Positions 1-64,000 of a stretch of 64,000 nucleotides of DNA are shown here, in pieces. The notes under the pieces were generated by a model that saw nothing but the letters and a program-made list of their open reading frames with translations, had not been told where the DNA came from and did not search any database. The translations under genes and the position numbers were made by a program. Position 1 is the first letter of the stretch. Each line of letters starts with the position of its first letter. Source of the stretch: an uncultured SAR86 cluster bacterium (lineage in GTDB: Bacteria > Pseudomonadota > Gammaproteobacteria > Magnimaribacterales > AG-339-G14); assembly GCA_902635045.1 (NCBI GenBank), contig CACPMT010000001.1:218993-282992 (forward strand). The letters are read 5' to 3'.

Positions 1-1
1 T

Positions 2-1633
2 CAGGCTAACGCAGAAAAAACCGCAATGAGTCTGCGAGATACAGGCTATACCTTAAATGCTTCAGTTTCAGATTTAGTAGATAATTCCATAGAAGCTGGA
101 GCTAAAAATATTTCTGTATTTTTAGACTTAGATAATGAGGGAGAAGTTATTTTTTATTTAGCCGATGATGGTTGTGGCATGGATAGAGATGGCTTGATAA
201 ATGCTATGACATATGGTGCAGCTGATAGAAAAAAAACCAGCAATCCTTCATTAGGAAAATTTGGTATGGGTTTGAAGACTGCGTCCACAGCTCATTGCAA
301 AAAAGTAGCTGTTGTTAGTAGAAATAAAAAAGGCGCTGAACCCTTAAGAATTACGATGGATTTAGATAATTACGCTAACTGGGAATGTGAATTGGATACG
401 CCAGAGCCTCATGAAATAGCATGGCTCGACCAGGTTGCAGAAAATAAATCGGGAACTATTGTAATTTGGAAGTCAGTAGATAGAGTACAAACAACTGGTA
501 ATAATAAAGAGTATTCTGACAAAACCAGCAAGTATGCATTCAGAAATATTGAAAAGAAAAGAGCAGAATTATCTGAACACCTAAACCTAGTTTTTTATAG
601 ATTTTTACAAGATTTCCGAGGTACTAAAAAGAGAGTCAATATTTCTTTGAATGGTGAAGATTTATTAGGGTGGGATCCATTTTGTGAAGACTTTGTTAAA
701 GCCAATGAAAAAGCTACTTTAAAGATAGCCTTTCAAGATTTAAGTACGTCAAAAATTCTCAAAGAAAACATAGATATTAGAGGCTATATTTTACCTAGGG
801 AGAAAGATACTAAAGACGATGAGAAACGAGCAAGACTTAAGATTGGAAATGAAAAACAGGGAATCTATGTTTTTAGAGAAGATCGCTTGCTTTCTTTACC
901 CAATCTTTTAGGCCTTGTAATGGAGCCACATGGGAGTCTTTTTAGAGCAGAAGTAAATATTGTTCCAGCTTTGGATGGTTTTTTTGAGGTAGATATCAAA
1001 AAATCTAGAATCGTCACTCCACTTGAGATCAAAAACGATCTCTTGGGAGGCGGCGGTAGAGCTGGAGTACTAGCTGCAACAAGAAGGGCTGCAGATAAAG
1101 CTTACAGAGGGCCAAAACAAAAAAAAATTGCAGGGCAGGCAGTAGATATCCATACCTCATCAAATACTTCAATAAAGGACGTTGTTTCAACGTTGGACAC
1201 TTCCACAATTTTAGATACTTCTGGGAAAAATAAAGCCGATATTAAAAACAAAGAGGGCGAGCAATCGGGTATTAAATTGGTCAGTTCTGAGGTGGAAAAA
1301 TCTGGTGAAGTTTATGTGCAACCAAGTGAGCAAGTCTCCAATAACTGTCTTTATGAGCCCGCGGCTTTGTCGGAATCAGATGTTAATCACAATGGGGTTA
1401 TTATTAATACCAAACATCCTTTTTATGAAAAGATTTACGTCAAATATAAAAAAGAGAAATTAATTGTAGAAGGTCTGGATGTTCTTCTTTATGCCCTTGC
1501 TCAAGCAGAGTTGAGTTATACAACTCCAGATATTCAAAGAAAGCTTGAAGATTTTCGTCATCTTGCTTCTAGAAATTTAGAAAGCCTGATGGATACTTTT
1601 CCTGAGCTTACAGACTCGGAAATTGAAGCTTAA
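2..1633 (+). CDS. MORC/Hsp90-like GHKL ATPase, 5'-truncated by window edge
   Basis: GHKL motifs: DLVDNSIEAGA (N-box), DDGCGMD (DxGxG), GKFGMGLKTAS (GxGxG-type lid). The frame stays open upstream of ATG 26 (QANAEKTA-MSLRDTGY), so the true start is probably outside the window. Confidence 0.85.
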   Translation, partial: QANAEKTAMSLRDTGYTLNASVSDLVDNSIEAGAKNISVFLDLDNEGEVIFYLADDGCGMDRDGLINAMTYGAADRKKTSNPSLGKFGMGLKTASTAHCKKVAVVSRNKKGAEPLRITMDLDNYANWECELDTPEPHEIAWLDQVAENKSGTIVIWKSVDRVQTTGNNKEYSDKTSKYAFRNIEKKRAELSEHLNLVFYRFLQDFRGTKKRVNISLNGEDLLGWDPFCEDFVKANEKATLKIAFQDLSTSKILKENIDIRGYILPREKDTKDDEKRARLKIGNEKQGIYVFREDRLLSLPNLLGLVMEPHGSLFRAEVNIVPALDGFFEVDIKKSRIVTPLEIKNDLLGGGGRAGVLAATRRAADKAYRGPKQKKIAGQAVDIHTSSNTSIKDVVSTLDTSTILDTSGKNKADIKNKEGEQSGIKLVSSEVEKSGEVYVQPSEQVSNNCLYEPAALSESDVNHNGVIINTKHPFYEKIYVKYKKEKLIVEGLDVLLYALAQAELSYTTPDIQRKLEDFRHLASRNLESLMDTFPELTDSEIEA

Positions 1634-1638
1634 TTCTA

Positions 1639-2913
1639 ATGGAAATTGATCAATCAAAAATAAAACAAAGCCTTACTAGTTTTGGATTTAACCCTGCTAA
1701 TTTAAGCGTTATCAATAATCTTGAGGCTAAACCTAAATTGACTGCTCTCTTTGATTTTATTAGAAATAATCCTTTTAAAATTTCTTCTGAATTGGAACAC
1801 CTTAGGACAGTGACTACATTTTCTTTAGGAGATAAGTCAGTTCTGCTTTTAAGGCATCTTGAAACCTCTTCAAAAAATTGGAAAAAAAATTTTGAAGCCA
1901 TCGTAAAAGAGGTTTTCTCAGAGAGGGGTAAATTTGAGTTAATGATCAATGAAAAACAATCAATATATAAAAAAGAAGTTGTGTGGCCAAAAGAAAACTG
2001 GCGAAATTTAAGTTTCTCGATTGTATCTGATTACTTAGCTCTCAAGGAAGAAGGACTCAATCAAGAAGAAGTATCTCGTCAGATGCTTAGAGCAATTACC
2101 AGAATACTTTCGTTGATTATCTCTTTGGTCGATGAAAGAACTTATATTGATAAATTTTATAAAGAACTAACCGCAAACGACTTGGGTAAAACTGGCAGTC
2201 ATCAGGCAGGCATTGCCATCCCAAAAAGTAAGCATCTTTTTTTCGGGCTCATGGATGAAACTAAATTAAACCCAGACATGAAGCTAGATTTTTTTGATAA
2301 AAAAAATAATAAAAGACACAAACTTCGTTTCATTTACTACAACAATAAATTACATGGCGGCACTAGAAACGAATATCGTCTTTTATGGTTAAAAGAATTT
2401 TTAGAGGAAAACAATCCCTCTATCGGCGACGTCATTACTTTTGAGAGAAAATTCAAAGAAGGAGAAGATAAGCTTTTTATCTCTATAGCTAAGAAGGAAA
2501 CAATAAATTTAGCACTAGAAAAAGAAATGGAAATCTCCAATGAATTTTGGCTAGACCCTTCAGAAGCAAGCGGACAGGAATCTTTCAAAGAAGGCGAAAA
2601 GCTTCGCATTGAAGTCAACAGGTATGAACGCTCTCAGAAAAATAGGCTAATGGCTTTGGCTTTTCATGGCTACGACTGTTCCGTATGCGATTTAAATTTT
2701 GTCGATAAATACGGAGAACTAGGTAACGATTTTATTCATATTCATCACACAGTTCCTGTAAGTAAATTAAAGCCAAGTTATCAGTTAGACATAAAAAAAG
2801 ATTTGATCCCTGTATGCCCAAACTGTCATGCCATGTTGCACAAAGGAGATCATATGATTAAAAGACCTTTCACAGTAACAGAACTAAAAAAAAGGATGGC
2901 AAGCAATGCTTAA
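1639..2913 (+). CDS. Restriction endonuclease-like protein: EcoRII-N/B3-like DNA-binding domain plus C-terminal HNH nuclease
   Basis: LTANDLGKTGSHQAGIAIP...LNP...IYYNNKLHGGTRNEYR resembles the EcoRII N-terminal B3 domain (LSANDTGATGGHQVGLYIP...IYYNSAHFGKTRNEKR, recalled from memory). The C-terminus has CSVCDLNF...HIHHTVPVS...DLIPVCPNCHAMLH (HNH). Confidence 0.8.
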   Translation: MEIDQSKIKQSLTSFGFNPANLSVINNLEAKPKLTALFDFIRNNPFKISSELEHLRTVTTFSLGDKSVLLLRHLETSSKNWKKNFEAIVKEVFSERGKFELMINEKQSIYKKEVVWPKENWRNLSFSIVSDYLALKEEGLNQEEVSRQMLRAITRILSLIISLVDERTYIDKFYKELTANDLGKTGSHQAGIAIPKSKHLFFGLMDETKLNPDMKLDFFDKKNNKRHKLRFIYYNNKLHGGTRNEYRLLWLKEFLEENNPSIGDVITFERKFKEGEDKLFISIAKKETINLALEKEMEISNEFWLDPSEASGQESFKEGEKLRIEVNRYERSQKNRLMALAFHGYDCSVCDLNFVDKYGELGNDFIHIHHTVPVSKLKPSYQLDIKKDLIPVCPNCHAMLHKGDHMIKRPFTVTELKKRMASNA

Positions 2914-4849
2914 TTGGGAAATTCAAAACAACAAAATAAGTTTTTCTGACGAAAAACAAAATCCGATGTCTTTAAACTTTAATGAGATTTATAACCTTGT
3001 ATATCCCAAAGATACCTCAGAAATAAAAACTGATATTAAGGACTTTGAAAAACTTAGCAAAATCGTTCAACCTGGCTGTAAATTTGAGCCGCTTAAAGTA
3101 GGTTTTAAACTCAATCCGAGTGACTATCCAATGTTTTCGTTAGATTATTTTGATGAAACTGATGATCAAAAAAAGATTCTAGGTTCTTTAGCGGAATACT
3201 TTGAAAGAGATCATGCAGTAACAGATAAATTAAAAGTTTTTTCTCTGCCCCAAAAAAACTTTGTACGTGATTTGTTTGAATCCGAAGGAATTGATCCCAA
3301 TCAACCTTTTGACCTCAGCGAGTATCTGAAACTTAAATCTTCAGAATTGGCAGCACAGATAGATTTTAGTGATTTTTCTGCCGATAACGAAGAAATGCTT
3401 AATGCAATCGATCAATCCAGTGAAAATATGACCTTCTTCACAAATGATCCCAATATTAAATTAAGAGACTATCAAACGACAGGTTTTAGATGGATGAAAA
3501 ACTTTGTCAATGCTGGAGTCGGTGTTGTGCTTGCCGATGAGATGGGGTTGGGTAAAACACTTCAAGTTATTCGATTGGTCTGCGATCGATTGGCAAAAGG
3601 CGAGCAACCCAGTCTGATTGTAGGGCCTTTATCTTTGATTGAAAATTGGAAAAGAGAATTTATGAAATTTACCGATGGCATTGATTTATACATTCACCAT
3701 GGTCCATACCGTGAATTGGAAACAGAAAAATTCAGAAATAAAAATTCACATGTAGTACTCACATCTTATGAGACTTTGCGCAGCGATGTGCATTTTTTAA
3801 AACAATTTGATTGGGATTTGGTCATTTTGGATGAAGCTCATAGCATAAAAAATCCCACTTCCCAAAGATCTCTGTCTGCGAGAGATATCAACAAAAAAGC
3901 AGGCATTGCGATTACTGGTACGCCTTTTGAACATCGCCTAACAGACTTGTGGACGATTTATGATTTCGTTCAACCCGGCCATCTTGGGTCCTTGGAAGAA
4001 TTTAATGAAAATTATGACAACTCTATTTTAGGTGGAGAGGCACTAGCGGATAAAACCGCTTCGCTCATGTTGAGAAGAAAAACCAAAGATGTCGCTAAGG
4101 ATTTACCTGAATTAGTCATAAACCCAATTCCAATTGAGATGTCTCAAACTGCAAAGATGATTTATGAGAAGACTAGGACGGGCATTCACGGAGCCATTGG
4201 CGATGACCGTTTACCAAATTTTGCTGATCTAGTTCCCTTGAGACAGATATGTTCGCATCCCGAACTAGATGCCTTCAAAAAAGGAGAGCCCTTAAATCCT
4301 ATTGCAAACAGTCATAAATACGAAAGATTGGTTGAAATCTTAACGCAATCAGAAAATCAAAAATCCATAATTTTCACTCAATGGATCCCCATGATAAATC
4401 TGATGTCCCAGGACTTAGGTAAAAGATTTAAAAACCACTTCATAGGCAGCATTACTGGAGATGTTGATCAAAAAGATCGGCAAAAAATTATAGACAAATT
4501 TTCTGATTACGATGGGGGCGGTATTTTAATTTTGAATTATCAAGTTGGTGCAACGGGCTTAAATATTCAAGCAGCAGATAATGTCATTTTATATTCACCA
4601 GACTGGGGGCCGGCAACAGAAGACCAAGCTATAAAAAGAGCCCATCGAATTGGCCGTAAGGATCCTGTTAAAGTTTATAAGCTTTTTTATGCTCATACTT
4701 TGGAAGAAGTGATGTATGAAATGATTGAGAAGAAGAGAGCAATTGGTGATGCAGCAGTTTTAGAAAACTCTGGAGAAGACTCTAGCTCAGCTTTAATTGA
4801 ATATTTAGGTGGTAAACAACTCTTAAGTGTTACGCCAATGGAGGATTAG
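2906..4849 (+). CDS. SNF2-family (SF2) helicase/translocase
   Basis: LADEMGLGKTLQVI (I), VILDEAHSIKN (II), ITGTPFEHRLTDLW (III), GATGLNIQAADNVI and DQAIKRAHRIGRKDPVKVYKL (V/VI). Overlaps the previous CDS by 8 nt. Confidence 0.93.
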   Translation: MLNWEIQNNKISFSDEKQNPMSLNFNEIYNLVYPKDTSEIKTDIKDFEKLSKIVQPGCKFEPLKVGFKLNPSDYPMFSLDYFDETDDQKKILGSLAEYFERDHAVTDKLKVFSLPQKNFVRDLFESEGIDPNQPFDLSEYLKLKSSELAAQIDFSDFSADNEEMLNAIDQSSENMTFFTNDPNIKLRDYQTTGFRWMKNFVNAGVGVVLADEMGLGKTLQVIRLVCDRLAKGEQPSLIVGPLSLIENWKREFMKFTDGIDLYIHHGPYRELETEKFRNKNSHVVLTSYETLRSDVHFLKQFDWDLVILDEAHSIKNPTSQRSLSARDINKKAGIAITGTPFEHRLTDLWTIYDFVQPGHLGSLEEFNENYDNSILGGEALADKTASLMLRRKTKDVAKDLPELVINPIPIEMSQTAKMIYEKTRTGIHGAIGDDRLPNFADLVPLRQICSHPELDAFKKGEPLNPIANSHKYERLVEILTQSENQKSIIFTQWIPMINLMSQDLGKRFKNHFIGSITGDVDQKDRQKIIDKFSDYDGGGILILNYQVGATGLNIQAADNVILYSPDWGPATEDQAIKRAHRIGRKDPVKVYKLFYAHTLEEVMYEMIEKKRAIGDAAVLENSGEDSSSALIEYLGGKQLLSVTPMED

Positions 4850-4853
4850 TATT

Positions 4854-5900
4854 ATGAATATGTTAGTTATTGCAAGTGCTTTTGCTTTTCTTTTAGGTTC
4901 AATTCTTGGTTTTGGCATAGCTTTTTATTTTTTTTATATCAGATCTAATCCAATTTCAGAAGAAATAGAATCTGAGGAAGAATCTTTTACTGAAGAGATA
5001 ACTCTTAAAGATGTTTACGATAAAGTTGTCAAAAGTGAAGAGAATACTGATGAGTTAGGAAGTCAAATTAATTCCATTTATAAAAGTTTTACTTCGCCTA
5101 TCGAACAAGGGCAACATGGAGAGGATCTGCTTAAACTCATTTTTGAGGGCAGTGGTTTAATTGAAGGCGAACAATATATTTACAACCGAGGTACTTCCGA
5201 GGGCAGGCCAGATTACATTGTAAAACTTCCTAACAAGGGAGCAGTTATAGTTGATGCAAAATTCAACTCTAGAAATTTCACAAGAGCATATGAAACAGAT
5301 GATTTAGATGAGCGAGAGAGTCTTTTTGAGCAGTCCGCAAACGATGTAGAAAAAACTGCCAAAGAATTATCCAGCAGAACTTACACAGATATTGAAGGCA
5401 TTGATACTGCAGAAATGATCTTTATGTTTTTACCTAATGATAATATCTATGCAAATGCTGTAAATAAGAAAGAAAATCTATTGGAACAGTGCTACAAAGG
5501 CTTTCCGGTTGGAAAGCAATCAAATAAAACGCCAATAATTCTAGTTACTCCCAGTTCGTTAACCTCAAGCCTAAAAGTAGTATCAATGATGTGGAAAGAA
5601 AGGAATCTTTATAGAAATATCTCAGATGTAAAAAAATCCTTAAAAAAATTGCATCAAGGTTTTAAAACTTTTAACCAAAACTTTGTAAAAGGCGGAAAAG
5701 ATTTACTCAGCGCAAGTGATAGCTTCAGAAAGGTATATAGTAAATTTAGCTCACTCAGTGACGAGGTACAAGCAGTCGAGGAAACTATTGATGTCGTTCC
5801 TATAGATGATTTAGATGACAGTAAATTTATGACACATAAAACACAAAAACCCTTATCCGCAGCAGATATTGAAAAGCTCGAGGATAAAGTTGAAACATAA
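4854..5900 (+). CDS. RmuC-family PD-(D/E)XK nuclease-like protein with N-terminal transmembrane helix
   Basis: N-terminal TM (MNMLVIASAFAFLLGSILGFGIAFYFFYI); GQHGEDLLKLIFEGSGL; GRPDYIVKLPNKGAVIVDAKF; MIFMFLPNDN; LVTPSSLTSSLKVV. ORF-track start 4827 is moved to ATG 4854 after the SNF2 stop. Confidence 0.85.
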   Translation: MNMLVIASAFAFLLGSILGFGIAFYFFYIRSNPISEEIESEEESFTEEITLKDVYDKVVKSEENTDELGSQINSIYKSFTSPIEQGQHGEDLLKLIFEGSGLIEGEQYIYNRGTSEGRPDYIVKLPNKGAVIVDAKFNSRNFTRAYETDDLDERESLFEQSANDVEKTAKELSSRTYTDIEGIDTAEMIFMFLPNDNIYANAVNKKENLLEQCYKGFPVGKQSNKTPIILVTPSSLTSSLKVVSMMWKERNLYRNISDVKKSLKKLHQGFKTFNQNFVKGGKDLLSASDSFRKVYSKFSSLSDEVQAVEETIDVVPIDDLDDSKFMTHKTQKPLSAADIEKLEDKVET

Positions 5901-6816
5901 GTTTACCTTTATCGATCTTTTTGCGGGTATTGGAGGGATGCGAATTCCTTTAGAAGAACTTGGCGGAAAATGTGTTTTTTCTTCTGAGATCGATAAGTAT
6001 TGTATTCAGTCTTATAAAGCAAATTTTGAAGAAGAACCTCATGGCGACATCACTCAAATAGATGAGAAGAATATTCCTAAACATACTATTTTAGTTGCTG
6101 GATTTCCTTGTCAGGCTTTTTCTCATGCAGGATTAAAAAAAGGATTTCAAGACACTCGCGGTACTCTGTTCTTTGATATAGCAAGAATCCTCAAGCATAA
6201 AAAACCAGAGGCTTTTTTACTAGAAAACGTTAAAGGCTTAAGAGGGCATGATAAAGGGAAGACTTTAAACATAATCATTAAAACTCTCAATGAATTAGGT
6301 TATCAAAGCATAAATTTAGAAGTTCTTAATTCAAAAAACTTTGGATTACCGCAAAACAGAGAAAGAATTTTTATTGTAGGTTTTAAAAAATATTCAATTT
6401 TTAATTTTCCCCAGCCACTAAATAAGAAGACTAGACTCGGAACAATTCTTCACAAAAATGCAGCAAGGAAACTTACAATTTCTGACAAATTGTGGGATAG
6501 CCATCAAAAACGAAAGCAAAAAAATAAAGTCTTAGGTAGAGGGTTTGGCTATTCCAGTTTTAATAGAGATGCAGAATACACTAGTACAATTTCAGCTCGT
6601 TACTATAAAGACGGGTCAGAAATTCTAATTGAACAAAAAAACAAAAATCCAAGAATGTTATCTCCAAGAGAGGCAGCTAGACTTCAAGGGTTTCCTGAAA
6701 GTTTTAAAATTGTAGTAAGTAATCTACAAGCCTATAAGCAGTTTGGAAATTCTGTTTCTGTTCCTGTTATCAGAGAAATCGCTAAGGAGATTCTCGTTAC
6801 TCTTAATATTAAGTGA
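5869..6816 (+). CDS. DNA (cytosine-5) methyltransferase, Dcm-like
   Basis: FIDLFAGIGGM (I), GFPCQAFS (IV), ENVKGL (VI), QNRERIFIVGF (VIII), GNSVSVPV (X). TTG start, overlapping the RmuC-like gene. TRD region contains SARYYKDGSEILI. Confidence 0.95.
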   Translation: MKSSRIKLKHKFTFIDLFAGIGGMRIPLEELGGKCVFSSEIDKYCIQSYKANFEEEPHGDITQIDEKNIPKHTILVAGFPCQAFSHAGLKKGFQDTRGTLFFDIARILKHKKPEAFLLENVKGLRGHDKGKTLNIIIKTLNELGYQSINLEVLNSKNFGLPQNRERIFIVGFKKYSIFNFPQPLNKKTRLGTILHKNAARKLTISDKLWDSHQKRKQKNKVLGRGFGYSSFNRDAEYTSTISARYYKDGSEILIEQKNKNPRMLSPREAARLQGFPESFKIVVSNLQAYKQFGNSVSVPVIREIAKEILVTLNIK

Positions 6817-6817
6817 A

Positions 6818-7387
6818 ATGTCTTACACCAGAAAATGTAATGAATGCGGGCAACTAATTAGCCTGCGAGAAATGCCAGGGGGACAATGGGTGGCTTTTGA
6901 TATAGGAACTGATAAACCGCATAAACATTTTAAAGAAAATAAAATAAATTCAAAGAATTCTTTTCCCCAAGAAAAAATAAAAAAAATTAACGAAGTAAGA
7001 TCAGATATTAAAAATGCAATATCAAGAAGCCAAATAATAAAGATAGCTTATTTAGATAAGAAAGGAACTGTCACAGAAAGAGAAATTTTTCCAATTAACG
7101 TTATACAAGATGGAGATATAAGAAAATTGTCGGCATATTGTACTTTGAGAAATTCTTCAAGAATATTTATAGTCGAAAATATTTTAAATTCAGAACTTGC
7201 AGGAAGTATGCCGAATTGGTTTCGAGAAAGGTCAGAAATTTTATCTTCAGATGAAAAGATTGAAAGCTCTAAAAATGAATATAATTCTGATATAGGCGAT
7301 CTTGACGACTTCTTTTCGACAATCAAAAATATGTTTAAGCTCTTTGGAATTATTATTTTATTAATTTTTATTGCAAGCTTTTTTTAA
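6818..7387 (+). CDS. Small zinc-ribbon + WYL-like domain + C-terminal transmembrane protein
   Basis: CNEC...KPHKH putative zinc site; IKIAYLDKKGTVTEREIFPINVI...YCTLRNSSRIFIVENIL WYL-like; C-terminal LFGIIILLIFIASFF TM. Start ATG 6818 preferred over 6743, which lies inside the MTase gene. Confidence 0.65.
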   Translation: MSYTRKCNECGQLISLREMPGGQWVAFDIGTDKPHKHFKENKINSKNSFPQEKIKKINEVRSDIKNAISRSQIIKIAYLDKKGTVTEREIFPINVIQDGDIRKLSAYCTLRNSSRIFIVENILNSELAGSMPNWFRERSEILSSDEKIESSKNEYNSDIGDLDDFFSTIKNMFKLFGIIILLIFIASFF

Positions 7388-8382
7388 AAATATTTTTCTG
7401 TTAGATCACTTGCTAGTTTTTTAAATTTGTCCCTAAGTTTCTTTGGTTCCAATATTTCAACATCTGCACCAAAACTTTTGAGCCATTGCTCAAACTGTAA
7501 AGTATCCGTCATTCTGGCAGAAACTAATAATCTGCCATCAATCTTCTTTTCTATTTTTTGTGTTCCATTTAGAGGAGTTTCCATTAAATGAGCTGCTGCG
7601 GTGAAGTCAAATAAGGCTTTAAAAGTATAAAGTTTCTTTGAATATTCAAAACTTAAGTTATTGGTATGGGTAAATTCATCTAAATCAAAATCCTTAGGTT
7701 CACGTATTTTTTCATCAAGAATTTCTACACTTTCGAAGCGGTGAAGGGGCAAGTATCTTGGGTTCTCTTTGTCTTCATCCATCATGCAAATCAGGTAATT
7801 AATGCTACCTTTCATGACTAACCCTAAAGGATGAATATGTCTTAGGCTTGATTTAGTATCTCCACGTTTTCGATAAAGGGCTCTAATTTGTTGCCCTTCG
7901 AAGGTTGCTTTATATAAAGCTTGTTCAGCCGATTTATTAAGAATTGGGTTCTTAAAACGCAACATCTCAGGCAAGACTCTAACTCGGTTGCGCCAGCGGT
8001 TAATCAATCTAGGGCTCGTGTCTTTTAAGACATTGTTGGCTCGCTTAAAAAAATATCCAATTCTTTTGAAACTTGCCTTTGGCATGATGGGTTCTAAATA
8101 CTGTTCTGCCAAAGAAATAGTTAATGCCTCTATTGGATCCATTGCAGGAGCTTGAATCCCTAAGCCCTCTTCAGTCCAGGACCAGCCATAAGGTTTGTCT
8201 CGGTCATCACAGATCAAAGGCAAAACCCTTTCCAAAGAAACTAAATCTCTTTGTATGGTGCGTTCGTCTACGTCATATCCACGATCGCTCAATTGCTCTT
8301 TCAATTTCTTGGTATAAGTTTTTCTTGGTGCCCGAGGGATTAGCTCCAACATGGATATTTGTCTCAAGGTAGGATTACTCAT
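7384..8382 (-). CDS. HTH-WYL transcriptional regulator
   Basis: N-terminal DeoR-like wHTH (RQISMLELIPRAPRKTYTKKLKEQLSDRGYDVDERTIQRDL) and WYL-type domain (IRALYRKRGDTKSSLRHIHPLGLVMKGSINYLICMMD...LPLHRFESVEIL). Confidence 0.88.
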   Translation of the reverse strand: MSNPTLRQISMLELIPRAPRKTYTKKLKEQLSDRGYDVDERTIQRDLVSLERVLPLICDDRDKPYGWSWTEEGLGIQAPAMDPIEALTISLAEQYLEPIMPKASFKRIGYFFKRANNVLKDTSPRLINRWRNRVRVLPEMLRFKNPILNKSAEQALYKATFEGQQIRALYRKRGDTKSSLRHIHPLGLVMKGSINYLICMMDEDKENPRYLPLHRFESVEILDEKIREPKDFDLDEFTHTNNLSFEYSKKLYTFKALFDFTAAAHLMETPLNGTQKIEKKIDGRLLVSARMTDTLQFEQWLKSFGADVEILEPKKLRDKFKKLASDLTEKYF

Positions 8383-8417
8383 AGTGCTCTCTTAATTATT
8401 TAATCTTAACTTTCCAC

Positions 8418-8436
8418 AGCGACATAATCTGTCGCT
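8418..8436. promoter_or_regulatory. Perfect inverted repeat AGCGACA-TAATC-TGTCGCT, candidate WYL-regulator operator
   Basis: 7-bp perfect arms with a 5-nt spacer, about 36 bp upstream of the WYL gene start and in the divergent spacer with ORF 8474. Confidence 0.5.
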
Positions 8437-8473
8437 TCTTGTAACTATAGTACGCCGCTTTCTAAAAATAAAT

Positions 8474-8728
8474 ATGATCAGAAAATTAGATAAAAAAACA
8501 CTTCATGAGTCCATGATAGATACTTCAATTGCATTGCCAATTGCTTGGGTAACTTCCTATGGTACTTTGGCTTTGATGATGAATTTGGGCATGGCAAATG
8601 CCTTTTTAATTTCTGCAATACAGACTTTGGTTTTGACTATTGTCTCGGTAGTCAGAAAATATATTGTAAGATCGGTTTTTAAAAAAACCAAAAATTTTTC
8701 GACTAATCAGGTCTTAGTGCCAAGATAA
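8474..8728 (+). CDS. Small membrane protein, resembles phage-associated DUF7220-type proteins
   Basis: Two hydrophobic segments followed by SVVRKYIVRSVFKK. Resemblance to the S..R.Y..RR.F pattern of phage-encoded small proteins is from memory. Confidence 0.5.
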   Translation: MIRKLDKKTLHESMIDTSIALPIAWVTSYGTLALMMNLGMANAFLISAIQTLVLTIVSVVRKYIVRSVFKKTKNFSTNQVLVPR

Positions 8729-8729
8729 A

Positions 8730-8915
8730 ATGATTAAGAAAGAAGACAAAGATAAAGAAGAAGAAAAAAATAAGGACGGAGAGATCACTCAAGAGACTCT
8801 TGAAGCGCTTGCAAAAAAATATAATGTTAAAATCTTGCCTGATGATCACCCGATCTACCGAGAGCCGCCAACCATTATTATTGGTCCTAGTATTAGAAAT
8901 AAAAAAAAGAAGTAA
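8730..8915 (+). CDS. Hypothetical highly charged 61-aa protein
   Basis: Open frame 1 nt after the preceding CDS; charged N-terminus and lysine-rich C-terminus. Confidence 0.45.
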   Translation: MIKKEDKDKEEEKNKDGEITQETLEALAKKYNVKILPDDHPIYREPPTIIIGPSIRNKKKK

Positions 8916-8931
8916 AATATTTAAATCTCTT

Positions 8932-9405
8932 TTAAATTTTTTTTGAAACTAGTATAGGGTAGGAAGATGATACTAATATTAAACCACAGCAAATTAATAC
9001 CCAGCCAGGAATAGAAATGCCCATAAGACTCCACATAACTTCAGCACAATTGCCATCACCTATAAATAGCATGCTTAAAGCATCAGCAAAATAAGATTTA
9101 TCAATTAGATAGGCAAGATCTGGTCCGCAAGTTGGTACTTGATCCGCCGGTAAAGATTGTAGATATAAATGCCTAGTGGCTGAGGCTGCACCGCCAGCAC
9201 TAAAAAATGCAGTGAGTCCAAAATAAACTTTTGGATATTGATTATGGATCAGTCCAATGAGGGCTGCCAAGCCAGCCAGAGCGACAGCAATGCGTTGAAT
9301 AATACACATTGGACAGGGCTCTAAGCCCAAAGCATATTCCATATAATAAGCAGTACCAAGCAAGGCCAGACAAAAAACCAATATAAAAGTAAGGGCTATT
9401 CTCAT
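8932..9405 (-). CDS. dsbB: Disulfide bond formation protein B
   Basis: EYALGLEPCPMCIIQRIA and LPADQVPTCGPDL cysteine motifs; four TM segments. Confidence 0.92.
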   Translation of the reverse strand: MRIALTFILVFCLALLGTAYYMEYALGLEPCPMCIIQRIAVALAGLAALIGLIHNQYPKVYFGLTAFFSAGGAASATRHLYLQSLPADQVPTCGPDLAYLIDKSYFADALSMLFIGDGNCAEVMWSLMGISIPGWVLICCGLILVSSSYPILVSKKI

Positions 9406-9458
9406 TATTTAAAAAAACTCTTACAGTAATTATATCTAACCATTAAACTAAAGTATCC

Positions 9459-12200
9459 ATGGTCAAACCAGAAAGCACTTCAGATAACGACGCCGTCATT
9501 TTGGTGGATGGTTCGTCTTATGTTTATCGTGCTTATCATGCGTTGCCACCGCTTTCGACTTCGACTGGTCAACCAACTGGCGCAGTCAGAGGCGTCACCA
9601 CCATGGTGATGCGAATTTTAGAAGATCATCCAGACAGTCCAGTGGGCATGATCTTTGATGCTAAAGGTAGTACTTTTCGACACGATATGTACGATCAGTA
9701 CAAAGCCAACCGGCCACCTATGCCAGATGATTTGCGCCCACAAATCCAACCTATTTATGACATTTGTGAAGCTTTGGGGTTGAAGATTTTTGTTGTTGAT
9801 AATGTCGAGGCGGATGATGTGATTGGCACTTTGGCCACTCAAGCAGAAGCGCAAGGTATCAAGACGGTGGTTTCGACGGGCGATAAAGACCTTGCGCAAC
9901 TGGTTACTAAAAATATTCGTTTGGTTAATACCATGAGTAATGAAGTTTTGGATGAAGCGGGCGTAATGAAAAAATTTGGCGTCAAACCAAATCAAATCAT
10001 CGACTATTTAGCTCTAGTTGGCGATACCTCAGATAATATTCCAGGCGTACAAAAAGTCGGCCCTAAAACAGCTGTGAACTGGTTAACTAAATACGAAACC
10101 GTTGAGAATATTATTACCAATGCTGAAGAAATTTCAGGCAAGGTTGGTGAATATCTTCGTGAAGGTATTGAACAATTAAAACTCTCCCAACAACTTACGA
10201 CCATTAAAAAAGATGTGGAATTAGATTTTGGTATTAATGATTTGAAAGTTGGTAAAAGAGATACTGATAAATTACACAAGCTTTTCACTGACCTAGAATT
10301 TAAAACACTTATTAAAAGTGCTACTGCTAAAGAGAAAGCCAAACCAACAAAAAAAGAATACGTTGCACCATCAACAGAAGAACATGTTCCGCCAAAAGCT
10401 GTCGATTCAAAATACCAATGTATTTTAACTGAGAAAGATCTTGATGCTTTGATAAAAAAATTATCCAAAGCAAAAATTCTAGCTCTTGATACCGAAACCG
10501 ATGGGCTTGATTTTACTGTGGCAAATTTAGTTGGTATTTCAGTTTCAGCTAAAGCTGGTGAAGCGGCTTATATTCCTATCCAGCATGACTATGAAGGTGC
10601 GCCCAAACAACTTTCAAAAAAAATGGTAATTGAAAAATTAAAACCCTTGCTTGAAAAAGTACCGGTAGTCGGTCAGCACATAAAATTTGATCGCAATGTT
10701 TTAGCTCAACACGGTTTGGAATTAAATAATATCGGTAGCGATAGCATGCTGATGTCCTATGTCCTTGACTCAACGGCAACTCGACATAATTTAGACGCGA
10801 TGGCTAAGTTTTATTTGAACTACGAGACGACAACTTATGAAGAAGTTGCTGGCAAAGGCGTCAAACAAATCACATTCAATCAGGTGAATTTAGAGAGTGG
10901 CAGCCATTATGCTGCAGAAGATGCAGATATTACTTTTCGTTGTTACGAATTATTAAAAGAAAAGCTTTCCCAAAAACCCGAGTTAGAAAAAGTGCTGTCT
11001 GAAATTGATCTACCAATGATTAAAGTTTTGTCAGAGGTTGAACAAAACGGTGCATTGATCGATCCAGACGTTCTGAGAATTCAATCCAACAATTTGGGGC
11101 AACGCATCAGCGGCTTGGAAGAAAAAGCTTTCAGTGAAGCTGGCAAAGAATTCAATTTGGCATCTACCAAAGATCTACGAGAAATATTTTTTGAGGAAAT
11201 GAACATGCCGGTAATGAAGAAAACGCCAGGCGGTCAGCCATCTACCGATGAATCGGTATTGCAAGATCTGGCAAGAGATTATGAACTTCCCAAAATTTTG
11301 TTGGAACATAGAACACTAGCAAAACTTAAAAATACTTATACCGATAGTTTGCCAGAGCAGATTTCACCAAAGACAGGCCGCATACACACTTCTTATCTAC
11401 AAGCTGTTACAACAACAGGAAGATTATCTTCAGCAGATCCAAACTTGCAAAATATTCCCATTAAAACCGAAGAGGGACGAATGATTCGTAACGCTTTTGT
11501 GGCGCCTAAGGGACAAAAACTTTTATCAATTGATTACTCGCAAATTGAATTAAGAATTATGGCTCATCTTTCTAAAGACAAAGGAATGATTTCGGCATTT
11601 CAAAATGGAGAAGACATTCACTCAGCGACAGCTGCAGAAGTTTTTGGAAATCCTGGAGAGGCCGCCTCTGAAGAAGACAGACGCAGTGCCAAAGCCATTA
11701 ACTTTGGTCTTATCTATGGCATGTCCGCTTTTGGCTTGGGCAAAGCTTTAGGCATCCCAAGGAATATGGCGCAAGAATATATCGATTCTTATTTTTCCAA
11801 ATATCCAGGTGTGAAGCTGTATATGGAACAAACCAAAGAAATCGCTCGAGAAAAAGGCTATGTCGAAACCTTGTTTGGACGAAGGCTATATTTACCAGGC
11901 ATTCATAGTGGTAGAACGAGACAAGCGGCAGAAAGAGCGGCAATTAATGCCCCGATGCAAGGTACGGCAGCAGATATTATGAAAATTGCCATGATTAATA
12001 TTCAAGATTGGTTGGAAAAAGAAAAGATAAAAGCAAAAATGATTTTGCAGGTGCATGATGAAGTTATTTTAGAAGTGGCCACCAAGGAGGCTGATTCGGT
12101 GGCAACAAAAATTTCAGAAATTATGTCAAAGGCAGCCAAACTAAGCGTGCCTTTGGAAGTTGAGAGCGGCATTGCCGATAATTGGGGCGAAGCACACTAA
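9459..12200 (+). CDS. polA: DNA polymerase I
   Basis: Full-length 5' nuclease, 3'-5' exonuclease (LALDTETDGL) and polymerase (RRSAKAINFGLIYGMSAFGL; QVHDEVILEV) domains. Confidence 0.98.
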   Translation: MVKPESTSDNDAVILVDGSSYVYRAYHALPPLSTSTGQPTGAVRGVTTMVMRILEDHPDSPVGMIFDAKGSTFRHDMYDQYKANRPPMPDDLRPQIQPIYDICEALGLKIFVVDNVEADDVIGTLATQAEAQGIKTVVSTGDKDLAQLVTKNIRLVNTMSNEVLDEAGVMKKFGVKPNQIIDYLALVGDTSDNIPGVQKVGPKTAVNWLTKYETVENIITNAEEISGKVGEYLREGIEQLKLSQQLTTIKKDVELDFGINDLKVGKRDTDKLHKLFTDLEFKTLIKSATAKEKAKPTKKEYVAPSTEEHVPPKAVDSKYQCILTEKDLDALIKKLSKAKILALDTETDGLDFTVANLVGISVSAKAGEAAYIPIQHDYEGAPKQLSKKMVIEKLKPLLEKVPVVGQHIKFDRNVLAQHGLELNNIGSDSMLMSYVLDSTATRHNLDAMAKFYLNYETTTYEEVAGKGVKQITFNQVNLESGSHYAAEDADITFRCYELLKEKLSQKPELEKVLSEIDLPMIKVLSEVEQNGALIDPDVLRIQSNNLGQRISGLEEKAFSEAGKEFNLASTKDLREIFFEEMNMPVMKKTPGGQPSTDESVLQDLARDYELPKILLEHRTLAKLKNTYTDSLPEQISPKTGRIHTSYLQAVTTTGRLSSADPNLQNIPIKTEEGRMIRNAFVAPKGQKLLSIDYSQIELRIMAHLSKDKGMISAFQNGEDIHSATAAEVFGNPGEAASEEDRRSAKAINFGLIYGMSAFGLGKALGIPRNMAQEYIDSYFSKYPGVKLYMEQTKEIAREKGYVETLFGRRLYLPGIHSGRTRQAAERAAINAPMQGTAADIMKIAMINIQDWLEKEKIKAKMILQVHDEVILEVATKEADSVATKISEIMSKAAKLSVPLEVESGIADNWGEAH

Positions 12201-12313
12201 GCAGTGAACTTTTTTCAAAGGAGCTATGTCTAAAGACTTTCTCCTAAGAAAACTAAGGAATCTTCCTTAGAGCCCATTGATACTCTCTCTCCTCCTTTTT
12301 TGTCAATGGGCGC
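12201..12313. other. Structured convergent spacer polA/engB with three consecutive inverted repeats (candidate sRNA/terminator region)
   Basis: AGGAG...GTCT-AA-AGAC...CTCCT (12219-12245); CTAAGGAA-TC-TTCCTTAG (12253-12270); GCCCATTGA...TCAATGGGC (12272-12311). Confidence 0.45.
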
Positions 12314-12925
12314 TTAGGCGGATTCCACCCAAGATAAAATGTTCTTTGTCAGCTGTTCCACGCCATCATGCGTCTTGGCAGAAAACAATAGCGGTTCATT
12401 GAGTAACTTCAAATTTATCAATTCTTTTTTACTCGCCGATAAAACGTTTAATCCTTGGTTACGAGATAATTTATCGGCCTTGTTCAGTAACAATTGGACT
12501 GGGAGATGGTATTGCCTACACCAAGCTAAAAAATCTTGGTCAGCTTTCTGGAAGGGGTGTCTGATATCCATGATCAAAATAATGCCGCGTAGTGATTCTC
12601 TTGAATTCATGTAATTCGTAATCTGCCGACCCCAATCTTTTTGCATTTTTTTTGATGCTTTGGCATAACCGTAACCTGGCAAGTCAACGAGTTTATAGTC
12701 AACGTCACTATTGATGCTGAAAAAATTAATGGATTGAGTTCGACCTGGGGTATTGGAGGTTTTCGCCAGTTTTTTGGAGTTCGCTAAAGCATTGATAATG
12801 CTCGATTTACCCGAGTTTGAGCGGCCGCAAATGGCTACTTCGTTGCCAAAATCCTCAGGATATAGCTTAGCCTCAGTACAAGCCGATAAAAACTCTATAT
12901 TCAAATAACTACTTTTTCTATTCAT
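12314..12925 (-). CDS. engB: Ribosome biogenesis GTPase EngB/YsxC
   Basis: GRSNSGKSSIINAL, NTPGRTQSINFF, DLPGYGYAK, LNKADKL. Confidence 0.96.
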   Translation of the reverse strand: MNRKSSYLNIEFLSACTEAKLYPEDFGNEVAICGRSNSGKSSIINALANSKKLAKTSNTPGRTQSINFFSINSDVDYKLVDLPGYGYAKASKKMQKDWGRQITNYMNSRESLRGIILIMDIRHPFQKADQDFLAWCRQYHLPVQLLLNKADKLSRNQGLNVLSASKKELINLKLLNEPLLFSAKTHDGVEQLTKNILSWVESA

Positions 12926-12997
12926 CTCTAAAACAGGGCAAATTCAATTGCTATGGTATATAATTCACGCTCGCATAGCCCGCAATATAGAACAAAA

Positions 12998-13645
12998 ATG
13001 ATAAAAAAATTAATTTTTTCAGCTTTTATTTTACTTCTAGCGCCCTTATTCCATGCAGTATCAGCAGCTGATGCAAGTAAAATAGCCAAGGCTCCTCTTA
13101 GAGGAGACCCTATTGCTGGTGAAGGAAAAGTTATGGTTTGTGCTAGTTGTCACGGAGTCGATGGCAATAGTGTAGTTGGCCAGTGGCCAACTTTGGCAGG
13201 ACAACGAGAAAGCTATCTGTTTGATCAACTTGAACATATAAAGGACGGCGAAAGGGTGATTGCCTCGATGATGGGGTTATTGGATGCTTATGATTATGAT
13301 GATTTGAGAGATATGGCGGCTTATTATGCTGCGCAACAAGTAAAGGTTGGACAAGCGGAAAAAGAAAATTTAGCGCTTGGAGAAAAAATTTATAGGGCAG
13401 GAAATATAAATTCGGGTGTTCCTGCTTGTACGGGTTGTCACGGTGCCAAAGGAAAAGGCATAGAATCTGCTGGATATCCAATGTTAGGTGGTCAAAAGGC
13501 TGAATACGTAGTTACTTCTCTTATTGCATATCAAAATGGCAACAGAGGACATGACACTAAAGGAAAATCAATGCAAGGAATAGCTGCCAGACTTACTCTA
13601 GAAGAAATTCAGGCAGTGGCTAATTATGTCTCAGGTCTTTACTAA
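12998..13645 (+). CDS. Di-heme cytochrome c4
   Basis: Signal peptide; two CxxCH motifs (CASCHGVDG, CTGCHGAKG). Start 12998 favoured over 12953. Confidence 0.93.
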   Translation: MIKKLIFSAFILLLAPLFHAVSAADASKIAKAPLRGDPIAGEGKVMVCASCHGVDGNSVVGQWPTLAGQRESYLFDQLEHIKDGERVIASMMGLLDAYDYDDLRDMAAYYAAQQVKVGQAEKENLALGEKIYRAGNINSGVPACTGCHGAKGKGIESAGYPMLGGQKAEYVVTSLIAYQNGNRGHDTKGKSMQGIAARLTLEEIQAVANYVSGLY

Positions 13646-14258
13646 ATTTTTTGTTTTTTCTTTAATTTTTCTTCTTAGCGCTCAGTGCTCCGAAGCGGCA
13701 GACAAGTATAAACCTGGTAGACATTATGAGGTTTTATCGCAGCCAGTTTTAACTAGAGACAATTCTAAAGTCGAAGTCATTGAATTTTTTTGGTTTGGCT
13801 GTGGCCATTGCTTTACCTTGGAAGGCTCACTTACTGATTGGAAAAAAGAATTACCCACTTCAGTTGATTTCTACAGATACCCTGTCATCTGGAATAAAAT
13901 GGTGGAAACTCATGCAAAGTTATTTTTTATTGCTGAGGCTCTAAACAAACCAGAGATAATTGATGGCGTTTTCTCTGCCATTCATATTCAACAAAAAATG
14001 CTCGCCTCGGATAAGGAGATTATTCCTTTTATTAAGACCTACGGTGTATCAGAAGATGAATATATTGGCTTAATAAATTCCTTTGGTTTGAAAAATAATG
14101 TCAAAAAAGCTGATCTTTTTGGTCAAAAATACGGTATAAAAGGCGTCCCAACTTTCATTGTGAATGGTAAATACGCTGTTTCTGGAAATCGCGAGATTGG
14201 AACAAAGGATTTACTTGATGTGGTTGATTTTTTAATAGCGAAAGAAAGAAAACAATAA
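13626..14258 (+). CDS. dsbA: Thiol:disulfide interchange protein DsbA
   Basis: Signal peptide; VEFFWFGCGHCFTLE-type active site (FFWFGCGHC); GVPTFIVNGKY. Confidence 0.93.
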   Translation: MSQVFTKFFVFSLIFLLSAQCSEAADKYKPGRHYEVLSQPVLTRDNSKVEVIEFFWFGCGHCFTLEGSLTDWKKELPTSVDFYRYPVIWNKMVETHAKLFFIAEALNKPEIIDGVFSAIHIQQKMLASDKEIIPFIKTYGVSEDEYIGLINSFGLKNNVKKADLFGQKYGIKGVPTFIVNGKYAVSGNREIGTKDLLDVVDFLIAKERKQ

Positions 14259-15086
14259 ATGAGTAAATACAAGTCGAACCTGTTCATTCCGGGGCACACT
14301 CTTGACCGATTAGAGCGCGGCTTAAACAGCAATGCCGATGCCCTAATTATCGACTTAGAAGATGGTTGCCCAGCTGATAAAAAGATATTGGCACGAGAAG
14401 AACTCATTAATCTTCTTAAAGAAAATGCTTTTACCAAACCGGTTTTTATCAGAGTCAACGATGCGATGGATGCTATCGGCAGAGAAGATATTGATGCCAT
14501 TTCTCCATATCAAGATCAGATAGAAGCAATAATTCTTCCTAAAACTCAAAGTTTTGACTTTTTAGCAACTTTAGCTCCAATGATTGATTTTTCAAATAAG
14601 TTGGTTCCTTTAATCGAAACACCAAGAGCAATTGACACCGTAACGCAAATCGCTGCTTTCAAAGATGTCGTTGGTTTATTTTTTGGAGCTGCTGATTCTT
14701 CAGCTAGCTTGGGATGTAAGCTTGCTTGGGAGCCTTTGCTATATGCTAGACAAAAGGTAGTACTCGCAGCAGCAATGTATAACTTATTCACCATCGATGC
14801 GCCATTTTTTTATATTGATGATAAAGAAGGATTAAAAAAAGAAGCTGAAGCAGTTAAAAATCTAGGCTTTACAGGTAAAGCAGCCATCCATCCTGATCAA
14901 ATTGATTTTATTAATGAATCTTTTGCTCCTACTTCTGAAGAAATTGCTGAAGGTAAAAAAGTTTTAGAAGAGTATCAAAAATCAGGCGGAGGTGCAGTTA
15001 AGATTGACGGCCAAATGGTTGATGAGCCAATAGCTGAGGCTATGAGGCTCAAAATCTCTCTTGGAGAAGAAGAAAACGAAGACTAG
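14259..15086 (+). CDS. CitE-like CoA ester lyase (HpcH/HpaI aldolase family)
   Basis: LFIPGHTLDRLERGLNSNADALIIDLEDGCP; IETPRAI; GKAAIHPDQ. Confidence 0.88.
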   Translation: MSKYKSNLFIPGHTLDRLERGLNSNADALIIDLEDGCPADKKILAREELINLLKENAFTKPVFIRVNDAMDAIGREDIDAISPYQDQIEAIILPKTQSFDFLATLAPMIDFSNKLVPLIETPRAIDTVTQIAAFKDVVGLFFGAADSSASLGCKLAWEPLLYARQKVVLAAAMYNLFTIDAPFFYIDDKEGLKKEAEAVKNLGFTGKAAIHPDQIDFINESFAPTSEEIAEGKKVLEEYQKSGGGAVKIDGQMVDEPIAEAMRLKISLGEEENED

Positions 15087-15091
15087 ATTTT

Positions 15092-16285
15092 ATGTCGTCA
15101 CCCCTCAAAGGAATTAAAATTCTCGATTTAACGCACATGTTGGCTGGTCCTTACGGGACTATGGTTTTGGCTGACCTTGGTGCAGAAATTATAAAGATCG
15201 AGCCCCCATTAAAAGGAGAGATAACAAGAAACCTGTTGAAAAATGATCCGGATTATTCTGTAGATGGAGTGGGTGCCTACCATTTAACACTTGGAAGAAA
15301 TAAAAAAAGCTTAACCTTGGATCTAAAATCCGATCCAGGAAAGAATATTTTTTATCAATTGGTAAAAAAAGCCGATGTTGTCATTGATAACTTTAGCTCA
15401 GGTGTTACGAAACGACTTAAAATTGATCACGAAACCTTAAAGGCTCATAACGAAAAAATTATTTCTTGTTCGATAAGTGGTTTTGGCGAAGACGCTGAGT
15501 CGAATAGACCCGCATATGACAACGTCATCCAAGGTGTGAGTGGGTTAATGTCTTTTACCGGTTTGAATTCAGAAAATCCAGTAAAGTCAGGTGTTCCAAT
15601 AAGTGATTTATCGACTGGGCTTTTTGCCATCATTGGCATATTGACAGCTCTTAGAAAAAAAGAAGCAACTGGAATTGGTGAGAAAATTGATATATCTATG
15701 TTGGATTGTCAGGCTAGTTTATTGAATTATATGGCCACCATGCATTTAATTTCTGGGAAAGATCCAGAGCCTATTGGAAACGAACATCCTGTGCACACTC
15801 CCTTTAATTCATACAAGACCGCTGATGGTTTTATAATTTTAAGTGTTGTGCATGAGGACTTTTGGCCCAACCTCATCAAAGCTTTAGACTTAAAAGATTT
15901 AGACAAAGAGGAGTATAAGTCTGTTACTGGTAGGTCAAAAGATAGAGCCTTAATAGACTCAGTGCTGCAAAAGATATTTATTACTAATTCAACCGATCAT
16001 TGGTTGAAGATATTAAATGATCATCGAGTACCTTGTGGTCCAGTAAACAAATTATCCGAAGTTTTTAATGATCCAGATTTGATCAAAAGAGACATGATAG
16101 CTGAAGTCCTCCAACCTTCAGGGAAAGCAGTCAAAATGCCTGGCAACCCTGTAAAAATAGGAGATGCCAAAACAGAATACAAAAGTTCTCCAGAATTAGG
16201 TGAGCATTCTGCTGAAATTCTAAATAATTGGTTGGGAATGACTGAAGAGCAGATAGCCGAGCTAAAAGAAGAAAATATTATTTAA
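15092..16285 (+). CDS. CaiB/BaiF family CoA-transferase
   Basis: LKGIKILDLTHMLAGPYGTMVLADLGAEIIKIEPP; GRNKKSLTLDLK. Confidence 0.94.
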   Translation: MSSPLKGIKILDLTHMLAGPYGTMVLADLGAEIIKIEPPLKGEITRNLLKNDPDYSVDGVGAYHLTLGRNKKSLTLDLKSDPGKNIFYQLVKKADVVIDNFSSGVTKRLKIDHETLKAHNEKIISCSISGFGEDAESNRPAYDNVIQGVSGLMSFTGLNSENPVKSGVPISDLSTGLFAIIGILTALRKKEATGIGEKIDISMLDCQASLLNYMATMHLISGKDPEPIGNEHPVHTPFNSYKTADGFIILSVVHEDFWPNLIKALDLKDLDKEEYKSVTGRSKDRALIDSVLQKIFITNSTDHWLKILNDHRVPCGPVNKLSEVFNDPDLIKRDMIAEVLQPSGKAVKMPGNPVKIGDAKTEYKSSPELGEHSAEILNNWLGMTEEQIAELKEENII

Positions 16286-16308
16286 TAATAACTTGGACTA
16301 TCTCTATA

Positions 16309-16938
16309 ATGCACGATCATATGTATTCTTATAAAAAGATAATTATTTTAATAGTTTTTTTCGCAGGATTCGCGAGCTCATCTGATATGAGAGAATCCGC
16401 TATTGAAGAAAGAACCAAACCCGCAGGATCAATATGTCTAAAAGGTGATGGCTGTGGAATCTCTAGCGCTGGCCCTGGTTACAAAGTCAATCCTTTAGCC
16501 ACAATGACTAGCACACCAGTTGAAGTAAGTTCTAATAAAATTGCTTTGTCTGAAGGTCCCGAGCACGAAGTTAAAATGCTTAATTCGGGAGCGGATGGAA
16601 TTATGGTTTTTGAACCGGCTGTGATAAAAATTTCTAAAGGAGATACCGTCAATTTTGTAGCCACAGATATGTCTCATAATTCCGCTTCTCTTGATGGGAT
16701 GATTCCGGCAGGCGCAAATTCTTGGAATGGAGCCTTGAGTCAAGACATTAGTATTACTTTTACAGAGGAAGGAGTTTATGTCTATCAATGTACGCCACAC
16801 GCTATGATGGCAATGGTGGGCGTCATTCAAGTTGGCGAGGCTGTTAATTTGGATGCAGTAAAAGCTGAAGCTAGTCAGAAAAAATCCATTTTTGTGTCCA
16901 ATACCGATCGTTTAGATGAGTATCTGTCTAGGCTCTAA
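16309..16938 (+). CDS. Pseudoazurin-like cupredoxin with N-terminal extension
   Basis: VKMLNSGADGIMVFEPAVIKISKGDTVNFVATDMSHNSAS ... YVYQCTPHAMMAMVGVIQVG (type-1 Cu ligands H, C, H, M). Confidence 0.85.
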   Translation: MHDHMYSYKKIIILIVFFAGFASSSDMRESAIEERTKPAGSICLKGDGCGISSAGPGYKVNPLATMTSTPVEVSSNKIALSEGPEHEVKMLNSGADGIMVFEPAVIKISKGDTVNFVATDMSHNSASLDGMIPAGANSWNGALSQDISITFTEEGVYVYQCTPHAMMAMVGVIQVGEAVNLDAVKAEASQKKSIFVSNTDRLDEYLSRL

Positions 16939-17666
16939 AAAGCAGCAATTGCAGATTCTAAGTCTTTCCAATTTCTTACCTCTGGAACATGGCATTCCTG
17001 TCCATCAGGCCAAGAGTTCTCCAAGGCATTAAGCCATATTGCTTTAAAACCAACATTGAGTGCTCCTTCGATGTCATTTACAGGATGATCACCAACATGA
17101 CAAATTTCATTTGCTTTGAGCTTAGTGATCGACATCGCTTCTTCAAACATTTTTGCACCAGGCTTGCTGTCATTGACCATTTCCGCATTCAAATAAAAAT
17201 CAAACAAATGATCAATGCCTAAAGTTTTGATACTTGCATTACCGTTAGTCAAAACTCCTAGCTGGTATGTTTCTTTAAGTTTTTTTAAAACTTCTAGTAC
17301 ATGATCAAAATAGGTTACCTTATGGCGCTCATCTAAAAAAATTTTAAAGGCCTCTTCGGAATCTTTCAAAGCAACAGAACTCTCAACGCCATTTTCCAAC
17401 AACAATGTCTCAATAACTTTTTTTCTTAATTCAGACAATCTATTAGCTAGGGAAGGCTCAGCTTTGATTAGTGTTTGCCACATTTCTCTTTCTTTTTTAC
17501 TAAAAAGGATTCCATCCATTTGGGGATGTTTTCCGATCAACCAATCATTCGAAAGTTTATGAGAATTCATTATGACGTCATAGAGAGGCCACAAAGTGTC
17601 ATCTAAATCAAAAGTAACTGCTTTAATAGTCATATTATTTTTTGGCATGTGGATGGCTTTTATCAT
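16935..17666 (-). CDS. HAD-superfamily hydrolase, YigB-like
   Basis: AVTFDLDDTLWPL, GVLTNGN, CHVGDHPVNDIEGA; next to xerC as in enterobacterial dapF-xerC-yigB. Confidence 0.88.
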   Translation of the reverse strand: MIKAIHMPKNNMTIKAVTFDLDDTLWPLYDVIMNSHKLSNDWLIGKHPQMDGILFSKKEREMWQTLIKAEPSLANRLSELRKKVIETLLLENGVESSVALKDSEEAFKIFLDERHKVTYFDHVLEVLKKLKETYQLGVLTNGNASIKTLGIDHLFDFYLNAEMVNDSKPGAKMFEEAMSITKLKANEICHVGDHPVNDIEGALNVGFKAIWLNALENSWPDGQECHVPEVRNWKDLESAIAAF

Positions 17667-18525
17667 AAACCTTAGCCAAATGCTGAAAATCTAATTTTGT
17701 ATAAATTTGGGTAGTTGATAAATTAGCATGGCCAAGAAGTTCTTGTACAGCTCTTAAATCACCGCTTGATTCCAGAATATGAGAAGCAAAAGAATGTCTC
17801 AGCATATGGGGATGAATATATGGCAACCCCATCTTGCCACTCATTTTTTTTAAGCCATTTTGCACCGACCTTTGACTTAGTCTCTTTCCTAAATTATTAA
17901 TAAATATTGCTCTCTCTTTATTCTCAACTCGTTCTTCACGATGTTTTAACCAAATTTTGATGGCTTCTATAGCTTTTGAACCAATTGGAACTTCTCTTTC
18001 TTTTTGTCCTTTCCCTAAGACTCTGCACATTTGACCTTCAATGGAAAGATCGTTCATATCCAACTGACATAATTCAGAAAGCCTCAATCCAGAAGAATAC
18101 AACAATTCAGCAATAGCTTTGTCTCTATAGTCGCCCCAATTTTTGGGTTCAAATTGCAATAATTTGTTTACCATATCCGTATCTAAAGCTTTTGGTAAAA
18201 GTGAATTCAATTTGGGCGCCGAGATACCAAGTATAGGATTTTCTCGTGTCAAACCTTCAAGGCTTAAATACTTATAGAAACTTCTTAATGAAGATAAGAT
18301 CCTAGCAACGCTTCTTGGACTTAATCCTTGACGTCTATAGGCTCCTATAAAGTTTCTGATATCTGCTTGTTTTAAATCCGACCAGGAAGAAAATTTTTTT
18401 TCTGAAAGGAAGTTATTAAATTTAAGCAAGTCGTTTTCGTAGCTTTTAACGGTATGGTCAGAGTAGTTTTTGGCATTTTTGAGATATTTTAAAAAATTAG
18501 TAATATCTTTATGCATCAGTATCAC
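17635..18525 (-). CDS. xerC: Tyrosine recombinase XerC
   Basis: Catalytic R..H-x-x-R..H..Y: SSGLRLSELCQLD, HPHMLRHSFASHIL, LGHANLSTTQIYTKLD. Confidence 0.94.
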   Translation of the reverse strand: MILMHKDITNFLKYLKNAKNYSDHTVKSYENDLLKFNNFLSEKKFSSWSDLKQADIRNFIGAYRRQGLSPRSVARILSSLRSFYKYLSLEGLTRENPILGISAPKLNSLLPKALDTDMVNKLLQFEPKNWGDYRDKAIAELLYSSGLRLSELCQLDMNDLSIEGQMCRVLGKGQKEREVPIGSKAIEAIKIWLKHREERVENKERAIFINNLGKRLSQRSVQNGLKKMSGKMGLPYIHPHMLRHSFASHILESSGDLRAVQELLGHANLSTTQIYTKLDFQHLAKVYDKSHPHAKK

Positions 18526-19195
18526 CTAAAAGAGAATCAATTTGATGGCTTATAACAGCTAATACAAACTCTAAGAATAAAGTTTCACTATCTTTTGTAA
18601 ATTTACCTTTTTTTGAACTTCCTAGAGCTAAAGTGCCTGCAATTTTATTGGAGGAAAACTTACAAATTGCACCTTCTTCAACCATTGCTTTGCTTCCAAA
18701 AACTAATGCCGAAAGTTCAGTCTTTAGTTCCCCCAAATAAATTGTATTTTCTTTGAACACATTTGAAAATATAGGAGTTGCTATTTCAGGAGGTATGATT
18801 TTTTCCGGTGATAGATCATATAGCTCTTCTTGAGTGAAGAAAAACAATTTACATTTCTCTGTGCCAAATTCTTTTTTAAAGAAAAGCTCTACTTGATCAC
18901 TAAGATTATTCAAATTCTGAGCTTTAAGGATTATCAAGATTAATTTTTGAACTTTGATAAATAATTTATGGTTAAATTCTGCGTTTGTGAGAAATTCACT
19001 TAATTTAGAATTTGTAAGTAAACTTTTCTTTTTAATTATTTCTACTTGTTTTTCAATTAAAGAGACTGCCTCACCACTTTCGTGTTTTATGTCTAAATCT
19101 TCTAAAGAATCTGGGTTTTTTAAAAAAAAGTCTGGGTTTTCGCTTAAATATTTAATAACTTCACTTTCAGATATTTTTTTACTGAAGATACTCAT
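18509..19195 (-). CDS. DUF484 family protein
   Basis: SESEVIKYLSENPDFFLKNPDSLEDLDIKHESGEAVSLIEKQVEIIKKK; between dapF and xerC. The 59 N-terminal residues of the track ORF overlap dapF and are rejected. Confidence 0.88.
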   Translation of the reverse strand: MSIFSKKISESEVIKYLSENPDFFLKNPDSLEDLDIKHESGEAVSLIEKQVEIIKKKSLLTNSKLSEFLTNAEFNHKLFIKVQKLILIILKAQNLNNLSDQVELFFKKEFGTEKCKLFFFTQEELYDLSPEKIIPPEIATPIFSNVFKENTIYLGELKTELSALVFGSKAMVEEGAICKFSSNKIAGTLALGSSKKGKFTKDSETLFLEFVLAVISHQIDSLLGDTDA

Positions 19196-20010
19196 ATATT
19201 TAATGTTACCGCTTTTGCTCTGTAGTTCGCAGTACCAGTCAGTGAAACTTTTCCACAAGATAAGTCCGTTTCCGTTTCTAAAAATCCTTCGTTGAAATTT
19301 ACTTTGATTTTTTGATTTAAATTTCTTGTTTTTCGCCCAATTATCGCAGCAGCACAAGCACCACTTCCACACGCTTGGGTCTCGCCTACACCTCTCTCTA
19401 CAACTCTTAGGTTTATCTCAGAATCATTAACACTATTTGCAAAGCCTACATTAATACCGTCTTTAAAAATTCCACTTTTCTGTAGCGCAGCCCCAACTTC
19501 TGGAACATTAAGCTCTTTATCGTAATTAAAGATAACCGCATGAGGATTGCCCACAGAAACCACATCAAAAAATATTTCTTTATCATTAAAGTTGAAAGAA
19601 TTAATGTCACCATCTTTTATTCCAATGTCTTCAGCTCTAAAACTAATATTAAACATATCAACCTTTAATTGATTTTTTTTCGTATTGGAAACAATGACAA
19701 GATCATTTCCAACCATAAAATTGACCTGATTAGAAAAAACTAATTTTTGATCAAATATATATTTAGATATACAACGAATACCGTTTACACAGTTTTCTGC
19801 TTCACTTCCATCTTGATTGAAAATTTTAATTTGAAAATCAAAACTACTATCACTAGGAGGTAAAATGACCATAACTTGATCGATAGAAAAGTCATGATCA
19901 AAATTCAATATTTTAGAAATCTCTTTAGAACTTGGTTCAAAGAATTGAGTAACTCCATCGATAATAACGAAGTCATTTCCTAAAGACTCCATATATTGAA
20001 CCACCAACAT
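19192..20010 (-). CDS. dapF: Diaminopimelate epimerase
   Basis: QYMESLGNDFVIID, AENCVNGIRC, VGETQACGSGACAAA. Confidence 0.96.
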   Translation of the reverse strand: MLVVQYMESLGNDFVIIDGVTQFFEPSSKEISKILNFDHDFSIDQVMVILPPSDSSFDFQIKIFNQDGSEAENCVNGIRCISKYIFDQKLVFSNQVNFMVGNDLVIVSNTKKNQLKVDMFNISFRAEDIGIKDGDINSFNFNDKEIFFDVVSVGNPHAVIFNYDKELNVPEVGAALQKSGIFKDGINVGFANSVNDSEINLRVVERGVGETQACGSGACAAAIIGRKTRNLNQKIKVNFNEGFLETETDLSCGKVSLTGTANYRAKAVTLNI

Positions 20011-21231
20011 TCAAATATCCTCTAATTGTAAAGTATCTTCAAAACTCTCTGCTTTTCTTATTTCAGAAAAGTTTGTTCCTGAAACTAATATTTCTGCAGG
20101 CTTTAAGCGCAAATTATAATTTGAGCTCATACTCGATCCGTAAGCACCAGCAGAATATATAACTAGGTGATCGGCTTCTTTAGCAGAGATAGAAAAATCA
20201 TCCCCAAAAGAATCAGCTGTTTCACAGACTGGACCGACGACGGAATAGATATCATCTTCATTTTCACTATATAAAATATTCTCTATTTTGTGTCTAGCGT
20301 TATAAAGAGAAGGACGCATGAGATCATTCATGCCTGCATCAACAACTAAAAATTTTCTTTGACCATTTTCTTTTACACCTATTACCTTGGTAACAAGAAC
20401 CCCAGCTTGAGCAATAATTGATCTACCCGGTTCTAAAAGAAGATCATATTTTTCTGTTTTACTTTTAATTTTTTTAACAAGTTCTGAAGGATCAAAATTA
20501 GTTTTTATTTCATAATCAATTGCCAATCCACCGCCAACATCTAAGTGATCAATAGGATGACCAAGAGCTTCCATTTCACCTGCCAGGCTTTGCAATTTTG
20601 CTAATAGCTCTAAATAGAGCCCTGTATCAGTTATTTGTGAACCAATGTGGGCGGTTAGACCAACCAAATTCATTTGTTCATTTGAAAATTGCTTTGCTAA
20701 AAGCAATGCTTCTTCCTCTGACATACCAAATTTACAATCTGCCTTCCCTGTTTCAATATAGGGATGGGTATCTCCTTTCATATCCGGATTTATTCGAAAA
20801 GAAATTCTAGGATTTTTATTTAAATCAATTATGTTTTTCAATTCAAAAGCAGATTCCACATTTATTGAGTAAATGTCCAAATCAGCTGCTAATTTTAATT
20901 CTTCTTTGGTTTTACCAACTCCTGAAAAGACAATTTTTCTCGGATTCGCCCCTGCTTTTATAACCTTTTGTAACTCACCACCAGAAACAACATCAAATCC
21001 TAATCCCTTATCTACAAAAGATCTTAAAATATTTAGATTATTGTTAGCTTTTACCGAATAACAAACTAAATCAGAAGAGGCCATATTTGACATGTAAGCT
21101 TCACACGAGGCATCCAAGCTAGCTTTTGAGTAAAGATAAAACGGAGTGGGAATTTCTCGAGTTATTTCCTCAATTGAAATACCTTCAAGAAACAATTTTC
21201 CTTCTTTAAAAGTGAAATTATCTGGTCTCAT
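20011..21231 (-). CDS. lysA: Diaminopimelate decarboxylase
   Basis: YSVKANNNLNILR, HIGSQI, DVGGGLAI, GPVCETADSFG, GAYGSSMSSNYN. Confidence 0.97.
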   Translation of the reverse strand: MRPDNFTFKEGKLFLEGISIEEITREIPTPFYLYSKASLDASCEAYMSNMASSDLVCYSVKANNNLNILRSFVDKGLGFDVVSGGELQKVIKAGANPRKIVFSGVGKTKEELKLAADLDIYSINVESAFELKNIIDLNKNPRISFRINPDMKGDTHPYIETGKADCKFGMSEEEALLLAKQFSNEQMNLVGLTAHIGSQITDTGLYLELLAKLQSLAGEMEALGHPIDHLDVGGGLAIDYEIKTNFDPSELVKKIKSKTEKYDLLLEPGRSIIAQAGVLVTKVIGVKENGQRKFLVVDAGMNDLMRPSLYNARHKIENILYSENEDDIYSVVGPVCETADSFGDDFSISAKEADHLVIYSAGAYGSSMSSNYNLRLKPAEILVSGTNFSEIRKAESFEDTLQLEDI

Positions 21232-21331
21232 GATTGATAAAGTTTTCTGTTGGCAATGACAATGGCCCTTTCACACCACAAGCGGAGAAAGAAATTAGAA
21301 CGAGAAAAGTAAGTATTGTTAATTTTTTCAT
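21218..21331 (-). CDS. lptM: Small lipoprotein LptM/YifL family (not in supplied ORF track)
   Basis: Manual translation MKKLTILTFLVLISFSACGVKGPLSLPTENFINHETR*. Lipobox FSAC plus CG(V/L)KGPL(x)xP core, strong SD (GGGAGGA) upstream, located directly 5' of lysA-dapF. Confidence 0.85.
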   Translation of the reverse strand: MKKLTILTFLVLISFSACGVKGPLSLPTENFINHETR

Positions 21332-21462
21332 TTTTAAAATCCTCCCTATTCAATGATGAGGTGGTTTCTCATATTGTATAGGATCAAAGCCGTGTTTAGA
21401 CTTTTCTTGTTTGGATTTTGTTCTTTCTTTTTTAGTTTTTTTTGAGGTTTTTTTCAATTCGA

Positions 21463-22557
21463 TTAATAATAAACAGATTGAGCATATTTACTTTCGAAAG
21501 GAATTATTTCATCAAAACGTTCTTCTCTAATCTTTTTAACCCAGTCTGGGTCTGACAACAGTGCTCGACCCACAGCGACCATGTCGAATTCTTCGGCATC
21601 TAATCGACTGACGAGTTCATCTATTGGTGCACTTTCTACTGCATCCTCACCCGCATATAGACCAATAAAATCGGATTTTAAGCCAACACTTCCCACAGTG
21701 ATCGTTGGTAGGCCAGAAATCTTTTTTGTCCAGCCCGCTAGATTAAGATCTGAACCTTCAAATTCAGGTTCCCAGTATCTTCTATTGCTTGCATGAAAAA
21801 CATCGACCCCAGCATCAACAAGGGGCATGAGAAATTTTTCTAATTCATCTGGAGTGTGAGCCAATTTTGCCTCGTAGTCTTGTTGCTTCCACTGTGAAAA
21901 TCTAATTGCAATTGGGAAATCTCTCCCTATTTCTTTTCTTGCTCTTTTGATAATTTCACAAGCAAATTTTGTTCGTTTATCAATTTCGCCTCCATAACTA
22001 TCATCTCTTTGATTGGTGCCTTCCCAGAAGAAATTATCAATCAGATAACCATGAGCGCCATGTAATTCAACACCATCAAAGCCAAGATCTTTGATTTTGA
22101 GAATATCTTTGACGAAGCACTCAATCAACATTTCTACTTCATCAGCTGTCATTGCATGAGCAGCTTGTTTGTTAGTGTTAACCAATCCAGACGGAGTGTA
22201 GCCCGGTACTTTTGGATCTGGAGCCATGCCTTCCTTTCTCATAGCACCAACATGCCAAAGTTGCGGAAAAATTTTTGAACCTTCGGCCTGAACTACTTCA
22301 ATTATTTTTTTCCAACCTTCATCTGCTTTATCCTGAAACCCAGGAACATTTGGGTAACCGCTTGATGACGGGTGACTGACTTCAACACCCTCAGTAATAA
22401 TTAAACCCACTTCTCCCGCGGCACGTCTTTGGTAATAATCTCTGACATTATCCCCAGGGATGCCATCTGGAGACATCATGCGAGTCATCGGAGCCATCGC
22501 AATCCTGTTGGGCACTTCTAGCTTATTAATTGTTATTGGTTTAAATAAAGATTTCAT
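21463..22557 (-). CDS. NADH:flavin oxidoreductase / Old Yellow Enzyme family
   Basis: LFKPITINKLEVPNRIAMAPMTR; GVELHGAHGYLIDNF; SYGGEIDKRTKF. Confidence 0.94.
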   Translation of the reverse strand: MKSLFKPITINKLEVPNRIAMAPMTRMMSPDGIPGDNVRDYYQRRAAGEVGLIITEGVEVSHPSSSGYPNVPGFQDKADEGWKKIIEVVQAEGSKIFPQLWHVGAMRKEGMAPDPKVPGYTPSGLVNTNKQAAHAMTADEVEMLIECFVKDILKIKDLGFDGVELHGAHGYLIDNFFWEGTNQRDDSYGGEIDKRTKFACEIIKRARKEIGRDFPIAIRFSQWKQQDYEAKLAHTPDELEKFLMPLVDAGVDVFHASNRRYWEPEFEGSDLNLAGWTKKISGLPTITVGSVGLKSDFIGLYAGEDAVESAPIDELVSRLDAEEFDMVAVGRALLSDPDWVKKIREERFDEIIPFESKYAQSVYY

Positions 22558-22584
22558 AAAATTCTCCTAAAATTTGAAACTTTT

Positions 22585-23970
22585 TTAAATTTTTAATTTA
22601 TTTTTAGCTTGGGTTATTTGTTTTAAAACTTGACTCGGAGCTGTTCCACCAATACTGTTTTTTGAAGATATTGATTTCAAAGGATCTAAGTGTTTAAAAA
22701 CATCTTTCTCAATTAATGCATTTAATTTTTTTAATTCTTTCAATGATAACTCAGATAATAAAAAATCTTTTGATTCTGCTAGTTGAACGGCTTTTCCCGA
22801 AATGGCATGAGCATCTCTAAAAGGTATACCTTTCATTACTAAATACTCAGCTAAATCAGTAGCACAGATATGTCCGTCATACACATCCGTCAACATTGAG
22901 TCTCTATTAAATTCGGCTCCTGCAATCATTGCCGCTGTGATATCTAGTGATCCCAAAGCGTATTCGATGGAGTCAAATAGCGGTCCTTTATCTTCTTGGT
23001 TGTCTCTATTGTAAGAAAGCGGCTGATTTTTAATCAAACTCAGCAGAGAAACCAAGTTACCTATGGTTTTGCTTGATCCGCCTCTTACCAATTCGGCCAT
23101 GTCAGGATTTTTTTTCTGGGGCATTATTGAAGATCCAGTACATAATTCTTCTGGTAATTCCACATAATCAAATTGTGAAGAGGACCAAATAATCAATTCT
23201 TCTGTGATTCTAGATAGGTGCACTCCCATTAGACTAATGTTAAACATCATTTCTATAACATAATCACGATCACTAACGGCATCTATAGAGTTATTGGTAA
23301 CTTCTTCAAAACCTAAAGCTTTAGCCATTTTTCTTCTGTTTATCTTAAATTTATTTCCTGCTAAAGCACCAGATCCCAAAGGACTTATTTTTAAGCGACT
23401 TTCACATCCTTTAAATCTATCTAGATCTCTGGATAACATTTCATACCAAGCCATAAGGTGATGACCAAGAGTTACGGGCTGAGCTATTTGCATGTGAGTG
23501 AAACCAGGCATTAAAGTTTCTACCTCTGATTCAGCTTTTAAAACTACTATCTTTAAAAGATCTGAGAGACAGATTTGTATATCTTTTGATTTTTCTAAGA
23601 GATAAAGCTTCAAATCTGTTACAACTTGATCGTTTCGAGATCTGCCTGTGTGGAGTTTTCTTGCAGCAGACCCAATTATCTTCTCTAGAGAAGATTCGAT
23701 ATTCATGTGAACGTCTTCAAGGGTCTCCTGCCAATTAAATTTACCGGACTCAATTTTTTGTTTTATTTGTTTCAGTCCGGATTTAATTTTTGATAGTTCG
23801 CCTTTGTTGAGAACCCCGGCAGCTTGTAGGGCTTCTGCATATGCAATCGAACCAAGAATGTCTTCTTTATAAAGCTTGTTGTCGATGTCTATAGATGACG
23901 AAAATTCTTGAGCTTTTTTTGCTGTCTGCTTTTTAAAACGGCCGCCCCAGCTAGTATTCTTTTTTGCCAT
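22585..23970 (-). CDS. argH: Argininosuccinate lyase
   Basis: WGGRFKK; HTGRSRNDQVVTDLKLY; GSSIMPQKKNPDMAELVRG. Confidence 0.97.
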   Translation of the reverse strand: MAKKNTSWGGRFKKQTAKKAQEFSSSIDIDNKLYKEDILGSIAYAEALQAAGVLNKGELSKIKSGLKQIKQKIESGKFNWQETLEDVHMNIESSLEKIIGSAARKLHTGRSRNDQVVTDLKLYLLEKSKDIQICLSDLLKIVVLKAESEVETLMPGFTHMQIAQPVTLGHHLMAWYEMLSRDLDRFKGCESRLKISPLGSGALAGNKFKINRRKMAKALGFEEVTNNSIDAVSDRDYVIEMMFNISLMGVHLSRITEELIIWSSSQFDYVELPEELCTGSSIMPQKKNPDMAELVRGGSSKTIGNLVSLLSLIKNQPLSYNRDNQEDKGPLFDSIEYALGSLDITAAMIAGAEFNRDSMLTDVYDGHICATDLAEYLVMKGIPFRDAHAISGKAVQLAESKDFLLSELSLKELKKLNALIEKDVFKHLDPLKSISSKNSIGGTAPSQVLKQITQAKNKLKI

Positions 23971-25343
23971 TAATATTTGTAGTTCTCTGGTTTAAAAGGA
24001 CCCTCGACTTTTACATTGATGTATTTAGCTTGATCTTTGGTTAGTTTGGTAACAACTCCTCCAAATCCTTCTACCATATAAGAGGCTACTTCTTCGTCAA
24101 GTTCCATCGGCAAGACTTCTATTTTTAATAATTCTTTTTTTGTTTCCTCATCGTTGATAGTTGCAAATGCTTGTTTGTAGAGAAACATTTGAGCTAGCAC
24201 TTGATTAGCAAACGAACCATCCATTATTCGAGAGGGGTGACCTGTAGCATTTCCTAAATTAACTAATCTTCCTTCAGCTAAAAGGATCAAGTAATCTCCT
24301 GCTTTATCTGATCTAGAGACCTTATGAACTTGAGGCTTAACTTCTTCCCATTTCCAATTATCTCGCATGTATTGTGTGTCAATTTCATTATCAAAATGAC
24401 CAATATTACAAACAGTTGAGCCTGCTTTTAGATTGTTTAAAATAAATTTGTCACAAACATTTATATTTCCGGTTGTCGTAACAATTAAATCCGTATCTTC
24501 TAAAAGTGATTTATTAATGCATTCGTCATTGCCTTTGTTTTCTCCATTAATATAAGGAGAGACTACTTCAAAGCCGTCCATGCAAGCTTGCATTGCACAT
24601 ATAGGATCTATTTCAGTAACTCTTACAATCATACCTTCCTGTCTCAAACTCATAGCTGAGCCTTTACCGACATCGCCGTAACCAACTACCAAAGCCTTTC
24701 TTCCAGCCATAAGGATATCGGTTCCTCTTTTGATAGCATCATTCAGACTATGACGACAGCCATACTTATTGTCATTTTTAGATTTAGTGACGGAATCATT
24801 TACGTTGATCGCTGGAACTTTTAATTCACCTTTTTCTAACATTTCCCATAACCTATGAACACCCGTTGTAGTTTCTTCGGAGATACCATGAATGTTGGCT
24901 AACATATCAGGAAATTTCGTGTGAACCATAGAAGTTAAATCTCCTCCATCATCAAGAATCATGTTTGCATCCCAAGGCGAGCCATCTAACAAAATAGTTT
25001 GTTCAATACACCAATCAAATTCTTCATCGTTCATACCCTTCCATGCAAAAACTGGAATACCAGCAGCTGCAATAGCAGCAGCAGCATGATCTTGAGTTGA
25101 AAAAATATTACATGAAGACCAACGTACAGAAGCACCCAAGGCAACCAAAGTTTCTATCAAAACAGCGGTTTGAACTGTCATGTGTATGCAACCCATAATT
25201 TTGGCTCCAGCTAGAGGTTGAGAAGAACCATATTTCTCTCTCAATTTCATCAGTGCAGGCATTTCAGATTCTGCTAAAGCAATCTCTTTTCTTCCAAATT
25301 CTGCTAAAGAAATATCAGCTACTTTGTAGTCTTTAAAATCCAT
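23970..25343 (-). CDS. ahcY: Adenosylhomocysteinase
   Basis: [58 protein letters not shown]. Confidence 0.98.
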
Positions 25344-25351
25344 AATTTTCT

Positions 25352-26512
25352 TTAAATTTTATTAATCGTACTTGATTTGTCTGTTTTTTCCCAAGAGAAA
25401 TCGACATCTTCTCTGCCAAAGTGACCATACGCTGCAGTATTTTGATAAATTGGTTTTTTTAAGTCCAGCATTTGGATTAATTCTTTCGGTTTAAGTTCAA
25501 AATTGTCACTGACAATATTTGCAATCTCTTCATCAGATACGTTTCCAGTTCTAAAAGTATTAATACTGATCGATGTGGGTTCAGCAACTCCAATTGCATA
25601 TGAAACTTGGATTTCACATTTTTCCGCTAAATTTGCAGCCACTATATTTTTAGCAACATAACGTCCGGCGTAAGCAGCTGATCTATCAACTTTTGAAGGG
25701 TCTTTTCCAGAAAATGCTCCGCCTCCATGACGCGCCATACCGCCATACGTATCGACAATAATTTTTCTACCCGTCAAACCACAATCTCCAACGGGTCCAC
25801 CGATGACAAATCTGCCGGTTGGATTTATATAAATTTTAGTTTTGTCGGTGATCCATTCAGAAGGGATAGTTTTATAAATAATTTCTTCTCTGATTCCTTC
25901 TTCTAGATCTTTTTGGGAAATTTCTGGACTATGTTGAGAAGACAAAACTATTGCGGAAATATAATTTGGTTTGCCCAATTCATCATAAACAAAACTTAAC
26001 TGACTTTTGGCATCTGGTCGCAACCAAGGTAATAATCCAGATTTCCTTACTTCAGCTTGTTTTTTTACCAGAAGATGTGAGTAAGTAATAGGTGCAGGCA
26101 TCAAAACACTTGTTTCGTTGTTGGCATAACCAAACATTAATCCCTGATCTCCAGCGCCTTGACTTTCATCGGTGCCTGTTCCTTCATCAACGCCCTGGGC
26201 AATATCATTTGATTGCATGCCTATTGCGTTAACTATTTCGACTTTGGATCCATTAAACCCAACTTCATCGTTGTCATAACCAATATCATTTATAACTTTT
26301 CTGACCACTTCTTCTAAATTGGGCTCCGCATTGGAGGTTATTTCTCCGGCAATAACAACTAAGTCTGTTTTTACGAGGGTTTCACAAGCGACTCTTGATT
26401 CAGGATCGTCTTTTAAAAATGCATCCAAGATAGCATCTGAAATTTGATCAGACATCTTATCAGGGTGTCCTTCAGAAACGGATTCGGAAGTAAAAGTTTT
26501 GTATTCAGACAT
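25352..26512 (-). CDS. metK: S-adenosylmethionine synthetase
   Basis: [52 protein letters not shown]. Confidence 0.98.
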
Positions 26513-26538
26513 GATTTAATTTTTTTAAACGGAATGAA

Positions 26539-26570
26539 TTCTACTATGAAGTGAATAAGAAATAGTAGAA
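26539..26570. promoter_or_regulatory. Inverted repeat TTCTACTAT-N14-ATAGTAGAA in divergent metK/tkt spacer
   Basis: 9-bp perfect arms. Each arm carries TACTAT, a plausible -10 hexamer, one on each strand. Confidence 0.5.
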
Positions 26571-26587
26571 AATAGGCAAAAAAATTC

Positions 26588-28567
26588 ATGGCCAATCAAC
26601 AAGATTTAGCAAACGCAATTAGAGCTCTTTCCATGGACGCTGTTCAAGCTGCTAAATGCGGACATCCCGGAATGCCCATGGGTATGGCTGACATAGCACA
26701 GGTTCTATGGAAAAAGCACTTAAAATATAACCCCAATAATCCAGAATGGTTTGATAGAGACCGATTTGTTCTATCGAATGGCCACGGCTCGATGTTGCTC
26801 TATTCTTTGTTGCATCTAACAGGGTTTGATTTACCAATGGCTGAATTGAAAGCTTTTCGACAATTGGGATCTAAAACCCCTGGACACCCTGAATGTGATG
26901 TAACGCCTGGCGTTGAAACAACAACTGGCCCTTTGGGGCAAGGCATCGCAAATGCTGTTGGTATGGCTATGGCAGAAAAGATTTTAGCTAAAAAATTTAA
27001 TAAAAAAGATATAGATTTAATTGATCATTACACATATGTTTTTTGTGGCGACGGTTGTTTAATGGAAGGCATTTCTCACGAGGTATGTTCTTTTGCAGGC
27101 ACTCAAAAACTCAACAAACTTATAATGCTTTATGACGATAATGAAATAAGCATTGATGGCAGAGTAGAAGGCTGGTTCACCGATGATACGCCTGGCAGAT
27201 TTGAAAGTTATGGATGGAAAGTAATCAGAGAAATTGACGGACATAATTTTGAAAGCATAGATCAAGCTTTAAAAGAAGCTAAAAGCTCCGACAAACCAAC
27301 TTTGATCTGTTGTAAGACCGAAATAGGCAAAGGCTCACCAAATATGGCTGGCTCAGCAGACACACATGGAGCTGCACTTGGTGATGATGAAATCGCGCTC
27401 ACAAGAGAAAACATAAATTGGCCTCATGAGCCTTTTTTTATTCCAGAAGATATTTACAACGAATGGGATCATAAAGGTATCGGTCAAAATATCGAAGATC
27501 AATGGCTAGAAAAATTAAAAGAGTATGCAAAAAATTATAAAAGTGAAGCTAAAGAATTTGAGAGACTTGTAACTGGTGATCTGCCGGTTAAATTTGAATC
27601 TACAATTTCCGATTTAATCAAAAAATTTGAAACGGACGAGACGGATTATGCCAGTAGAAAGTGCTCAGGAATTTGTTTAGATGGTTTAGGGCCAGTCATG
27701 CCTGAGTTGATAGGTGGCTCCGCTGATTTAACTCCATCCAACAATACTCAATGGAAAGGAGCTGAACAGCTAAGTTCAGATGGTACAGGAAATTATATTA
27801 ATTATGGAGTAAGAGAATTTGGCATGTCCGCGATAATGAATGGCTTAGTATTACATGGGGGTATCAGACCTTATGCTGGCACTTTTTTAACTTTTCTTGA
27901 TTACGCAAGAAATGCAGTAAGAATGTCTGCTTTAATGAAACTTCCGGTAGTATACGTCTACACACATGATTCAATAGGTGTTGGAGAAGACGGTCCAACT
28001 CATCAACCAATCGAACACATATCAATGTTAAGAGCCACGCCTGGAATAAATACTTGGAGACCTTGTGACGGGGTTGAAACTGCTTATGCTTGGAAGCATG
28101 CACTGGAATCAAAGGATTTGCCTACTGCTTTGATACTATCTAGGCAAAATTTACCGCCTCAAAGTAGAAATGATTCCGGATTGATTGACAAAGGTGGTTA
28201 CGTCTTACTAGAAGCAGAAGATGAAGATCTTGTCATTATTGCTACCGGCTCAGAAGTTGAATTGGCTATAAATTCTGCCGAACTTCTTCAAGCTGAAGGT
28301 ATCAAAGTAAAAGTAGTTTCTATTCCGTGTACAGAAATATTTGATTCACAATCTGAAGAATACAAACTGCAAGTTTTAGGAACTAAGCCAAAAGTAGCTA
28401 TTGAAGCTGGCACAAAAGATTTTTGGTACAAATATTTAAATGCAGGAGATGAAGTAATTGGGTTAGATTGTTTTGGCGAGTCTGCACCTTTGAAAGACTT
28501 GCTTGAACATTTTGGTTTTACCAATGAAAAGGTTGTAGAGACTTGTAAAAAAGTTCTAGAAAAATGA
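26588..28567 (+). CDS. tkt: Transketolase
   Basis: [48 protein letters not shown]. Confidence 0.97.
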
Positions 28568-29727
28568 GCCAAATTGAAAACTCTGTCAGCTCTATAAACT
28601 TAAAAGATAAAAGAGTTTTATTAAGAGTTGATTTTAATGTTCCTTTAAAAGGAAATGAGCTCTTGGATGACGAAAGACTTGTAAGAGCATTACCTACCAT
28701 TGAATTCATTGTGGAAAATGCAAAATCTTTAAAAATAATTTCTCACCTTGGCAGACCAGAAGAAACCGGTCTTGTGCAAGATAAGTTTTCTCTTAAGCCT
28801 GTAGCAAAAAAACTTGGCGAGCTATTAAATAAGGAAGTAAAACTAGTGAATTCAATAAAAGAGTTAAAGTCTTTAAAAAATATATCTATGCTGGAAAATA
28901 TAAGGTTTTATAAAGGCGAGAAACAAAATGAAGAAAAACTCTCCAAGGCGCTGGCAGATTCAGCTGATGTGTTTGTTATGGATGCTTTTGGTACAGCACA
29001 TCGAAAACAAGCCTCAACTTATGGCGTAACAAGTTTTATAAAAGAAGCATGTGTAGGTTTTTTAGTAGAGGAAGAATTAAAAGCTTTAGAAAGGATAATT
29101 CATTCTCCTGAAAAGCCTCTTTTGGGAATAATCGGAGGATCTAAAATATCGACTAAAATGAAAGTGTTAGAGTCACTGACAAAACATGTTGATCATTTAA
29201 TCATTGGCGGAGCTTTAGCTAATACTTGCCTTAAGGCATTGGGAAAAAATATTGGCAAGTCCTTGTATGAAGAAGATTACGTCGAACTTGCAAAGACAAT
29301 TATAAAAAATAAAAAAATTATTTTGCCTTCATACGTTGTTGTTACAAAAGGTAGAGATTCAGCTTTAGAAGAAAAACACATTGATTTGGTTGACGACGAT
29401 GACATAATTTTTGATGTTGGCCAAACTTCAATTGAAGATTTTTCTCAACACATAAATTCCGCAAAGACGATAATTTGGAATGGACCTATGGGATATTTCG
29501 AAGAGGAGCGGTTTGCTCAGGGTACAGCAGGAATAGCTATTAAAATTTCTGAATCAAAAGGTTATAGCATCATTGGCGGTGGGGAGACTTTGGCTTCTTT
29601 CTCTAATTTGAATATGATGGATTGTGTCGATTACGCATCCACTGCTGGAGGTGCCTTTCTAGAATATATAGAATTAGGTACATTACCTTGTATAGAGGCA
29701 ATTAAAAATAAAAATAAGGGGATTTAG
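28564..29727 (+). CDS. pgk: Phosphoglycerate kinase
   Basis: [43 protein letters not shown]. Confidence 0.97.
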
Positions 29728-29729
29728 AT

Positions 29730-30740
29730 ATGTCATTGTCATCGTTAGAAGAAATAGCAGCTTATTTGGTATCAGACGGAAAAGGATTTTTAGCTGCAGA
29801 TGAGAGTACAGGCACAATTGGTAAAAGATTCGATGCGATAAATACGGAATCAACAGAAAACTCAAGAAGAGACTATCGTGAATTATTATTCAGGGCGGAA
29901 GGCATGCAGGATAATATTGGCGGCGTTATTTTATTTGATGAGACTCTTCGACAGAGTGCTGCAGATGGCACACCACTCAAAGATTTAATAAATTCAACCG
30001 GAGCTTTACCAGGCATTAAAGTAGACAAAGGCATCAGTCCCTTCAACGACTCTGATGAAGTTTTAACAGGAGGTCTTGAGGATCTTGATGAAAGATGCGC
30101 TGAATATTTCTTGTTAGGCGCGAAATTTACCAAATGGCGCGCAGTGATAAAAATTGGCGATGGTATACCTACTCAAGAATGTATCGATGCCAATATGAAG
30201 GTATTAGCAGATTATGCAAAAATTGTTCAAGACAATAAGATGGTTCCTATGGTTGAACCTGAAGTGCTAATGGATGGCGAACATTCAGTTCAAACTTGTT
30301 TCGATGTAACTGCTAACTGTTTAAAAACACTTTTTTCAATGTTGGAAGTAAATGGAGTAAATATTAAAGGAACGATTTTAAAACCCAATATGGTTGTCTC
30401 TGGAACCGAAGCTGCTGTGCAAGCGAATGTGCAAGAAGTTGCTGAACTAACTCTCAAGGTATTAAAAGAAAATGTTCCTTCTGATCTAGCAGGGATTGCT
30501 TTTCTATCCGGCGGGCAATCGGATCTTTTGGCTACTGAGCATTTAGATGCTATGAATAAAATTGGTGGACTGCCTTGGCCATTGAGTTTCTCTTACGGCA
30601 GAGCATTGCAACAACCTGCTTTAAAAGCTTGGATGGGACAAAGTATTAACAAAGAAGCAGCTCAAAAAGCTTTTAGTCACCGTGCATTAATGAATAGATT
30701 GGCTAGCAAAGGTGACTGGCAAAGGGAGTTGGAAAATTAA
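29730..30740 (+). CDS. Class I fructose-bisphosphate aldolase
   Basis: GKGFLAADESTGTIGKRF; PMVEPEVLMDGEH; GTILKPNMV (Schiff-base Lys); FLSGGQSD. Confidence 0.95.
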   Translation: MSLSSLEEIAAYLVSDGKGFLAADESTGTIGKRFDAINTESTENSRRDYRELLFRAEGMQDNIGGVILFDETLRQSAADGTPLKDLINSTGALPGIKVDKGISPFNDSDEVLTGGLEDLDERCAEYFLLGAKFTKWRAVIKIGDGIPTQECIDANMKVLADYAKIVQDNKMVPMVEPEVLMDGEHSVQTCFDVTANCLKTLFSMLEVNGVNIKGTILKPNMVVSGTEAAVQANVQEVAELTLKVLKENVPSDLAGIAFLSGGQSDLLATEHLDAMNKIGGLPWPLSFSYGRALQQPALKAWMGQSINKEAAQKAFSHRALMNRLASKGDWQRELEN

Positions 30741-30742
30741 AT

Positions 30743-31453
30743 TTATCTTTTAATTAATTTCGCTCCTAATAAGCCTAGTTCAAACAAAATCCATGTTGGA
30801 ACAGCTAAAAGCGTTTGAGAAATTATATCTGGCGGAGTTAAAAGCATTCCAACTATAAAACAACCAATGACTACATACGGCCTTGCATTTGCAAGAGCCG
30901 TTACAGAAGTAATTTCGCTTTTGACCAAAGTAAATATTACGATTGGCATTTGAAAAGCTAGACCAAAAGCTACCAAAAGCTTGATCACAAAGCTAAGATA
31001 ACTGGAAATATCAGTCATAACTGCCACTCCCTCTGGAGCAGCGTTAATAAAAAAAGAAAAGATTAAGGGGAAGACCGCATAAAAAGCAAAAAAAGTCCCG
31101 AGGTAAAATAAGAGGGTACTTAAGCCCGTCAAACCAATAGTATAAATTTTTTCTGTCTTAAAGAGGCCAGGCGTAACAAATTTCCAAAGTTCAAACATTA
31201 GATATGGTATTGCAACAAAAATAGCCATATAAAAAGTTAATTTTAATGGTGTTAAAAAGGGCGAAGTAACTTCAGTTGCGATCATAGAAGAGTTATCAGG
31301 AAGAAAACGTACTAAAGGCTCAGAAACAGATAAATAAATTGAATCTTGAAAAAATGCTAAACAAATAAAGATAAAGATTGTGACACCTAGAACTCTAAGA
31401 AGTAAATTACGAAGCAATCCCAATTGTTCCAACATGGAGCTGTTTTCACTCAT
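30743..31453 (-). CDS. tatC: Sec-independent translocase TatC
   Basis: Multi-TM; SPFLTPLKLTFYMAIFVAIPYLMFELWKFVTPGLFKTEK. Confidence 0.96.
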   Translation of the reverse strand: MSENSSMLEQLGLLRNLLLRVLGVTIFIFICLAFFQDSIYLSVSEPLVRFLPDNSSMIATEVTSPFLTPLKLTFYMAIFVAIPYLMFELWKFVTPGLFKTEKIYTIGLTGLSTLLFYLGTFFAFYAVFPLIFSFFINAAPEGVAVMTDISSYLSFVIKLLVAFGLAFQMPIVIFTLVKSEITSVTALANARPYVVIGCFIVGMLLTPPDIISQTLLAVPTWILFELGLLGAKLIKR

Positions 31454-31640
31454 CTTTTTCTTTTTCCCGCTTCTCGAAACCCTCGGAGTAAAATTCTTGC
31501 TTGAGACGATTTATCCCATTGCGACTTTTTATAAAAAGCTCTTCAACAGTCGTGATGAATTGAGGCAATCTGGTTGGCCCTAAAATTAATAAAGAAATTA
31601 CACAAATTAGTAGAAGTTCGAAAAACCCAATACCAAACAT
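31446..31640 (-). CDS. tatB: Sec-independent translocase TatB
   Basis: MFGIGFFELLLICVISLLILGPTRLPQFI. Confidence 0.9.
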   Translation of the reverse strand: MFGIGFFELLLICVISLLILGPTRLPQFITTVEELFIKSRNGINRLKQEFYSEGFEKREKEKDE

Positions 31641-31652
31641 TGAAACTTTAAG

Positions 31653-31883
31653 TTAAGAGTTTTCCTCTTCTTTTTTGGCCGTTTCTGACATCACTTCAGC
31701 TGCATCATCAACCGCAGATGGTGGAGACGATTTTTCGGAATCATCATTGACTGCTTTTTTAAAGCCTTTGAAGGCTGAACCTAAATCACCACCCATATTT
31801 CTGAGCCTTTTGGTACCGAAAATTAAAATGATAATTGCTAGAATTATCAATAATTGCCATACACTAATTCCGCCAAATCCCAT
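31653..31883 (-). CDS. tatA: Sec-independent translocase TatA
   Basis: [42 protein letters not shown]. Confidence 0.95.
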
Positions 31884-32212
31884 TACGACCTCCTAGACTT
31901 TTCCTCTATGCCTGAAACTCCTTCTCTGCGCTCCAATTCGTTTAATATTTCTAACGGATTAATTTCATTAAAAGCTAATAATACCATGGTGTGAAACCAG
32001 AGATCGGCCGCTTCGTGAACAATTTCTTTCTTTATTACCTTTTCTATAGAACCTGCCTCTATTAACTCAGACGCTTCTTCTTTGATCTTTTCAAGAATTT
32101 TGACATTTCCTGCATTGTACAACTGATTTGTGTAGGAGTTGTCTTCAGCATAATTTTTTCTTTCAATCAGAAGGGCGCTGAGTCTTTCGAGAATGTCTGT
32201 TTTTTTGTTCAT
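31883..32212 (-). CDS. hisE: Phosphoribosyl-ATP pyrophosphatase
   Basis: MazG-like helices [10 protein letters not shown]...[18 protein letters not shown]; location by tat/ubi genes. Confidence 0.9.
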
Positions 32213-33753
32213 AAAAAAATTATTGAAGAAATTATAACGATAATTGCCGCAGTTGATGAAATAAACAAAAATCTTGAGTTTAGTTTTTGTTTTGATAGAT
32301 CCTTTCTCAGGCTTTTAATTTCATCATTAAACTCATCCAAATTAGCAAGATTGTTGAAGATTGATTCAAGTTTTTCTGGCAATTCGTATGCTTTCTCTGC
32401 AAAATCGCCTGTATTATTTTTTAGTTGTTCAATTATATTTTTAGGGTTATATCTTTGTGATATCCAATTTTGGATAAATGGTTTTGCTGTGGTCCATAAA
32501 TCTAAGTCTGGATAGATTTGACGTCCTAAACCTTCAATATTAATTAGTGTTTTATGTAGCAATAAGAGTGAGGCAGGCAAAGAAAGTTCATAAGTTCTAG
32601 TTTCCTCAAATAAGAAAAGAAGCATCTCACCGAAATTTATTTCACTAAATGGTTTTTCAAAAATTGGATCAATAGCTGTACGAATTGTTACTTCCAATTC
32701 TATGGGTTTAGTCAAGCTTGATACCCAGCCAGCATTAATCATTGTTTTAGCGACGCCCGAATAATTTCGACTGAACATGTCAGCTAACATTTTTCCAATT
32801 AGCAGTTGTTCCTTTTCTGACAAACTACCACAGATGGCATAATCGACAGCTACATATGTTGGCTCATCCGGATTTTCAGCACTAACGAAAATATTACCTG
32901 GGTGCATATCGGCGTGAAAAAAATTATCATCAAAGAGTTGTTTAAAAAATATGCTTACTCCTCTTTCTGATAATTTTTTTAGATCCACTTTTTTTTCTTC
33001 CAAAATCTTAAGGTCAGTTACAGGAATTCCTTCAATTTTTTCCAGAGTTAAAGTTCTGCTACCTGAATAGTCAAGATAGACTTTAGGAACATAAAGCAAG
33101 TTAGAATCTTCGAAAAATTTTGCAGTTTGAATGGTATTTCCCGCTTCTTTTTTTAAATCAACTTCTGAGGTAATTACATATTCGTATTCTCGAATCATTT
33201 CCAAAAGCTGAAGTCTTCTAGCGTCGGCATCAAAGGTGTTAGCTATTTTTCCTATCATTTTTAAGATAGACACATCGTCCTTTATTTTTTTTTCTAAATT
33301 TGGTCTCACAACTTTTACAACAACATCTTCTCCACTTTTTAAGGTTGCCTCATGAACTTGAGCTATCGAAGCAGCTGCTAAAGGAGATTCATTAAACTCT
33401 GCAAATAATTCATCAACTGGGAGACCTAAGTCTTTTTCTATGATTTCAATAGCTTCTTCGGAGGGAAATGGTTTTAGGTTATTTTGAAATTTTTGCAATT
33501 CTTTTATGATATCTCCATCAAGAAAATCAGGCCTGGTTGAGAGAAGTTGTCCAAATTTTACAAAAATTGGACCTGCCGTCTCTAAAGCTTCTGCTAATCT
33601 GATTCCTATTTTTTTATTGGTGGGAATCAAGTTGAAGGGCGATAGGAAAAAAACTATTTTTAACCAGAGTGGAAGAACCTCTCTAGGAAATATTTCATTC
33701 AAACGAAATTTTAAAAAAATAAAGATTATTCTGATAAGTTTGAGGAAAGGCAT
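32209..33753 (-). CDS. ubiB: UbiB/ABC1 atypical kinase-like protein
   Basis: GPIFVKFGQLLSTRPD; AAASIAQVHEATLKSGEDVVVKVVRP; FHADMHPGNIFV. Confidence 0.96.
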   Translation of the reverse strand: MPFLKLIRIIFIFLKFRLNEIFPREVLPLWLKIVFFLSPFNLIPTNKKIGIRLAEALETAGPIFVKFGQLLSTRPDFLDGDIIKELQKFQNNLKPFPSEEAIEIIEKDLGLPVDELFAEFNESPLAAASIAQVHEATLKSGEDVVVKVVRPNLEKKIKDDVSILKMIGKIANTFDADARRLQLLEMIREYEYVITSEVDLKKEAGNTIQTAKFFEDSNLLYVPKVYLDYSGSRTLTLEKIEGIPVTDLKILEEKKVDLKKLSERGVSIFFKQLFDDNFFHADMHPGNIFVSAENPDEPTYVAVDYAICGSLSEKEQLLIGKMLADMFSRNYSGVAKTMINAGWVSSLTKPIELEVTIRTAIDPIFEKPFSEINFGEMLLFLFEETRTYELSLPASLLLLHKTLINIEGLGRQIYPDLDLWTTAKPFIQNWISQRYNPKNIIEQLKNNTGDFAEKAYELPEKLESIFNNLANLDEFNDEIKSLRKDLSKQKLNSRFLFISSTAAIIVIISSIIFL

Positions 33754-34506
33754 CTAAGATTTGTCTCCGTAATGAAGAGCTACAATACCACCAGTCATAT
33801 TTTGGTATTCAGTACTTTTAAAACCAGCGTCATTCATAAGCTTTAAAAATTCTTCTTGGTTTGGATGCATGCGAATTGATTCGGCCAAATATTCATAACT
33901 ATCAGAATCTCCTGCAATCCATTGGCCTAAATGGGGCAAGACATTAAAAGAATATAGATCGTATAAATCAGATAATAAATTTGATTCGGGTTTGGAAAAC
34001 TCCAAGACTAACAATCTCCCTTTTGGCTTTAAGCATCTATAAAACTCTTCAAGAGCTTTGTCTTTGTTAGTCACATTTCTGATTCCAAAAGCAATTGATA
34101 TGCAATCAAAAGAATTATCTGGAAAAGGTAAATCTTCGGCGTCAGCAACTAGACTTTTGACATTTAAAAGACCCGAATCTAAAACTCGATCTCGACCTAT
34201 CTCTAACATTTTTTCATTTATGTCAGTGAGAAAAACTTTTCCTTGGTCTCCAACAATTTCTGAAAATAAAATGGCCATATCACCTGTGCCACCGGCAACG
34301 TCTAATACAGAGTCGTACGCTTTGAGATTACTCATTTGAACAGTGGCCTTCTTCCAGAGTCTATGGATTCCGACAGACATTACGTCATTCATCAAGTCAT
34401 ATTTACTTGCGACAGAATCAAAAACTCCTTTCACCAAGTCAGGTTTTTCATTAGGATTAACCTTTTTATAACCAAAATCGGCTTCTTTTTTACTTTTGTC
34501 GTTCAT
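33754..34506 (-). CDS. ubiE: Ubiquinone/menaquinone methyltransferase UbiE
   Basis: VFDSVASKYDLMNDVMSVGIHRLWK; VLDVAGGTGDMA; FGIRNVTNKDKAL. Confidence 0.97.
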   Translation of the reverse strand: MNDKSKKEADFGYKKVNPNEKPDLVKGVFDSVASKYDLMNDVMSVGIHRLWKKATVQMSNLKAYDSVLDVAGGTGDMAILFSEIVGDQGKVFLTDINEKMLEIGRDRVLDSGLLNVKSLVADAEDLPFPDNSFDCISIAFGIRNVTNKDKALEEFYRCLKPKGRLLVLEFSKPESNLLSDLYDLYSFNVLPHLGQWIAGDSDSYEYLAESIRMHPNQEEFLKLMNDAGFKSTEYQNMTGGIVALHYGDKS

Positions 34507-34543
34507 AATATTTTTTTAGATAGTAGTATTGTAAAGTAAACAC

Positions 34544-35089
34544 ATGGAAAAAAAATTAATCTGGCTAGATTTAGAAATGACGGGCTTAGACCCAAATGCT
34601 GAAAGAATTATTGAGATTTATACTTGCATAACTAACGAAGATCTCACGGAAATAATTGAAGGCCCTGGAATGGTTATTTCTCAATCAAAAGAATTAATAG
34701 ATGGAATGGATGAGTGGAATCAAGAACATCACTCAGCTTCAGGATTAATTGATGAAGTTTTGGCGAGTAAGATCTCTGAACAAGAAGCCGAACAAAGAAC
34801 TTTAGAGTTTATAAAGCAACACGTCGGTAAAAACGAATCGCCTCTATGTGGAAATACCGTTTGGCATGATAGAAAATTTCTAAGTCTTTATATGCCAGAG
34901 CTTGAAGATTACTTTCATTATCGCTGTATAGATGTAAGCTCGGTTAAAGAGCTTACGAAAAGATGGAGACCAGACATAAATATTCAACATGCAAAAAAAA
35001 CTGCTGCTCACAGAGCTGAAGCTGATGTTTATGAATCTATCAACGAATTGAGATTTTATAGGGATACAATCTTTGCTCAATCTAGCTAA
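34544..35089 (+). CDS. orn: Oligoribonuclease
   Basis: LIWLDLEMTGLDPNAERIIEI; GNTVWHDRKFL; HRAEADVYESI. Confidence 0.96.
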   Translation: MEKKLIWLDLEMTGLDPNAERIIEIYTCITNEDLTEIIEGPGMVISQSKELIDGMDEWNQEHHSASGLIDEVLASKISEQEAEQRTLEFIKQHVGKNESPLCGNTVWHDRKFLSLYMPELEDYFHYRCIDVSSVKELTKRWRPDINIQHAKKTAAHRAEADVYESINELRFYRDTIFAQSS

Positions 35090-35131
35090 TATTTGGATAT
35101 TCTTTATAATTCCGCTCTCGAAATTTAGAAA

Positions 35132-36472
35132 ATGAAAAAAGTTTTTATAAAGACACACGGCTGTCAAATGAATGAATACGATTCGGAAAAAATGCTGGAT
35201 ATGTTGTCCCTAGAAGAAAAATTTATCCAAACTACAAACCAAGATGAAGCCGATCTTTTAGTATTAAACACTTGTTCGATAAGAGAAAAAGCTCAAGAAA
35301 GGGTTTTTCATCAAGTTGGCAGGTGGAAAAAATTAAAAGATAAGAATCCCAATTTGAAAATTGCCATTGGGGGTTGTGTGGCTAGTCAAGAAGGCCAACA
35401 AATTACTAAGAGAGCGCCTGCAGTGGACATAGTATTTGGGCCGCAAACTTTGCATCGACTTCCTAAGATGTATAGAAGCGCAGTGCAGGAAGAAAAAAAT
35501 CAAATAGATATATCATTTCCGAAAATAGAAAAATTTGACCATATTCCCGATACAAAAACAGACGAACCAACTGCTTTTGTTTCTATAGCGGAAGGCTGCA
35601 ATAAATACTGTTCTTTTTGTGTAGTCCCTCATACAAGGGGTCATGAAGTAAGTAGGCCAGTTCAAGATATTATCGAAGAAATAAAAAAACTTGCAGATCA
35701 AGGCGTGAGAGAGATCAATCTGTTAGGTCAAAATGTAAACAATTACAAAGGAATAGATGGGGGAGAAAAAAAATCCTTAGCTTTTTTGATAGAAAGAACA
35801 GCAAAAATTGATGGCATCGACCGAATAAGATATACCACAAGTCATCCGTTTGAGTTTCGTGATGATTTGGTGGAACTTTATGCACATTTGCCAGAATTAG
35901 TAAGTCACGTGCATTTGCCAATTCAAAGTGGCTCGGATCGAATCTTGAAGTTAATGAGACGGAGGTATACTGTTGAAAAGTATCTTGATTTAGTTTCTAG
36001 ATTGAAAAAAAACAGACCTAACATAAGTCTATCTTCTGATTTTATTGTAGGCTTTCCTAACGAGTCTCAGCAGGATTTCGAAGATACTTTGTCTGTTATA
36101 GACGAAGTTAGATACGATGAATCATTCAGTTTTATTTATAGCCCAAGGCCAAACACACCTGCAGCAGAAATGGAGGACAACGTTTCTTTAGAAGAGAAAA
36201 AAGATAGGTTAGCTATCTTACAAAACCGACTTAATCATCATGCATTTAATATCGGCAGAAAAATGGTTGGCACAATAGAAAGGTGTCTAGTGACTGGCAT
36301 CTCTAAAAAAAATCCTGGCGAACTGCAAGCAAGAACCGAAAATAATAGAGTTGTAAACTTCCCTTCTAGTGCTAAATTGATAGGAGAATTTGTAGATATT
36401 GAAATAGTTGATCAATTAACCAATTGTTTAAGAGGTAAGATAAAAACTGAAACTGATTTATGCCAAAACTAA
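35132..36472 (+). CDS. miaB: tRNA-2-methylthio-N6-dimethylallyladenosine synthase MiaB
   Basis: [12 protein letters not shown]-type motif ([14 protein letters not shown]); radical-SAM [15 protein letters not shown]. Confidence 0.97.
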
Positions 36473-37431
36473 AATTTAAACTACCCGCCATAGAGTCTGA
36501 AAACCTATCCTTGCTCTGCGGACCAGTAAACACAAATTTAAATCAAATTGAACAATCTCTTGAAGTAAAAATTAAAAGTAGGGGAAATAGTTTTTCTATT
36601 TCAGGAGAAAAAAATAACGTCATAAAAAGTAAATTAATAATTGAAGATTTAGCTTCGTTAGCTAAATCCAGAGATTCGGTGAGCGCTGACGAAGTTCACT
36701 TTTCTATTAGACGGGCACTAAATGGAGCTACTAAAGATAACAATGGACAAATTTTTGAATTAAAAAAAGAAAAAGATTTAACTATTCAGACTCCCAAACT
36801 TTATGTTTCTCCTAGAAATAAGTCACAAGTAGAATTTCTTTCTTCCATTTACGAAAAAGACATCGCATTTGGAATTGGCCCCGCAGGTACTGGAAAGACT
36901 TATTTAGCTGTTGCAGCAGCGGTAAATCAATTTATGGAAGATAAAGTAAACAAAATAATTTTAACTAGACCAGCAGTTGAAGCCGGAGAACACTTAGGTT
37001 TTTTGCCTGGGGATCTTTCTGAAAAAATTGATCCTTATTTGCGACCTTTATACGATGCTCTTTATGAGATGATGGGTATGGAAAAAGTGAACCGATTAGT
37101 AGAAAACGGTAAAATTGAAGTAGCACCGCTAGCATACATGAGAGGCCGAACCCTGAATGATGCTTTCTTAATCCTCGACGAAGCACAAAACTGTACACCT
37201 GCTCAAATGAAAATGTTTCTTACCAGAATTGGATTTGGTTCGACAGCAGTAGTAACAGGAGATATTACACAAACTGATTTACCAAAAGGGTCTACATCAG
37301 GTTTATCTGACGCAATTAAAGTCTTGGAAAAGGAAAAAGGAATTTCATTCTTTTATTTTCATCCAGAAGACGTTGTAAGACATGGCTTAGTACAAAAGAT
37401 TATCGAAGCTTATGAAAAAAATACTTGGTGA
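36460..37431 (+). CDS. ybeZ: PhoH family ATPase (YbeZ)
   Basis: [48 protein letters not shown]. Confidence 0.95.
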
Positions 37432-37886
37432 TGAAAGTATTTCTTAATAATTTTGAAAATTCATCGTCATCGATTACTAAAAATCAAGTTGCTACTATTT
37501 TAAATAAGACAATTGAAGAAGCAGGATTTGAACAAGAACAATTTGTAGATAAAGAGTTGAGTATTTCTTGTGTTTCAGAGAAAGAAATCAAACTTCTTAA
37601 TAAAAAATATAGAGGAACAAATAAAGCAACCAATGTTTTATCTTTTAGCGTCGATGAACAATTAACAAAAAACCTTTTGATTGGCGATATAGTTTTATGT
37701 ATTGAAATCATCGAAAAAGAGGCTAAAGAATATTCAAAAGACTTTGAAAATAGACTAAAACATATGATAATTCACGGCTTCTTGCATCTTTTGAACTTTA
37801 ATCACGAAGCAAAGCATGAAAGAATAAAAATGGAAGATTTAGAAAGAAATATAATGGATACCATATCAGCGGGAGAACCTTATTAG
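37425..37886 (+). CDS. ybeY: Endoribonuclease YbeY
   Basis: NKKYRGTNKATNVLSF; HMIIHGFLHLLNFNHE. Confidence 0.94.
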   Translation: MVMKVFLNNFENSSSSITKNQVATILNKTIEEAGFEQEQFVDKELSISCVSEKEIKLLNKKYRGTNKATNVLSFSVDEQLTKNLLIGDIVLCIEIIEKEAKEYSKDFENRLKHMIIHGFLHLLNFNHEAKHERIKMEDLERNIMDTISAGEPY

Positions 37887-38771
37887 TTGATGAGAGAAGA
37901 ACCTCCAAGTACAGAGGCTCAATCTGAAATAAAGTTGGGCTTAGTAAAAAAAATCAAAAATTATTTTAGAGAGCTCTATATCAAGCTTTCTTACAAGCCT
38001 TTGGATCAAGAAGAACTTACTTCTGTGCTCAGAGATGCTGAAGAAAACAATGTCATTGATAAAGGCATCTTGGGTATGATTGAGGAAACAATTGAGTTTT
38101 CTTCCATTCCTGTCAGAGACGTAATGGTGCCAAGATCCCAAATGATTTTAATTAATGACAATGACTCTTTAGACATTTTGCTAAAAAAAGTAGTTGAATC
38201 CTCTCATTCAAGATTTCCAGTTTTAGATGAAGCTAAAAATAGCATAGTTGGCATTTTACTTGCTAAAGATCTTTTAAAATTTGCTCCTGGACTTATAAAA
38301 GATGAGTTTGATAGTCAGGAATTTGAATTAACTAAAATTATTAGACCTGTAAAACACATACCTGAAAGCAAAAAAATAAATATTCTTCTAGAAGAATTTA
38401 AATCAAATAGAAGTCACATGGCCTTGGTAGTAGATGAATTTGGCGAGGTAAGCGGTTTGGTGACAATAGAAGATGTTCTAGAAGAAATTGTAGGCGAAAT
38501 AGAAGATGAGACCGATCAAGCAGATGATCAAAAAATCACCCAAATCTCAAACCGTGAATACAGTGTTTCAGGTTTAACTGAAATAGAAGAATTTAATGAG
38601 AAATTTAATACTACTTTCGAAGACACAGATTTCGATACTATTGCGGGCTATGTCATGAATAAATTTGGAAAGTTCCCAGTTGTAAATGAATCGATCAAAT
38701 TGGAAAAAATAAAATTTACAGTTTCGTCAGCGAATAAGAAGCAAATAAATAAATTAAGAGTAAAAGTTTAA
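37887..38771 (+). CDS. CorC/YbeX-type CBS-domain protein
   Basis: VRDVMVPRSQM; two CBS domains; VVDEFGEVSGLVTIEDVLEEIVGEIEDE; CorC_HlyC C-terminal domain. Confidence 0.93.
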   Translation: MMREEPPSTEAQSEIKLGLVKKIKNYFRELYIKLSYKPLDQEELTSVLRDAEENNVIDKGILGMIEETIEFSSIPVRDVMVPRSQMILINDNDSLDILLKKVVESSHSRFPVLDEAKNSIVGILLAKDLLKFAPGLIKDEFDSQEFELTKIIRPVKHIPESKKINILLEEFKSNRSHMALVVDEFGEVSGLVTIEDVLEEIVGEIEDETDQADDQKITQISNREYSVSGLTEIEEFNEKFNTTFEDTDFDTIAGYVMNKFGKFPVVNESIKLEKIKFTVSSANKKQINKLRVKV

Positions 38772-38993
38772 TTATTTATTGTATTTCCATGGTCTGGAAA
38801 CTACACAAGGGTTATTTCCTGACCCTACCCATTTGTAGTATTTTAATAACATTGCTGGAGAATAAGATTTAATTTCTTCACCAACTTCTAAGTTATTTTC
38901 TTTAGCGTATTTTTCTATTTCTTTTAAAGTGGTTGCGTAGACAATTTCTGGTCGATCATTTTCACTTATAAGCTCATAGAGGCAAACATCCAT
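38772..38993 (-). CDS. Hypothetical 73-aa protein
   Basis: Intact ORF in a gap between convergent corC and divergent coaD; no recognised family. Confidence 0.5.
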   Translation of the reverse strand: MDVCLYELISENDRPEIVYATTLKEIEKYAKENNLEVGEEIKSYSPAMLLKYYKWVGSGNNPCVVSRPWKYNK

Positions 38994-39074
38994 TTTAAAA
39001 ATACTTTAGTTTTAGATATTAATTATAGATATGTTTCTAAACTTTAGGCTGTATTTTTAGAATATAATGTTATT

Positions 39075-39554
39075 ATGACTCAGAGAGCAATTTATCCTGG
39101 TACTTTTGATCCCATGACAAAGGGACATGTAGACTTAATTGAAAGGGCCTGCAAACTTTTTGATGAAATTGTCATTGCAATTGCAGCCAGCGAAGCAAAA
39201 AATCCACTTTTCACCCTCGATGAAAGAATTCAAATAGCAGAAAAGATTTTCGAAGGCAATAATAAAGTTAAAGTTGTCGGATTTTCAGGATTATTAGTAG
39301 ACCTAGCAAAAGATAATAATGCAAAAATTTTAATTCGCGGATTAAGAGTTGTTGCCGATTTTGAATATGAATTTCAACTAGCTAATATGAACAGAGCCAT
39401 GATGCCAGAATTAGAAAGTGTTTTTTTAACTCCTAAAGAACAGTACAGTTATATTTCTTCATCTTTAGTAAAAGAGATATGTAAGATGGGCGGGGATGTT
39501 TCTGAATTTGTTGATCCTATTTCATTATCTGAGTTAAAGAGAAAATACGGTTAA
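39075..39554 (+). CDS. coaD: Phosphopantetheine adenylyltransferase
   Basis: [46 protein letters not shown]. Confidence 0.97.
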
Positions 39555-40372
39555 CTTTGACAATTTGTGCAATAAACGGTCTGTCTATTTGATTGTCTAA
39601 TTTCTTTGAGCGCTTTGCTACATGTTAAACAAGGTTCTCCAGCTCGATCATAAACCTTCAATTCTTTTTTAAAATAACCAGGAGCTTCTTCAGCATTCGT
39701 GTAATCCTTAAGAGTTGTTCCTCCAGCTTCAATTGCTTCCTTTAAAGTACTTACAATTGAGCGACTGAGCAAATCATACTTGGCTCTACTAATCGAGCCA
39801 GATTTTCTAGTTGGTCTTATTCCAGCCATAAATAGGGCTTCGTTCGCATATATATTTCCTACTCCAACTACAATTTTAGAATCCATTATGAAATTTTTAA
39901 TTGGCAAAATTCTTTTTCTAGATTTCTTAAATAAATATTCACCACTGAATCTATTACCTAGAGGTTCTGGACCTAAATTTTTGATTAACGCATGGTTTGC
40001 AGGATCTCGTTGTGTTTTTAGTAAAGCTCCAAATTTTCTTATGTCCGTATATCTTAAAGTCCAGCCATCAGCAAAATTGATGTCCCAATGTTCGTGTTTA
40101 ATCGGCTTTTTTAAATTAGGTGAAATCCTTAATTTTCCTGACATTCCAAGATGTATTAGTAAGGAGCCTTTTTTATTTGCCAAATTAAGAATAATATATT
40201 TCCCTCTTCGATAAGCGCTTTCAAAATTTTCATTTCTCAAAAAAGAACTCATATCTTTGGGAATAGGCCACCTTAAATTTCTATCTCGACAGTCGAAAGA
40301 TTTAATTTTTTTATGAAGAATTCCGTTGGATATTCCTCTCAAAGTTGTTTCTACTTCGGGAAGTTCGGGCAT
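39551..40372 (-). CDS. mutM: Formamidopyrimidine-DNA glycosylase
   Basis: [27 protein letters not shown]-terminal zinc finger CLTC...YCTNCQS. Confidence 0.97.
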
Positions 40373-41727
40373 TATTCAGTCATGAAATTACTCAAATCAT
40401 AAACATCTCTGGGTGACAAGGATCCTGAGGCTATTTTTAAAGCAAATTCTGACAAAATAAAATCATATCTAGCTGAATTTAAATCTCGTTGAGCTGAAAA
40501 AAAACTTTTTTCTGCATTTAATAAATCAACAATATTTCTTGTATCTGAGTCATATCCAAACCTTGTAGCTTTTAAAGCCAACTCTGATGAAGTTAATGCT
40601 TGATTTCTAGCTTTAACATTTGCAAGGTTGGTTAAGACTGAAGCGAATCTTGATTTTACATCTCTAATAGTAGACCTTTCAGCTAAAATTTCTTCTTGCT
40701 TTGCTTTTTCTAAAAGAGCATAGGCTTCTCTTCTTTCAGAGCTCACTAACCCCCCAGCCATTAAGGGCCAGGAAAATTGAAGACTATATCTAGTATTTTC
40801 TATCTCAGTTTCATCAAAGCTAAAACCGTTTCCCGAAAAGCCGGAAATGGTTCTATCTGTGTTTCGGGTAATGTTTCCAACCAGATCGACATCAGGAAGA
40901 TGATTAGACAGTTTGCTGCGAGCATTTCTTGCCGCCGCCGCTGTAGACATTTGAGCAGCTTTTAAAAGGTAGTTATTACTTAAAGCTAAAGCAACCCACT
41001 CTTCTTGCGATTTAGGATTGGGAGTGCTGATAGGAAAATTCTGACTTAAATCTTTCAATTCAGGAGCTTCACCTATAATTGCGATTAAAGCTTCTCTAGC
41101 AAATTCAAACTGACCTTCCCCAGCAATTGTCGAAACTTTTGCTAGGTCGTAAAATGCTTGAGCCTCTTGAAATTCAGTTACAGATGATACGCCTTCCTCA
41201 AAAAGTCTTTTGGAACGATCACGTTGTTTTTTTATAGCCGCTTCTTCAGATCTAGCCACTTCCAAATCTTTTTTTGCTTTCAAAAGATTAAAGTAAGTCT
41301 CGGTTACTCTCAATATGGTTTCTTGCTGCGCATAACCAAATTGAGCCTTTGCCACTTCGCTCATCGCTCGTCCTTGACCAAATTGAAACCATCGGTCCAA
41401 TCTAAAAATTGGTTGAACGAGGTCCGCTGAATATGAGTATGAATTACTGCCACTACTTCCTTCCTCGTCAAAAGTTACACTTCCTCCTTTAATTACCTCA
41501 GATTCATTCCAATTTGTTGTAGCTCTAGTTGTAATAGTTGGTAGTAGACCAGCTATTCCTTTTGCTTTAGCCTCTTTATTAGCTTTATATGTTGCTTGAG
41601 CAATTTTTAATTGTGGGTCTTCTTTCAAGGCTATTTCGTATACCTCGGCTAACGTCAAAGACTCAGAAAAGGCCTTAAAAGAGAAAAAGATGAGAAAAAC
41701 AGGTAAAAAAAACTTAAAAATATTCAA
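40372..41727 (-). CDS. tolC: TolC-family outer membrane efflux protein
   Basis: Signal peptide; OEP repeats; LTLAEVYEIALKEDPQLKIAQA; GVSSVTEFQEAQA. Confidence 0.93.
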   Translation of the reverse strand: MNIFKFFLPVFLIFFSFKAFSESLTLAEVYEIALKEDPQLKIAQATYKANKEAKAKGIAGLLPTITTRATTNWNESEVIKGGSVTFDEEGSSGSNSYSYSADLVQPIFRLDRWFQFGQGRAMSEVAKAQFGYAQQETILRVTETYFNLLKAKKDLEVARSEEAAIKKQRDRSKRLFEEGVSSVTEFQEAQAFYDLAKVSTIAGEGQFEFAREALIAIIGEAPELKDLSQNFPISTPNPKSQEEWVALALSNNYLLKAAQMSTAAAARNARSKLSNHLPDVDLVGNITRNTDRTISGFSGNGFSFDETEIENTRYSLQFSWPLMAGGLVSSERREAYALLEKAKQEEILAERSTIRDVKSRFASVLTNLANVKARNQALTSSELALKATRFGYDSDTRNIVDLLNAEKSFFSAQRDLNSARYDFILSEFALKIASGSLSPRDVYDLSNFMTE

Positions 41728-41825
41728 CTTTAATCCCCGAAACTGTTAAAAGATTTATAATATAACAATATTAATTTTTTAAAGGTAAAAATACTATATA
41801 AATAGGAATTGTCTTAAAATTTTAA

Positions 41826-43589
<1,764 letters not shown>

Positions 43590-43598
43590 GAGAGAATT

Positions 43599-44078
43599 AT
43601 GATAGAAATTGGAAAAAAACTTCCTAATGCCCCGCTTTTCAGAGTTGACGAAAAAGGCATTGACGAACTTGATTCATTGGAATATGTTTCCGGCAAAAAA
43701 GTTGTTCTCGTGGGAGTTCCCGGAGCATTTACTCCTACCTGCTCTATTAAACAAATGCCTGGATTTGTAAAAAATGCAGATGAAATCTTATCTAAAAATG
43801 TCGATGAAATTATTTGTGTATCCGTAACAAATCCTTTTGTTATGAAAGCCTGGGGGGAAAGCTTATCGGTAGAGGATAAAATAACTATGCTTGCTGATGG
43901 CAACGGCGCTTTTGCAAAAGCCTGCGATCTTGAATTGGACCTTTCCGCAATGGGTATTGGAAAAGTATCTTCAAGATACGCAATCATCATTGAGGATGGA
44001 ACTGTAACTGCTTTATTAGCAGAAGAAGGCGGTGCATTTGAGATAAGTAGCGCGGAAAATATTTTAGAGAAACTTTAA
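43599..44078 (+). CDS. Peroxiredoxin (Prx5/AhpE-like redoxin)
   Basis: VVLVGVPGAFTPTCSIKQMPGFV. Confidence 0.94.
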   Translation: MIEIGKKLPNAPLFRVDEKGIDELDSLEYVSGKKVVLVGVPGAFTPTCSIKQMPGFVKNADEILSKNVDEIICVSVTNPFVMKAWGESLSVEDKITMLADGNGAFAKACDLELDLSAMGIGKVSSRYAIIIEDGTVTALLAEEGGAFEISSAENILEKL

Positions 44079-44079
44079 A

Positions 44080-45975
44080 TTGGTGGCATCAAACTATACT
44101 TCCGAGTCTATAGAGGTCTTAACGGGGTTAGAGCCCGTTAGAAAAAGACCCGGAATGTATACAGATACGGCAAGTCCAAATCATCTTGTGATGGAGGTCA
44201 TTGACAATAGTGTTGATGAGGCCTTAGCTGGTTTTGCAAAAGAAATATCAGTCAACTTACATAAAGATTTTTCTGTTACCGTTGAAGATGATGGAAGAGG
44301 AATGCCTGTTGATATTCATCCAGAAGAAAAAGTGCCTGGAGTTGAATTAATTTTTTCTAGGCTTCACGCAGGAGCAAAGTTTACTAATAAAGAATATACA
44401 TTTTCCGGTGGTTTACATGGGGTTGGGGTTTCTGTAGTAAATGCTCTATCAAAAAAATTAAAAGCTGAAATTAAAAGAGATGGTAAAAAGTTTGAGATAT
44501 CTTTTGCGAATAGTCTTAAAAAAAAGGATCTAAAAGAAATTGATAAAGTTGGCCAAAGAAATACTGGAACGAAAATAACCTTTAAGCCTGATGAAAGTTT
44601 TTTTGATACAGAAAAAATATCTGCAAAATCTTTATCTTATTCTTTAAGAGCTAAAGCAGTCCTTTGCCCTGGATTAAAAATAAAGTTTAAAAATGAAATT
44701 AGCGGGGATAAAGAAGAATGGTGTTTCGTTGATGGGTTAGGTGATTATCTATCTACCGAACTAGGAGAAGGAACCTATGTTCCAGGAGAGCCTATCATCG
44801 GTGAATTTAGCGATGATGAAACCGCTTTATCCTGGGCAGTGATCTGGGAGCGCGGCGATAGAGAAAGCATAAGCGAAAGTTATGTAAATTTAATTCCAAC
44901 AATGCAAGGCGGTACGCATGTTTCAGGTATGAGAACTGGCATCACAGATGCAATAAAAGAATTTTGTGATTATAGAAAATTACTTCCAAAGGGAGTAAAA
45001 CTCACACCCGATGATGTTTGGAAGAATTGTTCTTATATCTTATCTGCGAAATTAAAAGACCCCCAATTTACAGGACAAACAAAAGAAAAATTATCTTCTA
45101 AAGATTTCCAAAACATTGCGACTTCAATCACAAAAGATTCATTTTCAATTTGGCTTAATCAAGAAACCCAAGCGGCAGAAGAAATTGCTTTTTTATGTAT
45201 TGAAAATGCTCAAGCACGTGCAAGAGCTAGCCAAAAAGTTGAAAGAAAGAAAATAACTAAAGGAATCACACTACCAGGAAAATTATCTGACTGCGTATCA
45301 TCTGATTTTGAAGAAACAGAATTATTTTTAGTTGAAGGAGAGTCAGCTGGTGGTTCAGCTAAACAAGCGAGAGATAGAAGCTTTCAAGCAGTTATGTCTT
45401 TAAAAGGAAAAATTTTAAATACTTGGGAAGTGAATACCGACTCGGTTACTCAATCACAAGAAGTCAAAGATATTGCCATGGCTGTCGGATTAGATCCTGG
45501 ATGTAAAGATTTAGCTGGATTGCGATATGGAAAAATTTGTATTTTGGCTGACGCCGATACTGATGGCGCCCATATAGCAACTTTAATTTGTGCTTTATTT
45601 TTAAAACACTTCAGACCCTTGGTAGAGAAAGGGCATTTATTTGTTGCTCAGCCTCCCTTATTTAGAATAGATCAAGGTAAGGATGTATTTTATGCTCTCG
45701 ATGAAGATGAAAAGGATCAAATAGTAAAACAATTAACTAAACAAAATAAAGTTAAAAAAATAGAAATCCAAAGATTCAAAGGCCTTGGTGAGATGAATCC
45801 TTCACAGTTAAGAGAAACAACTATGCATGTTGATGGAAGAAGATTATTAAAATTGACACTTGAAAAAGGAAATACAGCCACTTCGATGATGGATAAGTTG
45901 CTTTCTAAAAAACGAGCAGCGGATAGAAAAGACTGGCTGGAGACAAAAGGAAATTTGGCGACATTGAATGAGTAA
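44080..45975 (+). CDS. parE: DNA topoisomerase IV subunit B
   Basis: [44 protein letters not shown]; short 631-aa form typical of ParE. TTG (or GTG 44083) start. Confidence 0.95.
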
Positions 45976-48205
45976 AGAAGAAAGTTTACCGATTGGAGGA
46001 TATGCTGAAAGAGCATACTTGGAATATTCCATGTATGTTATTTTGGATAGAGCTTTGCCTTTTGTAGGTGATGGACTCAAACCTGTGCAGAGAAGAATCA
46101 TATATGCGATGTCTGAGTTAGGATTAAAATCTACTTCAAAATTTAAGAAAAGTGCAAGAACTGTAGGAGATGTGATTGGCAAGTTCCATCCTCATGGAGA
46201 TGGCGCTGCTTATGAAGCGATGGTATTAATGGCGCAAAACTTTTCAACTCGATACCCATTAATCGAAGGACAAGGTAATTTTGGATCACTAGATGATCCT
46301 AAAAGTTTTGCAGCGATGCGTTACACTGAATGTCGACTATCGGCCTATGCTCAAACGTTATTGAGTGAAATTTCTCAAGGCACCGTCGATTGGATGCCAA
46401 ATTTCGATGGTACCTTGATAGAGCCAAAATTTCTTTCTTCGCGACTGCCCAATGTACTATTAAATGGTGCTTCCGGAATAGCTGTCGGAATGGCAACCGA
46501 TATCCCGCCGCATAATTTAACCGACGTTGTAAAAGCCTCTGTTGCCTTGATAGATAATCCAAAAATGACAATCTCTGATCTAATGTCTTACATTCCAAGT
46601 CCAGATTTTCCAACGAAAGCAGAAATCATTTCTTCTCCTGAAGAAATGCTTGAAATGTACTCAACCGGAAGAGGTTCAGTAAAGTTAAGAGCTACATATG
46701 AAATAGAGGATGGCGAGATTGTGATTACTGCTCTGCCTTACCAAGTTTCCACTTCAAAAATTTTGGAACAAATTGCTGCTCAAGTCGAAGCCAAGAAAAT
46801 AAATATGATTGATGACTTAAGAGATGAAAGCGATGAAGATAATCCTTCAAGAATAATAGTGGTTCCAAGATCCAATAGGATTGATAAAACTGCTTTAATG
46901 AGTCACCTTTTTGCTACAACAGACCTAGAAAAAAATATCAGAGTTAACATTAATGCCATCGGCTTGAATGGAAAGCCGCAGGTATTTGATTTAAAAAAAA
47001 TACTCAAGGAATGGTTAAAATTTAGAACCGATACTGTAAAAAGAAGACTTCAGAACCGTTTGGATTGGGTCAATGACCGATTGCATATTTTAGAAGGACT
47101 CTTGGTTGCTTATTTGAATTTGGATAAGGTGATAAAAATCATTCGAACTCATGATAAGCCAAAAAAAGAGCTCATGAAGAAATTCAAACTCTCAGAAATT
47201 CAAGCCAATGCAATTCTTGATATTAGGCTTAGACAATTAGCTAAGTTAGAGGAAGAGGCAATTTTATCGGAAAAAAATGAGCTTTCTCAAGAAGCAAAAG
47301 ATATTGAAAAGACATTGGGTTCGAGCAGCAGATTAAAAACTTTAATTAAAAAAGAACTCAAAGAAGATTTAGAAGAATTTGGAGATGAAAGAAACAGCTT
47401 TCTGACGGAAGCAGAGGAATCAAAAGCTTTCGACGAGAAAGAATTAATTTCCAATGATCCAATGACAGTTGTTTTATCTCAAAGAGGCTGGATTAGAGCT
47501 GCAAAAGGTCATGATATTGATGCCGAATCACTTCAGTATAGGGAAGGGGACGGATATCTCTCTTCGACCAAAGCGAGAAATAGTCAAAATGCGGTAATTT
47601 TAGATAATTTCGGGAAGGCTTACTCAATCCCAATTCATAAGTTACCAAGTGCTAGAGGACAAGGCGATCCTGTCTCAGGAAGTATCAATGCACAATCAGG
47701 AGCATTTTTTTCAGGAGTCGTGGCAGGGTCCGACGAAGAGCTCTGTATCCTCGCAACAAATGCAGGTTATGGATTTATAGCTAAAATCTCCGATTTACAG
47801 ACAAAGAATAAGTCTGGAAAGGCAGCTATAAATGCTAAAGGTGCCACGCCATTGGATCCTAAAACTATCAAATCTATTGAAGACTCTTATATCGTTTCCA
47901 TATCAAGCGAAGGAAAAATGCTTTTGATCGAAGCTGCTGATTTACCTGTTTTGTCTAAAGGCAAGGGAAATAAAATAATTTCAATAGATAAAACTAAACA
48001 CGCTGCAGAAGAAGACGAATTGTTGCATCTGGTTGTTTTGCCTAAAGGTGGGTCCTTGAAATTGAATAGTGGTAAACAACACTATGTCATCAAACCAAAT
48101 GATTTAAACAATTTTGTTGGGACTAGAGGTAGAAAAGGGAATTTTTTACCAAAAGGATTCAGAAGGGTAGATACAACTGAAGTCCTTGTACCAGAAAATA
48201 ATTAA
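45968..48205 (+). CDS. parC: DNA topoisomerase IV subunit A
   Basis: Next to par[43 protein letters not shown]. Confidence 0.96.
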
Positions 48206-48241
48206 GTTGAGATATACTCTTTTGATTGAATGGAGGCGTAA

Positions 48242-48928
48242 ATGTCAAAACCAGTTTTAAACTTAGATTTGTACAAAAATTACAAATCAGATTTTCCGCC
48301 AGACGCTTTTCATCACGTTGCTTGGAAGACCATGCAGTATGAAAAAATGGTGGATTTTTATACCAAATTATTTGGGTGTGAGGCTCTCTACGAAAGTGAT
48401 CAAATTACCTTTTTGGCTTTTGATCAAGAACACCACAGAGTTGCCATTGCAAATACTTCGCCTGTTTTGGAGAGAGTTGGATTCATTCCAAGATTGATAA
48501 TTAAATTAAAAAATTGGCTGAATAAAAATTTACCGGATACGGTGGGCCTAGATCATATTTCCTACTTGTTAAATCCTATAGATAAGTGGTTTGAGTTTTA
48601 TCAAAATGCAAAAAATAATGGCATAGAACCTCACTGGACAATCAACCATGGCTGGATTACAGGAATGTACTACAAAGACCCAGACGGCCATTTAGTCGAA
48701 ATTTTTTTCGAGCATTGGCGAAACGAAGCTGAATTTAAAACCAATATTGCACCTGATTTTATTGAAGAGCCAGTGGGAACAAATATGGATATAGAAGTGC
48801 TTTATGAAATGTTTAAAAATGGGGCAACCTTTGAAGAATTAATTGTAAAAGGAAACACCGTGCCCGAAGGAAAAAAACCAGTTTTTGGAATGGAAGCAGT
48901 AATGAACATGAGGAAAAAATTTAAATAA
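48242..48928 (+). CDS. VOC/glyoxalase-extradiol dioxygenase superfamily protein
   Basis: HHVAWKTMQYEKMVDFYTKLFGC; GLDHISYLL; YYKDPDGHLVEIFFEH. Confidence 0.88.
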   Translation: MSKPVLNLDLYKNYKSDFPPDAFHHVAWKTMQYEKMVDFYTKLFGCEALYESDQITFLAFDQEHHRVAIANTSPVLERVGFIPRLIIKLKNWLNKNLPDTVGLDHISYLLNPIDKWFEFYQNAKNNGIEPHWTINHGWITGMYYKDPDGHLVEIFFEHWRNEAEFKTNIAPDFIEEPVGTNMDIEVLYEMFKNGATFEELIVKGNTVPEGKKPVFGMEAVMNMRKKFK

Positions 48929-48936
48929 GTTTAATA

Positions 48937-49692
48937 ATGATTAGAAGTTTTTTTCTTTCATTAATGCTTATTTTTCTTGTTGGTTGCGTTGCGCCAGGAA
49001 CTACTTTCGAAGAGCTAGATCAGACTCAAATTGATGAAGCCATTGCGATTATAAAAAATACGGAGCTCGACGAACCCGTTGAGAGGACAAGAAAAGAATC
49101 CGTGGTATTAGTCGAAGATATCATTGAAAAGATTTCACCAGTTACCGATAAATGGTGTGACGAAAATAATATTCCGGAAGTTAGATGCAGTTGGAAAGTT
49201 AATTATCTTGATGATGATATGTTCAATGCTTTTGCATCTGGCAGAAATACCATAACTTACACCAAAGGCCTAATGAATGGCGTTGCCTCTGAAGAGGAAG
49301 TTGCTTTTGTCATTGCTCATGAAATAGCGCATCATTTAGGTAATCATGTGGCCAATGCACAAAGGAATATTTTATTAGGTAGTTTGGCCGGCAGGGTTTT
49401 AGGGACCGTAATAGACGGCTCCGATGATTTAATTTCCCAAACTACAGACCTAGGAGCACGGTTTGGCTCTCTGGTTTTTTCTAGAGATCAAGAAAAAGAG
49501 GCCGATTATTTTTCTTTGTTGATTTTAAAAGATTCCGGATACGATTTGCTGGAGGCCAGAAATATAATTATTAGAATGGCACAAAAATCAGAAAGAGATG
49601 ATCGGTCTACTTTTTTTGATACCCATCCTACGGGACCGGAAAGGTTGGCTAGGTTTAACGAGGTTTATAAAGAAATTTTAAAAGACAACTGA
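48937..49692 (+). CDS. M48-family metalloprotease, lipoprotein
   Basis: Signal with lipobox LVGC; VIAHEIAHHLGNH zinc motif; EKEADYFSLLIL. Confidence 0.92.
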   Translation: MIRSFFLSLMLIFLVGCVAPGTTFEELDQTQIDEAIAIIKNTELDEPVERTRKESVVLVEDIIEKISPVTDKWCDENNIPEVRCSWKVNYLDDDMFNAFASGRNTITYTKGLMNGVASEEEVAFVIAHEIAHHLGNHVANAQRNILLGSLAGRVLGTVIDGSDDLISQTTDLGARFGSLVFSRDQEKEADYFSLLILKDSGYDLLEARNIIIRMAQKSERDDRSTFFDTHPTGPERLARFNEVYKEILKDN

Positions 49693-49735
49693 AACTCTGC
49701 TAGTTCTTTATTAAAAATCACGACAAGATGTCGTA

Positions 49736-50929
49736 TTAAGAAATTTTTTTTGCAGCTTTTTCAAAGCGTTTAAAGCCTTCTGTTATTTCTTGATCTTCAA
49801 TAATGAGAGAAGGAGCCAATCTAATCGTCTTATCCCCTGAGGCTTGCACAAGAATCAATCTTTGTTTGTAGCATTCGTTTATAAAGTTTACGGATTTGAT
49901 TTTTTTAAAATCGCAACAAATCCAAAGACCAGCAGATCTTATATCTTTAAACAAATTATATTTTTCGGATATTCTGTTCAGTTCTTTATTAAATTTAATG
50001 GTTTTTTCCACAACTCCGGTTAAGACTTTTTTAGTCGAAATTATTTCTACTACTTTTTTAGCAACTTCACAGGCTAAGGGGTTGCCTCCAAAAGTACTGC
50101 CATGAGTTCCAGGCTGAAATGCTTGCGCGATTTTAGTCGTTGTGAGAGTAGCGCCAATTGGAATTCCTCCTCCTAAACCTTTTGCTAAAGTTGAAATGTC
50201 TGGCGTGACGCCATATCCCATATATGCCATTAGCGATCCCGTTCGACCAATACCACTTTGTACTTCGTCAAAAATAAGCAGACAGTCGTTATCGTCTGCT
50301 AACTTTCTCAGCCCTTCCAAGAAAGGATTCTCTGCTCTAATTATTCCCGATTCTCCCAAGATTGGTTCGACAAAAATTGCTGCAGTTTTTTTGTTTATTA
50401 CTTTTTTTACTGATTTCAGGTCGTTAAAAGTGGCTCTTTTGAAGCCTTTTAAAAGTGGTCCAAATCCAGTTTTTTGAATTTCAGAATCACCCGCAGTAAT
50501 GTTCAGCATGGATCGACCATGAAAAGCTTTAGTAAAGACTATAATCTCATGTTTCTCAGGTTTTTTTTGATCATAATAATATTTTCGAGCCAGTTTTATC
50601 GCTGCTTCATTGGCCTCATTTCCTGAATTTGAAAAAAAAACTTTATCTGCAAAAGTTTTTTTGGCTAACATTTCGCTTAGTTCTAGTGCCGGCTTGTTGA
50701 ATAAATAATTGCTGACATGCCATAGTTTTGTTGATTGTTCTTTGAGAACTTTATTTAGAGCGGGATGAGAATGCCCAAGGCATGTGACGGCAATGCCTCC
50801 TCCAAAATCTACATAATCTTTGCCTTTATCATCCCAAAGAATAGATTTTTTTCCTTTTACGGGGATAAATTCTGCAGGAGCATAATTTGGCATTAATGCC
50901 GTTCTATCAATAGAATTATTCTTTTTCAT
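49736..50929 (-). CDS. argD: Acetylornithine/ornithine-type aminotransferase
   Basis: FFSNSGNEANEAAIKLARKY; FDEVQSGIGRTG; LAKGLGGG PLP-Lys region. Confidence 0.9.
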   Translation of the reverse strand: MKKNNSIDRTALMPNYAPAEFIPVKGKKSILWDDKGKDYVDFGGGIAVTCLGHSHPALNKVLKEQSTKLWHVSNYLFNKPALELSEMLAKKTFADKVFFSNSGNEANEAAIKLARKYYYDQKKPEKHEIIVFTKAFHGRSMLNITAGDSEIQKTGFGPLLKGFKRATFNDLKSVKKVINKKTAAIFVEPILGESGIIRAENPFLEGLRKLADDNDCLLIFDEVQSGIGRTGSLMAYMGYGVTPDISTLAKGLGGGIPIGATLTTTKIAQAFQPGTHGSTFGGNPLACEVAKKVVEIISTKKVLTGVVEKTIKFNKELNRISEKYNLFKDIRSAGLWICCDFKKIKSVNFINECYKQRLILVQASGDKTIRLAPSLIIEDQEITEGFKRFEKAAKKIS

Positions 50930-50984
50930 AAAATTTATTTTTTAAAAAATAGTCATAATGACCCTGTAAAAGTAATATTAAAAC

Positions 50985-51473
50985 ATGGTTATAGCAGATC
51001 GTCTTAAATCTGATAATTCTTTTAGAGTTTCGATAACACCAAATCGTTCGATCTCTTGGCGTGGAAATTTAATATTTGTATTTTTGGTTTCAGTTCCTTT
51101 AACAATAATAGCTTTAGGTTTTTTATATGTTGGAGCACCAATCATCTTGCCTTTTGCAGGTCTAGAAATTTTACTGGTGCTGACAGCTTTATATTTTGTT
51201 TTTAGAGATGTTAACAAACAAGAAATTCTCACATTTACTCCAGAAAAACTGATTATCGAAAAAGGTAGGTTGAAGCCTGAAACAACAACTGAATTTGTTA
51301 GAGAATGGGCTTATGTGTTCGTTGAGAAAGCAACTCATCCTTGGTATCCATTGCACATAGTAATTTCTTCAAAAGGAGAAAGAGTGCCTATAGGAGATTT
51401 TCTTACAGAAGAAGACAAAAAGATTCTTATAGAAAAAATGGATGAAATTATCCAAGAACTTCGGACGATTTGA
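50985..51473 (+). CDS. DUF2244 family membrane protein
   Basis: Two TM helices; RNLIFVFLVSVPLTIIALGF..GAPIILPFAGLEILLVLTALY pattern typical of DUF2244. Confidence 0.8.
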   Translation: MVIADRLKSDNSFRVSITPNRSISWRGNLIFVFLVSVPLTIIALGFLYVGAPIILPFAGLEILLVLTALYFVFRDVNKQEILTFTPEKLIIEKGRLKPETTTEFVREWAYVFVEKATHPWYPLHIVISSKGERVPIGDFLTEEDKKILIEKMDEIIQELRTI

Positions 51474-51475
51474 CT

Positions 51476-52642
51476 TTATTTGGCTCTTTGATTGAATCTT
51501 CGACCAATCATAGCAGAGGCAATATTCACTTTTTGTACATCAATTGTACCTCCAGCTATTCCCCAGCCAAATGAATCTCTTACCTTTCGTTCCATGCCGT
51601 ATTCTTTGTTGAAACCATAACCACCCATTAACTGCATTGCGGTTGTTGTTACTTCTCTGGAAATCTCATTTGCAAAACATTTTGCTGAACTAGATTCGAG
51701 TATATCTGGAAGTCCATTCGCCGCATTAAAAACCGCACGGTGTATTAACAAACGCGAAGCTTCGACTTTCATTAACATGTCAGCTAATTTTATTTGCACG
51801 GCTTGAAAATCAACAATTGGTTTTCCAAATTGCTCTCTTTCTTGAACATAATTTTGAACATAGTCTAAAGCTGAGGAAGCTTGTGCTAAAGCCATAGTCG
51901 CATTGCCACACCTTTCCAAATCAAAAGTTTCCATCAATTTTTTAAAACCGTCTTCTGGCTCAACTAATAGATTTTCTATTGGTACTTCAACATTATCAAA
52001 GTATATGTCAGCAGAAGGAATTCCTCGCCAGCCCATAAGGTTTTCATTATTACCAAAGGTTAATCCAGGCGTATCGATATCTACAAAAACTGCACCAATT
52101 CCTTTAGCTGCTGGAGCGTCAGACATTCTTGCGTAAACCACATATCCATCCGAGTGACCTGCGCCAGAACACCAACGTTTGTTTCCATTAATAACAATTT
52201 TGTCACCCTTTATTTCCGCCTTGGTTTTTAAGTCAGTCAATCCAGTGCCAGCTCCAGGTTCTGACATACTAACTGCGACAACCATTTCGCCGCTACAAAC
52301 TTTAGGTATGACTCTTTTTTTTAGAGCGTCGGTAGCAAAATGTTGTAAAACTTTCACAGGTCCAGCGTTTGCTTCAAAAACTGGCCAGCCAACTGCGGAT
52401 GAGATTTTTCCAAATTCCTCTAGAATAATAATTGCTTCTAAGTTTGTAAGACCTTGACCACCATATTCAGTCGGTGTGTTTACGCCAAGAAAACCCATCT
52501 CCCCAATTTTCATTAAGGCATCTTTAGGTACAGGATCGCCTGTTTCTTCCAATTCATCTGCTAAAGCTGGCAGCTCATTTTGGGCATATTCGCGGGCAAC
52601 TTTTTGTAGTTCTAGTTGTTCTGGTGTTAGTTTGAAATCCAT
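51476..52642 (-). CDS. Acyl-CoA dehydrogenase
   Basis: MDFKLTPEQLELQKVAREYAQNEL; SMSEPGAGTGLTDLKTKA; MQLMGGYGFNKEYGMER. Start 52642 favoured. Confidence 0.95.
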   Translation of the reverse strand: MDFKLTPEQLELQKVAREYAQNELPALADELEETGDPVPKDALMKIGEMGFLGVNTPTEYGGQGLTNLEAIIILEEFGKISSAVGWPVFEANAGPVKVLQHFATDALKKRVIPKVCSGEMVVAVSMSEPGAGTGLTDLKTKAEIKGDKIVINGNKRWCSGAGHSDGYVVYARMSDAPAAKGIGAVFVDIDTPGLTFGNNENLMGWRGIPSADIYFDNVEVPIENLLVEPEDGFKKLMETFDLERCGNATMALAQASSALDYVQNYVQEREQFGKPIVDFQAVQIKLADMLMKVEASRLLIHRAVFNAANGLPDILESSSAKCFANEISREVTTTAMQLMGGYGFNKEYGMERKVRDSFGWGIAGGTIDVQKVNIASAMIGRRFNQRAK

Positions 52643-52693
52643 AATTTTTTTTAATTTTGCGAGCAATTATACACATTGAGTTAAAATATCGAC

Positions 52694-53107
52694 ATGCCCA
52701 AAGAGAATAAATATCCCATTCCGGAAGGATTCGAACCTATCCATCAAACTGAACACCATATTCGTAACATTGGTGAAGGCTTTTATAGGCGTGATGAAGA
52801 AGGTAATCTGATAATGGCATTTTGGATTAAAAAAGAAAATTGTAATTCGGCTGATGTTGCGCATGGAGGCATGCTAATGAGTATTGCTGATTATTCGTTA
52901 GCTTCTGCCTCGATGCCTTCAAGGGATAAATATGTGGCAACAATAAGTTTTAGATCAGAATTCATCGCTCCTGCCAAGATACACTCACTAGCCGAAGTTC
53001 ATACGTCAATAACCAGAGCAACTAAATCCTTAGTATTTGGAGAGGGCAAAATATATTGCGAAGGAGAAATTGTTTTCAGTTTTAGTGGAGTTGTAAAGAA
53101 AATATAA
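52694..53107 (+). CDS. PaaI-like hotdog thioesterase
   Basis: ADVAHGGMLMSIADYSLASAS; SFRSEFIAPAK. Confidence 0.88.
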   Translation: MPKENKYPIPEGFEPIHQTEHHIRNIGEGFYRRDEEGNLIMAFWIKKENCNSADVAHGGMLMSIADYSLASASMPSRDKYVATISFRSEFIAPAKIHSLAEVHTSITRATKSLVFGEGKIYCEGEIVFSFSGVVKKI

Positions 53108-53134
53108 AAAAGGCTTCTTAAAGAAGCCTTTTTT
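53106..53134. terminator. Bidirectional intrinsic terminator
   Basis: Perfect hairpin AAAAAAGGCTTC-TTAAA-GAAGCCTTTTTT between convergent genes. Confidence 0.93.
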
Positions 53135-53141
53135 AAATAGA

Positions 53142-53933
53142 TTATTTAACCCAGGGCTTACCTAATCTTATCCTTTCCATTTGATAAACCCTTGGGCTGT
53201 CGCAACTTACCATTGAGCCATAAGTTTCTAATTGCTTTAGAGGGCCGCCATTATCTACAAATGTTTGTGTCTCCTTTCCTCTTTGACTCCAAGAAGAATT
53301 TATATCCATCATTTTGAAATCAAAATCCGAATCTTGAGGTAAACCTGCCGTAGGGAAAATTCTAAATACTGGATCTTCTTTTTCTAATTTCTTTAGAAAA
53401 GCACTGTACTTAGCATCTGCCTTTAAAAGATCCGCATAAGTTACACCATCATTAATTGAACAATCCGAAAAAGAAAAAATCTCCGAAGTTCTTGGACCAG
53501 CGTAATTATCCTTTCTATTTTCTTCATAAGTAAGCAAGCTTGCAGCAAAAGAATGACTATTACATTTCCATACAGAGTTAAAACTTTCAGCAATTTCAGA
53601 TCCATTTGCATAATAATTTTCAAGACTATTTCCCATTCCTTCAAAATTATCCCAAACACCCATCCAAATTAGGGTATTTTCAAAATCAATGTTGCTTGCT
53701 GCAATTGGAGTCAATAAAAAAGCTGTATAAGACTTTTCTTTTGAATCGTCGCTAAATTTATTCCATTTCTCAATGACATCATATAAATCAGCTTTTGTTT
53801 TTCCAGGTTGAAATTCACAATTTGCGTAAAATTCCATTGGCGTAACGTTTGCTTGTTCTTGAGCTAACGAAATTGAAGAAACCGCCACTAAAATTAATGA
53901 CAACAAAATTTTTAAAATATTTCTCATTTTCAC
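53142..53933 (-). CDS. Secreted protein of unknown function with apparent tandem duplication
   Basis: N-terminal signal peptide; two similar about 110-aa units (see findings). Confidence 0.75.
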   Translation of the reverse strand: MKMRNILKILLSLILVAVSSISLAQEQANVTPMEFYANCEFQPGKTKADLYDVIEKWNKFSDDSKEKSYTAFLLTPIAASNIDFENTLIWMGVWDNFEGMGNSLENYYANGSEIAESFNSVWKCNSHSFAASLLTYEENRKDNYAGPRTSEIFSFSDCSINDGVTYADLLKADAKYSAFLKKLEKEDPVFRIFPTAGLPQDSDFDFKMMDINSSWSQRGKETQTFVDNGGPLKQLETYGSMVSCDSPRVYQMERIRLGKPWVK

Positions 53934-54042
53934 TCCTTAAGAAAACCTCACTCCCATCATTGAGAATGGTTATAAAGATTAGCATTTAAGCTTTGAAAAA
54001 AAAATGAAGAATTAATAATTTTAACGAAATCAAGTCGTATAT

Positions 54043-55296
54043 TTAATTAAACTTTTTTAATTTCTTTTTTAATAGATTTTTCTTTAGAAAAGCTACATCA
54101 GGAATTCCAAGATTGAAATTAGTTTGAGCTTCACCTTGAATCAAAGGGCTTAAATATTTTCTTCCTGCAGATGTAATTTTAAAACCATTTTTTGAGATAA
54201 ACTTTTTTGGAACTGTTTTTTCTACATTTGCAACTTTCTTCAAAGATACAGTATCTATTTTCCATTTATAGGGCGCATCATTTATTCTCTTTATAATTGG
54301 CATAACTGCAGTTTTTCCTGAAGTAGCAAGTTTTACTGCAAATTCTCCTACTGCATATGCCTGATCTAAATCTGTTTTAGATGCGATGTGTCTAGCTGAA
54401 CGTTGAAGATAATCAGCCACAGCCCAATGATTTTTTAAACCAAGTTTTGAAATCATCCCTGACAATACTGGAGCTACTCCGCCAAGTTGCTTATGGCCAA
54501 AAGCATCGGTTAACCCTGAATCTGCTAGAAACTTACCGTTTTTCATCTGAGTTCCCTCTGAAGCAACAATTACACAAAAGCCATTTTTTCGTACAGTCTG
54601 TTTTACTTGTGCGAGAAATTTACCTTTTTCGAAGGGCACTTCCGGTAACAAGATAATATGAGGCGGGTCTTCTGAATTAGATGACGCTAAACAAGATGCT
54701 GCTGCTATCCAACCAGCATGACGACCCATAACTTCTAATATAAACACCTTTGTTGAAGTTTCGGCCATACTTTTGACATCTAATCCGGCTTCGAGTGTTG
54801 AAGTTGCAACATACTTTGCGACCGAACCAAAACCAGGCGAACAATCAGTAAAGGGCAGATCATTATCTACAGTTTTTGGAATACCAATGCACTGAAGAGG
54901 AAACTTTAGCTTTTTAGCCATTTCAGATACCTTAAAGGTTGTGTCTTGACTATCGCCTCCGCCGTTATAAAAAAAATAGTTGATATCATGAGCGGCAAAA
55001 ACTTCAAAAAGACGTTCGTACTCTTTTTTTTGTTTGACTGGATCTTGTAATTTAAATCGACATGATCCAAATGCGCCACCAGGTGTATTTTTTAATTTAG
55101 CAATGGTAGTTTTTGATTCTTTCGAGGTATCGATTAAATTTTCATTTAATGCTCCAAGAATACCATTTTCACCACATAGTACTTTATTAATTTTTTTTGA
55201 TTTAGCAGCCGTTTCTATAACACCACAAGCAGAGGCATTTATAACAGCTGTAACGCCACCTGATTGAGCGTAGAAAGCATTCTTTTTTGAATTCAT
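54043..55296 (-). CDS. Phosphofructokinase, probably pyrophosphate-dependent
   Basis: NGGGDSQDT; IPKTVDNDLPFTDCSPGFGSVAKY (PKTVDND, Lys variant typical of PPi-PFK); EVMGRHAGWIAAAS. Confidence 0.9.
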   Translation of the reverse strand: MNSKKNAFYAQSGGVTAVINASACGVIETAAKSKKINKVLCGENGILGALNENLIDTSKESKTTIAKLKNTPGGAFGSCRFKLQDPVKQKKEYERLFEVFAAHDINYFFYNGGGDSQDTTFKVSEMAKKLKFPLQCIGIPKTVDNDLPFTDCSPGFGSVAKYVATSTLEAGLDVKSMAETSTKVFILEVMGRHAGWIAAASCLASSNSEDPPHIILLPEVPFEKGKFLAQVKQTVRKNGFCVIVASEGTQMKNGKFLADSGLTDAFGHKQLGGVAPVLSGMISKLGLKNHWAVADYLQRSARHIASKTDLDQAYAVGEFAVKLATSGKTAVMPIIKRINDAPYKWKIDTVSLKKVANVEKTVPKKFISKNGFKITSAGRKYLSPLIQGEAQTNFNLGIPDVAFLKKNLLKKKLKKFN

Positions 55297-55349
55297 TATG
55301 AGAAATATAACTGAAAAAAGAACTTCTGGAAAAAGATATAATCAGTACG

Positions 55350-56696
55350 ATGAAAATTTATGTCTTAGGAGTTTGTGGGACCTTTATGGGAGGGCTTGCT
55401 CAATTAGCAGTCCAAAAAGGTTTTGAAGTAGCAGGATGTGACGAAAATGCCTACCCACCAATGAGCAATGTTTTAGCAGAACAAGGCATAACTGTAGACC
55501 AAGGATTTAGTGCAAAAAATATATCTAATGATATTGATCTTTACGTAATTGGAAATGTCGTTTCTAGAGGAAATCCAATGATGGAGGAAATACTTAAACG
55601 AAGACTTAAATTTATTTCAGGTCCACAATTTTTGACTGACTTAATTTTAGAGGATAGACATGTAATTGCTATCAGTGGAACTCATGGAAAAACTTCGACA
55701 TCGTCAATGTTGGCTAAAGTTTTAATTGATGCAGGATTAGATATTGGGTATATGATCGCTGGTCGAGCTTTAGATTTGGACTCGACGGCTTTTTTGGGAA
55801 CACATAAATATTTTGTCATTGAAGCAGATGAATACGACACAGCTTTTTTTGATAAGAGGTCCAAATTTATTCACTACAGTCCCTCAACTTTGCTAATAAA
55901 CAATTTGGAATTTGATCACGCCGATATTTTTGATAATTTGAGTGAAATCAAAAAACAATTTCACCATTTATTGAGAATCTTGCCTAAAGATGCAAAGTTA
56001 TTCTATCCAACAGACGATTTGAATATAAAAAAATTATTGGAAATGGGAGTTTATTGCAAGGAAGAATCTTTTGATGCAGTGGGTCAGGGAGAAGGATGGC
56101 ATGTCCGAATAAAAAACCCAGAATGTTCTACTTTTGATATTTATTTTGATGACAAACTTAAAGGCTCAGTAAATTGGAATCTTATTGGAGAACACAACAA
56201 AAAAAACGCTATAGCAACATTCGTAATAGCAAAGTCGTTAGGCCTTAAGAAGAAACAAATTTCAGAATCTCTTTCAACTTTCAAAGGCACCGAAAGAAGA
56301 ATGGAAATGATTGGGAAGAAAAATTCAATTTCAGTCTACGATGATTTTGCCCATCATCCAACAGCTATAAAGTACACTTTGGATGGCTTGAGAAAAAAAG
56401 TTGGAAATCAAAAGATAGTTTGTCTATTAGAAATGAGATCTAATACCATGTCGTCAGGTTATCATGATAAAGCTATCCCTAAATCTCTGGAGGATGCAGA
56501 TAGTGTTTTTTTATTTTCAAAAAATCAGGATCAAATAAGAAACATTGCTCAAAAAAGTAATAAATTCTCGACTTGTTCAGGAACAAGAGAATTCTTAAAT
56601 TTATTGCCTAAGTTAAATGAGCCTAATACTCATATTATTTGTTTATCCAATGGATCTTTTGATCAAATTCATCATGCTATTTTGGAGAGGCTTTAA
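55350..56696 (+). CDS. mpl: UDP-N-acetylmuramate:L-alanyl-gamma-D-glutamyl-meso-diaminopimelate ligase
   Basis: VCGTFMGGLAQLA; ISGTHGKTSTSSM; VIEADEYDTAFFDKRSKF. Confidence 0.95.
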   Translation: MKIYVLGVCGTFMGGLAQLAVQKGFEVAGCDENAYPPMSNVLAEQGITVDQGFSAKNISNDIDLYVIGNVVSRGNPMMEEILKRRLKFISGPQFLTDLILEDRHVIAISGTHGKTSTSSMLAKVLIDAGLDIGYMIAGRALDLDSTAFLGTHKYFVIEADEYDTAFFDKRSKFIHYSPSTLLINNLEFDHADIFDNLSEIKKQFHHLLRILPKDAKLFYPTDDLNIKKLLEMGVYCKEESFDAVGQGEGWHVRIKNPECSTFDIYFDDKLKGSVNWNLIGEHNKKNAIATFVIAKSLGLKKKQISESLSTFKGTERRMEMIGKKNSISVYDDFAHHPTAIKYTLDGLRKKVGNQKIVCLLEMRSNTMSSGYHDKAIPKSLEDADSVFLFSKNQDQIRNIAQKSNKFSTCSGTREFLNLLPKLNEPNTHIICLSNGSFDQIHHAILERL

Positions 56697-58480
56697 AAAG
56701 TAAAAGCTTTTTTTCTTAGTCTGATTGCCTTTGGGGTTACTTCTACTAGTTCATCTTCTTCTATGAATTCCAAAGCTTGCTCTAGGGTATGCTCGATGTG
56801 GGGAGTTAAAACTAGGTTTTCATCTGTTCCTGAGGCGCGGACGTTAGTGAGTTGCTTGGCCTTAGTAGGATTAACAGGCAAGTCATTATCTCTAGAGTGC
56901 AGACCAACGATTTGGCCCTTGTAGATATCTAGCCCGTGGCCAACAAATAACTTCCCTCGATTCTGCAGATTAAACAACGAATAGGATAAAGTTTTGCCGT
57001 TTGTCATTGAAACTAGAACACCATTCTGTCTATTTGTTACTTCGCCTTTTTTAGCAGGACCATAATGATCAAAAACACTAGTTAAGATTCCCGAACCACT
57101 TGTTAAAGTTAAAAAATGCGATCTAAAACCTATCATTCCCCTGGATGGCGCAATAAATTCGAGCTTAATTCTTCCTTTTCCATCTGGCTGCATATTTTTA
57201 AGCTCCGCTTTTCTTAACCCCATTTCTTCCATGATAGAACCTTGATGTTCTTCTTCAAGGTCAATAACAATTTGCTCAAAAGGCTCATGAATTTCCCCAT
57301 TAACCTCTTTCTGGATTACTTCTGGTTTTGATACTCCTAACTCAAACCCATCTCTTCTCATGCTTTCAATTAACACCGATAAATGGAGCTCACCTCTTCC
57401 GGAAACCTTAAATTTATCTGAGGATTCTCCGGGTTCAACTCGCAAAGCAACATTGCTCAATAGTTCTTGTTCGAGTCTTTCTTTTATATTTCTGGATGTA
57501 ACAAATTTGCCATCTTGACCTGCAAAAGGAGAATCATTTACTTGAAAAGTCATACTAACCGTTGGTTCATCTATTGTTAGCGGAGGCAAAGCTTCTACCT
57601 TTTCAGGATCACATAACGTATCCGAAATATATAAATTTTCGATACCAGTTATGCATACAATGTCTCCTGCTTCAGCCTCCTCTACCTCAATTCTCTCCAA
57701 TCCGTCATGACTCATGACTTGTAAAATTTTTCCTTTTCTTTGTTCTTCTTTGTTATTAACCACAACTATTTGGTCATTGGGCTTTAACTTTCCACAAGTG
57801 ATTCTTCCAATGCCTATCACCCCAACATAACTATTGCTATCTAATGCACTAATTTGCATTTGAAAAGGTTTTTCAGTTTCTACTTTTGGAGGACTAACTT
57901 TTTCTAAGACCAGATCTAAAAGGGGAGACATATCATCTTTAATGTTTTCGAGCTCATCACCAGCCGTTCCATTTAGCGCGGAAGCATAAATTACAGGAAA
58001 ATCCATTTGTTGATCGTTTCCTCCGAGGCGATCAAAAAGGTCAAAAACTTGATCTAAAACCCAATCCGGCCTGGCTCCAGATCTATCAATTTTATTTATA
58101 ACTAATATTGGATTAAGACCTTGCTCAAATGCTTTCTCGGTAACAAAACGAGTTTGTGGCATCGGACCATCAACGGCATCGACAAGAAGAAGAACGGAAT
58201 CAACCATTGATAATACCCTTTCAACTTCTCCTCCAAAATCAGCATGACCAGGTGTATCTACAATATTTATTTTATGGTTTTTCCACTTTATTGCTGTATT
58301 CTTAGCAAGAATCGTAATGCCCCTTTCTTTTTCTTGATCATTTGAATCTAAAATTCTTTCAGATCCGATATCTTTTCTATTTAAAGTTCCTGATTGTTGA
58401 AGTAATTTGTCGACCAGAGTAGTTTTCCCATGATCAACATGAGCGATGATAGCGATATTTCTTATATCTTTTGGATTCAT
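56693..58480 (-). CDS. typA: Ribosome-associated GTPase TypA/BipA
   Basis: [55 protein letters not shown]. Confidence 0.97.
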
Positions 58481-58543
58481 AGCATTTATGATTATTCAAA
58501 GAACATTCTTTAAAGAATTTCTCTTTTGAAGAACGGTTATGAT

Positions 58544-58945
58544 TTATTCCTTATCTTTAGAAGTTTCTTCTTGAGCAGCTTCTTCAGTTGGAGCTTCAGA
58601 TATATCTTCTTGGACTTCTTCAACAGGAGTTTCTGTAACTTCTTCCTGAGCTTCTACAGTCTCTTCTGAAGAGTCATTTGCTTCGCTTTTGACAGCTGAA
58701 GTTGTTTTAGCAAAACGTTTTTTAAATCTATCGACTCTTCCGCCGGTATCAACGATTTTATGTTTTCCAGTATAAAAAGGATGAGAAGCAGATGAAACAT
58801 CGAGAGGATAATATGGATATGTTTTCCCGTCTTCCCACTCTTTGGTTTGATCTGTATTTAACGTCGATGGAATTAAAAAATACTTATCCACGCTAGTGTC
58901 GTGGAACAGCACTTCCCTATATTCCGGATGAATTTCCTTTTTCAT
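58544..58945 (-). CDS. rpmE2: Ribosomal protein L31 type B with acidic C-terminal extension
   Basis: [29 protein letters not shown]...[33 protein letters not shown], then an about 55-aa E/T-rich tail. Confidence 0.93.
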
Positions 58946-59007
58946 AATTTTCTTTAAAAATATGCTGGCGCATAATACCAGAAGAACTTTTTTTTAGAAA
59001 TAGAATT

Positions 59008-59442
59008 TCACTTCTTATTTTTGTTAAGATTTTTGCTTTTTTCAGTGATATTAACGACTTTTTTTATACCGTAAGGCTCGGTTCGTTTTTCTCCATCAAG
59101 AAAATAAAATCCTTTATTTTTAAGATACCATTTGGATATTTCTAGCTTATTTTCTTCTTCGACCCATGAAATATCATACATTGATTCTTTAATAGAATTT
59201 GATTTCGTCTGACTATTGTAGATGAAGGGACTTCCTTTTAATTTATGTGCTTTGGAGAGCCAAGCATTAAGAAATCTCTTTATTCCTCTTTTAGTTTTTC
59301 TCCTCGATGGATTTGCTTGACACCACTCTCTGGCGGCATTTATTTCGTGATAAACATTGCATTCATGATAGGTTCTTTGCCAAGAAATTAGGTCGCTTTG
59401 TTCAATTTCATAATAAGAGCCATCTTTTAAAATAATTTCCAT
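59008..59442 (-). CDS. Phage replication/DnaT-C-terminal-like protein
   Basis: WQRTYHECNVYHEINAAREWCQANPSRRKTKRGIKRFLNAWLSKA resembles the W..NP.+RKT.RG...F...WL motif of phage replication proteins. Confidence 0.6.
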   Translation of the reverse strand: MEIILKDGSYYEIEQSDLISWQRTYHECNVYHEINAAREWCQANPSRRKTKRGIKRFLNAWLSKAHKLKGSPFIYNSQTKSNSIKESMYDISWVEEENKLEISKWYLKNKGFYFLDGEKRTEPYGIKKVVNITEKSKNLNKNKK

Positions 59443-59512
59443 TTTTTTATCTGGTTACTTGGAATAATATAGAAGTATTTAATAAAAGTAATTAAGTTAA
59501 GGAGGAGAATTC

Positions 59513-59881
59513 ATGTCCTATCAAAAAGATGTTGAAGTGTTCATGATCGCTGGAGACCAATCATTGACCAAAGAACTTTCCTTGAAAGGAGATCAGCAAA
59601 AACTATATATGAATTTAATTACGGAAGAATATAAAGAAACCCTCGAAGCATTTCAAAATAATGATTTAGTAGAGGTAGCTGATGGGCTTGCAGATATGGT
59701 TTGGGTAATTATGGGCATGTGCTCCAGTTGCGGAATAGAATTTAATAAAGTCTGGGAAGAAGTAAGGTCATCAAACATGAGTAAATTTGTAAATGGAAAA
59801 GCTATAAAAAATAATTCGGGAAAAATCATGAAGCCCGATACTTATTTCAAACCGGATATAAAAAAAGTTTTAGGGATTTAA
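59513..59881 (+). CDS. MazG-like/PRA-PH-fold NTP pyrophosphohydrolase
   Basis: LITEEYKETLEAFQNNDLVEVADGLADMVWVIMG (EExxE...ExxD MazG-type metal motif). Confidence 0.8.
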   Translation: MSYQKDVEVFMIAGDQSLTKELSLKGDQQKLYMNLITEEYKETLEAFQNNDLVEVADGLADMVWVIMGMCSSCGIEFNKVWEEVRSSNMSKFVNGKAIKNNSGKIMKPDTYFKPDIKKVLGI

Positions 59882-60340
59882 TTCGATTTTACATTTTCTC
59901 TCCTTTTCGCTTGAGTGCTTCAAGGATATTTTTAGATTAAATTTTTTTAGAAATCCGAAGCTTTTTTCTGGCCACTCTATAAATATTATTGCTTCTGATT
60001 CGTTTAAGTATTCTCTGAGGCCTATGGTTTCAAGCTCAAATGGATCATTTATTCTATAAAGGTCGATATGATAGATGTTTTTATCATTAAGTTCGTAAGG
60101 CTCAATTATGGTAAATGTTGGGCTTTTAACTTTCTCCTTGATTCCTAAGGCGAAGATTATTTCTTTAACTAAAGTTGTTTTACCTGTTCCAAGGTCGCCG
60201 TCTAAAAAAACAATAAATGCAGATTTATCTTTTCTTTTTAAAATTTCTTTGGCTATCTCTTGTCCAAGATTTTTCGTATCTTCTAAAGAACTTAAAGTTA
60301 GTTTTTTATTCATAAAATTATTAAATAAGTTCTTTAACAA
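59870..60340 (-). CDS. tsaE: tRNA threonylcarbamoyladenosine biosynthesis ATPase TsaE
   Basis: LDGDLGTGKTTLVKEII; KSPTFTIIEPYE; HIDLYRI; FIEWPEK. Confidence 0.95.
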   Translation of the reverse strand: MLKNLFNNFMNKKLTLSSLEDTKNLGQEIAKEILKRKDKSAFIVFLDGDLGTGKTTLVKEIIFALGIKEKVKSPTFTIIEPYELNDKNIYHIDLYRINDPFELETIGLREYLNESEAIIFIEWPEKSFGFLKKFNLKISLKHSSEKERKCKIELNP

Positions 60341-61199
60341 TATCTAATAAGTCGGTAGGAGTAAGACTATTCATTCCAATAACATTTGAGTATTCATCTG
60401 CAGCTTCGGCATGCAATTCGACACCTAAACACGCAGCATTTAATAACGTCATTTTTTGGGCAATAAAGCTACTTATTATTCCACTTAAGACATCTCCCAT
60501 TCCCCCGGTAGCCATTCCTGCGTTCCCTTTTTCACAAATAAAATATTTGTCTTTCCAACAAATAATTGAGTTTTTTCCCTTTAAAACAACGACCGCTGAA
60601 TATTTTTTTGAGATTTTTTTAGCGGACAATATTCTATTTTTTTTTATAATTTCCTTTGATGTATTTAAAAGAATAGAAGCCTCTCCTATATGTGGAGTAA
60701 GAACTATTTTTTTTGGTAGAGGTAATTTTTTTATAAATTTAGGTAAAAGATTTAAGCCATCTGCATCAATGAGCATAGGCGTATTATTTTTTTTAGCTCT
60801 TTCTAGAGATTTATATATCATTTGTTCGGACCAATAGTCTTGTCCCAATCCCGGGCCCAGACAAATTACAGATGGATAATCCAAATATTTTTCAAGCGCT
60901 TGGCCTGAGTCAACAGGTTTGACCATAACTTCTGGGCAAAAATTCAATGAAGCAGATACATGACTGGATCTGGTTGCTAGAGACACTAAGCCGGCTCCAC
61001 AATTAACTGCTGCTTTGGAAGCCAATAAACCAGCCCCGCCAAATCCAATATTTCCTCCAATGACTAACACATGTCCAAATTCTCCTTTATGAGCATCGGA
61101 TGATCTAATCAATTTCTTTTTTAGAATTAAAGAATTTATCTTTTGAGCTTTTATCATTTTTTTGAAGTTGTTTGTATCATTTATTGCAACCCTCGTCAT
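60321..61199 (-). CDS. nnrD: ADP/ATP-dependent NAD(P)H-hydrate dehydratase (stand-alone)
   Basis: HKGEFGHVLVIGGNIGFGGAGLLASKAA; LTPHIGEASIL; VLKGKNSII; GNAGMATGGMGDVLSGII. Confidence 0.92.
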   Translation of the reverse strand: MTRVAINDTNNFKKMIKAQKINSLILKKKLIRSSDAHKGEFGHVLVIGGNIGFGGAGLLASKAAVNCGAGLVSLATRSSHVSASLNFCPEVMVKPVDSGQALEKYLDYPSVICLGPGLGQDYWSEQMIYKSLERAKKNNTPMLIDADGLNLLPKFIKKLPLPKKIVLTPHIGEASILLNTSKEIIKKNRILSAKKISKKYSAVVVLKGKNSIICWKDKYFICEKGNAGMATGGMGDVLSGIISSFIAQKMTLLNAACLGVELHAEAADEYSNVIGMNSLTPTDLLDIVKELI

Positions 61200-61230
61200 T
61201 ATAGATATAGTAATGTACTAATTAATTTTT

Positions 61231-62223
61231 TTGGAGAGATATAAGATGATTAAAACGAAAATCACAGAAATGTTTGGAATCAAACATCCAATCATTCAAG
61301 GGGGGATGCACTATGTCGGTTTTGCAGAAATGGCTTCTGCAGTTGCAAATGCTGGTGGATTAGGAATCATAACCGGTCTGACTCAAAAAAGTCCTGAAGA
61401 CTTGGCAAAGGAAATAGCTAAATGTCACGAAATGACAGATAAGCCTTTTGGAGTAAATTTAACTTTTTTGCCGGGATTTCAAGAGCCAGATTATCCTGGT
61501 TATATCCAAGCTATTGTTGAAGGTGGCATAAAGATAGTTGAAACTGCCGGAAGAAGTCCTGAGGCTTACATGCCTGATTTGAAGGGTGCAGGAATCAAAG
61601 TGATTCATAAATGTACTTCTGTTAGACACTCATTAAAGGCAGAGAAAATTGGATGTGACGCAGTAAGCGTTGACGGTTTTGAGTGTGGCGGTCACCCAGG
61701 AGAGGATGATATTCCAAATATGATCCTTCTTCCAAGAGCTGCTGAGGAACTATCTATTCCTTTTGTTGCATCAGGAGGCATGGGCAATGGACAACAATTA
61801 GCAGCTGCTTTATCAATGGGAGCTGATGGAATAAACATGGGTACAAGATTTATTGCCACTAAAGAAGCTCCTGTTCATCAAAATGTTAAAGAAGCATTAG
61901 TTGCAGCTTCAGAGCTCGACACTAAGTTAATTATGAGGCCTTTGAGAAATACAGAGAGAGTCTTAGCGAATGGAGCAGTTGATAAAATTCTAGAAAAAGA
62001 AAAAGCACTTGGAGATGATATTCAAATAACAGATATCATGGATGAAGTCGCAGGAGTGTATCCAAAAATAATGCAAGAAGGGACCATGGACGCAGGCGCT
62101 TGGAGTTGTGGAATGGTTGCAGGCTTGATACATGATATTCCAACTTGTTCTGATCTTGTCGAAAGAATTGTTTCAGATGCAGAAGAAATAATAAAAGCTA
62201 GACTTTCAAAATTCGTTGCCTAG
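61231..62223 (+). CDS. Nitronate monooxygenase / FabK-like 2-nitropropane dioxygenase family
   Basis: FGIKHPIIQGGMHYVGFAEMASAVANAGGLGIITG; GFECGGHPGEDD; SGGMGNGQQLAAALSMGADGINMGTRF. Likely start at ATG 61246. Confidence 0.92.
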   Translation: MERYKMIKTKITEMFGIKHPIIQGGMHYVGFAEMASAVANAGGLGIITGLTQKSPEDLAKEIAKCHEMTDKPFGVNLTFLPGFQEPDYPGYIQAIVEGGIKIVETAGRSPEAYMPDLKGAGIKVIHKCTSVRHSLKAEKIGCDAVSVDGFECGGHPGEDDIPNMILLPRAAEELSIPFVASGGMGNGQQLAAALSMGADGINMGTRFIATKEAPVHQNVKEALVAASELDTKLIMRPLRNTERVLANGAVDKILEKEKALGDDIQITDIMDEVAGVYPKIMQEGTMDAGAWSCGMVAGLIHDIPTCSDLVERIVSDAEEIIKARLSKFVA

Positions 62224-62230
62224 TTTTTAA

Positions 62231-63100
62231 ATGGCTAAAGATCAAGAATTTCCTGAAATCTTGTCTAAACAAGAATCTGTAAATATTCAGAAAGCCGAGC
62301 CTGGAGCGCCGCCCTCAGATCCTAAACCAGCAGCCACGGTGCTGTTGGTTAGGGCTCCTGAAAACGAAATTGAAGTATTTATGATTAAGAGGAATGCAAA
62401 AACTAATTTTGGGGGAGCATGGGTTTTCCCTGGGGGCAAACTTGATCCGGTTGATGAAGAAATAGAAATAAATAGTTTTTGCTCGGGTTTAACTGATGAG
62501 ATGGCTTCACAAATTATCAATGTCGAAAGCGGTGGGTTAAATTATTGGATAGCTTGCATAAGGGAATGTTTTGAAGAATGTGGCGTGTTACTTGCTTACA
62601 GAGAAAATGGCAATTTATTTGGCGCTTCAGATACAGAAGAGACAAAAATATTAGCCTCATATAGAGATAGACTAAATAATGGCGAGCCAGTTTTGTTAGA
62701 GCTGTGTAAAGAATTAAATCTTAAATTAGCAGTTGATAGGTTAGCCTATGTATCACATTGGATTACACCTAAAATGGAAATGAAGCGTTATAGCACAAGA
62801 TTTTTTATTGCTTTGGCGCCATCAGATCAAAAAGCAATACATGATGGAAGCGAAGGCGTAGAAAGCACATGGATAACTCCAGAAAATGCTATCAAAGGCG
62901 GTGAAAAAGGCAATTTTCCAATAATATTACCGACAATAAGAAATCTTGAGGCAATAGTAGGATTCACATCGACTAACGAGTTATTGGAAAATAAAATTAA
63001 GTGTCAAAGCGAGGTTTCATCAATTGAACCAAAATTTTTTATGAAAGACGGAAAAATGATAGGTTTGCTTCCAGGCGATGAAGGTTATGAAGATCATTGA
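62231..63100 (+). CDS. NUDIX hydrolase (NUDT19-like)
   Basis: VFPGGKLDPVDEE...CIRECFEECGVLLAYR Nudix-like motif. Confidence 0.86.
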   Translation: MAKDQEFPEILSKQESVNIQKAEPGAPPSDPKPAATVLLVRAPENEIEVFMIKRNAKTNFGGAWVFPGGKLDPVDEEIEINSFCSGLTDEMASQIINVESGGLNYWIACIRECFEECGVLLAYRENGNLFGASDTEETKILASYRDRLNNGEPVLLELCKELNLKLAVDRLAYVSHWITPKMEMKRYSTRFFIALAPSDQKAIHDGSEGVESTWITPENAIKGGEKGNFPIILPTIRNLEAIVGFTSTNELLENKIKCQSEVSSIEPKFFMKDGKMIGLLPGDEGYEDH

Positions 63101-63902
63101 AATTTCACCTTTGGTAAGAAGAATTACTGCTGACAATGGAGGGGTATTTACAGGTGGGGGTACCAATACATATTTAGTTGGTCATCAAGAAATTACAGTC
63201 ATTGATCCAGGCCCTGCTTCACCAGAGCATGTAGAGAATATCGCAAAAATTTGTGGAGAAGATATTAAACAAATTTTAGTCACTCACACCCATAACGATC
63301 ATTCTCCAGGTGCAAAATTACTTCATCAAAGGACAGCTGCACCCATTATGGGTATGTATCCTTTGCATAAGGAAATGCAAGACCCTACTTTCAAGACAAA
63401 AAAAGAATTGAAACACGGTGATGAAATTAACGAAGCAGAATATACTTTGAAAGTTATTCATACCCCTGGGCACGCTTCCAATCATCTTTGTTTTTTGCTT
63501 GAAGAAGAAAAGTTAATATTTACTGGTGATCATATTATGGATGGATCTACTGTAGTCATAGCTCCTCCTGATGGAAATATGAAGCAATATATTGATTCTT
63601 TAGAATTATTAAAAGAAATAGATTTAAAATATATTGCTCCTGGACACGGTAACGTTTTAGAAAATCCTCATTCAGTAGTTGATTGGATTGTTGGCCATAG
63701 AATGTATCGAGAAAAAAAAGTGATTGATTCAATTACTGAAGCATCTAAAGCAACGATTGATGAACTTATTTACTCTGTTTACGACGATGTTGATAAGAAT
63801 TTATATGGAATAGCTAAATATTCTCTTGAGGCACATCTTAATAAACTCATTGAAGAAGATAGAGTTCTTAAAGACCAAGATAATTATTACTGGAAAGGTT
63901 AA
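63078..63902 (+). CDS. MBL-fold metallohydrolase (LACTB2-like)
   Basis: THTHNDHSPGAKLL; HTPGHASNHL; FTGDHIMDG; PGHGNV. ORF-track start 63078; ATG 63087 also possible. Confidence 0.92.
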   Translation: MKVMKIIEISPLVRRITADNGGVFTGGGTNTYLVGHQEITVIDPGPASPEHVENIAKICGEDIKQILVTHTHNDHSPGAKLLHQRTAAPIMGMYPLHKEMQDPTFKTKKELKHGDEINEAEYTLKVIHTPGHASNHLCFLLEEEKLIFTGDHIMDGSTVVIAPPDGNMKQYIDSLELLKEIDLKYIAPGHGNVLENPHSVVDWIVGHRMYREKKVIDSITEASKATIDELIYSVYDDVDKNLYGIAKYSLEAHLNKLIEEDRVLKDQDNYYWKG

Positions 63903-63937
63903 AAAATATAATCTCAAGAAGCAAATTAGCTAGTTTT

Positions 63938-64000
63938 TTAATCTTTAAAATTTACTCCACAACCACCATGTCCGCAGTAACCATTAGGATTTTTTGCTAG
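63938..64000 (-). CDS. C-terminal fragment of a Cys/His-containing protein running off the right edge
   Basis: Manual minus-strand translation ...LAKNPNGYCGHGGCGVNFKD*. Confidence 0.4.
   Translation of the reverse strand, partial: LAKNPNGYCGHGGCGVNFKD

Follow-up and report, generated by a model that had tools for sequence, protein, structure and literature searches.

We find that the last gene of a defence operon in an uncultured SAR86 cluster bacterium encodes a three-part protein, here called ZnR-WYL-TM, in which a zinc ribbon is followed by a WYL domain with a retained basic pocket and by a C-terminal transmembrane (TM) tail, and that relatives of this protein recur beside other defence systems. 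What might be its role? Our preferred reading, held tentatively and somewhat short of probable, is that ZnR-WYL-TM acts as a tail-anchored cytoplasmic nucleic-acid sensor or adaptor and serves helicase-nuclease defence systems as an exchangeable accessory. The TM helix would hold the ribbon and the small beta-barrel of the WYL domain on the cytoplasmic side of the inner membrane, the ribbon would dock on helicase/nuclease machinery or on nucleic acid, and the WYL pocket would read a nucleic-acid product (ssDNA or an oligonucleotide) that arises from infection or from cutting by the system itself. Ligand binding would then retain or switch on a nuclease complex at the membrane, the entry point of phage DNA. 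Sidedness, ligand, docking partner and direction of control are the elements of this scheme that we infer.

The operon and its last gene

The window (the whole stretch of 64,000 nucleotides that was analysed) lies within a 389,544-base contig of a 1.11-Mb genome that is 88.5% complete. Its features of interest are the following:

26..1633, plus strand: GHKL ATPase (MzaB-like/MORC-like), first gene (Pfam HATPase_c_3; NCBIfam MzaB below cut-off)
1639..2913, plus strand: EcoRII-N domain fused to an HNH nuclease (domain search)
2906..4849, plus strand: SWI2/SNF2 helicase (domain search; ZorD/DpdE-like helicase part)
4854..5900, plus strand: RmuC-family protein with an N-terminal TM helix (domain search; hydropathy)
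5869..6816, plus strand: C5 cytosine DNA methyltransferase, Dcm type (domain search)
6818..7387, plus strand: ZnR-WYL-TM protein, 189 aa, the operon's final gene (ORF, Pfam, alignment, hydropathy, model)
6818..6937, plus strand: zinc ribbon, residues 1-40, with C7, C10, H35, H37 and an invariant GQWVAFD (alignments; model pLDDT 80-94)
6968..7207, plus strand: WYL domain with leading helix, residues about 51-130, pocket R88, C108, R111, R115 (PF13280, Pif1 sequence match, PafBC/BrxR/CapW/DriD fold, residue map)
7328..7384, plus strand: C-terminal TM helix, residues 171-189, nothing after it (hydropathy; helix 162-188 in model)
7384..8382, minus strand: YafY-type HTH-WYL-WCX regulator, hotspot resident (domain search; congener comparison)

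An initial annotation, made from the letters of the window, had placed the gene at the close of a defence operon, with a reading frame that begins inside the methyltransferase gene and an ATG at 6818 that yields 189 aa. Frame and coordinates are right: six genes run head to tail from 26 to 7387, the mechanically supplied ORF opens at a TTG at 6743 within dcm, and the ATG lies one base after the dcm stop, which ends at 6816. This ATG is the supported start because M1-S2 is invariant in the alignment of full-length relatives. At its 3′ end the gene overlaps that of the facing HTH-WYL gene by 4 bp (7384-7387). The GHKL frame also has an ATG 22 bp before the window, with GGGAG ahead of it.

The operon type itself is already known. 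Its layout is close to the SWI2/SNF2-type GHKL restriction operon, the second operon type of Iyer et al. 2008 (PMC2292703), since it combines the components that define this type (GHKL, SWI2/SNF2, and HNH or EcoRII-like, often with Dcm), yet it differs in the fusion of EcoRII-N to HNH, the lack of Vsr, and the additional RmuC and ZnR-WYL-TM genes. The GHKL protein resembles MzaB of the MZA system (MzaB-C, DUF4420, AIPR), scoring 142.3 with the MzaB profile against a cut-off of 850; an assignment to MZA was rejected, as the operon is without Z1 helicase, DUF4420 and AIPR. A core of SNF2 helicase, small EcoRII-N protein, GHKL and HNH, with Dcm and Vsr, is present on plasmids of Rhizobium, Agrobacterium, Marinobacter, Fuscovulum, Pseudomonas and Sphingomonas as well as on two IMG/VR contigs. 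Among the genes seen in these core operons, for which the plasmid gene tables are incomplete, RmuC and ZnR-WYL-TM are absent. Such systems therefore do not require ZnR-WYL-TM, an optional component, and this also counts against our preferred reading. On viral contig L058 (3808-4725), a BrxR-like WYL gene adjoins the same GHKL/SNF2/HNH core, and close relatives of its product are found on 18 further viral contigs.

Zinc ribbon and membrane tail

The putative Zn site first noticed as CNEC...KPHKH is conserved among relatives in the alignments. Of its CxxC…HxH ligands, C7, C10 and H35 are invariant and the fourth is either His or Cys, the latter in the protein of genome G040 and in a Bradyrhizobium plasmid protein; to judge from the alignment, such a swap is of the kind expected of a metal site. 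The model places ribbon strands at residues 3-6, 13-18 and 24-28, with ligand pairs of the CxxC/HxH type on beta hairpins, as in a zinc ribbon with a putative metal site, and a Pfam search matched no family name to residues 1-40. Among relatives, identity amounts to 48–82% in the ribbon, 28–62% in the WYL domain and 25–37% in the stretch thereafter. The emphasis that the initial annotation laid on WYL therefore needs shifting: the domain is there, but the best-conserved part of the protein is the ribbon.

As had been proposed, the chain ends in a single hydrophobic helix. Of 20,000 shuffled versions of the protein, only 172 reached the hydrophobicity of residues 171-189, and hydropathy detects a C-terminal hydrophobic segment in every full-length relative and in a shorter ribbon protein (locus L002, see below). 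K170 and K174 flank the helix on its N side and none follows it, which fits an N-terminus-inside topology; the N-terminal part would hence lie in the cytoplasm, with the helix in the inner membrane. The linker between WYL and TM spans 40 to 100 residues, and neither linker nor TM is conserved in sequence. A well-conserved ribbon next to a variable linker and TM is as expected of a docking module plus tether. Neither Pfam nor the model reveals an HTH in ZnR-WYL-TM, in agreement with its earlier description as an HTH-less WYL protein, and the zinc ribbon takes that place.

Could the tail itself be the weapon? Once a ligand binds WYL, the TM helices might come together into a leaky assembly and so arrest growth of the infected cell. 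Effectors of other defence systems are known to combine a soluble sensor with a single TM helix, and the last-gene position would suit such a role. However, with TM sequence and linker length unconserved, a passive anchor is a better fit than a mechanically coupled pore, and these operons already contain nucleases as effectors. We hence regard a membrane-damaging effector as quite improbable; of the two roles originally offered, sensor or effector, it is the sensor-like character that we favour, and the effector role is graded lower.

The WYL domain and its pocket

All four members of the family exceed the curated PF13280 (WYL) cut-off of 21.8 bits (28.5 for the window protein; 27.1, 27.1 and 37.7 for the others), bearing out the suggestion of a WYL-like beta domain. 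Among solved chains, two Pif1 helicases with a C-terminal WYL domain are nearest in sequence (8bnv, 8bns; E 6.4e-5). Among PADLOC profiles, the WYL part matches RTasWYL-YodC of DRT loci best (1.2e-11), though only the last 92 of its 354 profile positions match and, unlike in DRT loci, no reverse transcriptase was seen in the window operon. A first AlphaFold model, built from a 2-sequence alignment, was not confident over the WYL domain and its Foldseek matches are meaningless. The second, whose alignment took in WYL domains from BrxR-like proteins encoded on viral contigs, reached pLDDT 89-95 over residues 51-130 and comprises one helix and five strands. Foldseek aligned it with CapW, PafBC, BrxR and DriD at 1.1-3 Å, including CapW and DriD structures bound to ssDNA, and PafBC and BrxR superpose at 1.1-1.7 Å. 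This predicted structure shows compatibility with an Sm/SH3-like small beta-barrel and no more than that, because WYL rows guided the model; evidence that does not depend on them comes from the profile score. The WYL fold on which the original proposal depended is thus found by profile, and the model is compatible with it.

Four pocket residues (R88, C108, R111 and R115) are invariant in all ZnR-WYL-TM members when aligned to Pif1 and PafC. In the alignment, the arginines equal Pif1 R464/R491/R495 and C108 equals Pif1 C488, so that both proteins have the same R-C-R-R pattern, Cys included; by spacing, the arginines also match PafB R181/R204/R208. For PafB, ssDNA binding is lost in the R181A mutant and in the triple mutant R181A/R204A/R208A, and an outer pair, R211/R214, is needed as well (PMC11804915). 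This outer pair (R201/R204 in PafC) is missing across the ZnR-WYL-TM family, with I118/N121 in its stead. Of the five arginines that form the PafB/Pif1 ssDNA site, the pocket hence retains three. Such a pocket could plausibly accept a ligand that carries phosphate, but its residues give no assurance that this would be ssDNA. For our preferred reading, the absence of the outer pair from the whole family is a counterpoint, as is the small number of full-length members, four.

The nearest solved relative suggests another role for the domain. In Pif1, WYL is an accessory ssDNA-binding module (PMC9964779), and ZnR-WYL-TM could likewise be a ribbon-centred membrane tether whose WYL domain adds nucleic-acid grip without any sensing. 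The higher identity of the ribbon is consistent with this, as is the L002 protein, with ribbon and TM but no WYL. Yet all full-length relatives in the order retain WYL with the inner basic pocket intact, and we consider a mere tether unlikely. The WYL domain of Pif1 is fused to the helicase; ZnR-WYL-TM is a separate predicted membrane protein adjoining helicase genes.

With the regulators CapW/BrxR, PafBC, DriD and YafY, ZnR-WYL-TM shares the WYL fold, a basic inner pocket and a location in defence islands (PMC9122601), but it has no HTH, WCX or dimerisation domain, lacks the outer arginine pair, and instead carries a membrane tail and a zinc ribbon. Characterised WYL proteins of defence islands act mostly on transcription; if the preferred sensor/adaptor reading is true, the same kind of ligand signal would act directly on a nuclease machine. 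The available portions of the literature searched describe no ZnR-WYL-TM protein, and the WYL fusions in the accessible part of Makarova et al. 2014 (nucleases, helicases, BRCT, TerB) include none with a membrane segment (PMC4012209).

Relatives, their neighbours and the dsbB-polA site

ZnR-WYL-TM is encoded in 4 of 203 genomes of the order, the window genome included. In G077, it is the last gene after GHKL-Z1-DUF4420, an MZA-like set. Its neighbour in G088 and G040 is the gene for an SF1 helicase-PLD-zinc-finger protein of 1,164-1,175 aa that resembles Mokosh MkoA/MkoC, the two genes being convergent in G040. The 94-aa ribbon-TM protein of L002 is encoded between a NERD-helicase and a DEDD exonuclease that carries its own C-terminal TM by hydropathy, and the Bradyrhizobium plasmid encodes, next to a UvrD helicase, a protein composed of ribbon, proline-rich and TM parts. 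The defence context initially proposed holds, therefore, for the window gene and for every full-length relative found. The G040 protein is 50% identical to that of G077, from a different system, versus 46% to that of G088, from the same one, and for the ribbon the figures are 82% and 55%; with four sequences in all, this no more than hints at exchange between systems. ZnR-WYL-TM looks like a movable accessory, found beside unrelated helicase/nuclease defence systems. In G088, an exact 2,059-bp duplication (L011 9561-11619 = 13007-15065) spans the C-terminal part of the helicase-PLD gene and the whole ZnR-WYL-TM gene, either a recent event or an assembly error.

Searches beyond the order returned little. 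Viral contigs queried with the full alignment, the ribbon and the WYL part contained no ZnR-WYL-TM relative, and the phage search gave one weak match, to WYL only. A ribbon search of the class and phylum matched only the window genome, and outside that genome a full-profile search of the class reached other ORFs through their WYL part only. Among named genome contigs, a single-protein search, whose reach is close relatives, had its only match in an uncultured Alphaproteobacteria genome, AG-359-I23. ZnR-WYL-TM is thus rare in the sequences searched and belongs among the WYL accessories of defence systems. Separately, on Rhizobium gallicum and Agrobacterium plasmids, a short unannotated ribbon-like ORF (L050 6887-7228, L051 6887-7234) directly precedes a CBASS-like nucleotidyltransferase and a SLATT-domain gene.

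The neighbours also bear on whether the protein restrains a nuclease. In the Shield system, the membrane-bound RmuC protein ShdA is a nuclease that works with modulators, and ShdB, ShdD and ShdE lower its activity (PMC10270631). The window operon likewise has a membrane-anchored RmuC-family protein, a likeness at the level of the family, but Shield has no named counterpart of ZnR-WYL-TM. By analogy, a membrane-held regulator might keep the RmuC/HNH nucleases inactive until a WYL ligand arrives. The operon's own TM-anchored RmuC two genes upstream, and the known logic of WYL repressors released by ssDNA (CapW/BrxR), would accord with such a brake. Against it, related core operons run without ZnR-WYL-TM, and the relatives in G077, G088 and G040 have no RmuC neighbour, which makes an RmuC-specific brake impossible and weakens RmuC as a dedicated partner. 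We see the brake as possible but doubtful. Under our sensor/adaptor reading, the TM-anchored RmuC here and the membrane-bound nuclease of Shield make the inner membrane a plausible place of work. In its broader form, which we advance a little more cautiously still, ZnR-WYL-TM may represent an undescribed, exchangeable membrane-anchoring sensor subunit (ribbon, optional WYL and tail anchor) that stations several unrelated helicase-nuclease systems at the inner membrane. If true, its recurrence beside three kinds of system would mean that helicase-nuclease machines can be stationed there, and the small family with its clear pocket residues makes the reading directly testable.

What of the second WYL gene, which faces the operon? 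The tail-to-tail layout with an HTH-type WYL gene was described correctly, but a pairing of that gene with this operon does not hold up. A YafY gene occupies the same dsbB-polA site in G019 (89% identity), G021 (81%) and G017, next to a Pif1-type and a UvrD helicase in G019 and to a DISARM-like set of Dcm, DrmB and DrmA in G021, and G020 has neither YafY nor cassette at this site. As YafY stands beside other cassettes in congeners, we rejected it as a dedicated partner of ZnR-WYL-TM. These varied cassettes and the empty site in G020 mark a defence hotspot with YafY as its resident; the tail-to-tail arrangement results from the orientation of the cassette, and YafY may regulate its neighbourhood. 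The hotspot lies at 7384-9405 of the window (compare L072, L073, L084 and L086), with YafY on the dsbB side in four of the genomes compared.

An RmuC gene usually linked to dsbB (L073 9394-10296) is absent from its expected position in the window genome, and one search of this 88.5% complete genome gave no match for it elsewhere. The cassette RmuC (4854-5900) is 19% identical to the usual one and, within that completeness, has possibly replaced it. Between yafY and dsbB, the window has a small DUF7220 gene (8474-8728), of which a 66%-identical ORF lies beside dsbB in G019.
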